42,142 nt of DNA from Patescibacteria group bacterium AH-259-L05 (GTDB taxonomy: Bacteria; Patescibacteriota; Patescibacteriia; UBA2591; UBA6264). Positions within the stretch are counted from its first letter, which is position 1, and each line of letters opens with the position of its first letter. The DNA is taken from assembly GCA_027717985.1 (NCBI GenBank), contig JALLOO010000006.1, forward strand, positions 1-42,142, in the 5' to 3' direction. Positions 1 to 42,142 of this stretch are shown here, piece after piece. Position numbers and translations under genes: made by a program. Below the pieces are notes generated by a model. It ran no database searches. It worked only from the letters and a program-made list of their open reading frames with translations, and was not told the origin of the DNA.

Positions 1-30
1 CCCCTTGTCATCTCAAATAACGATTTTAGT

Positions 31-1044
31 ATGGAACAAGGAACCATTGGAAAATTATTAACGTATTATCTTGATAATCCTAAATTTGAAAAAGAAGTTT
101 TAAGAGCGCTTCAGGAATTTTTTGATCAAACCAAGTTATCTTCTGTTGATAGTTTTGAATTTGATGAAGAAGCTGAGTCGCGCTTTAATGAATGGTTTGT
201 ATATGATTTCCGCCTCAAAAACAAAAAGACTCTTTTAGAGGATTTTTATCAGCGCAATCCATATAATCTCTCCTCAGTACGGCTTCAGGCGTATAAGGAT
301 CTACAGGATAATGAATATGCACTATTTGAAGTTTTAGAAGTCAAGCAGGGACAGGGCCTTACGGTAATGAATGTAAAAACAGAAAAAGAGTATTGGATAC
401 AAGAGTATAGCGCGACCTTTCAAATTCAGAAAGGATATTTATTAGTAACTAGAATAGGGAGAGTTGGCGATCATATAGAACTGATAGGGGGAACGCCCTA
501 TGTTCTTCCCAAGGAGGCAAAACATCCTTTTTTAGGACGATTAGTTGCCTCTAAAAAACTTACCCCTAAAATAGCACGGGATTTTTTTCTTGAAATGGAA
601 AAAGTGAGAAACGCTCCTACTGACTCGTTAAAAGAAAAGCTGCTGGATAAAGGAAAATGTATTTGTGATTTTTGTGGGAAGAAGGGCAAGTTAGCTGCCA
701 CCTCTTATGATAGAGAAACAGGCGAGCCAATAGTAATTTGCTATCAGTGCAATCTTGAAATTTTAGCAGAGAGACAGGGAATCAGTGTAGAAGAGGCTGA
801 AAAGCGAAGAAAAAGAACGTTTGGCGTGAGGCATTTATTTGAAGATATAAAGGTAAAAGAGTATTTTGAATTAAAGCGTAAACAGAATTTTGATTCCTTA
901 GAAGAGGCAAATAAGGTGCTGCAAAGAATTGTACAGGCATGGAATGACTTGACCATTCGTCAAAGAAAAAGTTTCGATACCATTGATGATAAAAAACTTC
1001 GAAAGATTTATAAAAAAATTAAAGTTGACTTTTCAGGGCTCTAG
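31..1044 (+). CDS. Zinc-finger-containing hypothetical protein
   Basis: I do not recognise a named family with certainty. The protein has 337 residues. The N-terminal half, around residues 40-75, has a Phe-Asn-Glu-Trp-Phe segment followed by a Leu-Lys-x-x-x-Thr-Leu stretch, reminiscent of the region found before SEC-C zinc motifs in some bacterial proteins; this resemblance is weak. A four-cysteine zinc-binding pattern is visible near residues 211-241: CICDFC, then CYQC. The C-terminal third is Lys/Glu-rich and predicted helical. There is no signal peptide or membrane segment, so it is probably cytoplasmic. It starts with ATG, with only 30 bases of upstream sequence in the window, so its promoter and any upstream partner are not visible. 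The gap to the following endonuclease gene is about 170 bp. Nucleic-acid binding is a reasonable guess from the zinc finger, no more. Confidence 0.75.
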   Translation: MEQGTIGKLLTYYLDNPKFEKEVLRALQEFFDQTKLSSVDSFEFDEEAESRFNEWFVYDFRLKNKKTLLEDFYQRNPYNLSSVRLQAYKDLQDNEYALFEVLEVKQGQGLTVMNVKTEKEYWIQEYSATFQIQKGYLLVTRIGRVGDHIELIGGTPYVLPKEAKHPFLGRLVASKKLTPKIARDFFLEMEKVRNAPTDSLKEKLLDKGKCICDFCGKKGKLAATSYDRETGEPIVICYQCNLEILAERQGISVEEAEKRRKRTFGVRHLFEDIKVKEYFELKRKQNFDSLEEANKVLQRIVQAWNDLTIRQRKSFDTIDDKKLRKIYKKIKVDFSGL

Positions 1045-1213
1045 GGTAGGTCATCGCCAGAACCATTTTTATTATCTCATAATTGATTTAAACATAAACT
1101 TGAAATAAAGGGTTGTCTTATTTCAAATTTTATTCTATATTAGAAATATAAACATTTCTTAAAAAAATCGCCAAGTCTCTAAGGATTAATATTTTAGATA
1201 TTTTTAAAAATTT

Positions 1214-1885
1214 ATGAAAATCATAAATACATACTCGTTCAAAAACGGTGAAGAATTTATCAAGAAAAATCATCCCCAAGAACTCACGGATATTTTAAGA
1301 GCTATTAGAAGACTTAATGCCATTACTTGTTTAACGAAGGAAAGTCGAGAAAAAACTATGAAGGGAAAGCTTTTGTTTTCACCCCGAGATATAAATGATT
1401 ATTTAAAGCTTGAATTACATAAAAAAGGATGGACAAAAAAGGCAGAAGGAAAGAGAAAGAAGTTTATAGAGCCTCGCCATAATTTTGGCAAAGGAAAATT
1501 TAGAGAAATGGATGGTATTAAAAATAAAGTAGGGCTCGAAATCCAACTTGGCAAATACGCCTTTATGGGTTACGATATTTTTTCGAAGATGATTATTTTT
1601 AAGAAATTGAGATATATTGAATGCGGGATAGAAGTTGTGCCAAGCCACGAACTGCAAAAACAGATGTCTACTGGCGTCTCTTCCTTTGATCAGTTACTTG
1701 TTGACTTCGAAAATAGAGGAGAGGGCAATATTGATATCCCGGTTTATATTATTGGGATTGGTTTAACTGAGCAGGAAAAGATAAAAGCTGTAAAATTGCA
1801 AAAACTTTTTGAAGGAAATAAAAAAAGGGCCCTTGCCCTAATTCGTTTGCGGAAATATAAAGGCTCACGCCCTGGCCCTAAATAA
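1214..1885 (+). CDS. BglII/BstYI-family type II restriction endonuclease
   Basis: This 223-residue protein looks like a type IIP restriction endonuclease of the BglII/BstYI family. The N-terminus (MKIINTYS) and the block Lys-x-Thr-Met-Lys-Gly-Lys-Leu at 47-53 are typical of the family. The catalytic triad of BglII (Asp84, Glu93, Gln95) is matched in spacing by Asp100, Glu109 and Gln111 in EMDGIKNKVGLEIQLGKY. Known members cut GATC-centred hexamers (AGATCT for BglII, RGATCY for BstYI), so a related specificity is inferred. The gene is convergent with the LexA-methyltransferase fusion and overlaps its 3' end by 21 bp, a pairing expected for a restriction-modification system. Length is normal for the family, so the enzyme appears intact. 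Its promoter probably lies in the AT-rich 1045-1213 gap. Confidence 0.85.
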   Translation: MKIINTYSFKNGEEFIKKNHPQELTDILRAIRRLNAITCLTKESREKTMKGKLLFSPRDINDYLKLELHKKGWTKKAEGKRKKFIEPRHNFGKGKFREMDGIKNKVGLEIQLGKYAFMGYDIFSKMIIFKKLRYIECGIEVVPSHELQKQMSTGVSSFDQLLVDFENRGEGNIDIPVYIIGIGLTEQEKIKAVKLQKLFEGNKKRALALIRLRKYKGSRPGPK

Positions 1886-3466
1886 ACCGTTTTGAATTTT
1901 TAAAAATTCATTTGGCATTTTTGATAACCTTGATCCTTTTGTCGGTTGATAAACGGGCTTACCCATCGGTCGCCGTTTTAAGGTTCCATTTGTTACTGCC
2001 TTAATCCTATCTCTTGCTATATCCAAGTAAACTTTTATAATATCTGCTCCATAGCCTTTTCTGTTGTGAATTAGGGCTGCACACACTGCGCTGCCAACCC
2101 CGACGTAAGGATCAAAGACAATGTCACCTTTGTTGGTCATAGAAAGAACTAACCTTTCTATTAACTCAATCGGAAACTGACAAGGGTGTTTTGTTTTTTC
2201 TGGGTGATTATGTTTAACGTTTGGGATTTCCCAGACATCGGAAGGATTTTTACCAAGAGGATTACAAGATAATGTTCCGTATTTCTCATTCTTTTTAAAA
2301 TTTTTCTTCCCAGGATATTTTTGGGGGACGCGTATAGGGTCAAGGTTAAATGTATAGTTATCAGTTTTTGTGAACCATAAAATAGTTTCGTGTCTGCCAG
2401 AAAATCTTTTGGAACAATGTAGTCCGTGCCCAAAATGCCAGATAATTCTATTTCGTAATTTAAGGCCGAACTTTTTTCCAATTTGATACATTAGAGCATC
2501 TAAAGGGAAAACTTCTCCATCCTTAGCGATGTGATTTCCAACCTGCCAGCATATACTTCCGTTATCTGCTAGTATTCTCATCCCTTCTTTAATTGTTTCT
2601 TCTTGTTCTGCTAAATAAATATCTAAGTCTTTTCTTTTCTCATATTCTTTTCCAATATTGTACGGAGGCGAAGTAACTATAAGTTTTACCGATTTATCTG
2701 GTAGCAATTTCATCAAATCAAGACGGTCACCATGAAATAAAACTGCGTCTGAATCCTTTGCGGGCTTGGTGGTAATTTTAATTTTTTTAGTTAAGAGTGA
2801 CTGCTGTTGAGTTTCTTTTTTATCAACATCGCTTTCTATTAGTTTATTCTGAGCGAATAGATTTTCATTTCGGATAACATCAATGACAATTCCCTGAATT
2901 GATATAGGGACATCTTTATCTATGATAATAGGCTCAACTTGATTATTGGCGGGTTGAAGACGGATATTGCTTCGCTCTTTGTAGAACTTTTTAAGAGTTG
3001 CCTCGGAATTATCTATAATTGCAACAACTTTTTGTCCATTTTCGGCTATGCTTTGTTGTTTAACCAAAACAACATCCCCATCATTAATATTTTCATCAAT
3101 CATACTATTGCCAACTACTCGCAGTGCATAGAAATCTCCACTTTTAGTTAGTTTAGATTTTGGCACCGCAATCGTTTCTTTTTCTTGTATTGCCTCAATT
3201 GGTTGGCCAGCAGCAATAGTACCGAGTAGGGGAATTTGTACTAATTCAGATTGCTGATTATTGTTAGTTAGTTCAATGGTTCGATGGTGATGCGCTGATT
3301 TGTTAAGATAGCCCTTTGTTTTTAATGCTTCAATATGTTGATGTATTGTGGCAACTGATGATAAATTAAAATACTCCTTTATTTCTTCTAACGAAGGAGC
3401 ATATTCATTTTTTTGAATGAATTTTTCAATATAAGTAAGTATTTGTTTTTGTCGTTTAGTTAACAT
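1865..3466 (-). CDS. LexA-like repressor/S24 peptidase fused to N4/N6 DNA methyltransferase
   Basis: This is one continuous 533-residue frame with two parts. Residues 1-70 form a LexA-type winged helix (start MLTKRQKQIL). Residues 76-200 form a full S24 auto-peptidase with Ala86-Gly87 at the cleavage position, nucleophile Ser121 (GNSM) and Lys159; the Ala-Ser and Ser-Lys spacings (35 and 38) match E. coli LexA (35 and 37). After a linker of about 40 residues, 240-490 form a beta-class amino-methyltransferase: motif IV TSPPY at 265-269 precedes the SAM-binding motif DPYVGVGS at 452-459. TSPPY is commonest in N4-cytosine enzymes, as in the BglII and BstYI systems. The expected role is protection of sites cut by the convergent endonuclease. 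Cleavage would release the DNA-binding domain from the methyltransferase. A palindrome around its promoter suggests autoregulation. The fusion is seen; its regulation is inferred. Confidence 0.9.
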   Translation of the reverse strand: MLTKRQKQILTYIEKFIQKNEYAPSLEEIKEYFNLSSVATIHQHIEALKTKGYLNKSAHHHRTIELTNNNQQSELVQIPLLGTIAAGQPIEAIQEKETIAVPKSKLTKSGDFYALRVVGNSMIDENINDGDVVLVKQQSIAENGQKVVAIIDNSEATLKKFYKERSNIRLQPANNQVEPIIIDKDVPISIQGIVIDVIRNENLFAQNKLIESDVDKKETQQQSLLTKKIKITTKPAKDSDAVLFHGDRLDLMKLLPDKSVKLIVTSPPYNIGKEYEKRKDLDIYLAEQEETIKEGMRILADNGSICWQVGNHIAKDGEVFPLDALMYQIGKKFGLKLRNRIIWHFGHGLHCSKRFSGRHETILWFTKTDNYTFNLDPIRVPQKYPGKKNFKKNEKYGTLSCNPLGKNPSDVWEIPNVKHNHPEKTKHPCQFPIELIERLVLSMTNKGDIVFDPYVGVGSAVCAALIHNRKGYGADIIKVYLDIARDRIKAVTNGTLKRRPMGKPVYQPTKGSRLSKMPNEFLKIQNGLFRARA

Positions 3467-3469
3467 ATG

Positions 3470-3503
3470 CTGATAGTATAATATTATTATAACAAATTAT
3501 CAG
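3470..3503 (-). promoter_or_regulatory. Promoter and candidate operator of the LexA-methyltransferase gene
   Basis: On the minus strand an extended -10 (TGTTATAAT, with TATAAT at 3491-3486) lies about 20 bp before the ATG. It is bracketed by inverted half-sites CTGATA and TATCAG at 3498-3503 and 3470-3475. The LexA-like domain of the gene product is the obvious candidate to bind them. A DnaA-box-like 9-mer (TTATCCACA on the minus strand, 3513-3521) sits just upstream. No good -35 is visible. Confidence 0.5.
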
Positions 3504-3547
3504 TAATTGACCTGTGGATAACTTTCGGTTTTTTTTCGGTATCTATA

Positions 3548-3556
3548 TGTTATAAT
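3548..3556 (+). promoter_or_regulatory. Extended -10 promoter of the transglycosylase gene
   Basis: TGTTATAAT lies only six bases before the ATG at 3563, so the transcript should be leaderless or nearly so. The same extended -10 occurs in the divergent promoter of the LexA-methyltransferase gene about 60 bp away. No TTGACA-like -35 is present. Confidence 0.5.
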
Positions 3557-3562
3557 ACAAAT

Positions 3563-5770
3563 ATGGTATTATTAAAAATATTTAAGCCTCTTTTTAATAA
3601 GCGCTTAATCCATCAAGACAAAGCAAAAAGAACAATACACGGTCAAGAAAAAATAGGTTTTCCCAGCCCTCCGGGCTATTATCTTATAGTCATCACTGCC
3701 CGAGCAAAAAGCGAAAAACAATTAGGAGAAGATGTCACCGATGATGAAGATTTAATAGTTAAAATAGATAATAAAATATTTCCCAAGCTTAACTCCAAAG
3801 ATCTGAAAGATTCACCAGCCGCATTTAGCGGAGGAACATCACATGATTCAGTCAAAACTATTTATTTTCTCACGTTTCTCCATGGCTCAGAACACACCAT
3901 AACGTTATTAGCAGATAAACCCACCAGTACTGCCACATTTGAGAGTTTAGAAATCTATAGAGTACGAGAGCTTAAGAAAAAATTTAAAATAAACCCAAAT
4001 ATTCAAGCCGAGGACGGAGATAGGCGCCCTTGGCTTACTTTTGTTTTAGACAGCCTCCCATTACGAGCTCTTAAATCCACGATTACGTATTCCAAAAGAA
4101 AACAAGACAGTGATGATGTTAAAGTAAAAATAGACGGTGAAATTCAAACGGAGATAATATCAAACGCTAAGCGCTGGTTTTGGAAATTCTCAGGATCACG
4201 TCTTACATGGGAATCCCCCATAAAAACTCAAACACAGAGATTCTGGCCAAGATTAGGGCAAGGGCTTCACTACATTGAATTTGACGTAGATAGAATGCCA
4301 ATTTTTCGCAAAATAGTTATTAATTTCGGCAAGAAGCCGCCTATTCCAGAACCGCATCTTCCAAAACCATCTATACAACAAGAAAAAGCAAAAGTTGCAT
4401 GGGAATTTACTAATTTACGAAAAAGCGCAAATACATCTTCCTTAATTTTAGCTGAACTTAAGAAAGGGGAGAACGTTACAGTTTTAGAGAAAGCAATTAA
4501 GGGCGAGCGGCCCGTGGTTAACCAAAAAGGCAATTTAGGAGATTCTGATAGATGGCATAAGGTGCAATACAAAGATCAACAGAGCTATATTTATTCGCAA
4601 GGCTTAGAAATAGAAGGGGAAGACAAGGAAACAATAATCCAAATCATTAAACGCAGGAGCGAAGAATTAAAAGAAGATGCTAACTTAATGTTGGCAGTAG
4701 CTCAAAAAGAATCAAAATTTTTTCCTTATGCAGTAGGTTGGTCGCCCTCTTTAAAAGAATATCAATTAGCTGGAAAGGGCGTGATGCAAATAAATGACAT
4801 TACGGCACAAGAGATCAGAGATAATAAAGAGATTGGTTATGATATTAAAAATATTTTTGATGTAGAGCAAAACATTGAAGGGGGTATCAGATATTTTAAA
4901 TATTTGAGAGGATTGTTTCAAGAAAATGATCCCGAATATTTAGAAAAAATATTAATATCTTGGTATTGCGGGCTTAATTGTATTGACATAAAAGACAGAG
5001 ACAAGCCCGTAGACTATAGCAAGTTCAGAAATCAAGCAGATATTAAAAAATTCATAAAAGATGTTAAAGATTTTTATAATAAAAATACACAAAATCAGGG
5101 TAAAATTTCTTTAAGACTTTTTATACCAGTGGCTATTGGCATATTTTTAATCTTTGGCTTGTTTTTTCAGTTTAATCCTATTTTGAAAATTAAAAGATTA
5201 ATACATCAAAATAATCAAGACCTTGGCAAAGTGATTCAATTAAATTCAGATAAAGATCAAGAAGTATTCTATAAATTAACTGATGATTTAGATAATAATG
5301 GAACACTTGAAGAAATAGATTTTCGATTTTATCATGATGAAGAGTTTTATCGTACGGAAATGAAGTTCAACAATATGGTCATAATGGATACAACGGTAGC
5401 TGCTCCACATGGTTATACTATAGATATAGACAAAGATGGAATAAAAGAGGTAGTAATCGGAACGGCAACAGGGGTGAATCATTTGCTTACCCAAATATTT
5501 AAATTTGAAAACCAAGAATTAAAAATAATTCCAAGTGAAGACGCGGGCCCTCCCGAAGCTAGATTTTTTGCCAGAGGAGGCGTTAAGTTTATAGATTATG
5601 ATGATGACGGAGATTTAGAGATGCGCGTAGATTATTATCCTCATCCTTACGATCCCTGTACAAATTCAGCTGATATTTATGAATATATTGATGGCAGGTT
5701 TATTAAAACCGAAGAAATAAAAAACTTTGAACCGACTTGCAGAAAAGGGACGGAAGAATTTAGGGGGTAG
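3563..5770 (+). CDS. Membrane-anchored lytic transglycosylase (SH3 + SLT + Ca-binding-like repeats)
   Basis: The 735-residue protein combines several modules. Residues 1-255 are two unrecognised beta-rich segments. An SH3-like domain lies at about 278-350. A lytic transglycosylase (SLT) domain lies at about 355-505, with likely catalytic Glu383 in AVAQKESKFFPYA and the family's GKGVMQIN block at 404-411. One transmembrane helix follows (517-540). A C-terminal region at 565-735 has three acidic DxDxDG-like loops (LDNNG, IDKDG, YDDDG) resembling FG-GAP/VCBS calcium-binding repeats. It should cleave peptidoglycan glycan strands, anchored in the membrane. Topology is unusual because the helix is internal and no signal peptide is seen. 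The ATG is supported by a close promoter and by conservation of the same start in the truncated paralogue at 8063. Confidence 0.8.
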   Translation: MVLLKIFKPLFNKRLIHQDKAKRTIHGQEKIGFPSPPGYYLIVITARAKSEKQLGEDVTDDEDLIVKIDNKIFPKLNSKDLKDSPAAFSGGTSHDSVKTIYFLTFLHGSEHTITLLADKPTSTATFESLEIYRVRELKKKFKINPNIQAEDGDRRPWLTFVLDSLPLRALKSTITYSKRKQDSDDVKVKIDGEIQTEIISNAKRWFWKFSGSRLTWESPIKTQTQRFWPRLGQGLHYIEFDVDRMPIFRKIVINFGKKPPIPEPHLPKPSIQQEKAKVAWEFTNLRKSANTSSLILAELKKGENVTVLEKAIKGERPVVNQKGNLGDSDRWHKVQYKDQQSYIYSQGLEIEGEDKETIIQIIKRRSEELKEDANLMLAVAQKESKFFPYAVGWSPSLKEYQLAGKGVMQINDITAQEIRDNKEIGYDIKNIFDVEQNIEGGIRYFKYLRGLFQENDPEYLEKILISWYCGLNCIDIKDRDKPVDYSKFRNQADIKKFIKDVKDFYNKNTQNQGKISLRLFIPVAIGIFLIFGLFFQFNPILKIKRLIHQNNQDLGKVIQLNSDKDQEVFYKLTDDLDNNGTLEEIDFRFYHDEEFYRTEMKFNNMVIMDTTVAAPHGYTIDIDKDGIKEVVIGTATGVNHLLTQIFKFENQELKIIPSEDAGPPEARFFARGGVKFIDYDDDGDLEMRVDYYPHPYDPCTNSADIYEYIDGRFIKTEEIKNFEPTCRKGTEEFRG

Positions 5771-5921
5771 AGCTAATTAGACTTGATAAAAGAGTAAAGG
5801 GGACAGTTCTCAAAATGAAGCTAATTTGATGAAAAATAACTCAAAAATTTAAAGGCAATATAATAATTAGTGATGAAGTCATATCAAACAAAAACGAATA
5901 AACTAGTAGGGACAGATTTTC

Positions 5922-6077
5922 GTGGAGTGCACAAAAGAGAATCCTAACAAACGGACAGAAATTTTTCATCGGTTCGCTGGCATTACAAAAGAAAATGATA
6001 TATTTTTTGTTCAGATTAAAGAAGATAAAAGAACCGGACAAAAATGGCTAATCTCAGTATTTCCACTTGGAAAGTAA
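5922..6077 (+). pseudogene. Probable remnant of a small nuclease-like gene
   Basis: An open stretch from GTG 5922 to TAA 6077 encodes 51 residues with a coding-like pattern ending in KWLISVFPLGK. The arrangement of an Asn-Pro-Asn-Lys-Arg turn, a beta strand (DIFFVQIK) and a C-terminal strand recalls the tail of phage-associated barnase/RelE-like nuclease domains. In-frame stops upstream (TAG just before 5910 and TAA near 5898) cut it off from a possible N-terminal part around 5850. I read it as a decayed gene; the family guess is weak. Confidence 0.3.
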
Positions 6078-6277
6078 AAAGACTTTCCGCTACGTGTGGT
6101 TTATGAACCACGGCCGAAAATCCTTCTACACTATATAGTATAACAAGCTAAAAAAAGTTGTCAATCTAGTAACTGTGGATAAGCTAAGAGATTAAGGGGT
6201 AAGGGTGGCGGCTCTCAAAATAAAGCTAATTCGACAAAAAAATTTGAAAATTTAATTGAGATGGATAATAATCAACT

Positions 6278-6400
6278 ATGCACTTAACAAAAAAACAAGT
6301 TGATGAGTCAGTTATGGAATTGGCTCAGTCGCGTTTGGAAAAAGTTACCAAGGCAATTATTAAAATACACAAATTTGTTATTAAAGAAATAGAAAAATAA
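6278..6400 (+). CDS. Possible 40-residue helical small protein
   Basis: ATG 6278 to TAA 6400 encodes 40 residues, start MHLTKKQVDESV, strongly charged and predicted helical. It directly follows the second copy of the ~60-bp repeat. No Shine-Dalgarno site or homologue is recognised. It could be a remnant of a larger coiled-coil gene or a chance ORF. Confidence 0.3.
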   Translation: MHLTKKQVDESVMELAQSRLEKVTKAIIKIHKFVIKEIEK

Positions 6401-6506
6401 AAAGACGGTTCTTAAAGTAAAGATAATTTAATAGAAAAAACCCTAAATTTAATTGAGGAATAAATTATAAGTCATAACAAGTACGCATAAGAACAAAATT
6501 GATTAC

Positions 6507-6531
6507 AAATCGGAGTCCCGATCTCCGACAA
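6507..6531 (+). repeat. REP-like hairpin, copy 1 (upstream of RAYT gene)
   Basis: TCGGAGTCCCGATCTCCGA (6510-6528) folds as a 6-bp stem with a 7-nt loop. A 25-bp block around it is repeated exactly inside the transposase gene at 6746-6770. Short hairpins next to a RAYT gene are the expected substrates of such enzymes. Confidence 0.7.
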
Positions 6532-6588
6532 CTCTGATAAACTTTGACAAATAGTTCTGGCCTTTTAATAATAAAAAAAATAAGGAAA

Positions 6589-7278
6589 ATGAGAAAAACG
6601 AAATTTGCTAATAAGCACTTTTATCATGTTTATAATCGAGGGGTTGAGAAGAGGGATATTTTTCTTAGTGAAAAAAATTATGTCCGTTTTATACACGATC
6701 TTTATGAATTTAATAGTGTAGATCCTGCTCAAAAATTTACAGCTAAAATCGGAGTCCCGATCTCCGACAATTTCGAAAATAAAGAAATAAACCGTCTAGT
6801 TAATATTGTTTGTTTTTGTTTAATGCCAAATCATTTTCATTTGATATTAGAGCAGTTAAACGATGGCGGCATAACGCAGTTTATGCAAAAGTTAGGTATA
6901 GGATACGTTTATTATTTTAACCTTAAGTATGAAAGAGTTGGTCCGTTATTTCAGGGGAGGTATAAGGCAATCCATATTGACAATGAAAATTATCTACTGC
7001 ATTTGTCACGATATATTCATCTTAATCCTGTGGAGCTGGTGGAGTCGAAGTGGAAAGAACAGGGGATTACGAATTGGGAAAACGTTAACGAGTTTTTAGA
7101 ACAGTATCGCTGGTCAAGTTATTTAGATTATATTGGCAAAAAGAATTTCCCTTCAGTAATACACAACGACATTATCAGATATTATTTTGGATCGTTAGAA
7201 GAGGATTATAAAGGATTTGTTAATAATTGGTTGACCCAAAGTATGAATAGAATTGAGAAGCTTGTGTTAGAGAAATAG
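6589..7278 (+). CDS. REP-associated tyrosine transposase (RAYT, IS200-like Y1 family)
   Basis: The protein is about 229 residues from ATG 6589; a TTG 45 bp upstream extends the frame but adds nothing family-like. The hallmarks are clear: N-terminal HFYHVYNRG, the HUH metal-binding motif within MPNHFHLILEQ, and the tyrosine segment LSRYIHLNPVE whose Tyr should be the nucleophile. RAYTs cut single-stranded REP hairpins. Here the same 25-bp REP-like hairpin lies 60 bp upstream of the start and again inside the coding sequence, where it encodes a KIGVPISDN insertion between the N-terminal region and the HUH motif. No terminal inverted repeats of an insertion sequence are seen, consistent with a domesticated single-copy RAYT. 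It sits between the transglycosylase gene and its truncated copy. Confidence 0.9.
   Translation: MRKTKFANKHFYHVYNRGVEKRDIFLSEKNYVRFIHDLYEFNSVDPAQKFTAKIGVPISDNFENKEINRLVNIVCFCLMPNHFHLILEQLNDGGITQFMQKLGIGYVYYFNLKYERVGPLFQGRYKAIHIDNENYLLHLSRYIHLNPVELVESKWKEQGITNWENVNEFLEQYRWSSYLDYIGKKNFPSVIHNDIIRYYFGSLEEDYKGFVNNWLTQSMNRIEKLVLEK
6746..6770 (+). repeat. REP-like hairpin, copy 2 (inside RAYT coding sequence)
   Basis: Exact 25-bp repeat of the block at 6507-6531, 239 bp apart in the same orientation. It is in frame and encodes the surface-like loop KIGVPISDN. Confidence 0.75.
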
Positions 7279-7302
7279 AAAAAGTTTTCCACAGTAGAGA
7301 TA

Positions 7303-7331
7303 TTGACATACACACTTTTAGTGTGTATAAT
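7303..7331 (+). promoter_or_regulatory. Consensus promoter and palindromic operator of the mazEF-like operon
   Basis: TTGACA (7303-7308), a 17-bp spacer and TATAAT (7326-7331) form a perfect sigma-70 promoter. A 9-bp inverted repeat with a 3-nt centre (ATACACACT / AGTGTGTAT, 7308-7328) fills the spacer, and another ACACAC stretch lies just after the ATG. This is the typical position for autorepression by a ribbon-helix-helix antitoxin. The -10 ends seven bases before the ATG, implying a leaderless mRNA. Confidence 0.75.
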
Positions 7332-7338
7332 TCATTGT

Positions 7339-7587
7339 ATGAGTAATACACACACAAAAACATATAAACGAGTCAATGTGACTCTGCCAACAGAAACGCT
7401 TCGCATGATTGAACGATTGACCAAAAAAGGAAACCGCAGCCGCTTTATTGATACAGCAGTCCGTTTTTATGCAGATAAAGTTTCTAGAATGAATCTTCGC
7501 AAACTTCTCAAAGAGCGAGCTCTAACAAGGTCGGAAGAAGATCTTCAAATCGCTAAAGAGTGGTTTCATATTGACAACGAACTATGA
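7339..7587 (+). CDS. Ribbon-helix-helix antitoxin (MazE-like partner of MazF)
   Basis: An 82-residue protein from ATG 7339. An earlier in-frame TTG at 7303 is the -35 box and cannot be the start. Residues about 7-40 form a ribbon-helix-helix DNA-binding domain: strand YKRVNVTLP, then helices around ETLRMIERL and SRFIDTAVRFYA. The acidic C-terminal tail should wrap and inactivate the toxin. The stop codon overlaps the MazF start by 4 bp (ATGA), giving translational coupling. The palindrome in its promoter fits autoregulation. RHH antitoxins also pair with other toxins, but the downstream gene settles the pairing here. Confidence 0.85.
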   Translation: MSNTHTKTYKRVNVTLPTETLRMIERLTKKGNRSRFIDTAVRFYADKVSRMNLRKLLKERALTRSEEDLQIAKEWFHIDNEL

Positions 7588-7949
7588 CAAAAGATTCACC
7601 CATAACACCAAAGAGAGGTGAAATATATCTGGTGAGCCTTGATCCAACTATTGGATCAGAAATAAATAAAACCAGGCCTGCGGTGATTCTTCAAAATGAC
7701 ATAGACAATAGATATAGTTCGGTAACCATTGTAGCCGCTATTAGTTCAAAAGTAGAGCGGCTTTATCCTACTGAGATATTAGTGAAATCAGGAGAGGGTG
7801 GATTAGATAAAAATTCAAGAGTGCTTCTTAATCAAGTTCGCACTATAGATAAACAGCGACTCGTAAAGAAAATCGGAACGCTTACAAGGGAAACAATGTC
7901 ACATATTGATCAATCATTAAAAATCAGCTTAGGATTAGCTGATATTTAG
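7584..7949 (+). CDS. mazF: MazF/PemK-family endoribonuclease toxin
   Basis: A 121-residue toxin of normal length. The hallmark block is GEIYLVSLDPTIGSEINKT followed by RPAVIL, in which the Arg of KTRP is the usual catalytic Arg. Later come VAAISS (the conserved Thr/Ser of the active site) and SRVLLNQVRTIDKQRL. MazF toxins cleave mRNA at short sequence motifs. It overlaps the antitoxin gene by 4 bp and is followed by a degenerate gene copy, so the operon is two genes. It appears intact, with no missing key residue. Confidence 0.92.
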   Translation: MTKDSPITPKRGEIYLVSLDPTIGSEINKTRPAVILQNDIDNRYSSVTIVAAISSKVERLYPTEILVKSGEGGLDKNSRVLLNQVRTIDKQRLVKKIGTLTRETMSHIDQSLKISLGLADI

Positions 7950-8062
7950 TTTTGTTTGATACAGAAATTCTTTTTGAAAAATACTGCCTATTTTTATTGC
8001 CAAAAAATACAGGAAGAAATGTAACGGCCGTGAGATTTTTTCCACATTTAATAAAAACAAAT

Positions 8063-8230
8063 ATGGGATTATTAGAAAAATTCAACTCTCTTTTTAATAA
8101 ACGTTTAATTTATCAAGATAAAACAAAAAGAACAATCTACCAGCAAGGAAAAATAAGTTTCTCCAGCCCCTCTGGTTATTACCTCGTAGTCATTCGGAAA
8201 TGGCGTCAAAAAGAATTACGACCGAATTAA
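8063..8230 (+). pseudogene. Truncated paralogue of the transglycosylase N-terminus
   Basis: From ATG 8063 the first ~45 codons match the start of the 735-residue transglycosylase (both carry LFNKRLI, then QDK, KRTI and SGYY/PGYY). Nucleotide similarity also covers the few bases before the ATG (ACAAATATGG). The match stops after about codon 45, where the frame ends in 10 unrelated residues and a TAA. The TATAAT of the intact copy is replaced by AATAAA, so it may not be transcribed by itself. A longer reading from 7952 is not supported by the paralogue. Confidence 0.75.
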
Positions 8231-8245
8231 AAAATTGCTTGGCCA

Positions 8246-8842
8246 ATGAAAACAAAAACTCCAAAAAAGCTAGTAAGCATGATAATTATAATATTAATAT
8301 TGGCAGGCTTTACAGGGTTAATTATTAAAATTTACAGTCAATCTAATATTAATGAAGTTAGAAACGCAGACGCTATAGTAGTAATGGGAGCTAGTCAATG
8401 GAGCGGCCGTCCCAGTCCAGTTTTAGAAGCAAGATTAAATCATGCTCTTTCTTTATATAATCAAAATTTAGCACCTAAAATTATTTTAACAGGAGGCGTG
8501 GGAGAAGGCCAGAAACTGTCAGAATCGCAGGTCGGCAAAAATTATTTAATCAACAAAGACATTAACAATCAAAATATTTTCACAGAAGAGACAGGGCGCA
8601 CTTCATGGCAAAGTCTAAATGAAGTAAAAAAAATTTTAAATGAGCAAGATTTGGATTCTGTAATTTTGGTAAGTAATGGCTTCCATATGATGCGGCTTAA
8701 AAAGATGAGCAAGGATTTAAGAATTAAAGCATTTACATCTCCTGTAAAAGAAAGCCCTATAAAGAAAGGCAGCATAGAAGAGTTTAAATATATTACAAGA
8801 GAAACTTTGGTTTACATATTATATCTGTTATTTAAGATATAA
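8246..8842 (+). CDS. DUF218/YdcF-like membrane protein
   Basis: The protein has 198 residues with an N-terminal membrane anchor (residues 9-30) and a DUF218 (YdcF/SanA/ElyC) domain. The domain is recognisable from the strand ADAIVVMGAS, the helix SPVLEARLNHALSLY, the motif KIILTGGVGEG, the central TGRTSWQSLNE and the late VILVSNGFHMMRLKKM. Members act at the cell envelope in undecaprenyl-carrier or envelope-barrier functions, but the biochemical reaction is uncertain. Its start lies 16 bp after the pseudogene, so it may have been fused to a different promoter by that rearrangement. A hairpin repeat follows it at 8855-8883. Confidence 0.85.
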   Translation: MKTKTPKKLVSMIIIILILAGFTGLIIKIYSQSNINEVRNADAIVVMGASQWSGRPSPVLEARLNHALSLYNQNLAPKIILTGGVGEGQKLSESQVGKNYLINKDINNQNIFTEETGRTSWQSLNEVKKILNEQDLDSVILVSNGFHMMRLKKMSKDLRIKAFTSPVKESPIKKGSIEEFKYITRETLVYILYLLFKI

Positions 8843-8854
8843 ATTTAAATGTTT

Positions 8855-8883
8855 ACTACTTGGACACCGAGTGTCCAAGTAGT
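8855..8883. repeat. Perfect 13-bp hairpin repeat after the DUF218 gene
   Basis: Arms ACTACTTGGACAC and GTGTCCAAGTAGT pair perfectly around a CGA loop. There is no U-tract, so it is more REP-like than a terminator, though it lies where a 3'-end stabiliser or terminator would be expected. Confidence 0.6.
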
Positions 8884-8912
8884 CCAAAAGTTTTCCAGAA
8901 AAAGTTTTCCAC

Positions 8913-8941
8913 TTGACAAATTTGGGAAAATCTGCAATAAT
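8913..8941 (+). promoter_or_regulatory. Promoter of the HEAT-repeat gene
   Basis: TTGACA (8913-8918), 17-bp spacer, AATAAT (8936-8941). The -35 is directly preceded by AAAGTTTTCCAC, an arrangement repeated at the Phd promoter (20977-20992). Confidence 0.55.
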
Positions 8942-8942
8942 G

Positions 8943-8977
8943 AAAAAGTCTTAAGTGAAACATGCTTAAGACTTTTT
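8943..8977 (+). terminator. Leader hairpin with U-tract (attenuator-like) before the HEAT-repeat gene
   Basis: A 13-bp stem (AAAAAGTCTTAAG / CTTAAGACTTTTT) with a 9-nt loop starts within a few bases of the predicted transcription start and ends in a run of Ts, 17 bases before the ATG. It looks like an intrinsic terminator placed inside the leader. Confidence 0.5.
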
Positions 8978-8994
8978 AGATAAGTTTTCAAATC

Positions 8995-9936
8995 ATGAAA
9001 AAGCCAGTAAAAATAATTTTAGTTGTTGCCTTGATCGCCATAGGCATTTATGCAGCGCGTCTTGCCTATGGTTTTTTGATTTTGTCTGTTGTTACATCAG
9101 ACGCGGTCTCATCAGAAGTTCATTTAGAATTTGCGCAGGCATTGTATGAAAAATGCAAAGAAAAGGGCCAAGATGATTGTGAATATTATTTAGCGCAGGA
9201 TTTATTAGATGTGTTTTCCAAGCAAAGAAAAGAGTCCATGGCAGTGGTGTTTGACAATACAAAAACAGAGGCAGAGCGCATTGACGCGTTAAAAACATTT
9301 TATGAACTGTCGCGTGCAGGAGAAAATAAACCAATTGATAAAGATGAGGCATTGTTTTATGATGCGGTTGCATTTAATCAGAATAATCCTGTTGAGTTAA
9401 AGCGCATTGCATTTGGATATATATTGCAGTCTCCAATTGACGATCCTGTAATTGTTCAAACATTAATGGAGGTAGCGGATTATAAATATAATGTTCCTGT
9501 TGAATGGAGAAAAAATGCAATTAAATCATTAGGCCAGGCAGGCGTAAAAGAGGCGGCAGATATTTTCATCCAGGCACTAGAGGATGAGAATTGGGAGGTA
9601 CGATTGAGCGCAGAGAATGCTATGGCACAGATCGGAGCAAGAGATAAAGGCCAAGTCTTACAACTTTTGAATATAGCTGTTGATGAGACTAAAGGGGTGA
9701 TAGCCAGGGAAAGTGCCTTATCAGCCCTCGAAAGTTTATTTCGTTCTTCAGCGATAGAAGATTTTAATTATATAGATATGTTGGAATCTTTATTAGAGGA
9801 TGACAATTATGTGATTCGCTCTGCAACAGCAGATGCATTAAGAGTTTTAACCGGAAAAAAATATACATTTAATGAAGAAGAAGGAGAAGATATAGATAAA
9901 TTTATTGAGGATGCATATGGATTAATCATAGATTAA
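8995..9936 (+). CDS. Membrane-anchored HEAT-repeat protein
   Basis: The protein has 313 residues. An N-terminal membrane segment at 5-33 anchors it. The rest is helical, with HEAT-like repeats clearest at about 175-290: IKSLGQAGVKEAADIFIQAL, WEVRLSAENAMAQIG, VIARESALSALESL and VIRSATADALRVL. HEAT solenoids bind partner proteins. It precedes the large surface-protein locus, so a scaffold role at the envelope is possible but unproven. The leader contains a terminator-like hairpin that may control expression. Confidence 0.8.
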   Translation: MKKPVKIILVVALIAIGIYAARLAYGFLILSVVTSDAVSSEVHLEFAQALYEKCKEKGQDDCEYYLAQDLLDVFSKQRKESMAVVFDNTKTEAERIDALKTFYELSRAGENKPIDKDEALFYDAVAFNQNNPVELKRIAFGYILQSPIDDPVIVQTLMEVADYKYNVPVEWRKNAIKSLGQAGVKEAADIFIQALEDENWEVRLSAENAMAQIGARDKGQVLQLLNIAVDETKGVIARESALSALESLFRSSAIEDFNYIDMLESLLEDDNYVIRSATADALRVLTGKKYTFNEEEGEDIDKFIEDAYGLIID

Positions 9937-10248
9937 ATGTTGTGCTATACAAACCACTCAGCAACAGATAAAATTCCTGAGCTTTGAGGCGCGATCTTTT
10001 TTGGAGGATAAAATCATTTTATATAAATGGTTAATTGAAAAATAAAGAGCCCTTACCTATTAAAGCGATTTTTGTTCTTTATTGATTTTTAAATAACCCC
10101 TTTCTTAAGCAAAAAGAAAGAGACGAGCATTGCCTTAAAGGGAAGGATTAGGAAAGAGGTTAAAATAGGAGAGGAAAATAAAAAAGCAAATAGTAGGACG
10201 GTAACTCTTTATTTAGATATAATCATTACTTTTAATATATTTTGTATT
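9937..10248. other. Gap before the giant exoprotein gene
   Basis: 312 bp with no ORF or RNA gene that I can support. A weak stem (AATAAAGA / TCTTTATT, 10041-10083) followed by GATTTTT may terminate the HEAT-repeat transcript. A TATAAT at 10218-10223, 25 bp before the ATG, is the likely -10 of the giant gene; no clear -35 accompanies it. Confidence 0.4.
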
Positions 10249-13200
10249 ATGAGATTTATATCTAAATATTTGTTGCTTATATTAGTATTTGCTGTTTTTG
10301 TTATTAGCGCACCTGCTGTATATGCGATCCCCTGGGGAACAATTTTATATAAGACCTCTACTGATGGTCGTATGTATGGGTATAATGGTTTTGATTTTTC
10401 TTTAATTCCAGGCCAAATTTATCCAGGCGGTGTGGCGATTTATATTGGGAAGAATAAACTAGATAATGAACCGATGGTTGTTGAAGTTGACTATAGCGGA
10501 GTGAGACAAGTTCCTGCAAAATATTTTGTAGATTTAGATAAGGGAGAGCAATTCCTTGGAGCTAAAATGCCAACACAATTTAAATACACAGATAAATTAG
10601 CTCAGAAAATTCTGGAAAATATCAACCATCAAGTTGTGCGCGAAGAATCCTTTGACTTCACCTATCACACACAAAAAGGGCCGTCTGACGGGGATTGGAC
10701 TTCAGTAGGATTTGTGGAAAAAATATATGAAAGCGCAGGATGTTCAACACTAACCTATGACATAAGGCCGAGTTCAACCTATGATACCTGCTGGTATTCA
10801 ATTGATATTACCCCGGATGGGTATGATGCTACAACTATAGTTAATGACTACGGTGATGTTTTTTCTAAAACCAAAGAGTTTTCAAAAATTCATAAATTTG
10901 GGCAAAAAGATTTTTGGGAAAAGTTTGCCAAAGACGAAGCCCAAAGCTTTATAAGTACACTTGGCAAAGCAGGCGAGGTCGCTGGGCTTCTTCTTGAAAC
11001 AAATATTTTTGGCAAAAATAAAAAAGATGGCAATCGATACTTTTTCTTTCCGTATACGCAATTTATCCAGCCAACCTTAAGAGATGTGCAAGTTGATATT
11101 GAGGTTGCCTCGTATGGTAAATCATCACTTCCTGGATCACTTACCGACGCTGAAGTTAAGAAAAAAGCAGCATTGGCATTTACGGGCAGAACAGTGAGAG
11201 AAACAGGCCCTAAAGTAGTAAAGAGTATCGCCATAAAATGGGCAGAAAATTATTTTGGTCTTGGCCCAATTATTTCAGTATATAAGGCCGTAACCGGTGC
11301 TATTAATAAAGTTGAAAATGTCGCTGGTATTGCAACGGGTGGTGCCGTACATCTTGATATAGGGCAGTCGGTTAAAGATATGATTGCGAAAAACAAACAA
11401 GTAGCGGCAACCATAAGTTCTTGGGAAGATACCAAGGATTTGGCCGAAGTACGGATGAAAGAAAACGCAGAACTTGCCGACCGAAACCCGATACTTGAAA
11501 GAAATCTGGAGCAAAAGCAAAGGGATATAGAGTTGGAGATGGCTCAATATGGCGTTGAAAAAGTTGAGCCGCTGGTTAAGAAGCCTGAATTTGAAGTTGA
11601 ACATTTTGAACAAGTAAAAGAAATAACCTTAGAAACAGAACTAGAAGAACTGGTAGAAGAAATTACCTCTGTCATCCCGCAAGACCTCCCTGTCACTCCG
11701 CGCGAAGATCCCTTTGTCATTTCGCCTGAACCATCGCCTGTTATCCCGTCCCTTGACTTCGATGACAAAAAAGATGTCACCCCGCAGGATTCTTCTGAAC
11801 AGGTTCAGTCTACCCAAACCGATCAGGAGGAAATCGATTCCCTTGTCATCCCGCAAGATTCTCCTGTCATCCCGCAAGATTCTCCTGTCATCCCGCAAGA
11901 AGTGCGGGATGTTGAGGTTGAGGAGGTCATATCATATAAAGCAAGTGATATAGTGATTAATGAGTTTTTACCAAATCCATCTGAAGGCTCGAAAGAGTGG
12001 ATAGAAATTTTTAATAACACGGATCAGTCAATTCATTTAAACGATTGGACCATTGAAGATAATACGGGTAATGCGCGAAGACTTGGCGAGCTTGTTATTT
12101 CGCCAAAGAGTTTTATCTCATTACATCAAGGGCAGAATTTCAATTTTTATCTTAATAACGCAAGCGATCATATTGTTTTAAAATATAAAGATGCGGTTAT
12201 TGACGAAGTGTCTTATGGAAGTTTTAATGATGGCAATATAAGTGATAATGCGCCCCGTCCAGAGAAAGGTCAGGCGTTAGCAAGAACAATTGATGGGAGA
12301 GACACGCATAATGATGCCGTGGATTTTGCAATTACGACTGCTTTTACGCCTGGAACCAGCAACAATATTGTATTTTCTAAACCATCTTCAGGCGGATCAA
12401 CTTCAATAGATACGATCGTAGATGATCTTTTAGAAAATACTCAAACATATACTGCCTATTCTCCATTTGATGTGGTGATAAGTGAGGTGGCGTGGATGGG
12501 AACCCAATCATCTTACAACGATGAGTGGTTAGAAATCTACAGCAATTCAAATATGTCGGCTGATCTAAGCGGGTGGCATCTAAAAGCTATTGACGGAACT
12601 CCTGATATTGAGTTGGGAGGCACTATTCCCGCGCATACTTATTGGATATTAGAGCGAACTGATAATACGACGATTTCTAATAGCGAGGCAAATCTTATAT
12701 ATACAGGCGCGTTTAATAATGGCGGAGAACATTTGCAATTAATAGATGGGCGCGGCAACGTTATTGACGAACTTAATTTTTCAAGCGGCTGGCCTGTGGG
12801 CGATAACGACACCAAGTCATCAATGGAGCGGATTAATTTTACCACATCAGGCAGTGAGACAAGTAATTGGCAAACCCATAGCGGGCAAAATCTATATGCC
12901 AAAGATGCGGATGCAAATGATATTTTAGGAACACCAGGACAGGCAAGCAGTGAACCGGTGGTTGAAGCACAGGGCCAGCAAGAACAACAGCCACCTCCTG
13001 ATGCTGATGGCGATGGCATTGCTGATGCTGATGATAATTGTATAAACGCAGTAAATCCTGATCAGTTAGATTCTGATAGCGATGGTATTGGTGATGCATG
13101 CGATGATCATACGCCGCCCCTAATCACTTTAATTGGTCCGAGCACGGTAAATCTTTATATCGACGATTCTTATACAGATCAAGGCGCAGCAGCGGTAGAT

Positions 13201-16200
13201 GATACTGATGGCGATATAACTGCTGATATTGTGGTAGTAAATCCAGTCAATACGGCGGTCGCTGGTACGTATGTCATAACGTACAATGTTTCAGATACTG
13301 CTGGTAATGCAGCAGTTGAAGTAATCAGGACCGTTATGGTGAGTGAAAGGTCTGATACGTCGTCGCCAGAGATAACCATTTCTGTTAAACCAACTAACCC
13401 AACAAGTCAAACAACTGCAGCATTTGAATTTTCCGCAAATGAAACTGCTGCGTTTTCGTGCCGCTTAGACAGCGGCGTATGGGAAGGTTGCCAGTCGCCT
13501 AAAGACGACTATACTGCGCTCTCTGAAGGAGGGCATATTTTTTATTTAAGGGTCGTAGATTCTTCAGGCAACCAAGCAGAGGCAAGTTATTCATGGACCA
13601 TTGAGCCTGAATCAGAGCCCGAACTAGAGCCTAAACCTACTCCTGAACCAGACACTACCCCGCCCGTCATTACCTTAATTGGATCCAGCACTATAAATCT
13701 TTATATCGACGATTCTTATACTGACCAAGGCGCAGCAGCCGTAGATGATTCAGACGGCGATCTAACCGCTGATATTGTGGTAGTAAACCCAGTCAATACG
13801 GCAGGAACTGGTACGTATGTCATAACGTACAATGTTTCAGATACTGCTGGTAATGCAGCAGTTGAAGTAATCAGGACCGTTATGGTGAGTGAAATGCCAG
13901 ACACTACCCCGCCTGAAGCAACTATTATTACCTATCCAGATAATCCAACCAGCCAAACCACTGCTGACATTACCGTGGGAGGACAAGAGGTAACCCATTA
14001 TAAATATAGATTAGATAATGGAAGTTATAGCGGTATTGAAATTGATGTTTCCGTTCATATTACGTTATCAGATTTATCTGAGGGCGAGCATACTATCTAT
14101 GTTATTGGAAGAGATGCAGCTAGTAATTGGCAGGAACAAGCAAACGCAACTACGTATTCGTGGACTATTGATACGACGAGTCCGATCTCAAACATTTCTA
14201 CTGATGGCGGTACATTTAATGCTGCATCATGGGGCGATACAAAAATATTTAATGGGATTGCAGGAAATGATGCAGAAAACGTAGAAGTGCAGGCGCAAAA
14301 AGGGCTTGGATCATGGTATCTAACAAATAACAATGGACAGTTTGAATGGATTGAAAATGATCCATCACTATGGTTACCGCCAACAGGTTTTGATAATACA
14401 ACCGGCGACTGGTATTTTAATTTGCCAAAAAATTTACTAGACGATGAAAATTATTTTATTCGTTCGCGCGCCATTGATACGTTAGGCAACCGCCAAAACA
14501 ATGCATCAGTTATTGATTTTATTTTTGATAATACGCCGCCAGGCATAGCGGCAAATATGGTACTTGCAGAGGAGGGGAGTCCGTTAGACTTAAAATTTTC
14601 ATGGAATGATATTAATGATAATTTAAGCGGTATTGATCATTATGAGATTAGCTGGGAAGACGGAAATACAACCTCAAGCACCTCGACCCTGTTTAGATTA
14701 AAAGGGAAAAACAGAGCACAGTATGGATTTAAGGTGCGCGCAGTTGATAAGGCAGGAAATGTTGGTCCGTGGTCTAATATTACACCGCACTCAATTTCAC
14801 TTAAATCCCTTATTATTAGCGAAGTTCAAGTAAATGATAACGAGTTTGTTGAGTTATTTAATCCAACCAGCAGTGATATATCTCTTGATGGATGGTATTT
14901 TGCATATTATTCATCAGCACAGGATTGGAGCGGCGCTACACTTTCTAACCCTAATAAAAATACCCCGCATCGCTTAAAACAATTTCCTACCGGAACCGTT
15001 ATTAAAGCAGGCAAGCATTATTTAATCGGGGTTTATGGATTGTCTGAGCCAAGAGTTGATTGGCAGTTAACAACTAACAGTGGTAATCCATATTCTTCTG
15101 GCCAGCTTTCAAACTCAAATGGATCAGTGGTGATTTATTCATTTGATCCACGCGGAAAGTCAAAACAAACACTAGAAAAAGACTACATTGATGCAGTGGG
15201 CTGGGGAAGTGTTGACGTGAGCGAAAAAAATCCATATACAAGTGCGCCGGGGCAAAACAAGTCCTTAGAAAGGAACCAAAATCAAGATACAGACGACAAT
15301 GCAGGCGATTTTATAGTGCGGACAAATACGACGCCAACCAATAGTTTAGGCCCATGGTTGAATGAATGGGGCAAAAGACAAGTTTTGGTAATTGACAATA
15401 AAGAAAATGCGAATGATCTTGTTGATTATGCCGTTAAAGTTAACCTTTCTTATATTGCAGAAATGAATACAGATTTTTCTGATGTACGGTTTACTTCTTC
15501 TGACGGCATTGCCCTTCTTTCATATTATCGCGAAGAATATACTGATAGTCAGTCAGCTGTATTTTGGGTAAAGATACCATCAATACCAAAATATTCAGAA
15601 GTAATTGTGTATCAGTATTATGATAATGACAATGCAGGATATGACGGGAGCGGCGAGTCAGTATTTGTATGGTTTGATGATTTTAATAGCGCTGATAGAG
15701 CAGATGAATATATTAATTTTGGTACCAATTTTGACAGCGTGGGTTCAGGATATGTAAGGATGAATAATCCAGTAGGTGGATATCTCACACCAGCAAATCT
15801 TGATGTTAAAAATGTATACATTAAAACCAGCATACAATTAGCAACGAGTAGTAATGGCACGAGAAAGGCGCGTCAGGGATATGTTAATTATCGCAGAACT
15901 GACAGTCCTGATGATGGTGATACCACGAATGACAATTACTGGCAACTTGGTCAGGATAATGGTCATAATTGGACATTTAAACCCAGTGGTCTTCATTTAG
16001 ATAAGGTTGTTGATGGCAATATGAATAGAGTTGCTCATGCGGGAGAGGTGGCGCATAACTATAATGAGTGGGGCACGTATGAAGTATGGGCATATGAAAC
16101 AAACCACAAGACATACTTTAAAGATTCTGATTTTGAAAAAACATGGGAGGTGGTGAGTCATTACTTAAATCAATCTGGCAAGGTATATTTACGAGCTGAC

Positions 16201-17262
16201 AGTATTGAAGTTGAATCAGAAGTCAGGTTTGATTATTTAATAATTGCAAAATATACTCAGCCCGAGCCGACCATTTTAATAAAAATTGAAGGGTACACGC
16301 CTGTTGCTCAATCACGTGATATATATGAACTTCCTGGCTGGGGCAATCGAAACGAAATAGCCATTAGTAATACCACCAACACTACAAGCACTGCGCCTAT
16401 CCTTGATTACGCCGTTAAAGTGGAGCTTAATCATTTAGAAGGCATGGAGCCGGACTTTTCTGATGTCAGGTTTGCTGACGCTGATAAATCAACGGTTTTG
16501 AGTTATTGGAATGAATCATATGTTAAAAACATTTCAGCAGTATTTTGGGTAAAGATTCCGTCTATCCCTGCGAATGGGAGCAAGAATATTTATCTTTATT
16601 ATAATAATCCATCAGCAGCGTATCTTGGCAGCGGCGAAGATACATTTGTATGGTTTGATGGCTTTGAGACTAATAAATTTTCACAATACAACGCCTATCA
16701 TACTAGTTTAAACACAGTAGATGACTATGCAAAATTATATGAGGATGGATATTTCGGGCCTTCTAATATAGACATGAGAGATGTATATGTTAAAGCCCGT
16801 ATGTTTTTAGGGCATGATTCGCCTGGAAAGGCGCGGCAGTCGTTTATTATATACCGCCGTTTAGATGATCCAGGTGATGGCAATACGAGCAATGATACCT
16901 ATTGGCAGTTTGGCCTTGATAACGGGCATCACTGGACTACGAAGCCCAATGGTCTTCATTTTGAAAAAGTTATCAATGGCACTCCTGTTTTGCCTCGGCT
17001 GGTGGAAATTGGACAATTTGCACAGACCTATAATCATTGGGATGAGTACGAAGTATGGGCATATGATACTACTCATAAGACTCGGTTTGTGCGAGAGGAT
17101 GAATCATATGATAATTCATGGGAGAATACTGACGCTGGTATACATGAGAGCGGTGGTGTTTATTTGAAAGCAGGTGTGACCGATTCTAACCATCCTGTTT
17201 TGGTTGACTACTTTATAATCGGTAAATATAACTCAAATATAACAGCTTCCTTTAATCCTTAA
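10249..17262 (+). CDS. Giant secreted multidomain protein (lamin-tail, TSP3, Ig-like, DUF2341)
   Basis: 2337 residues with a signal peptide (cleavage likely after APAVYA, residue 26). The first ~190 residues resemble a permuted NlpC/P60-like fold (GGVAIYIG, then TSVGFVEKIYESAG), but the expected His and Cys are absent, so it is probably inactive. A Pro-rich linker with Val-Ile-Pro-Gln repeats (about 480-555) follows. Then come two lamin-tail domains (about 566-705, 740-900), an acidic thrombospondin type-3 repeat (917-953), two DUF5011-like Ig domains (955-1033, 1135-1215) alternating with other Ig-like domains, a third lamin-tail domain (1521-1700), and two DUF2341 plus LamG-like units (1711-2010, 2030-2337). 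There is no C-terminal anchor or sorting motif. Near-identical DNA in the DUF5011 pair shows recent internal duplication. An adhesin or surface-layer role is inferred. It is coupled to the next gene (2-bp gap). Confidence 0.88.
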   Translation: MRFISKYLLLILVFAVFVISAPAVYAIPWGTILYKTSTDGRMYGYNGFDFSLIPGQIYPGGVAIYIGKNKLDNEPMVVEVDYSGVRQVPAKYFVDLDKGEQFLGAKMPTQFKYTDKLAQKILENINHQVVREESFDFTYHTQKGPSDGDWTSVGFVEKIYESAGCSTLTYDIRPSSTYDTCWYSIDITPDGYDATTIVNDYGDVFSKTKEFSKIHKFGQKDFWEKFAKDEAQSFISTLGKAGEVAGLLLETNIFGKNKKDGNRYFFFPYTQFIQPTLRDVQVDIEVASYGKSSLPGSLTDAEVKKKAALAFTGRTVRETGPKVVKSIAIKWAENYFGLGPIISVYKAVTGAINKVENVAGIATGGAVHLDIGQSVKDMIAKNKQVAATISSWEDTKDLAEVRMKENAELADRNPILERNLEQKQRDIELEMAQYGVEKVEPLVKKPEFEVEHFEQVKEITLETELEELVEEITSVIPQDLPVTPREDPFVISPEPSPVIPSLDFDDKKDVTPQDSSEQVQSTQTDQEEIDSLVIPQDSPVIPQDSPVIPQEVRDVEVEEVISYKASDIVINEFLPNPSEGSKEWIEIFNNTDQSIHLNDWTIEDNTGNARRLGELVISPKSFISLHQGQNFNFYLNNASDHIVLKYKDAVIDEVSYGSFNDGNISDNAPRPEKGQALARTIDGRDTHNDAVDFAITTAFTPGTSNNIVFSKPSSGGSTSIDTIVDDLLENTQTYTAYSPFDVVISEVAWMGTQSSYNDEWLEIYSNSNMSADLSGWHLKAIDGTPDIELGGTIPAHTYWILERTDNTTISNSEANLIYTGAFNNGGEHLQLIDGRGNVIDELNFSSGWPVGDNDTKSSMERINFTTSGSETSNWQTHSGQNLYAKDADANDILGTPGQASSEPVVEAQGQQEQQPPPDADGDGIADADDNCINAVNPDQLDSDSDGIGDACDDHTPPLITLIGPSTVNLYIDDSYTDQGAAAVDDTDGDITADIVVVNPVNTAVAGTYVITYNVSDTAGNAAVEVIRTVMVSERSDTSSPEITISVKPTNPTSQTTAAFEFSANETAAFSCRLDSGVWEGCQSPKDDYTALSEGGHIFYLRVVDSSGNQAEASYSWTIEPESEPELEPKPTPEPDTTPPVITLIGSSTINLYIDDSYTDQGAAAVDDSDGDLTADIVVVNPVNTAGTGTYVITYNVSDTAGNAAVEVIRTVMVSEMPDTTPPEATIITYPDNPTSQTTADITVGGQEVTHYKYRLDNGSYSGIEIDVSVHITLSDLSEGEHTIYVIGRDAASNWQEQANATTYSWTIDTTSPISNISTDGGTFNAASWGDTKIFNGIAGNDAENVEVQAQKGLGSWYLTNNNGQFEWIENDPSLWLPPTGFDNTTGDWYFNLPKNLLDDENYFIRSRAIDTLGNRQNNASVIDFIFDNTPPGIAANMVLAEEGSPLDLKFSWNDINDNLSGIDHYEISWEDGNTTSSTSTLFRLKGKNRAQYGFKVRAVDKAGNVGPWSNITPHSISLKSLIISEVQVNDNEFVELFNPTSSDISLDGWYFAYYSSAQDWSGATLSNPNKNTPHRLKQFPTGTVIKAGKHYLIGVYGLSEPRVDWQLTTNSGNPYSSGQLSNSNGSVVIYSFDPRGKSKQTLEKDYIDAVGWGSVDVSEKNPYTSAPGQNKSLERNQNQDTDDNAGDFIVRTNTTPTNSLGPWLNEWGKRQVLVIDNKENANDLVDYAVKVNLSYIAEMNTDFSDVRFTSSDGIALLSYYREEYTDSQSAVFWVKIPSIPKYSEVIVYQYYDNDNAGYDGSGESVFVWFDDFNSADRADEYINFGTNFDSVGSGYVRMNNPVGGYLTPANLDVKNVYIKTSIQLATSSNGTRKARQGYVNYRRTDSPDDGDTTNDNYWQLGQDNGHNWTFKPSGLHLDKVVDGNMNRVAHAGEVAHNYNEWGTYEVWAYETNHKTYFKDSDFEKTWEVVSHYLNQSGKVYLRADSIEVESEVRFDYLIIAKYTQPEPTILIKIEGYTPVAQSRDIYELPGWGNRNEIAISNTTNTTSTAPILDYAVKVELNHLEGMEPDFSDVRFADADKSTVLSYWNESYVKNISAVFWVKIPSIPANGSKNIYLYYNNPSAAYLGSGEDTFVWFDGFETNKFSQYNAYHTSLNTVDDYAKLYEDGYFGPSNIDMRDVYVKARMFLGHDSPGKARQSFIIYRRLDDPGDGNTSNDTYWQFGLDNGHHWTTKPNGLHFEKVINGTPVLPRLVEIGQFAQTYNHWDEYEVWAYDTTHKTRFVREDESYDNSWENTDAGIHESGGVYLKAGVTDSNHPVLVDYFIIGKYNSNITASFNP
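11845..11911 (+). repeat. 21-bp tandem repeat and hairpin encoding a Pro-rich linker
   Basis: About three tandem units of GTCATCCCGCAAGATTCTCCT (21 bp, in frame) end in a perfect 9-bp hairpin, CATCCCGCA / TGCGGGATG (11889-11911). The same GTCATCCCGC word recurs in the linker of the 667-residue protein near 24.8 and 25.0 kb. Confidence 0.7.
13130..13893 (+). repeat. Duplicated DUF5011-like module (about 215 bp each)
   Basis: Segments around 13130-13345 and 13670-13893 are nearly identical in DNA, including long runs such as CTTTATATCGACGATTCTTA. They encode the two Ig-like DUF5011 modules of the giant protein. The low divergence indicates recent duplication or gene conversion. Confidence 0.8.
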
Positions 17263-17264
17263 TA

Positions 17265-18077
17265 ATGAGATTACTATTTTTAGCCTTTTTGGTATTATTT
17301 ATATTTGTACCTCCTGTGCTGGCAGGTGAGTTTAATATAGTTGCACCTCAGGAGATTCATACACTTGAATTAGATACATCGGTCCAGACAACAGGTGTGG
17401 TAATAGTTGAGCCTGATGTATTAGGTCCGCAGTATTTTTATATTAATGGCGCGCAAATATATTCATACTATAAAGATTTTCCCGAACTTAATATTGGCGA
17501 TGAAATTACTGTACAAGGGGTAATTTCTCAGTCACGTGGAGAAAAGCGGATTAAAATAAAAATAAAAGATGATATTACCATTATTGCCCGCTATAGGGAC
17601 CCGACCCCTATAGTTACGGAGATTGCCAAGATCAATGGTGATTTAATTGGACAACTAATTAAGATTAATGGCAGAGTAGTTGAGAGAACGGGAGAGAGAA
17701 TTTTTATTGATGAGGGAGGATTAGAAGAGGTAGTGGCATATATAAAAAAATATACTGATATTGATAAATCAAGGATTGGTGAGGGCGACAGGGTAGAAGT
17801 GACTGGCGTTGTAAGTCGTTCCGGTGATGAGTTGCGTATTTTACCGCGAAGTGATAATGATATTATCTTTTTGGAGTTTTTGGAGGCAGAGTCTCCAAAA
17901 ATTGGGCAGGTTGAATCTGGACAGGGAAAGATTCAAGAGATGGTGGCAAGTGAGGGCTCAGCAGCGCAGGTAGTTGATTTTAATGCCATGAAGCCGTATT
18001 TTATAATAGCCAGCATTATTTTAGGAGCTCTTTTTATAATTTTATCGAGAGTCAAATATAAAAGTAAGAAGGTATGA
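17265..18077 (+). CDS. Secreted/membrane OB-fold protein
   Basis: The protein has 270 residues, with a signal peptide (MRLLFLAFLVLFIFVPPVLA), two OB-fold-like beta-barrel modules and a C-terminal transmembrane helix (about 246-264) followed by a basic tail. The first module (25-110) has the strands VQTTGVVIVEP and IGDEITVQGVI; the second (125-205) has INGRVVERTG and GDRVEVTGVV. Similar OB-fold proteins are often encoded beside lamin-tail proteins in Patescibacteria. It is therefore held at the outer face of the membrane by its C-terminus. It begins 2 bp after the giant gene and is surely co-transcribed. Its last ~35 codons are duplicated beyond the next gene. Binding partner unknown. Confidence 0.75.
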   Translation: MRLLFLAFLVLFIFVPPVLAGEFNIVAPQEIHTLELDTSVQTTGVVIVEPDVLGPQYFYINGAQIYSYYKDFPELNIGDEITVQGVISQSRGEKRIKIKIKDDITIIARYRDPTPIVTEIAKINGDLIGQLIKINGRVVERTGERIFIDEGGLEEVVAYIKKYTDIDKSRIGEGDRVEVTGVVSRSGDELRILPRSDNDIIFLEFLEAESPKIGQVESGQGKIQEMVASEGSAAQVVDFNAMKPYFIIASIILGALFIILSRVKYKSKKV

Positions 18078-18141
18078 AAGTTATCCACAGAGACATATGT
18101 TGACAAGATATAGTATTTTAAGTATGCTTAAAATATATAGT
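17979..18141 (+). repeat. Left copy of a duplicated segment flanking the ATPase gene
   Basis: The 3' end of the OB-fold gene plus the following promoter region. The same sequence, diverged, recurs at 19380-19521. Shared words include CCGTATTTTATAATAGCCA, CACAGAGACA, TTGACAA and TAAAATATATAGTA in the same order. Confidence 0.7.
18081..18128 (+). promoter_or_regulatory. Promoter of the DUF4143 ATPase gene
   Basis: A DnaA-box-like TTATCCACA (18081-18089), a 10-bp gap, TTGACA (18100-18105), a 17-bp spacer and TATGCT (18123-18128). An 18-bp near-palindrome TTTTAAGTATGCTTAAAA (18116-18133) overlaps the -10 and recurs with one change at 18156-18173 across the ATG. Confidence 0.5.
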
Positions 18142-18163
18142 AAATATTAAGAAAGTTTTAAGT

Positions 18164-19378
18164 ATGATTAAAAGATATATCAAAAGAGAATATTACCTTA
18201 AAAAAGTAAAGCCCTATATTAATAAACAGGTTATTAAGCTTATTGTTGGACAGCGGCGAGTAGGAAAAAGCTATCTTTTATATCAGATAATGGATCTTAT
18301 TAAAGGCATACACAAGAATTGTAATATTATCTATATTAATAAAGAGCTGCATGAATTTGATCATATTGAGGACTATAAAGATCTTTTACGTTTCGTTAAA
18401 ACAAAATCAAAAAAGAAAGGAAAATCCTATGTTTTTGTTGATGAGATTCAAGAGATTAACCAATTTGAAAAAGCCTTACGAGATTTACACGCACGCGATA
18501 GATATGATATATATTGTACTGGCAGTAACGCCAAAATGCTTTCCGGCGAGCTAGCAACAATCTTGGGTGGTCGATGTATGCAAATTGAGGTCTATAGCTT
18601 ATCCTATCGCGAGTTTCTTACCTTTCATAAATTGAAAAACAATCAAGATTCTTTATTACAATATATTAAGTATGGCGGCCTTCCTTATTTGATTAATTTA
18701 AAGCTAAGTGATGATATTATATATGATTACTTAAAAAATATTTACAATACCATTCTTTTTAAAGATGTGGTGAGCCGGCATGGCATTCGCAATATTTATT
18801 TTTTAGAAAATTTGGTAGAATATTTAGCTGATAATACGGGCAGTTTGGTTTCAGCAAAAAGAATTAGTGACTTTTTAAAATCACAAAAAGTAAATATTTC
18901 GCCGAATATTGTTCTCGATTATTTATCGTATTTAGCACAAGCTTTTTTCATATTTAAAGTTCCTCGTTCAGAAGTTCAAGGCAAGAAGATTTTTGAAGTT
19001 AATGAAAAATATTATTTTGAGGATTTAGGTTTACGGCACGCTATTATTGGATACAGGCAAACAGATATTAATAAAATTTTGGAAAATATAGTTTTTCTCC
19101 ATCTTAGAGTATGGGGATATAAAATTACTGTTGGACAGTTAGGGGATAGAGAGATTGACTTTGTATGCCAAAAGCAGGGCAAAAAGTTGTATGTTCAGGT
19201 AGCATATTTAATAACAAATAAAAAAATACAAGAAAGAGAGTTTGGCAATTTGCTTGACATTAAAGATAATTATCCTAAAATAGTTGTTTCTATGGATGAA
19301 ATGGCAGCAGGAGAGTATAGGGGGATCAAGCATGCGAGGGTTATAGATTTTTTAAGTAGACCGATGCAGGAATGGTGA
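18164..19378 (+). CDS. AAA-type ATPase with DUF4143 domain
   Basis: The 404-residue protein has an N-terminal AAA_14 P-loop ATPase domain and a C-terminal DUF4143 domain. Walker A is GQRRVGKS (29-36) and Walker B is YVFVDE (89-94). The sensor-like segment YCTGSNAKMLSGELA follows at about 118-132. The C-terminal part ends in a nuclease-like fold region (REIDFVCQKQGKKLYVQVAY). These proteins are common accessory genes of unknown role, suspected to be mobile or toxin-like. The gene carries its own promoter and is flanked by ~110-160-bp direct duplications, so it looks inserted into the surface-protein operon. A DNA-binding loop on its own start is possible given the repeated near-palindrome there. 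Confidence 0.9.
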   Translation: MIKRYIKREYYLKKVKPYINKQVIKLIVGQRRVGKSYLLYQIMDLIKGIHKNCNIIYINKELHEFDHIEDYKDLLRFVKTKSKKKGKSYVFVDEIQEINQFEKALRDLHARDRYDIYCTGSNAKMLSGELATILGGRCMQIEVYSLSYREFLTFHKLKNNQDSLLQYIKYGGLPYLINLKLSDDIIYDYLKNIYNTILFKDVVSRHGIRNIYFLENLVEYLADNTGSLVSAKRISDFLKSQKVNISPNIVLDYLSYLAQAFFIFKVPRSEVQGKKIFEVNEKYYFEDLGLRHAIIGYRQTDINKILENIVFLHLRVWGYKITVGQLGDREIDFVCQKQGKKLYVQVAYLITNKKIQEREFGNLLDIKDNYPKIVVSMDEMAAGEYRGIKHARVIDFLSRPMQEW

Positions 19379-19379
19379 T

Positions 19380-19521
19380 TGATTTTAAGATCATACAGCC
19401 GTATTTTATAATAGCCATTATTATTTTAGGGGCTCTTTTTATTACTTTATTACTGCAAAAACCACACAGAGACAAGTCATACTCCTTGACAAAATTCAAT
19501 TTTTATGATAAAATATATAGT
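19380..19521 (+). repeat. Right copy of the duplicated segment (decayed OB-fold gene 3' end)
   Basis: It still encodes a recognisable tail of the OB-fold protein (PYFIIAIIILGALFI versus PYFIIASIILGALFI) but has no start. It ends in the promoter of the next gene: TTGACA 19486-19491, 17-bp spacer, TAAAAT 19509-19514. Confidence 0.7.
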
Positions 19522-19548
19522 AGAAACATAAATTGAATATATTTATTT

Positions 19549-20973
19549 ATGAAAAAAACAAAAGTTATAATTATCACAATTATTACTTTTTTTGTTTTAG
19601 TTCGCCCAGCGAGTGTTTTTTCAGCAGCAGCGTCAATTAAAACGGTTGAATGGCGCAATGATTTTAGCCAGAGACGGATTATTGATAATAGCCGCAGTAC
19701 TATTGATTGGGAACGGGGTAGTATTTTATTGCCGCAGGAAGGTGATGCATATATTTCTTCAGGTATATTATGGACAGATGAGATTCGTTTTTTTCAAGAT
19801 ATATATTCATTGACGTTAGAGGGAGATTATTATGAGCCAGAGGGAACGAGAATTATTCCGTATGTTACGTTTAAGAAAGATAATAAAGAATATGTATTAA
19901 ATTGGAATGATGCGCATTTCCCCAAAGAGGCGGTGCGAAGATTATATTTAAAAGTATTTTTGGGAACGAATAATCCCGATGTTTCTCCCATACTTCATAA
20001 CATACAACTTACCTTAGAGCTACAGGATCGATCAGAAAAGGGCATTGCCATCAGAGATCGTACCCGTGTCAATGACCTGAGGGCAGTGCGCGATAACCTT
20101 GAAAAATACTATACTGATTTTGGGCAGTATCCAGTTATACCCATTGATATAGATGATAAAGAAGATCAGTGGCGCTTATTACACAATATTTTAGAGTCAG
20201 CTTCAACCCATTACCGAAAAACATATACACGCAGGTTTCCATCACAGAAAGATAAGGTAGATGACCCTTATAAATACGGGTATATGACTAATGCCTCTGG
20301 CTCGTATTTTTTACTCTGGGTAAATCTAGAAAACATAAATTCAGAACACTTTCAAGAATCATATAAGGATGAGGTATTGGATATAGGGTGTTCGGCGCCG
20401 ATCTATTGTATTTCGTCAAAAAAGAATATTATAGATTCACTGATTCGTTATTTTGAAGATAAAGTTACGGCAGATACAGATCAAATTTTAGGGACCAATT
20501 TTATTAAAGAAAACAATGATCCGCGCGTGTATCTTAGCATAGGGGGTAGTCGTGTGTGGTTACGAACGCCACAGATTTTTAAAAGAGCGGGCGGGATATG
20601 GGAGAATATTAAAACATTTGTTTCGAGAATAGAAACGCCGTTGGTAAAATTTGTTAAAACAAAAGAGAGCCCGAGTGTTTATTTAGTTACCAAAACCGGA
20701 TTTAAACGAAGTATGTTAAATGAACAGGTGCTAGCGTCATATGGCGCACTTTCTGAAATCATTACGGTTGGCAAAGATATTATTAATGCATTGCCTGATA
20801 ATTATCTTATTCGCGCATATGGAGATACCCGTGTTTATTTTCTTAGTGAGAAAATAAAACGGTGGATAACCACGCCGTATGTTCTTGAAAAATTAGGATT
20901 TAGTTTTGAGGAGGTGGTTGAAATAGATCCAATGGAGCTAAATTTGTATCCAGAAGGCAATCCTATTTTTTAA
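19549..20973 (+). CDS. Secreted pseudopilin-like/repeat protein of unknown function
   Basis: 474 residues with a signal peptide (MKKTKVIIITIITFFVLV..., ending near Ser-Ala-Ala at residue 28). The N-terminal ~130 residues are beta-rich. Residues about 165-260 resemble the globular part of type II secretion pseudopilins, with a charged helix (NDLRAVRDNLEKYYTDFGQYP) and a later DPYKYGY motif, but without the N-terminal pilin helix. The C-terminal part has three related units containing VYL, a Lys-Arg-Trp/Arg-Ser step and YG or LGF (DPRVYLSIGG, SPSVYLVTKTGFKRS, TRVYFLSEKIKRWI), a repeat common in secreted Patescibacteria proteins. Extracytoplasmic location is likely; function is unknown. It is transcribed from its own consensus promoter. 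Confidence 0.7.
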   Translation: MKKTKVIIITIITFFVLVRPASVFSAAASIKTVEWRNDFSQRRIIDNSRSTIDWERGSILLPQEGDAYISSGILWTDEIRFFQDIYSLTLEGDYYEPEGTRIIPYVTFKKDNKEYVLNWNDAHFPKEAVRRLYLKVFLGTNNPDVSPILHNIQLTLELQDRSEKGIAIRDRTRVNDLRAVRDNLEKYYTDFGQYPVIPIDIDDKEDQWRLLHNILESASTHYRKTYTRRFPSQKDKVDDPYKYGYMTNASGSYFLLWVNLENINSEHFQESYKDEVLDIGCSAPIYCISSKKNIIDSLIRYFEDKVTADTDQILGTNFIKENNDPRVYLSIGGSRVWLRTPQIFKRAGGIWENIKTFVSRIETPLVKFVKTKESPSVYLVTKTGFKRSMLNEQVLASYGALSEIITVGKDIINALPDNYLIRAYGDTRVYFLSEKIKRWITTPYVLEKLGFSFEEVVEIDPMELNLYPEGNPIF

Positions 20974-20986
20974 TAAAGTTTTCCGC

Positions 20987-21015
20987 TTGACAAAAAGTTT
21001 ATCTTCAGGTATACT
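20987..21015 (+). promoter_or_regulatory. Promoter of the orphan Phd antitoxin gene
   Basis: TTGACA (20987-20992), 17-bp spacer, TATACT (21010-21015). The -35 is preceded directly by AAAGTTTTCCGC, nearly the same as at the HEAT-gene promoter. Confidence 0.65.
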
Positions 21016-21036
21016 TATAGTATACCTGAAGATAAA
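20998..21036. promoter_or_regulatory. 17-bp palindromic operator over the Phd promoter
   Basis: Perfect inverted repeat TTTATCTTCAGGTATAC / GTATACCTGAAGATAAA around a TTATA centre. It covers the -10 and the transcription start, the classical site for antitoxin autorepression. Confidence 0.75.
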
Positions 21037-21045
21037 GTAAAAATT

Positions 21046-21261
21046 ATGGTAATCATTATTGGTCTTAAAGAATTGCGACAAAGAATGTCAGAATGCGCCC
21101 ATAAAGTAAAGCAGGGCCATTCTTTTGTTGTGGTAAAACGGTCTCGACCATTGTTTAAAATTGTTCCTTTGACACAGGAAGAGGAATGGGAAGAGATTAT
21201 AGATTTTACTAAAATTAAAAAAGGCGGCGTTGATATTGAAAAGATAGAAGAGAGGCTTTAA
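21046..21261 (+). CDS. Orphan Phd/YefM-family antitoxin
   Basis: A 71-residue protein with the Phd/YefM N-terminal fold: strand VIIIGLKELRQRM, helix, then FVVVKRSRPLFKIVP, the usual beta-hairpin ending. The C-terminal acidic tail (EEEWEEIIDFTKI) should bind a toxin. No Doc, RelE or PIN toxin gene is next to it; the next gene encodes a secreted protein. A large palindrome over its promoter supports an active autoregulator. It may neutralise a toxin elsewhere, or be a relic after toxin loss. Confidence 0.8.
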   Translation: MVIIIGLKELRQRMSECAHKVKQGHSFVVVKRSRPLFKIVPLTQEEEWEEIIDFTKIKKGGVDIEKIEERL

Positions 21262-21288
21262 GAAAGTGTAGATATATTAATTTAATTG

Positions 21289-21297
21289 TGGTATAAT
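21289..21297 (+). promoter_or_regulatory. Extended -10 promoter of the DUF1566 protein gene
   Basis: TGGTATAAT, a TG-extended -10, 32 bp before the ATG at 21330. No strong -35 is seen. Confidence 0.45.
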
Positions 21298-21329
21298 ATA
21301 AAGGTCGAAATATAAAATTTTCCAAAAAT

Positions 21330-23276
21330 ATGAGAAAACAAGGGTTTGAAATTATTAAAGGCGGACTTACAGTTTTGTTAGCAGTTTTTATATTGTTTAC
21401 CGTAGCAAAAGCAGGAATTTTTTCGCCGCCTAGTGAGCCAGGGCCGACCATGCGGCCTTTGTCAGATTTGCCTACCGCAACAGAGATTTGGGATTCTGCT
21501 ACAAGAACGCTTACGTCATTTGGCACACTTGTTACAGATATATGGAATAAAGCTGTATCAAGCTTAACTGATACCACAACCATTGGCGGTTTTATTGTTG
21601 ATGAACTGGGTAAGCTTGATGAACCAATTTCTTCACGAAGTACTCTTTCTCAGTCAGATATTCTTTCTGATGTGACACCTTTTAAAGGCGCAGATATTAG
21701 CAGTATTTTGACTAACACCTCTGATATAGAGGGAATATTATCAGGAACCGATTATGTAAGCGGAGTGAGTGCAGATGCAAGTGGCAATGTGTTAGAACAG
21801 TTAGAGTTTATAATGCAGAACTTAGGAGGATATACGTATGGTTCAAGCGATGCTTCACATGTTTTAACTGTTGCAAACGGAACGTATGATGCTACTAATT
21901 TAACCGCCAGTAATGTGAAAAGTGACGTGAGTTTCGGTGTTGGTTTAACGGGAAGCTATACGGGCGCTGGTACATGGACGTATGGCTCTAATGATGCCTC
22001 GAAGGTTTTAAATACTGCTGATGCGGCTGGCACATGGTATCCAGCTTCAGCGGCAGAAGTTATCTCTACAGCCACATTTGGCGTGAAAGATGGTACTTCA
22101 GGCACTTACGATGTTTCCAATGTTTCTGCAGAAAATATCAAATACGGGGTAAGTATTGGCGGCGTAACCGGAACCTTTCCTAGTGATGGCACTGCCCTTG
22201 TAAGTGAAGTTAAAACGGGTAAAACTTTTTATACCAGCTCTAGTACAAAACTAACCGGCACAATGCTAACTCAGACATTATCTGACACGAGTGACACAAT
22301 AAACGCTGGCTATTATGAGGCAACTACTTTATCAGCAGAGGATTTAGATTTAGCAGCAGGAAATATTAAGAATGGTGTCACTATCTTCGGTTTAACTGGC
22401 GATTATCCTTCAGCTACATATCCTTTGCCAGGTGACACAGTAGTTGACGATGCAACCGCATCCGAGATAAAAAACGGCTTTGAGGCGTGGACTAAAGCAG
22501 GGAGTTTACTAACCGGCACTATGCCAATTCAGACATTATCTGCCACTAGTGATACAGTAAACGCGGGCTATTATGACGCCACTACCTTAAGCGACGTGGA
22601 TGCGGATCTCATTACAAGTAATATTAAAAGCGGGATTACCATTTTTGGTGTAAGTGGAGATAGTAATGTAGTAGATACCTCATCAGGAGATGCAGTTGCT
22701 GGTTATATTCTTAGTGGCAAAATTGCCTGGGTTGATGGGGTTGCGATTACTGGCACGGCTTTAGTTAATCTTTTTGCTGGAACAGGGCAAGGAATTACGG
22801 GTGGCTCTCAAGCAAACGGCGGGGTTGATGATTATAATAATGGAGGCAGTGCACCATCAGACAGATATGTAAAAACATGGACTGATTGTACAACTGGCGA
22901 TAACTGTGGCACAAGCGATTCTAACGCTGATGCAAAAGATGATTCCACCGGCCTTATATGGAGCAAGCCATGCGCTGGCTCTGGGACTACATGTACACCA
23001 ACTGATGAAGCAAGTCCAACAAAATACACATGGAGTAATGCAGTATCAGCATGTGCGAATATGACAGGGTGGTCTTTGCCCCATCAAAAGCAATTTATGC
23101 AGGCATATGTTGATGGTTCGTATGGGAATTTAGAAGATGCTGGTGTTAAGCGTGTATATTGGTTAACTACCGCACGGTCTTGGAATACAAGTTTTGCATG
23201 GAAAGGACATTTGTCTCGCGGCACGACGAATACAGGAGATAAGACTGCCACACATTACGTGCGGTGTGTGCGTTAA
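21330..23276 (+). CDS. Secreted repeat protein with C-terminal DUF1566 (Lcl-like) domain
   Basis: 648 residues. The N-terminus has a hydrophobic anchor or signal (residues 10-28). The middle (about 150-480) is made of repeated units with the pattern Asn-Ile-Lys-x-Gly-Val/Ile-x-Ile-Phe-Gly-Val/Leu, followed by Gly-Thr-Met and Tyr-Tyr-(Asp/Glu)-Ala-Thr-Thr-Leu. Two ~75-bp DNA stretches (about 22254-22330 and 22512-22586) are close copies. The C-terminal ~140 residues form a DUF1566/Lcl domain, with the markers DSTGLIWSKP, WSNAVSACANMTGWSLPHQ and YWLTT. DUF1566 domains occur in secreted and adhesin-like proteins. It ends 22 bp before the next gene, which is also a secreted protein, so the two probably form an operon. 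Confidence 0.85.
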   Translation: MRKQGFEIIKGGLTVLLAVFILFTVAKAGIFSPPSEPGPTMRPLSDLPTATEIWDSATRTLTSFGTLVTDIWNKAVSSLTDTTTIGGFIVDELGKLDEPISSRSTLSQSDILSDVTPFKGADISSILTNTSDIEGILSGTDYVSGVSADASGNVLEQLEFIMQNLGGYTYGSSDASHVLTVANGTYDATNLTASNVKSDVSFGVGLTGSYTGAGTWTYGSNDASKVLNTADAAGTWYPASAAEVISTATFGVKDGTSGTYDVSNVSAENIKYGVSIGGVTGTFPSDGTALVSEVKTGKTFYTSSSTKLTGTMLTQTLSDTSDTINAGYYEATTLSAEDLDLAAGNIKNGVTIFGLTGDYPSATYPLPGDTVVDDATASEIKNGFEAWTKAGSLLTGTMPIQTLSATSDTVNAGYYDATTLSDVDADLITSNIKSGITIFGVSGDSNVVDTSSGDAVAGYILSGKIAWVDGVAITGTALVNLFAGTGQGITGGSQANGGVDDYNNGGSAPSDRYVKTWTDCTTGDNCGTSDSNADAKDDSTGLIWSKPCAGSGTTCTPTDEASPTKYTWSNAVSACANMTGWSLPHQKQFMQAYVDGSYGNLEDAGVKRVYWLTTARSWNTSFAWKGHLSRGTTNTGDKTATHYVRCVR

Positions 23277-23297
23277 AGTAAATTGAAATTTATAAAA

Positions 23298-25286
23298 ATG
23301 TCTAAAAAATATAATTTTTTAGCTATAGTTTTCCTCTATGTTTTTTTGTCAGCTGGCCTTGTATTGCCAGTTTTTGCGTCTGAGACCGATGGTACAGTTG
23401 ATATAACCCATCGCTACGCATGGGGCGAAAACATTGGATGGATTGATTTTGGCTCGGAAAAGGGCAATGTTCACGTGTTTGATTCTGAATTAACTGGCTA
23501 CGCATGGGGCGAAAACATTGGATGGATTTCATTAAATTGTTCTAATACAAATTCATGTGATACTGTTTCATATAAAGTTTCAAACAATAGTGAGGGAGAT
23601 TTATCTGGTTACGCCTGGGGTGAGAATGTTGGGTGGATTGATTTTAGCAATGTCACCATTGATACTTCAGGAGATTTGTCTGGTTACGCCTGGGGTGAGA
23701 ATATTGGGTGGCTTAGCTTAAATTGTTCTAATACAAATTCTTGCGATTCAGTTGATTACAAACTAATAACTGATTGGCGGCCGCAAAGTGTACGAAAAGC
23801 AGTGAGTGTTTCGTCTGATGAAATTTCAAAACTGTTAGAATTAAAATATATTGAAACAGAACAGGATATTACGGCTACTGAAAAAGTTGTTTTTAAAGTT
23901 GAAACGCGGACAAAAGTTGTCACAACCGAAGGAGAGGCAGAAGTAGTGGTGCCCGATCAAACTGAGGTTGTACGAAGCGATGGGGAGAAAATGGACTTTA
24001 CTAAACTTACGGTTGAGGATAGTTCAGGGAAAGCTGGGGGCGTTGAGGATCAAGATGTGGTTTCTGCGGTTCAATATGGTATTCCTGAAGTGAGCCTTAG
24101 TTTTAACAAGCCGGTTACTATTTCTATTCCTGTTGATTCCTTTTATAACGGCAAAACACTTAATGTACATACGTCAAAGAGCGCAACACGTGATTGGGAA
24201 TTTTTAACAACATGCGATGTTTTAAGTAATAAGTGTGTATTTAATACCACCGCTGCTTCTTATTTCGCTGTTACACAAAGAAGGGGAGGGGGCGGCTTGC
24301 CTTCAGCATCATATAGTCTACCCATTACTCCACCAACAGGATTTTCTATTTTAATTAATAATGGTGATGAGCAGACAGCGGGCAGGCGTGTAACGATAGA
24401 ATTTAATGCCGGCATGGATGTTAAGGATATGAGTATTACTAATTATCCGGATTTCAATGATGCGATTTTAGAGAACTATGCCCCCCTAAAAGAATGGAAT
24501 GTATGCTCGGAAACAGGCGGTTTAATTATTCTCCCTAACTGTCCAGAAGGAGCATATACCGTTTACGTAAAGTTTTATACTCAGTGGGGGAGAGAATCTG
24601 AGGCTGTTTCTGATAGCATTGTATATAAAAAAATACGTCTCCCGGAGATGATAGTCGAACAAGAAGCGCCGGCAGAAGAAGCTGAGGGAGAGGAAGAGGT
24701 TTTGTCCGTTGAAGAGATTATTGCCGAAGTACCTGCTATTTCTGCGCCGGAAGAACCGTCTACTGTCACTCCTTCACTTCCCGTCATCCCGCAACCGCCC
24801 CTTGTCATTCCGAGCGAGCCGTCCCTTCCTCCTCTCACTCTGCAATCTCCCCCTGTCATTACACAACCTCTTTCAGAAATCGGTCCTATAGAAACCGCGG
24901 AAGTTGTTGAAAGACCAGGAGAAATATCGCCTGTTGAAGAAACAGTTGAAGAACTGCCCATTGTTGTTGCACCAACAGGGCCACCTCCTGTCATCCCTTC
25001 ACTCCCCGTCATCCCGCAACCTCCCCTTGTCATTCCGCGTGAGCCACCCGTGAGCGAGGAATCTCAAACCGTTATTCCTCCCGGCGAAGAAGAATTTGTT
25101 CAAGAAGAAATAGTTACCCTTTATGAAAGAGCAACAACGTCTAATGTTTTAGTTGCTGCAATTAGTAATGTGCGTCTTATGTATGGAGAAATTACCAGAT
25201 CGGTATTGTTTACCATGCTATATGTTTTGTTATTGTCAGCATTGTTGTTTGTATGCGGCAGAGAAGTGCGGCGTTGGCATATTTAG
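23298..25286 (+). CDS. Membrane-anchored surface protein with YAWGENIGW repeats
   Basis: About 662 residues from ATG 23298; a TTG at 23283 gives five more residues but worsens the signal peptide. The signal peptide is MSKKYNFLAIVFLYVFL..., ending near VFAS. Four repeats of YAWGENIGWI or a close variant lie in the first 150 residues; the last two carry paired-Cys spacers (LNCSNTNSCD). A beta-rich middle region (about 200-450) follows. A Pro-rich stalk with Val-Ile-Pro-Gln/Ser motifs comes next, then a C-terminal transmembrane helix (about 640-658) and a short basic tail. This is the layout of a surface protein held by its C-terminus. The Pro-rich stalk shares its DNA repeat word with the giant protein. 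Ligand unknown. Confidence 0.8.
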   Translation: MSKKYNFLAIVFLYVFLSAGLVLPVFASETDGTVDITHRYAWGENIGWIDFGSEKGNVHVFDSELTGYAWGENIGWISLNCSNTNSCDTVSYKVSNNSEGDLSGYAWGENVGWIDFSNVTIDTSGDLSGYAWGENIGWLSLNCSNTNSCDSVDYKLITDWRPQSVRKAVSVSSDEISKLLELKYIETEQDITATEKVVFKVETRTKVVTTEGEAEVVVPDQTEVVRSDGEKMDFTKLTVEDSSGKAGGVEDQDVVSAVQYGIPEVSLSFNKPVTISIPVDSFYNGKTLNVHTSKSATRDWEFLTTCDVLSNKCVFNTTAASYFAVTQRRGGGGLPSASYSLPITPPTGFSILINNGDEQTAGRRVTIEFNAGMDVKDMSITNYPDFNDAILENYAPLKEWNVCSETGGLIILPNCPEGAYTVYVKFYTQWGRESEAVSDSIVYKKIRLPEMIVEQEAPAEEAEGEEEVLSVEEIIAEVPAISAPEEPSTVTPSLPVIPQPPLVIPSEPSLPPLTLQSPPVITQPLSEIGPIETAEVVERPGEISPVEETVEELPIVVAPTGPPPVIPSLPVIPQPPLVIPREPPVSEESQTVIPPGEEEFVQEEIVTLYERATTSNVLVAAISNVRLMYGEITRSVLFTMLYVLLLSALLFVCGREVRRWHI

Positions 25287-25321
25287 AAGAAAATAAATAT
25301 AATTTTAAAATATTATACTTA

Positions 25322-25353
25322 CAAAAATACCTCTTGAAAAGGAGGTATTTTTG
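25322..25353. terminator. Bidirectional intrinsic terminator
   Basis: 12-bp stem CAAAAATACCTC / GAGGTATTTTTG with loop TTGAAAAG; T-runs on both strands. It lies between the surface-protein gene and the convergent tRNA-His/metK unit and can serve both. Confidence 0.85.
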
Positions 25354-25429
25354 TGGGGCGATCTAGGAGATTTGCACTCCCGCTGAGAACTCCACAGGTT
25401 CCCGTGCTAACTATTACACTAAGATCGCC
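25354..25429 (-). tRNA. tRNA-His (anticodon GTG), CCA encoded
   Basis: Cloverleaf read on the minus strand: acceptor GCGATCT / AGATCGC, D-stem GTGT/GCAC, anticodon arm GGAAC-CTGTGGA-GTTCT (anticodon GTG), T-arm GGGAG/CTCCT. A genome-encoded G at -1 pairs with discriminator C73, the identity signature of tRNA-His, and CCA follows directly. It starts 4 bases after the metK stop, so it is probably processed from the metK transcript. Confidence 0.92.
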
Positions 25430-25433
25430 ATGT

Positions 25434-26603
25434 TCATATTGTCTTAGCGAATTTTTTTAATTCGTTAACTTTATTTAATTTTTCCCAGGGGAGGTCAAGG
25501 TCATTTCTTCCAAAGTGACCATACGCAGCTACTTGTTGATAAATTGGTCTGCGTAGTTTCAGATTTTTAATCAGCATGCCCGGACGAAGATCAAATACTT
25601 TTTTTACTAATTGGATAATTTTTTCATCTGACAGTTTGCCTGTGCCATACGTATCAATATTAATTGACAATGGTTTGGCAACACCAATAGCGTATGCAAT
25701 TTGTACTTCAACGTTATCTGCAAGACCGGCCGCTACAAGGTTTTTTGCCACCCAGCGCGCACCATAAGAGCCAGATCTATCAACTTTTGTCGGGTCCTTC
25801 GAACTAAATGCCCCGCCCCCGTGGGAACCAACGCCGCCATAGGTATCAACGATTATTTTACGTCCAGTAATACCAGTATCAGCTGCGGGGCCGCCTAACA
25901 CAAACCGGCCGGTTGCGTTGATAAAATATTTTGTTTGTTTATCAATGAGCTTTTGAGGGACAATTGGTTTTATCACATGTTGTTTAATATCTTCACGTAG
26001 TTTTTTTAATAAGACATCAGGGTCATGTTGGGCAGCAATCACTATATTTTTAATTCGTTTTGGTGTTCCATTATCATATTCAATAGTTATCTGGCTTTTG
26101 CCATCAGGGCGAAGATAGGGGAGCGTTTTATTTTTTCGAACTTTTGCCAGTTGTTTCACTAATTTGTGTGCAAGTACAATAGGGAGCGGCATATATTCAG
26201 GTGTTTCATTGGTTGCGTACGAATATACCATGCCTTGATCACCAGCGCCAAGTTTTGTTAAATCTTCTGCTTTCTTTTTAGAAACACCCTGGGCAATATC
26301 TGGTGACTGTTCATGAACAATCACTTCAACGCCGCAGCTTTTATAATCAAACCCGTATTCAGGCTTGGTATAGCCAATGGTTTTAATAATATTTCGTGCA
26401 ATTTCAGGAATTTCTACATAGGCGCGTGTGGTAACTTCGCCTGCGATAATGACCAGGCCCTTGGTAACCAAGGTTTCAACTGCAATCCGTGATTTTGGGT
26501 CCTTAGCAAGCAATGCATCTACAATACCATCTGAGATTTGATCACAGATTTTATCAGGGTGGCCTTCCGTAACTGATTCAGATGTTAAAAATTTTTTAAT
26601 CAT
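25434..26603 (-). CDS. metK: S-adenosylmethionine synthetase
   Basis: 389 residues, full length for the family. It makes S-adenosylmethionine from methionine and ATP in the cytoplasm. Hallmarks are the N-terminal [19 protein letters not shown] (ATP and metal binding), [15 protein letters not shown], the conserved Asp-Gly of LRPDGKSQ, and the P-loop-like [16 protein letters not shown], where the usual Gly-Lys is Ser-Lys. The C-terminus has the standard YGHFGR. Its product would supply the methyl donor used by the LexA-methyltransferase. Promoter: TTGCAA (26633-26638), 17-bp spacer, TAAAAT (26610-26615). No SAM riboswitch is visible in the short leader. Confidence 0.97.
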
Positions 26604-26609
26604 GTTCTT

Positions 26610-26638
26610 ATTTTAGAATATTTTTTAGATTTTTGCAA
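26610..26638 (-). promoter_or_regulatory. Promoter of metK
   Basis: Minus strand TTGCAA (26638-26633), 17 bp, TAAAAT (26615-26610), ending seven bases before the ATG; the mRNA would be nearly leaderless. Confidence 0.55.
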
Positions 26639-26653
26639 GGTTATAGATGTAAT

Positions 26654-26679
26654 AATAGCCGAGAAAATTCTCGGCTATT
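26654..26679 (-). terminator. Hairpin at the end of the unknown 162-residue gene
   Basis: Palindrome AATAGCCGAGAA / TTCTCGGCTATT overlapping the stop codon of the upstream gene. The T-run after it is weak (TATTATTAC), so termination may be partial. Confidence 0.5.
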
Positions 26680-27166
26680 AAATGGTATCTGCATATAATT
26701 TCCTTTTTTGATCAAGCATGAACTCGATGATGCGATTTCCTTTGCCGTCTTTGAGTCGTTTGACTAGTTCTAGTTTTTGCACCACAAGACAGGATATGCT
26801 TGTGTTATTATTCCATTCGTATTTTATTTCTTCTGGTAGCGGTGTCCTTAAAAGCGCTGCCCAATCACACGTAATACCGTTCCCAATTTTTGTAAGAAGT
26901 TTTTTGTGTTCATGAGGTGATGGTTGATTATATCCGAATACAGCTATGTTTATGCCGTGAAGATCTGAGCAGGTGCCGATTCCTTCGCTTATTCCGAGAA
27001 GAAAGATTCTTCTTTTTCCTGTTGTATTTTTTTGTCCATTCTTTTTATAAAGGATCCCACTATGATGATGGTATCTGTCGCGAGGCGAAATGCGTATGAG
27101 AAATTCAAATGTTTCTGGTTTAAAACTTTCTAATGCACGCCGTTGATATTGACGTATAGAGCTCAT
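26678..27166 (-). CDS. Conserved-looking hypothetical protein
   Basis: I do not recognise this 162-residue protein. It is basic in its N-terminal third (RQYQRRALESFKPETFEF, then a His-rich RYHHHSG), and its middle has GISEGIGTCSDLHGINIAVFG, a possible small alpha/beta element. The C-terminal ~35 residues (QKLELVKRLKDGKGNRIIEF) look like a helix plus strand. There is no signal or membrane segment. It has unusually complete expression signals for this window: TTGACA and TATACT with an 18-bp spacer, a full AAGGAGG Shine-Dalgarno site (27174-27180) and a hairpin over the stop. It is therefore very likely a real, well-expressed gene. Confidence 0.75.
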   Translation of the reverse strand: MSSIRQYQRRALESFKPETFEFLIRISPRDRYHHHSGILYKKNGQKNTTGKRRIFLLGISEGIGTCSDLHGINIAVFGYNQPSPHEHKKLLTKIGNGITCDWAALLRTPLPEEIKYEWNNNTSISCLVVQKLELVKRLKDGKGNRIIEFMLDQKRKLYADTI

Positions 27167-27201
27167 TGGTTTTCCTCCTTTTTTGGCGATTGTTTAAGTA
27201 T

Positions 27202-27231
27202 AGTATAGCAGAATAAGGGGGCTTTTGTCAA
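27202..27231 (-). promoter_or_regulatory. Promoter of the 162-residue hypothetical gene
   Basis: Minus strand TTGACA (27231-27226), 18-bp spacer, TATACT (27207-27202), followed by AAGGAGG at 27180-27174. Confidence 0.7.
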
Positions 27232-27245
27232 TACCTAAAAAAGGA

Positions 27246-27279
27246 AAAGGCCTGAGAGTTTTGGGACTCTTGGGCCTTT
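27246..27279 (-). terminator. Intrinsic terminator of the 54-residue membrane protein gene
   Basis: Stem AAAGGCC / GGCCTTT with an inner AGAGT / ACTCT pairing, followed on the minus strand by TTTTCCTTTTTT. Classic intrinsic terminator, 38 bp past the small gene's stop. Confidence 0.8.
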
Positions 27280-27317
27280 CTTCTATTCTTTTGGATCTCG
27301 GCAGCGTTAGAAGCGTA

Positions 27318-27482
27318 TTACTTTAGTCCTTCAATTGCATGCACGATGGCAAAACCCACAAAACAGAGAACACCGGCTATGTAGAGCAACGCCACCTCTG
27401 CGAGGGGGTAGGAGTAGGAAGCCGAACCTATTACACCACCAACGAAGAATACTACTGCCATTATTGTCAACAGATACTTCAT
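27318..27482 (-). CDS. 54-residue two-helix membrane protein
   Basis: A short gene that is easy to overlook. ATG at 27482, TAA at 27318; sequence starts MKYLLTIMAVVFFVGGVIG and ends HAIEGLK. Two hydrophobic helices (about 3-20 and 28-50) flank a short Ser/Tyr/Pro loop. It has a complete set of signals: TTGACA-17-TATAAT (27584-27556), an AAGGAG Shine-Dalgarno site seven bases before the ATG, and a strong terminator downstream. A DnaA-box-like TTATCCACA lies 10 bp upstream of the -35. It is monocistronic, so it may be a small membrane regulator, a membrane toxin-like peptide or a holin-like protein. None of these can be chosen from sequence alone. Confidence 0.85.
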   Translation of the reverse strand: MKYLLTIMAVVFFVGGVIGSASYSYPLAEVALLYIAGVLCFVGFAIVHAIEGLK

Positions 27483-27555
27483 TATAAATCTCCTTTTGTT
27501 TGTTTGTTCATTATGGCACCATTGCCATAGAGATTACCAGTTTTTCATTAACTTA

Positions 27556-27603
27556 ATTATAGCATATTTTCTTTCATATGTCAAGAGGAGGTATTGTGGA
27601 TAA
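27556..27603 (-). promoter_or_regulatory. Perfect consensus promoter with upstream DnaA-box-like motif
   Basis: Minus strand: TTATCCACA (27603-27595), 10 bp, TTGACA (27584-27579), 17 bp, TATAAT (27561-27556). It drives the 54-residue membrane protein gene. Confidence 0.75.
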
Positions 27604-27633
27604 GTATAGACGTTATTATGAGTATTAAAACAA

Positions 27634-27664
27634 AAAACAAAAATTTCAATGAAATTTTTGTTTT
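27634..27664. terminator. A/T-rich intrinsic terminator after the dehydrogenase gene
   Basis: 15-bp inverted repeat AAAACAAAAATTTCA / TGAAATTTTTGTTTT, about 37 bp beyond the stop of the short-chain dehydrogenase, with T-runs on both strands. Confidence 0.6.
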
Positions 27665-27700
27665 AAATAACATAAAATTTTTTTGAAGAGTCGGAGTTAT

Positions 27701-28378
27701 TTACCAGTCCTGTTTTTTGCCTTTTCTCCAAAAATGACCTGATTCAACTGAATGGGTAACAAGCTGAAAAATTTCATCTGCTGGCTGGTCTGGGGTTCGG
27801 TCAGGCCGTTCTGTTTCAGTTGCCCCAATGTAGCCCATATCAGTTTGCACCCAGCCTGGATCCAGAGACGAGACAATAATGCCGTGTTCTTTAAGACGGA
27901 AAGCCAAAGTGCGGGTATACATATTGAGGGCAGCTTTGGCCATTCTATAGCCGGTCGATGTTTTATCGTCTATGGGCAGGGAAAAAGAGCCGTAACTAGA
28001 GTCAATATTTACAATATGACTGCCGTTTTTGAGAAGAGGCACAAGACGCTCGGTAAGGTCTATCAAACCAAATAAATCAACTTCAAAGGTTTGGCGAAGT
28101 TTCTCTAAGCTAACCGTTTTGTCTTCAGCATCAAGGATAATAGCCGCGTTATTTACGAGTGCGTCAATATGAGAATAATTATTTTTAATTTGATTAGTAG
28201 TTTGGATAATACTATCGGGCGATCCTTGATCAAGTTTAAGATCACGTAAGTTATTATGTTTAAGTGGAAGTTTAGTTTGGTTATAGGTGCCAATAACGTG
28301 CCAGCCTTGTGTTAAGAATTTTTTTGCTGTTGCCAGGCCAATACCGCGGCTGGCGCCTGTGATGATTATACTTTTCAT
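27701..28378 (-). CDS. Short-chain dehydrogenase/reductase (SDR family)
   Basis: 225 residues, a classical SDR. The Rossmann motif TGASRGIG (7-14) binds NAD(P)H. NNAA (76-79) is the structural motif. Ser127/128, Tyr144 and Lys148 (YRMAK) form the catalytic set. The C-terminal DPGWVQTDMG is typical of cytoplasmic SDRs related to carbonyl reductases and sniffer-like proteins. The substrate cannot be deduced. It lies 28 bp beyond the end of the VapC toxin gene on the same strand, so read-through from the vapBC promoter is possible. A terminator follows. Confidence 0.93.
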   Translation of the reverse strand: MKSIIITGASRGIGLATAKKFLTQGWHVIGTYNQTKLPLKHNNLRDLKLDQGSPDSIIQTTNQIKNNYSHIDALVNNAAIILDAEDKTVSLEKLRQTFEVDLFGLIDLTERLVPLLKNGSHIVNIDSSYGSFSLPIDDKTSTGYRMAKAALNMYTRTLAFRLKEHGIIVSSLDPGWVQTDMGYIGATETERPDRTPDQPADEIFQLVTHSVESGHFWRKGKKQDW

Positions 28379-28406
28379 GGGAACAAAAGTTATTTCGCCA
28401 TTTTTC

Positions 28407-28832
28407 TCAGTGAATAATCTTTGATGGTTCTATTCGTCTTATCTTTAATTTATCAAAATCTTTATCATAAGAAACAACGATCATGTTTTCTTTATAGATT
28501 GGAAGGGTAGAAGCGATTAAGGAATCAATAAATTTTACATTGTACGTCTCATAAGTTTTTATTGCCATTACCGGATTATAACTATCAATAATTTTTAGAT
28601 TTTTGATGTTTAGGATGCCCTTTAAGATGATAACTATTTCTTGTTTTGATAATTTATAAAATTTGCTCATCCAGACTATCTCGGCTAGAATTAAGCAGGA
28701 GGTGCAGGCTCTGATTTCGCCTTTTTTTATTTTTTTAAATAATTCATGGCATTCACGGGCTTTTTTTAAGTCGTCTTTTACGATCGCCCGTAGAAAAATA
28801 TTACTATCAAGGAAATATTTATATTCTTTCAT
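28407..28832 (-). CDS. vapC: VapC-type PIN-domain ribonuclease toxin
   Basis: 141 residues with a complete PIN active site: Asp9 (YFLDSNIF), Glu51 (ILAEIVW), Asp103 (KFIDSLIA) and Asp123 or Asp125 (SYDKDFDKL). VapC toxins cleave tRNA or rRNA in a metal-dependent way. The gene overlaps the antitoxin frame by 14 bp, which implies coupled translation. Length is typical. Co-transcribed from the iteron-like promoter upstream of the antitoxin. Confidence 0.92.
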   Translation of the reverse strand: MKEYKYFLDSNIFLRAIVKDDLKKARECHELFKKIKKGEIRACTSCLILAEIVWMSKFYKLSKQEIVIILKGILNIKNLKIIDSYNPVMAIKTYETYNVKFIDSLIASTLPIYKENMIVVSYDKDFDKLKIRRIEPSKIIH

Positions 28833-29058
28833 ACGTTTTTTCCATGAGCGTTCTTAATTTTACGGGGTCAATTTTATTTTTTATTTTTATTTTTTGAGCG
28901 ATATCGAGAAAGTCGTCGGTAGGTCTTATTCTAATTTCTTTTCTATTTTGCTCAAACTCTACGAGGATTTTTTTTGACTCTTGTAATTTTAAAGCATCCC
29001 TAATTTCTTTGGGGATAGTAATTTGTCCCTTTTTTGTTATAGTAGTTAAATAATTCAT
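28819..29058 (-). CDS. vapB: AbrB/SpoVT-type antitoxin of VapC
   Basis: 79 residues. The first ~45 form a swapped-hairpin AbrB/MazE DNA-binding domain: TTITKKGQITIPKEIRDAL is the diagnostic block. The C-terminal tail (DFLDIAQKIKIKNKIDPVKL and beyond) is the expected toxin-binding segment. It overlaps vapC by 14 bp. Four 18-bp direct repeats lie between its promoter and its ATG, the likely operator. Confidence 0.93.
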   Translation of the reverse strand: MNYLTTITKKGQITIPKEIRDALKLQESKKILVEFEQNRKEIRIRPTDDFLDIAQKIKIKNKIDPVKLRTLMEKTYERI

Positions 29059-29060
29059 AT

Positions 29061-29132
29061 TTCCTACTTTATTTATAATTCTTACTTAGATTTTAATTCC
29101 TACTTTTATTTTAATTCTTACTATTTGTTTTG
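29061..29132 (-). repeat. Four 18-bp direct repeats in the vapBC promoter
   Basis: On the plus strand TTC(C/T)TACT starts at 29061, 29079, 29097 and 29115, an exact 18-bp period, each followed by an AT-rich tail. The array covers the -10 and the leader up to the ATG, so binding would block transcription. Iteron-like spacing (under two helical turns) fits cooperative AbrB-fold dimers. Confidence 0.75.
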
Positions 29133-29155
29133 TCAAGCAGTTCATCTGTGGATAA
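29108..29155 (-). promoter_or_regulatory. vapBC promoter with DnaA-box-like motif
   Basis: Minus strand: TTATCCACA (29155-29147), 10 bp, TTGACA (29136-29131), 17 bp, TAAAAT (29113-29108). Same geometry as at 27556-27603 and 18081-18128. Confidence 0.7.
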
Positions 29156-29257
29156 CTTTTGAAATTTAAAAACACTGCATTCTTGAAATAGTTCGCTTCT
29201 CATCTTTACTTGAGGCGATAAGTTCATGGCGGGCAAGTCTTGTCAGCAAGCGCGGCT

Positions 29258-29310
29258 CTGCCGCAATTTTTGACAATTTCAAGTTTTTCTTTGGTAGTAA
29301 ATTTTTTTGT
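29258..29310 (-). repeat. Copy of the GCGGC-hairpin/KEKLEIVKN tail sequence
   Basis: About 45 bp containing AAACTTGAAATTGTCAAAAA and a GCGGC/GCCGC mini-hairpin. It matches 31379-31420, the end of the HD-domain gene. Here it lies downstream of the 100-residue Cys-rich gene and has no intact reading frame. Confidence 0.6.
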
Positions 29311-29313
29311 TTC

Positions 29314-29616
29314 TTATATAACGTTTTTGCCAATTAATTTATTACTTCTGATTAACTTCTCTTCTTCCCGTCCCCATGATACCCATTTTTTGTTTTTATA
29401 CCAGCCTTCAAGCCCACAATGACACTGGTATGGTTTCCCATCTATTACGTCAGCATTTTTACAGTCGACAAGCCCTTTTCCATGGGCTTCGTCAGCAAAT
29501 GGATGTTCATGATTGTCAGATAGACATTTGCCACAAATAGGATGACCGTCCACGAATTCCATTCGAGATGGCTCAGATTCTAACGTTGATGATAATTCTT
29601 CTGGATTATATGGCAT
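29314..29616 (-). CDS. Small Cys/His-rich hypothetical protein
   Basis: 100 residues, no recognised family. Cysteines fall in two pairs: ICGKC near residue 28-32 and CHC near 65-67, with further Cys and His residues (DNHEHPF, VDCKNAD), so it may bind zinc. The start ATG lies only 3 bp after the end of an attI-like repeat (copy A), and the sequences diverge at that point, so the gene may be an inserted cassette. The shared tail repeat follows it immediately. Confidence 0.6.
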   Translation of the reverse strand: MPYNPEELSSTLESEPSRMEFVDGHPICGKCLSDNHEHPFADEAHGKGLVDCKNADVIDGKPYQCHCGLEGWYKNKKWVSWGREEEKLIRSNKLIGKNVI

Positions 29617-29617
29617 A

Positions 29618-29682
29618 TAACTTATTTTTACCCAAAATGTTTTTATTAAACTATGTTTTTTAGGTGGTGTACGCGGCAGGAC
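29618..29682 (-). repeat. attI-like leader repeat, copy A
   Basis: About 65 bp nearly the same as 33380-33443. The plus strand begins TAACTTATTTTTACCCAAAA and continues through a T-rich stretch to TGGTG and GGCAGGA. On the minus strand it ends at GTTA, beyond which the two copies share nothing; a small gene starts 3 bp later. Confidence 0.7.
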
Positions 29683-29720
29683 TTAACTCTCGTCATTGAG
29701 CATGTGACAAGAATTAAAGC

Positions 29721-29749
29721 TTGCAACAACATAGGTATTATGCAATAAT
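29721..29749 (+). promoter_or_regulatory. Promoter of the 106-residue hypothetical gene
   Basis: TTGCAA (29721-29726), 17-bp spacer, AATAAT (29744-29749), 42 bp before the start codon. Confidence 0.45.
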
Positions 29750-29791
29750 ACACTTGGAACCTTACCATTGTAAATATGAGAGGAGGTGAAA

Positions 29792-30112
29792 ATGAAACAA
29801 GAGAGCATAGAAAAAGAGGTTTTTGAAATGCAAATCGATGCGATAGTAAGAGGAATTGTTCTCATTGGAAAGGATGCGAAAATAACCATTGATGATGTTT
29901 TTGATGCCTTAGCAAACGCTGAAAAAGATGCACAGTTTTTGTGCGGGTTTGAAATGCTCAATGATGCTGAAGAGGTCAAAAAACAGCTTGCAGACCATTT
30001 AATTGTTCATGGATTTGTTACGATCGACGATGAAGGTTATGTCAGTTTAACCGCAAAAGGTTTGGAACGGTCAAAGAAAAAATTGCCTTCAGAAATAGAA
30101 CGATGTTTATAG
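29792..30112 (+). CDS. Small winged-helix-like hypothetical protein
   Basis: 106 residues from ATG 29792, chosen because AGGAGG (29781-29786) lies five bases upstream; a GTG six bases earlier would sit inside that site. The protein is acidic and helical, and the end (IVHGFVTIDDEGYVSLTAKGLER) resembles the wing and last helix of a winged-helix domain. No family is recognised. It is the only plus-strand gene in this accessory stretch, with its own promoter and terminator, so it is a self-contained unit. Confidence 0.7.
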   Translation: MKQESIEKEVFEMQIDAIVRGIVLIGKDAKITIDDVFDALANAEKDAQFLCGFEMLNDAEEVKKQLADHLIVHGFVTIDDEGYVSLTAKGLERSKKKLPSEIERCL

Positions 30113-30122
30113 TCTGTTCTCT

Positions 30123-30155
30123 GCCCCTTACATATATTTGTTAAGGGGCTTTTCT
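30123..30155 (+). terminator. Intrinsic terminator of the 106-residue gene
   Basis: Stem GCCCCTTA / TAAGGGGC followed by TTTTCTATT, 11 bp past the stop. Confidence 0.8.
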
Positions 30156-30224
30156 ATTACATAGATTTAAGTGCAGAATATTGAAAGTAGTCCGTCGCGT
30201 CCTTGCTTGAACAGACCGACTGAG

Positions 30225-31367
30225 TTAAGGGATCTCATAATAAATCGGGTCTTTTGAATTTTCGGTGTATACAGCAATAACGTCGTCATATTCAAGAATA
30301 TCACATAATCTTTTGATTCTTAAAGCTTGAAACAAAGATTGGCCTTGTGTTTGAGCCTGGCGCGATATGGTAGCAGCGCCGTTGTATGGTAACAGTTGAT
30401 TATGTGGATTTGTTAAATGCAGTGGTAACTGCGCTGCAGCTTTTGGGTGGACAGTACAACGTACCGCTGATGGAAAAGCTCTTTTTACCAGTTCAGTTTT
30501 TTTAAGAGTAAGTTGTAGCGCACTATATCTGATAGCTGAATCCAGAAGTTTCTCCCAAATCCAATCCGGCCAAGGAGAGCTAGAATAAATTATTCGTGCT
30601 TCCTCGTATAAGTGATTTGGTATTGCGACATGGAAAATAAATCGACGGGCTAAGGTATCCAGTCTTTCTTTTGCGGCTGGATCGGTTTGATATAATTTTC
30701 GAACAATTTCTTGAATAGCGGTTTCTATATGTTTCCATTCGGGCATATCAAAAAGAACTTCGCGCATGTCGAAGCAAGTAACTTCGTTGTATAATCCATA
30801 TTCATTTTTTATTTGCTCACACCTCGCTTTATAGCGTCCGGCCCCTTTTTTATCACCGTTAGCGAAAATGTCTGCATATATGTATCCATCACAGAGTAGC
30901 GTCATGTGCGCTCCGGGTGTATAAACTTCTTTTACCGCATTGAGAATTCTTTTGATTTGCGCGAAAAACGCGTACTCGCCCAGATCAACATGGCTAATTG
31001 ATGCGCCAGTTACAAAAGGACTCTGGTCCTTGAAAGGTAATGTGGGCAATATAAAACTGATTGGTTGCTGATGATCAACAATGCCTTGAATTTTTTCTCG
31101 GATTGAATTCAAAAAAGGCTCAATAAGGGCTTTTTTGCCCCTACGGACAGATTTTGAAAGCATAATCGCTAGAATCTGATCAACTGGCGCTAAACTTTTC
31201 GTTTGCTGTTGGAGTGGGTTTGCCTCTGGTAACGACAAAGAAACTTGTTTGCTTTCAAGTTTTTTAAAGGGCGAAATATTGAGAGTAGATTTTTGATAAT
31301 TGATGTGAATCGCTTTGAGCAGACCAGAGCGAACCCACTCATTGGTAATTTGTGTTTCTTCTTGCAT
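30225..31367 (-). CDS. Dit1/PvcA-family isocyanide (isonitrile) synthase homologue
   Basis: About 380 residues from ATG 31367; an upstream in-frame ATG at 31424 lies inside the shared tail repeat and would overlap the HD gene by 86 bp. The central region matches the DIT1_PvcA family: ISFILPTLPFKDQ, DLGE, a YTPGAHMTLLCDGYIYADIF block and the following GRYKARCEQI helix. Characterised members (PvcA, IsnA, yeast Dit1) convert the amino group of Tyr or Trp into an isonitrile or formamide using ribulose 5-phosphate. No PvcB-type oxygenase is nearby. The long N-terminal ~100 residues are not recognised. It follows the HD-domain gene with a 29-bp overlap, so the two are probably co-translated. Confidence 0.8.
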   Translation of the reverse strand: MQEETQITNEWVRSGLLKAIHINYQKSTLNISPFKKLESKQVSLSLPEANPLQQQTKSLAPVDQILAIMLSKSVRRGKKALIEPFLNSIREKIQGIVDHQQPISFILPTLPFKDQSPFVTGASISHVDLGEYAFFAQIKRILNAVKEVYTPGAHMTLLCDGYIYADIFANGDKKGAGRYKARCEQIKNEYGLYNEVTCFDMREVLFDMPEWKHIETAIQEIVRKLYQTDPAAKERLDTLARRFIFHVAIPNHLYEEARIIYSSSPWPDWIWEKLLDSAIRYSALQLTLKKTELVKRAFPSAVRCTVHPKAAAQLPLHLTNPHNQLLPYNGAATISRQAQTQGQSLFQALRIKRLCDILEYDDVIAVYTENSKDPIYYEIP

Positions 31368-31974
31368 AATTTGGTGCGGCTTCGCCGCGATTTTTGACAA
31401 TTTCAAGTTTTTCTTTGACGGCAAATTCTTTATCTATGGAAATTTTCAAATCATTTAAAAGAGAAGGAAAGCGAGATTTACCGATTTCAGTTTGTATTAG
31501 TTTTGGAAACATCTCGCTAAATACGCCATGCATTCTTAACCATTCTGATGGCTGGTATTTCTCTTTTAAATGGTCAATCGTCAATTTACTCAAATTGTCT
31601 GCGTCAACAATAACCGCTTCATCGTCAGTATTAGAAGCGTGTTCATCGGCTGCGCGGATGAAACGATTGACGGTTTCAACCTCATCCGGCGAATATCCTA
31701 AACTTTTCAAAAAATCAGAGGCAAATTTTTTGGAATTATCATTTGCCTGCTTCTCAAATTTTAAGAGTTCATCAAAAGTAATTTTTGTGTCAGTAGGCAA
31801 AATATCTCTCCAGCCAATGTCGTGTATATACGCCGCACTAATGAGAAGCGGTAAATCTTTTCTGCCTTTTCCAAGTTCTTTAACCCACCTTACAACTCGC
31901 AAAGCATGGTTCCAATCGCCTTGACGACAGCGTGAAATTTCTTGTTCCGCTTTTGATCTAAAGTTTTTTTTCAT
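31339..31974 (-). CDS. HD-domain phosphohydrolase
   Basis: 211 residues. The HD signature is complete: His23 (WNHALRVV), His51-Asp52 (YIHDIGW), a mid-domain His112 (ADEHAS) and Asp124/126 (VDADNL). HD proteins are metal-dependent phosphohydrolases acting on nucleotides and similar substrates; the substrate here is unknown. The C-terminal ~20 residues come from the repeated KEKLEIVKN tail segment and overlap the start of the isocyanide-synthase gene. That suggests the junction was formed by recombination at the repeat. The start ATG has no clear Shine-Dalgarno site. Confidence 0.88.
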   Translation of the reverse strand: MKKNFRSKAEQEISRCRQGDWNHALRVVRWVKELGKGRKDLPLLISAAYIHDIGWRDILPTDTKITFDELLKFEKQANDNSKKFASDFLKSLGYSPDEVETVNRFIRAADEHASNTDDEAVIVDADNLSKLTIDHLKEKYQPSEWLRMHGVFSEMFPKLIQTEIGKSRFPSLLNDLKISIDKEFAVKEKLEIVKNRGEAAPNYARRNTNYQ

Positions 31975-32063
31975 TGAAATTCATAAGAATTAAAAATTTT
32001 ATTTTGTTGCAATATGTTTTTCTCGAAGCCTTGCGAAGCGAGAGTAATATGGCGTACGTAATT

Positions 32064-32687
32064 TTATTTTTGACTTTTTGTTTTAACCACGAATACATAA
32101 CGATCGCGATCACCTTGTTTAATTTTTTTTGCCTCTCCGTTGGCTGCTAATTTTTGCCACAGAGATTCAGCCTTTGGTCCCCTTGTCAAAGCTGAATGTA
32201 AGGGACGTCCATAAAGCATTTGCGAAACAGCATTCATGAGATAGAGGCGTCTTGTCCCTAACCCCTTTTTCCTGTGTTCTTTTAATGTTTTAGTGTAGTC
32301 TACAAAAGGCTTGTTTTTGAAGTATTCATCAGGGGTTGAGATATTTATCGCCCCATGGCCGATATAGGCTCCATTTTTATCAACGTCGACAATATAGGTT
32401 AATTTTTCAGTAGTTCCATTATCGCTGTAATTTTTTGTTTGCTGTGCGACAAAGGTTTTGTTGCCGTTTTCATGTTTTATTACAAAAAACTTTTCAAAGT
32501 TTCCTGGCTGATATTCATCTGGAAGAATAAAGCTTTTGCTTTTACCTTCAAAATGTTTCATTATGTTTTCGGGGACTTCATCTATTTCAATTTCTTCAAT
32601 CTGACCATTTGAAAAATATTCAGAAAATGTTTTTACTTGTTCAGAATAATCAATGTCGCCACTTTCTAATTTAATTTTTTCAGTCAT
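32064..32687 (-). CDS. GNAT-like acetyltransferase (integron-cassette candidate)
   Basis: 207 residues. The C-terminal half carries a GNAT-like acetyl-CoA motif (HRKKGLGTRRLYLMNAV, the RxxGLG form) after a beta strand (LTYIVDVDKNGAYIGHGAI). The final ESLWQKLAANGEAK then DRYVFVV resembles the last helix and strand of the fold. The substrate is unknown. It begins 27 bp after the attC-like site and so would be the second cassette of a minus-strand array, but no attC is visible after its own end. GNAT genes are frequent integron cargo. Confidence 0.65.
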   Translation of the reverse strand: MTEKIKLESGDIDYSEQVKTFSEYFSNGQIEEIEIDEVPENIMKHFEGKSKSFILPDEYQPGNFEKFFVIKHENGNKTFVAQQTKNYSDNGTTEKLTYIVDVDKNGAYIGHGAINISTPDEYFKNKPFVDYTKTLKEHRKKGLGTRRLYLMNAVSQMLYGRPLHSALTRGPKAESLWQKLAANGEAKKIKQGDRDRYVFVVKTKSQK

Positions 32688-32713
32688 AAAAAGATAGAAA
32701 ATAAAATTATTTC

Positions 32714-32847
32714 ACTTAACGTTTGCGTATATGCGAAGGCGGACAGTGGTATAATATCTTGCCACCGCTTAGGTGGCAAACCACTGTTTAGTTTGGGCGG
32801 AGCTATCCGCCGCGGCGGATAGCGAAGCCGCATATATGCTGTTAGAC
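32714..32847 (-). other. Candidate integron attC recombination site
   Basis: 134 bp bounded by RYYYAAC (ACTTAAC, 32714-32720) and GTTRRRY (GTTAGAC, 32841-32847), the conserved R boxes of attC. Inside, GCGTATATGCG (32725-32735) pairs with CGCATATATGC (32829-32839). ACAGTGGT pairs with ACCACTGT, enclosing a TTGCCACC/GGTGGCAA hairpin, and a 22-bp perfect palindrome (32802-32823) forms another arm. Length and fold resemble VCR-type attC sites. It begins 12 bp past the stop of the membrane-protein cassette. Confidence 0.65.
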
Positions 32848-32858
32848 GGCGTATTTTT

Positions 32859-33353
32859 TTATTTGAAATAATAGGAGATAAATTTTTCTTTTGATTTAGG
32901 ATTTATTTCCTTTTTTATTTGTCCTGTTAGCTTATCAAAGGTCTCTATTTCCTGGTTTTCCGCTTCTTTTTTGTCTTCTTCTCCTTTTTTGATCTTTGTC
33001 CATGCTATATAACTTTTAAAGTATTCAAGAATTTTTTTATTAACATCATCACTTGTTTCTGCCCATGACCTGAAATAAGTTTTAGTTAGTTCCTTTTTTT
33101 CCTCCCCTGTCTTGTCTCCTACTTTTTTGAATAGAGCCAAATGTTCCATTAATGTCGCATATGTTTTTCTTTTGTATTCTAAATTTTGTAACCTTATGTT
33201 TTCTCCAGATTGATATATATAGCCTGCAATGGCAATAATGATGACCATCAAAGCGGAAAACAAGTCTATGTTTATTAGTTTTTGTTGCAGGAGCGTTCCT
33301 AATGATATTGCAGATACGATTATTGCTCCTATTGAAATATAGATGTGTCTCAT
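32859..33353 (-). CDS. Two-TM hypothetical protein (integron-cassette candidate)
   Basis: 164 residues. Two transmembrane helices at about 5-24 and 30-50 are followed by a long charged, helical cytoplasmic part rich in Lys and Glu with Trp and Phe residues. I recognise no named family; the layout recalls SLATT-like or other small membrane effector proteins. It lies between an attI-like leader (boundary GTTAGAC at 33383-33377) and the attC-like site, so the unit of about 660 bp has the exact shape of an integron gene cassette. No promoter of its own is seen within the cassette; an extended AT-rich TATAAT in the leader (33412-33407) could serve. Confidence 0.7.
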   Translation of the reverse strand: MRHIYISIGAIIVSAISLGTLLQQKLINIDLFSALMVIIIAIAGYIYQSGENIRLQNLEYKRKTYATLMEHLALFKKVGDKTGEEKKELTKTYFRSWAETSDDVNKKILEYFKSYIAWTKIKKGEEDKKEAENQEIETFDKLTGQIKKEINPKSKEKFISYYFK

Positions 33354-33379
33354 AATAGATGTTAAAAAAATATGTCGTC

Positions 33380-33443
33380 TAACTTATTTTTACCCAAAAT
33401 TTTTTTATTATAGTATACTTTTTTAGTGGTGCGCCTGGCAGGA
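33380..33443 (-). repeat. attI-like leader repeat, copy B
   Basis: Partner of copy A at 29618-29682. On the minus strand it contains a TATAAT (33412-33407) that could act as a cassette promoter and ends in GTTAGAC, a GTTRRRY core site. It lies just after the tRNA-Arg gene. Confidence 0.7.
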
Positions 33444-33463
33444 TTTTCACCCCGCCCCTTTAG

Positions 33464-33535
33464 TCTCCCCAGCAGGAGTCGAACCTGCGTACCTAGTTTA
33501 GAAGACTAGTGCTCTATCCATTGAGCTATGGGGAG
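33464..33535 (-). tRNA. tRNA-Arg (anticodon TCT), CCA not encoded
   Basis: Minus-strand cloverleaf: acceptor CTCCCCA / TGGGGAG, D-stem GCTC/GAGC, anticodon arm CTAGT-CTTCTAA-ACTAG (anticodon TCT), T-arm GCAGG-TTCGACT-CCTGC, discriminator A. The genome sequence after the discriminator is not CCA, so the tail must be added enzymatically. It lies between the Xer gene and the attI-like repeat. Confidence 0.95.
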
Positions 33536-33583
33536 GGAAAAGGGGCTGGGTAGTCCTGTACTCAACGACTAAATGCTATAGTA

Positions 33584-34528
33584 TTACTTTTTTCGTTTTT
33601 TGTCGTGAAACGCTTCGTATATTTCTTTTAAATGTTGGTCAGTAACATGGGTATAGATTTGCGTGGTGGTGATATTTTTATGACCTAACAGTTCTTGAAC
33701 TGCGCGCATGCCTGCACCGCTAGAAAGCAGGTCAGTCGCGAAGGAATGGCGGATCGAATGCGTTGTTATCTTTTTCGTAACCCCGGCGATTTTTGTATAT
33801 TTTTTAACTAATCGTTGAATTGAGCGTGGGGTAAGACCTGTTGATGTTGATCTCTTATCTTTAGCTGTTTTTTTGGCAGCGCGGTCGTGTCGAATAAATA
33901 ACGCAGGGTCCATATCTTTTCGCATTTCAAGGTATTTTTTCAGCCAATGTTTTGCCTGGTTTGATAGAAATACGATTCGGTACTTACCGCCCTTGCCGTA
34001 AACACTAAACTCACTTTTATCCATGTTAATATCTTCTTTTTTTAAATTACACAGTTCAGAAACACGCAGGCCGGTGGAGAAAAGTAGTTCTAAAATTGCT
34101 TTGTCCCGAAATTTAATAATGTCATTTTGTTTTATGGTAAGCGGGGCGTCTAAAAAGTTTTCTAAATCTTCTCCTTCTAAAAATGAAACTTTTCGTTCAG
34201 AGGTTTTAATAAGTTCAATTTTTTCTGGTGTAAGGGTTTCAATGTCTTGTTTGAGTAAGTATTTTAAAAATACGCGTAAGGCAATTAAATGATAATTTTG
34301 CGTTGCTTTTGATAAGGTGCCGCCGCGCGGGTTTTTTAACCGCGAAAGCCACAAACGGTATTGATGAACAACCTCTGAGGTGATTTCTTGAGGTGATGAA
34401 ATATTTGATTGAAGCAAAAAACGGTTCAGATAAAAGTGATAGTTTCGAATCGTTAATTGAGAACATCCTTTTTCAATCTCAAGATGTTCTAAAAAATCAG
34501 TAATTAATTTTTGAATTTTTGTCGGCAT
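33584..34528 (-). CDS. XerC/D-like tyrosine recombinase
   Basis: 314 residues from ATG 34528; a GTG at 34546 lies at the predicted transcription start and is unlikely to be used. The N-terminal SAM-like core-binding domain (about 1-105) is followed by the catalytic domain. In numbering from the GTG, the catalytic residues are Arg161 (STGLRVSEL), Lys188 (GKGGKYR), His263-x-x-Arg266 (THSIRHSFAT), His289 (LLGHKNITT) and Tyr298 (IYTHV). All are intact. The ~75 residues between the Lys and the HxxR motif match Xer proteins and lack the extra insertion of integron integrases. It probably resolves chromosome dimers, but its position beside tRNA-Arg and integron-like sites leaves a role in cassette mobility open. 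Promoter: extended -10 TGTTATAAT (34560-34552). Confidence 0.93.
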   Translation of the reverse strand: MPTKIQKLITDFLEHLEIEKGCSQLTIRNYHFYLNRFLLQSNISSPQEITSEVVHQYRLWLSRLKNPRGGTLSKATQNYHLIALRVFLKYLLKQDIETLTPEKIELIKTSERKVSFLEGEDLENFLDAPLTIKQNDIIKFRDKAILELLFSTGLRVSELCNLKKEDINMDKSEFSVYGKGGKYRIVFLSNQAKHWLKKYLEMRKDMDPALFIRHDRAAKKTAKDKRSTSTGLTPRSIQRLVKKYTKIAGVTKKITTHSIRHSFATDLLSSGAGMRAVQELLGHKNITTTQIYTHVTDQHLKEIYEAFHDKKRKK

Positions 34529-34551
34529 ACAATTATTATTAATCACTGATT

Positions 34552-34560
34552 ATTATAACA
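34552..34560 (-). promoter_or_regulatory. Extended -10 promoter of the Xer gene
   Basis: Minus strand TGTTATAAT; the predicted start near 34545 gives a short leader to the ATG at 34528. Confidence 0.5.
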
Positions 34561-34616
34561 GGTAAATACAGCGTGTCAAGCTTTTACGACTCTAACAGTG
34601 TTATAAAATCTTGACA

Positions 34617-34647
34617 GATATTGAGACACTATTAGTGTTTCAATATC
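34617..34647. repeat. 15-bp inverted repeat between xer and rpsO
   Basis: GATATTGAGACACTA / TAGTGTTTCAATATC with one G-T step and a single central base, just after a TTGACA at 34611-34616. A second hairpin (ACGCCC/GGGCGT) lies at about 34659-34673. It looks like an operator for an HTH dimer or a recombination site; no -10 fits the TTGACA well. Confidence 0.5.
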
Positions 34648-34721
34648 TCAGTTTTGCGACGCCCGTAGGGCGTTACAACATTAGTGTTTTTGGTACGTTC
34701 ATAGAAGACATTTTTTTAAGT

Positions 34722-34759
34722 TTGACACGGTTGTATATTTATTTATATTATGTTACAAT
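34722..34759 (+). promoter_or_regulatory. rpsO: Promoter region of rpsO-NYN-pnp
   Basis: TTGACA at 34722-34727 with TATATT at 34744-34749 (16-bp spacer), or an extended -10 TGTTACAAT ending at 34759. The leader to the ATG at 34804 is short. The inverted repeat ATATTAT-GTTACA-ATAATAT overlaps it. Confidence 0.5.
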
Positions 34760-34803
34760 AATATATACTAAAAATAGTCATATATGTTAAAATTGTAATT
34801 ACT

Positions 34804-35079
34804 ATGCCTAAAAAATCAAAAGCAAAAAAACAACAAAAAAAGAAGATTATAGATGAGTTTAAAATAAGTGAAAAGGACACTGGTTCGACAAAGGTCCAAA
34901 TTGGCATTTTAACCAAAGAAATTAAAGAGCTTAATGAGCACCTTAAGCGACATATTCATGATTTTTCTTCTCGGCGCGGGTTATTAAAAAAAGTGTCCCA
35001 GCGCCGAAAGCTTTTAAAATACTTAGAAGTACATGATCCGAAAAACTATGAAGAGGTGCTTAACAAGATAAAAAAATAA
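34804..35079 (+). CDS. rpsO: 30S ribosomal protein S15
   Basis: 91 residues, normal length. It has the classical DTGSTKVQIGILTKEI, LNEHLKRHIHDFSSRRGLL and RRKLLKYL blocks that contact 16S rRNA in the central domain. The N-terminal ~12 residues are an extra Lys-rich stretch. It is first in an operon with a NYN protein and pnp; rpsO-pnp adjacency is the classic bacterial arrangement. It is followed after 3 bp by the NYN gene. Confidence 0.97.
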   Translation: MPKKSKAKKQQKKKIIDEFKISEKDTGSTKVQIGILTKEIKELNEHLKRHIHDFSSRRGLLKKVSQRRKLLKYLEVHDPKNYEEVLNKIKK

Positions 35080-35082
35080 TAT

Positions 35083-35598
35083 ATGAGATATGAAAATCAA
35101 CGAGTAGGTGTTTTTATTGATGTGGCAAATATGTATCACTCAGCAAAAAACCTGTATCATGCAAATGTTAATTTTTCATACGTGTTAGAACAGGCACTTG
35201 GCAACCGGCAGCTTATTCGGGCGATTGCCTATGTGATTCGTTCAAATACGCGGGAGGAGCAGACCTTTTTTGAGGCCATTTCCAAGCAAGGATTTGAGGT
35301 AAAAATGAAAGATTTACAGATTTTTCCTGGGGGAGAGAAAAAAGCGGATTGGGATGTAGGCATTGCCATGGATGCAATTAAATTAGCTGACAAACTTGAT
35401 GTTATTGTGTTAGTGACAGGCGATGGTGATTATGTACCGTTAGTTACCTATTTGCGAGAAAATAAAGGATGTCGTATTGAGATAATGGCCTTTGGAAAAA
35501 CGGCGTCAGCTAAATTAAAAGAATCTGCAGATGGGTTTATTGACATGAGCAAAGATAAAAGAAAGTTTTTAATTAAAAAATTTAAAAAATTAAAATAA
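35083..35598 (+). CDS. NYN-domain (LabA/DUF88-like) putative ribonuclease
   Basis: 171 residues with a complete NYN/PIN-like acidic site: Asp13 and Asn16 (VFIDVANMY), Asp91 (KKADWDVGIAMDA), and Asp114/116 (VTGDGDYVPLV). NYN proteins are metal-dependent nucleases acting on RNA. It starts 3 bp after rpsO and its stop codon overlaps the pnp ATG by 1 base, so it is translated as part of an RNA-metabolism operon. That position suggests it acts with PNPase in RNA turnover or processing, which is inference. The basic C-terminus (KRKFLIKKFKKLK) could bind RNA. Confidence 0.92.
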   Translation: MRYENQRVGVFIDVANMYHSAKNLYHANVNFSYVLEQALGNRQLIRAIAYVIRSNTREEQTFFEAISKQGFEVKMKDLQIFPGGEKKADWDVGIAMDAIKLADKLDVIVLVTGDGDYVPLVTYLRENKGCRIEIMAFGKTASAKLKESADGFIDMSKDKRKFLIKKFKKLK

Positions 35599-37850
35599 TG
35601 AAATTTACTACTGAAGTGGGAGGGAAAAAATTAAACGTTACCATTGGCGAAATCGCGGGACAAGCCAATGGCAGTTGTGTTGTTCAATATGGTGAGACCA
35701 CGGTTTTAGGTACTGCGGTAATGGGGAGAGAAGAGGGCGAGCTTGATTATTTTCCGCTCACGGTTGAATATGAAGAGCGGTTTTACGCGGCCGGTAAAAT
35801 TAAGGGCTCGCGTTTTATTAAGCGCGAAACCAGGCCGCCTGATGAAGCGGTATTAGCAGGTCGATTAATTGATCGTTCCATTCGGCCATTGTTTAACTCA
35901 GAGGGGCGGCGTGCGGTTCAAGTGGTTCTAACCGTATTATCAGTTGATCAAGAAAATGATCCTGATATAGTGGCGCTCTATGCTGCTTCTATTGCATTAG
36001 CTATTTCTGATATTGAGTGGGAGGGGCCAATCGCCGGCGTTCGCGTCTCAAGAATTCCTGCAACAAGCGAAACAGAGTCAACCAAGCCAGAGCGGGGAGG
36101 CGAGTGGGTGCTTAATTCAAGTTATGAAGCGAGAGAAAAAAGTGATCTTGACCTGGTGGTATGCGGGAAAAATAAAAGAGTAATCATGTTAGAGACGGAA
36201 GCGAACAAGGTAGAGGACGAAAGAGTGTTTGAAGCTGTTCAATATGGCGTTAAACATTTTGAGCGCATTAACCGTTTTATTGGCGAGATTGTTGATAAAG
36301 TGGGTAAGGAAAAAGTGCCCATGGTTTCCCAATCGCCAAGCGAAGAAACGCCTTCTCGTGAGGAGATCAAAAAAATGGTACAAGTTTTGCTGGAATCAGT
36401 TGCGCCAACATATTTATTTAAGCAGCCATTAAAAACAAAAGAGGAGCGTATTGGTGCGGCAGAAAATATGCGGACACGACTTGAAGAGCTGCTTCTTGAA
36501 AAACAAATTGGTAAAGAGAAAAGAATAAAAGCAATAGAATATGCTGATAAATTAATATATCAGTTAGTATCACGCGCTATCCTTGATAAGGATCAGCGCA
36601 TCGATGGCAGAGCACTTGATGAATTACGCCCTATTAGTTGTTCGGTTAGTAAGGTGCCGCGTGTTCATGGCTCAGCTCTTTTTTCACGCGGTGAAACACA
36701 AATACTTTCGGCAGTTACCTTAGGCGCGCCTGGATTAGAGCAGTACTTAGATACCATGGAGCAAACCGGGAAAAAGCATTTTATGCACCATTATAACTTT
36801 CCGCCATTTAGCGTAGGAGAGGCGCGACCGATGCGGTTTACGTCTCGGAGAGAGATTGGCCATGGTGCATTGGTAGAAAAAGGGTGTTTGCCTATTTTGC
36901 CAGAAAGAGAGGAATTTCCTCATACCATTCGCATTGTCTCAGAAGTTGTTTCTTCCAATGGATCAAGCTCTATGGCCTCGGTATGTGCTTCAATATTAGC
37001 AGCAATGGATGCGGGTATTCCTATAACCCATGTGATCGCGGGCGTGGCAATTGGTCTGGCCTCTGAAGAAGATGAGAACGGATTTGTTCGTTACAAGATT
37101 ATTACTGATATGCAAGATTTAGAAGATGGCCCGGGTGGTATGGATTTTAAAGTGGTAGGGTCTGAAGATGGTGTTACCGCAATTCAAATGGATACAAAAA
37201 CAAAAGGACTTACTCTTGAGATTATTCAAGAGGCACTTACCGCGGGGACCAAGGCGCGGAAAGAAATTTTAAAGGAAATGAAAAAAACATTATCAAAGCC
37301 GCGTGCAACCTTATCGCCCTATGCGCCGCGTGTAACTCTTATTACAATTGATCCAGACAAGATCCGAGACGTGGTTGGTCCGGGAGGGCGCGTGATTAAT
37401 GAAATTATTGATAAAACAGGAGTTGAAATTGATATTGAACAAGATGGGAGAGTATATATAACATCGCAGAGCGATGAGTCTATGAGTAAAGCAACAGAAT
37501 GGGTAAAGAATATTACCAGAAAATTAGAAGTTGGTGAGGTATTTCAGGGAAAAGTCGCGCGTATTATGGATTTTGGCGCATTTGTAGAGCTTGTTCCTGG
37601 GCAAGATGGTTTGGTCCATGTATCAAAAATGGCAGAGGGTCATATCAGACATCCGAGTGATGCGGTGAGCGTGGGAGATGTTATCCCCGTGGAAATTATT
37701 GAAATTGATGAGCAGGGAAGAATTAATCTGACCATGGTAAATAAAGTAAAAGGCAGCTCTTTTGCACCTCACGAGAGGCGACCGTCAGGAGGATATAAGC
37801 CGCGGGGTGGTCAGCCAAAGTATAAGAACCGTTCCTCGCTACGCTCGTAA
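35598..37850 (+). CDS. pnp: Polyribonucleotide nucleotidyltransferase (PNPase)
   Basis: 750 residues, full length. Two RNase PH domains (about 5-220 and 305-545) flank the helical domain. A KH domain (about 575-640, with VVGPGGRVINEIIDKTG) and an S1 domain (about 645-715, FQGKVARIMDFGAFVELVPG) follow. It degrades RNA 3'-to-5' with phosphate. Conserved blocks include FFKREGR-like RETRPPDEAVLAGRLIDRSI, DQRIDGR and the phosphate-binding SNGSSSMASVCA. A Gly/Arg-rich tail follows the S1 domain. The start codon overlaps the upstream stop by one base. Confidence 0.98.
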   Translation: MKFTTEVGGKKLNVTIGEIAGQANGSCVVQYGETTVLGTAVMGREEGELDYFPLTVEYEERFYAAGKIKGSRFIKRETRPPDEAVLAGRLIDRSIRPLFNSEGRRAVQVVLTVLSVDQENDPDIVALYAASIALAISDIEWEGPIAGVRVSRIPATSETESTKPERGGEWVLNSSYEAREKSDLDLVVCGKNKRVIMLETEANKVEDERVFEAVQYGVKHFERINRFIGEIVDKVGKEKVPMVSQSPSEETPSREEIKKMVQVLLESVAPTYLFKQPLKTKEERIGAAENMRTRLEELLLEKQIGKEKRIKAIEYADKLIYQLVSRAILDKDQRIDGRALDELRPISCSVSKVPRVHGSALFSRGETQILSAVTLGAPGLEQYLDTMEQTGKKHFMHHYNFPPFSVGEARPMRFTSRREIGHGALVEKGCLPILPEREEFPHTIRIVSEVVSSNGSSSMASVCASILAAMDAGIPITHVIAGVAIGLASEEDENGFVRYKIITDMQDLEDGPGGMDFKVVGSEDGVTAIQMDTKTKGLTLEIIQEALTAGTKARKEILKEMKKTLSKPRATLSPYAPRVTLITIDPDKIRDVVGPGGRVINEIIDKTGVEIDIEQDGRVYITSQSDESMSKATEWVKNITRKLEVGEVFQGKVARIMDFGAFVELVPGQDGLVHVSKMAEGHIRHPSDAVSVGDVIPVEIIEIDEQGRINLTMVNKVKGSSFAPHERRPSGGYKPRGGQPKYKNRSSLRS

Positions 37851-37923
37851 GAACCTTGAAGTCTGAGAGGAATAATATTTGTATCCAGACTTTAGAAAAA
37901 ATAGATATAAATAAAAAGATACT

Positions 37924-38997
37924 ATGCAATTAGGTAAAATATTATCAATCCTTCCTAAAAAACAAAAGTTTTATCCAGGCAAGGTTAAAAATATTTTAGT
38001 GACCGGTGGCGCGGGATTTTTAGGATCACATGTATGCGATCGTTTGGTTGAACAGGGGAATGTGATTTGTATTGATAATTTTACCGGGGTCAGTGATATT
38101 ACCAATGTCAAGCATTTGCTGCAAAAGCCAAATTTTCATTTTATCAAGCATGATATTAATGAACCTATAGATTTTGAACAATTTCCAGAGCTTGCGAGTT
38201 TTAAAATTAATATCCATGGCATTTCAGAAATGTATCATTTTGCATGTCCTACGTCAGTAAAAAAATTTGATGAGCTGAAAATGCAAACACTGTATACGAA
38301 TTCTTTAGGAACGCTTACTATGTTAGAGATTGCCAAGTTTTATAAAGCAAAGATAGTGTTTGCGTCTTCTTCAGTAATATATGGGCAAAAAGGAAACAAC
38401 ACAGTCCCCTTTAAAGAAAGTGATCCGGGACAGCTCAATTCAGTAGATCCGCGGGCATGCTATGATGAAGGAAAACGATTTTCAGAAACCGCAATGGCGA
38501 CGTATCGAGGGACTCAAGGAGTGGATACAAAAATTGTCCGTATTTTTAGAACCTATGGACCTCGTCAGCCGTTATTTGACGGACAAATGGTCCCTGATTT
38601 TATACTTCAGGCGTTAAATAATAAGCCATTGGTTATCTATGGTGATGAAAGTTTTTCTACCTCATTATGTTATGTGGATGATGTGATTGAAGGCATCATG
38701 GGCATGATGGCCTCAGGGGAGGCAGGGCCGATTAATATAGGCGGCCCGCAAGCACATAAACTTATTGATTTAGCAAAGAAGATCATTGAATTAACCGGAT
38801 CAAGCTCAGAAATTATATTTAAGTCGCCGCTCTCATTTATGAGACCGTTAGGCATCCCCGATGTAGGCCTTGCAAAAGAAAAATTAGAGTGGTTCCCGGT
38901 TACCAGTCTTCATGAGGGATTAAAGAAAATGATAGAGTATGCAAAAGCACATCGCATGCTGCTAAGACCAATGGTAGGTAAATATGACCAGGAGTAA
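37924..38997 (+). CDS. NAD-dependent epimerase/UDP-glucuronate decarboxylase-like
   Basis: 357 residues of the extended SDR family. The NAD motif TGGAGFLGS lies at 27-35 after a 20-residue basic N-terminal extension. The catalytic set is Ser148-150 (FASSSVIYG), Tyr180 and Lys184 (ACYDEGKR). YDEGKR together with RIFRTYGPRQ is the pattern of UDP-glucuronate decarboxylase (UDP-xylose synthase) and dTDP-glucose dehydratase relatives. It would make a nucleotide sugar for surface glycans and is followed 3 bp later by a glycosyltransferase, consistent with that. The exact product is not decided by sequence alone. Confidence 0.88.
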   Translation: MQLGKILSILPKKQKFYPGKVKNILVTGGAGFLGSHVCDRLVEQGNVICIDNFTGVSDITNVKHLLQKPNFHFIKHDINEPIDFEQFPELASFKINIHGISEMYHFACPTSVKKFDELKMQTLYTNSLGTLTMLEIAKFYKAKIVFASSSVIYGQKGNNTVPFKESDPGQLNSVDPRACYDEGKRFSETAMATYRGTQGVDTKIVRIFRTYGPRQPLFDGQMVPDFILQALNNKPLVIYGDESFSTSLCYVDDVIEGIMGMMASGEAGPINIGGPQAHKLIDLAKKIIELTGSSSEIIFKSPLSFMRPLGIPDVGLAKEKLEWFPVTSLHEGLKKMIEYAKAHRMLLRPMVGKYDQE

Positions 38998-39000
38998 ATT

Positions 39001-39672
39001 ATGAAAGTAGTTGTTATCATTCCTGCATATAATGAAGAGAAAACAATTGCGAATGTTATTGGTGATGCGCAAGGTATAAGTGATGAGGTTATCGTGATAA
39101 ACGACGCTTCGTTTGATCGTACGAAAACGATTGCGAAGCATTTTGGGGCAACGGTATATTCTCATATGATTAATCTAGGATTGGGCGCGGCACTCATTAC
39201 CGGATTTAAGGCAGCGATACAAAGGGGTGCAGATGTTGTCGTGACCATGGATGCAGATGGCCAACATCGGGCACGCGATGCTCAAAAGCTTATTAAAGAG
39301 ATTGTAGCGGGTAGAGCAGATGTCGCGATTGGTTCTCGACTGCTCTATAAAAATGGAGATTCTATGCCTTTTGTTCGCCGTGTATATAATTATATAGCCA
39401 ATGGTATTACGTATATAGTGGGCGGTGTATGGACCACTGATAGTCAGTCAGGATTGCGTGCATTCTCACGATATGCGTTAGAAAAAATACAGCTTAAGAG
39501 CCAGCGCATGGAGGTTTCAACAGAGTTTTTCCGTGAGATTAAAAGAAATAATTTACGTTTGGTTGAAGTTCCGATTCGCGCAATCTATACCACGTATTCG
39601 CTTTCAAAAGGACAAAGTTTTATAACCGGCATTAAAACGCTATTTAGATTAATTTTGAATCGGTTAATATGA
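39001..39672 (+). CDS. Family 2 glycosyltransferase (dolichyl-phosphate-mannose synthase-like)
   Basis: 223 residues of GT-A fold. VVIIPAYNEEKTIANVI begins the nucleotide-sugar site. VTMDADGQH carries the DxD-type metal motif, and SQSGLRAFSRYAL is typical of DPM/undecaprenyl-phosphate glycosyltransferases. No C-terminal membrane helices are seen in the protein itself, but the next gene encodes a small DUF2304 membrane protein that is often found with such enzymes. It probably transfers a sugar to a lipid carrier. It overlaps the next gene by 4 bp. Confidence 0.92.
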   Translation: MKVVVIIPAYNEEKTIANVIGDAQGISDEVIVINDASFDRTKTIAKHFGATVYSHMINLGLGAALITGFKAAIQRGADVVVTMDADGQHRARDAQKLIKEIVAGRADVAIGSRLLYKNGDSMPFVRRVYNYIANGITYIVGGVWTTDSQSGLRAFSRYALEKIQLKSQRMEVSTEFFREIKRNNLRLVEVPIRAIYTTYSLSKGQSFITGIKTLFRLILNRLI

Positions 39673-40013
39673 TTTTGATCCAAATTTTACTCGTGCTTTT
39701 AATTCTGCTGATTATCAGCCGGTTAGTAGTACGGTTTCGAAATAAACAGTTTGGGTTGTTTAATTTTTTACTCTGGCTTGTTTTTTGGATTGCCGGCGCA
39801 AGCATTATTTTATATCCTGAAGCGTCAAGCTATATTGCGCGGGTACTAGGCGTGGGGCGCGGTGCTGATGTGGTTATATATATTTCATTAGTTTTAATAT
39901 TTTACTTTATTTTTTATATCACGGTACGCCTACGCGTTATCGAACAGCAGATTACAAGAATTGTAAGGAAAATAAGCTTAGATAAGGATGAAAAAAATCA
40001 TACCAAGACATAA
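39669..40013 (+). CDS. DUF2304 small membrane protein
   Basis: 114 residues with three hydrophobic helices (about 2-20, 32-52, 67-90) and a basic, acidic-ended tail. The helix-helix-helix pattern and its position right after a GT2 gene match DUF2304, a partner of polyprenyl-phosphate glycosyltransferases. It overlaps the GT2 gene by 4 bp and the signal peptidase gene by 26 bp. Confidence 0.8.
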   Translation: MILIQILLVLLILLIISRLVVRFRNKQFGLFNFLLWLVFWIAGASIILYPEASSYIARVLGVGRGADVVIYISLVLIFYFIFYITVRLRVIEQQITRIVRKISLDKDEKNHTKT

Positions 40014-40572
40014 GATTCCACCTGTTGTATTATTTATTCTTGATCTTGTTAAACTCGTTATCATTGCCTTTATTATTGTATGGCCAATTCACCGATTTGT
40101 GTTTCAGCCGTTTTATGTGGTGGGGCCTTCGATGGAGCCAAGTTTCTATGATAAAGAGTATTTAATTATTGGCAGAATAGTATATTATTATAGTGAACCA
40201 CAGCGGGGAGAGGTGGTGGTATTTCGCTCGCCAAGAGGTCAAAAAGACTATTTAATTAAACGTGTTATCGCGCTCCCGGAAGAGAGAATTAGAATTTCAA
40301 AAGGCAACGTTTATATTTATAACGATAGTTTTCCGCAGGGAATTGTACTTAATGAAGAAGAATATTTATCAGCCGGGAGTAGTACACCAGGGAGTATTGA
40401 TATCACGTTAGCAAAGGATAGCTATTATGTTTTAGGAGATAATAGAAATGCAAGTTTAGATTCACGTTCATTTGGTCCGGTAAAACAATCTTATATTATT
40501 GGAAAGACATGGTTTCGCGGATGGCCAATAGAATCCATCGGGATTATTAAGATGCCAACATTTGCGTATTAA
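39988..40572 (+). CDS. lepB: Signal peptidase I
   Basis: 194 residues. An N-terminal membrane helix (about 12-34) precedes the catalytic domain. Ser48 lies in GPSMEPSF (box B), Lys91 in DYLIKRVIALP (box D) and box E is GDNRNASLDSR. This membrane serine protease removes signal peptides, as needed for the many secreted proteins of this window. It overlaps the DUF2304 gene by 26 bp, so the whole cluster from 37924 is probably one transcript. Confidence 0.97.
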   Translation: MKKIIPRHKIPPVVLFILDLVKLVIIAFIIVWPIHRFVFQPFYVVGPSMEPSFYDKEYLIIGRIVYYYSEPQRGEVVVFRSPRGQKDYLIKRVIALPEERIRISKGNVYIYNDSFPQGIVLNEEEYLSAGSSTPGSIDITLAKDSYYVLGDNRNASLDSRSFGPVKQSYIIGKTWFRGWPIESIGIIKMPTFAY

Positions 40573-40586
40573 TTAGTGTAAAGAGT

Positions 40587-42142
40587 ATGCCTAAAAAAAC
40601 TAAAAAAAAGAAAAAAGCCACTTCTCCTGGTAAAAAAAGGAGAGGAAGGCCGCCTAAGAAAACAGGAGCAAAAAAGACTACAAAAACCCGTCTCAAACAA
40701 GGCCGTAAAAAAGGGCTGGTAACAAAACAGTCTCGTACTCGTAAGAGAAAAGTAGGAAGACCGCGCAAAACAGGGACAAAAAAGAGGACGACATCCGGAT
40801 GGAGAAGACAAAAAATCTCTCAGCAACAAAAAAAACAAGAGGGTGGATTTAAAATAAAGAAAGAAGCACAGATTTTGCGCGGCATGAATGATATTTACGG
40901 CGAAGATATTATGTATTGGCAGTATACACTTAAGAAAATGGTTGATTTAAGCGAGCAGTACGGCTTTAATCGAATTATCGTCCCCGTACTTGAAAAGCAT
41001 TTTCTTTTTGAAAAATCAACCGGTATAACATCTGACGTGGTTGAAAAACAGATGTATACGTTTTCTGATCGTGCGGGCAATAAAGTGGTGCTTCGCCCTG
41101 AATTTACCCCTTCAGTGGTGCGCGCATATATTGAGCAGGGCATGTTTAATTTGCCCCAACCAGTAAAACTATATTATTTTGGCCCCTTATTCCGGTATGA
41201 GCGGCCTCAGGCAGGGAGGTCAAGACAATTTCATCAATTTGGCATTGAAGTTATTGGTTCAGAAAAGTCCTTGATTGATGCGCAGCTCATTTTATTTTCC
41301 CAGACACTTTTTAATAATTTAGGCATTAGAGCGAGTATTCAGATTAATAGTTTAGGATGCGAGGAGTGCAGGAAATCGTATCGCTTACGGTTAGTTCAAT
41401 ATTTTAAATTTAAAAAAAGGTGGTTTTGCGAGGATTGTAAAGAACGGTTGAGTAAAAATCCTTTGCGCGTTTTTGATTGTCAAAAAGAGACATGTCAGAA
41501 ATTTGTCTATCAAGCTCCTCAGCTTGTTGATTATTTGTGCGAAGATTGCCAGCGCCATTTTGTCAGGACCCTGGAGTGCCTTGATGAAATAAATGTTGTA
41601 TATGAGTTTAATCCATATTTAGTGCGCGGACTTGATTATTATACGCGAACCGTATTTGAATTTTGGCCAGATCGTTCACGTCAGGAAAAGCCGAAAAAAC
41701 AGCGTCAGAGGTCTTTGGCCAGAGAGAAATTTGGCGCTCAAATAGCATTAGGTGGAGGCGGGAGATATGATAATGTTATGGAGAGTTTAGGCGGACGTTT
41801 GACGCCTGCTACAGGACTTTCCTATGGCATTGAAAGGATTATTGATGAACTTAAGAAGCAAAAGATAAAGATTACTAAGCCGCGCGCGCCGCAGATTTTT
41901 TTCGCGCACGTAGGAGAAAAAGCATCACTCCGCGCGTTAAAACTTTTTAATGAACTTCAAAAAGAAAGGTTTAAAATAGCAGAGAATTTTGCTAAAGATA
42001 GCTTACGGCAACAGCTAGAGATAGCAAATAAATTACGGGTTAAACTGGCGCTCATTTTAGGGCAAGAGGAGACGCGTAATAATACTATAATTATCAGAGA
42101 TATGAATACCGGCAATCAAGAAGTTATTGATCAGGAAAGACT
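40587..42142 (+). CDS. hisS: Histidyl-tRNA synthetase with basic AT-hook-like extension (3' truncated by window)
   Basis: At least 518 residues; the frame is open to the window edge. The first ~92 residues are Lys/Arg-rich with two AT-hook-like cores, RGRPPKK (about 19-25) and GRPRKT (about 57-62). The synthetase begins at LRGMNDIYG. Class II motif 2 is FRYERPQAGRSRQFHQFGIE. The Zn-like insertion CEEC ... CEDC is typical of bacterial HisRS. The histidine-specific LVRGLDYYTRTVFEF and GGGGRYDNV follow, and the anticodon-binding domain begins near 41890. It charges tRNA-His, whose gene is also in this window. ATG 40587 is the only start that opens the extension; the extension is not needed for the core fold. 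Confidence 0.95.
   Translation, partial: MPKKTKKKKKATSPGKKRRGRPPKKTGAKKTTKTRLKQGRKKGLVTKQSRTRKRKVGRPRKTGTKKRTTSGWRRQKISQQQKKQEGGFKIKKEAQILRGMNDIYGEDIMYWQYTLKKMVDLSEQYGFNRIIVPVLEKHFLFEKSTGITSDVVEKQMYTFSDRAGNKVVLRPEFTPSVVRAYIEQGMFNLPQPVKLYYFGPLFRYERPQAGRSRQFHQFGIEVIGSEKSLIDAQLILFSQTLFNNLGIRASIQINSLGCEECRKSYRLRLVQYFKFKKRWFCEDCKERLSKNPLRVFDCQKETCQKFVYQAPQLVDYLCEDCQRHFVRTLECLDEINVVYEFNPYLVRGLDYYTRTVFEFWPDRSRQEKPKKQRQRSLAREKFGAQIALGGGGRYDNVMESLGGRLTPATGLSYGIERIIDELKKQKIKITKPRAPQIFFAHVGEKASLRALKLFNELQKERFKIAENFAKDSLRQQLEIANKLRVKLALILGQEETRNNTIIIRDMNTGNQEVIDQER

Follow-up and report, generated by a model that had tools for sequence, protein, structure and literature searches.

Why does a Patescibacterium carry a gene of the isonitrile synthase family, and what may the enzyme do there? 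PvcA-type enzymes use the amine of an amino acid and ribulose-5-phosphate to form an isonitrile, and isonitrile synthases are known mostly from secondary-metabolite clusters that include an oxygenase. The gene considered here lies in a stretch of 42,142 nucleotides of Patescibacteria group bacterium AH-259-L05 (hereafter the window). Our literature search found no description of isonitrile synthases in Patescibacteria. The explanation that we favour, with about as much doubt as confidence, is that the gene belongs to a horizontally acquired module in a tRNA-linked island, that it encodes one selected, non-canonical DIT1_PvcA enzyme which performs the basic chemistry of the family, and that the HD-domain gene that overlaps it is a bystander.

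The gene and its start codon

30225..31367, minus strand: coding sequence of the non-canonical, isonitrile-synthase-like DIT1_PvcA protein, 380 aa from the ATG at 31367 (PF05141 and PDB matches, dN/dS)

The initial annotation, made from the sequence, had called this gene a DIT1/PvcA homologue and proposed a search with PF05141. The profile search of the window proteins gives a significant match to PF05141 (DIT1_PvcA) of 68.4 bits (cut-off 26.4, E 9e-19), which covers positions 1–251 of the 273 of the profile and residues 112–353 counted in the frame that begins at a TTG codon (30225–31424, minus strand); the motif residues given below are counted in the 380-aa protein. The only phmmer matches in the PDB are PvcA (3e59) and the isonitrile synthases 9dhm and 9dh4, with E about 2e-10, and a three-member profile reaches E 2.6e-17. 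The assignment to the family is thus borne out.

The start codon was examined by comparison with a copy of the gene from the same genus (locus L021, from AH-259-L07). Within the coding sequence the two copies differ at 31, 7 and 87 first, second and third codon positions, and the corresponding numbers for the 57 nt that precede the ATG at 31367 are 2, 4 and 4. Because these upstream differences, over 57 nt only, show no codon periodicity, the TTG at 31424 was dropped and the true start is probably the ATG at 31367. The dN of 0.042 is low compared to the dS of 0.475 (NG86; dN/dS about 0.09), hence the gene is intact and under purifying selection. Judging from its sequence, the protein is a real, intact and divergent member of the DIT1_PvcA family in an unexpected host.

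Conserved residues and relation to the canonical enzymes

31029..31049, minus strand: LPTLPFK, residues 107–113; P111 and K113 are invariant in 19 of 19 aligned sequences
30975..30986, minus strand: DLGE, residues 128–131; D128 and E131 are invariant in 19 of 19 sequences
30885..30917, minus strand: PGAHMTLLCDG, residues 151–161, identified in the alignment
30441..30461, minus strand: RCTVHPK, residues 303–309; the canonical enzymes have R303 and H307 as well, and the ROK-linked clade has lost both

The blocks that the initial annotation had listed are all present (LPFK at 110–113, DLGE at 128–131, PGA at 151–153 and DG at 160–161), and RCTVHP (303–308), which corresponds to RxxxHP, is found in addition. 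The residues that are invariant across all sampled clades, namely P and K of FPxK, D and E of DxxE, G of PG, a Y, and P of LP/TP, occur here as P111, K113, D128, E131, G152, Y179 and P327. The window protein also has D160, R303, H307 and P308 in common with PvcA. Since R303 and H307 are kept in the window clade, as they are in a clade of HTH fusions, and lost in the ROK-linked clade (both described below), the window clade is nearer to the canonical enzymes at these positions than the ROK-linked clade is. We found no paper that assigns catalytic residues in PvcA-type enzymes, and therefore name none as catalytic. An AlphaFold2 model built from a two-row alignment only has a mean pLDDT of 35 and a pTM of 0.33, values too low for the model to be of use.

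The PvcA/IsnA/AmbI synthases (PF05141; 3e59, 9dh4, 9dhm) share with the window protein a domain of about 240 residues and the motifs LPxxPxK, DxxE, PG, DG and RxxxHP. In contrast, the window protein belongs to a separate clade, lacks QRSxAW, TPWHG and an adjacent oxygenase gene, and has an N-terminal region of about 90 residues outside the PDB match. It keeps 20 of the 61 columns that are invariant in canonical sequences, including K113, D128, E131, D160, R303 and H307; RxxxHP is kept, QRSxAW is replaced by QLTLKK, and TPWHG by LPYNG. The small number of columns kept and the two changed motifs count against the reading that we favour, in which the basic chemistry of the family is retained.

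It is unlikely that the protein is a standard isonitrile synthase for tyrosine or tryptophan, with the partner oxygenase encoded elsewhere in the genome. The matches to PF05141 and to PvcA-type structures agree with this reading, but the score against the equivalog model of PvcA (NCBIfam NF045653, TyIsonSynPvcA) is 49.4 bits, far below the cut-off of 600. A maximum-likelihood tree built from 19 sequences places the canonical enzymes (five: PvcA, 9dhm and sequences from Burkholderia, Hymenobacter and Embleya) in a 100/100 group without the window protein, which forms a 100/99 group of its own with the L021 copy and a homologue from genome G565. The other groups are that of the HTH fusions and one that includes the ROK-linked enzymes. 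A grouping with the canonical set is not rejected by the AU test (p 0.27), nor is a grouping with the HTH fusions (p 0.39), and the order of the window, canonical, HTH and ROK groups is not resolved by these sequences. No PF02668 oxygenase (the Fe/2OG enzymes of the PvcB/IsnB type) is found among the neighbouring proteins scanned in the window, as the initial annotation had noted of the missing partner. By model and by tree, the window protein thus appears to be a PF05141 member which is not a canonical PvcA-type synthase.

Distribution and other branches of the family

The gene was described as unexpected in a Patescibacterium, and the genome scans agree: PF05141 matches at E<=0.001 are found in 10 of 380 genomes of the phylum (6 above the Pfam cut-off) and in 15 of 381 genomes of the class (9 above the cut-off). 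At the level of the order, the gene is present in 2 of 26 genomes, both of this genus. The second carrier, which came from the genome scan, is Patescibacteria group bacterium AH-259-L07, deposited separately, whose copy is 89% identical. The next closest homologue (206 bits, 32% identity) is that of G565, from another family of the class. This patchy distribution fits horizontal acquisition. The window gene has no match in phages or viral contigs and none in PHROGs, and its plasmid-borne bacterial relatives are distant (about 22% identity); a phage or plasmid origin was therefore set aside. A role in defence was dropped because PADLOC returns no match for the gene, the HD protein or the GNAT-like protein; one weak PbeC match is returned for 26681–27166.

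In G565 (locus L041, 5336–8632), the DIT1_PvcA-like gene is preceded by a radical SAM gene and followed by a FAD/NAD-binding reductase gene, all on the same strand; the two products are possible partners of that enzyme.

Three Patescibacteria (G339, G324 and G635) have fusions of a MerR-type HTH with the same domain, in which the R and H of RxxxHP are kept. These proteins of about 593 aa differ from the window protein by the N-terminal HTH and a C-terminal extension, and are distant from the window clade (23–24% identity). In G339 and G635 the next gene encodes an O-methyltransferase. The fusion loci are L015 (6723–9656), L042 (6801–9434) and L014 (742–2523), with the O-methyltransferase gene directly 3' in the first two.

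Another branch, found in Microvirga, Agrobacterium and genomes G007 and G526, has the same domain and its core K, D and E, but the R and H of RxxxHP are replaced, and the genes adjoin a ROK kinase gene and sugar genes, unlike the window gene. On a plasmid of Microvirga lotononidis (L049, 3151–11723), a single run comprises a TRAP transporter, a DIT1_PvcA gene, a ROK kinase, a second DIT1_PvcA gene, zwf (glucose-6-phosphate dehydrogenase) and pgl (6-phosphogluconolactonase). An Agrobacterium plasmid (L048) has TRAP, DIT1_PvcA and ROK genes, with SIS-domain isomerases near. These two loci look like an undescribed, sugar-linked branch of the isonitrile synthase family. A conserved cluster of Patescibacteria (L016, 7550–12358, and L040, 7193–11110) combines one or two HAD phosphatases, a DIT1_PvcA protein, a ROK kinase and another, very divergent protein whose motifs resemble those of DIT1_PvcA.

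The neighbours of the non-canonical relatives are thus ROK kinases, HAD phosphatases and phosphosugar isomerases, with zwf and pgl in Microvirga. This gene content supports a sugar-phosphate co-substrate for these relatives, and not directly for the window clade. It also bears on a second explanation, in which the fold would have been repurposed for sugar-phosphate/amine chemistry that forms no isonitrile, such as direct N-formylation or a reaction that rearranges or cleaves an amino-sugar phosphate. The association of non-canonical members with these enzymes, which include those of the oxidative pentose-phosphate pathway, and the loss of the canonical-only motifs from the window protein argue for it. 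A precedent for direct N-formylation also exists: yeast Dit1, of the same Pfam family as the window protein (PMC7345447, PMC5974471), has been argued not to be an isocyanide synthase and to give formyl-tyrosine (PMC7345447). Dit1 is eukaryotic, works with the P450 Dit2, and is likened to the window protein by family only; by analogy, it indicates that membership in PF05141 is no guarantee of isonitrile formation, which also counts against the reading that we favour. On the other side, R303 and H307 are retained in the window clade and lost from the ROK clade, and the window gene has none of these sugar genes in its vicinity. The repurposed fold is a doubtful explanation, to be taken seriously all the same.

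A variable island between two tRNA genes

33463..33535, minus strand: tRNA-Arg(TCT), the xer-proximal edge of the island (Rfam)
25354..25428, minus strand: tRNA-His, which bounds the island on its far side; in G573 and G628 it adjoins tRNA-Arg
33584..34546, minus strand: tyrosine recombinase of the Xer family, which is conserved throughout the order; the models do not place it among integron integrases

The genes xer, tRNA-Arg(TCT) and tRNA-His(GTG) directly adjoin one another in G573, which is from the same family, and the gene after them has its match at 20.0–21.0 kb of the window; in G628 both tRNA genes also adjoin xer. Since the two tRNA genes, adjacent in G573, are 8 kb apart in the window, the DIT1_PvcA gene sits in a variable 8-kb island between them. 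A search with Rfam over 25.0–35.2 kb finds these two tRNAs only. In AH-259-L07, the gene is on the same xer and tRNA-Arg flank, with other genes between tRNA-Arg and the isonitrile-synthase-like gene, and another contig of that genome contains the GNAT-like gene, the short 30.1-kb gene and the SDR gene of the island in a different arrangement. The island also encodes, at 28407–29058, a PIN-domain protein that overlaps an AbrB-like frame, likely a toxin–antitoxin pair of the VapBC type.

The patchy distribution, and a genome assembly of 63 contigs which is 77.5% complete, would also fit an error of binning or assembly that placed foreign DNA in a Patescibacterial bin. However, the contig has the core order rpsO, NYN, pnp, xer, as in G573 and G628, and the gene is found on the same core flank in two assemblies, so misbinning is most improbable. 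An acquired module in the island remains the reading that we favour.

Repeats and an attC-like site

31368..31431, minus strand: 5' half of the dispersed repeat D2, with the hairpin GCGGCGAAGCCGC; it precedes the gene and also encodes the C-terminal end of the HD frame
30169..30224, minus strand: 3' half of repeat D2, after the gene; nucleotide homology with L021 stops at 30169
29150..29310, minus strand: copy of repeat D2 in which the two halves are present and enclose no gene, identified by repeat comparison
33370..33446, minus strand: direct repeat D1, next to tRNA-Arg; a second copy (81%) lies at 29608–29684
32704..32850, minus strand: attC-like site (GTCTAAC ... GTTAAGT, arms GCATATATGC/GCATATACGC), upstream of the GNAT-like gene

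The nucleotide homology between the window and L021 begins at 31424 and stops at 30169, ends which coincide with the halves of repeat D2. Copies of the repeat without the gene also exist (one at 29150–29310 in the window and two in locus L099, with a partial copy on contig 62). From these two observations, the DIT1_PvcA gene can be described as a module inside a dispersed repeat, or between its halves.

Repeat D1 measures 77 nt and has only two copies in the genome; their upstream parts resemble tRNA 3' ends, and the similarity ends near an AAG-TTA step in both.

The attC-like site is the only candidate of its type on that strand of the window, compared to 0.4 expected in shuffled sequences, and its bottom strand folds into a hairpin with a z of −4.7. 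In L099 (2318–2440), a hairpin with paired ends precedes the same GNAT-like gene, with a z of −1.6. The genes that precede these two sites differ; the 3' halves of the sites match and the 5' halves differ. A 21-nt inverted repeat (32841–32861 and 33363–33383) flanks a small membrane gene.

The presence of an attC-like hairpin before the GNAT-like gene in two genomes resembles the organization of integron cassettes, such as those of archaeal integrons (PMC9668308) and CALINs (PMC7923331). It differs in that only one attC-like site was found in the window, in that the neighbouring recombinase is not of the IntI type by model, and in that the DIT1_PvcA module is bounded by another repeat. The neighbouring recombinase scores 237 bits as XerC and 226 as XerA (cut-off 220), compared to 138 bits as an integron integrase (cut-off 265), and most genomes of the order have one match to it at E<=1e-60. 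As it is of the Xer type, the reading of a canonical integron was dropped and only an attC-like site is claimed. The attC-like sites suggest that integron-like cassettes exist in Patescibacteria, a phylum for which our literature search found no integron described.

Upstream of xer, a 35-nt AT-rich, dif-like stretch (34727–34761) is 94% identical between the window and L021, while the surrounding DNA has diverged.

The HD and GNAT-like genes

31339..31974, minus strand: HD-domain phosphohydrolase-like frame; the HD motif and Asp126 are kept, the last 26 residues or so are repeat-derived
32064..32687, minus strand: weakly GNAT-like protein of 207 aa, which co-occurs with the enzyme type in the window genome (G000), G674 and G565

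The overlap between the HD gene and the DIT1_PvcA gene that had been described does exist: both are on the same strand, and the frames (31339–31974 and 30225–31424) share 86 nt when the TTG is taken as the start codon, and about 29 nt with the ATG at 31367 instead. This arrangement, together with the short gaps and the co-occurrence of the GNAT-like gene, is what speaks for a dedicated tailoring or regulatory set made of the HD hydrolase, the GNAT protein and the isonitrile-synthase-like gene.

The closest relatives of the HD protein have 184–205 aa, and their alignment to it stops where it enters the repeat; its extra C-terminal residues (about 26) are the translated repeat and are missing from these relatives. 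The HD gene is not upstream of the DIT1_PvcA gene in AH-259-L07, and the loci of the closest HD relatives contain no PF05141 gene. On these three grounds an operon of the two genes was rejected, the HD gene is best regarded as a bystander rather than a conserved partner, and its overlap with the DIT1_PvcA gene is probably accidental, the result of read-through into a dispersed repeat. The proposal that the HD protein is a tailoring or regulatory partner is thus not supported, in view of the second genome and of the repeat origin of the overlap.

The neighbour survey that had been suggested leaves more room for the GNAT-like gene. It is found in 3 of 286 genomes of the class (the window genome, G565 and G585, where the frame is broken) and also in G674 (94%), so that it is present in all three genomes with the window enzyme type, which represent two lineages. 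In G565 it is on the same contig as the isonitrile-synthase-like gene, about 3.7 kb away. The part of the proposal that concerned the GNAT protein is therefore partly supported by co-occurrence; against it, the gene is not adjacent to the DIT1_PvcA gene, the order of the modules is different in G674, and the assignment to GNAT rests on the appearance of the motif and on weak scores (the window protein has E 0.023, the best member 0.0022). Taken as a whole, a dedicated set of the three genes is very unlikely.

Possible reaction

We return to the favoured reading, an acquired module with a non-canonical enzyme that keeps the basic chemistry of the family. Because the core residues are conserved, the reaction that the enzyme has most likely retained is the joining of an amine and a ketose phosphate, for instance ribulose-5-phosphate. 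In the mechanism that we propose, a primary amine would attack ribulose-5-phosphate or a close relative, and one carbon would then be moved to the amine nitrogen to give an isonitrile; alternatively, hydration of the isonitrile would lead to an N-formyl amine. Since no dedicated oxygenase is encoded nearby, the pathway may end with the simple isonitrile or formamide itself; alternatively, the amine or the product may be a substrate of the GNAT-like protein. The genes rpe and rpiB are side by side in the window genome (contig C16), so this cell can, as predicted from its genes, make ribulose-5-phosphate. A point against the favoured reading is that the links to sugar genes described above belong to the ROK clade and not to the window clade.

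Meaning for Patescibacteria and for the family

The DIT1_PvcA module is a concrete case of the traffic of gene modules in Patescibacteria. A broader interpretation, which we put forward tentatively and consider rather improbable in its entirety, is that these bacteria have, next to xer and tRNA-Arg, a cassette island in which recombination shuffles modules of one gene each from strain to strain, and that one of the modules encodes a new class of ketose-phosphate-dependent, amine-modifying enzyme, which would stand for a wider, undescribed branch of the isonitrile synthase family in sugar-phosphate rather than secondary metabolism. The window clade, together with the relatives linked to ROK kinases and to the pentose-phosphate pathway, suggests a wider and largely undescribed role of the family. 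One acquired gene may be enough for an ultra-small and presumably host-dependent bacterium to make a metabolite that is N-formylated, or reactive and metal-binding.
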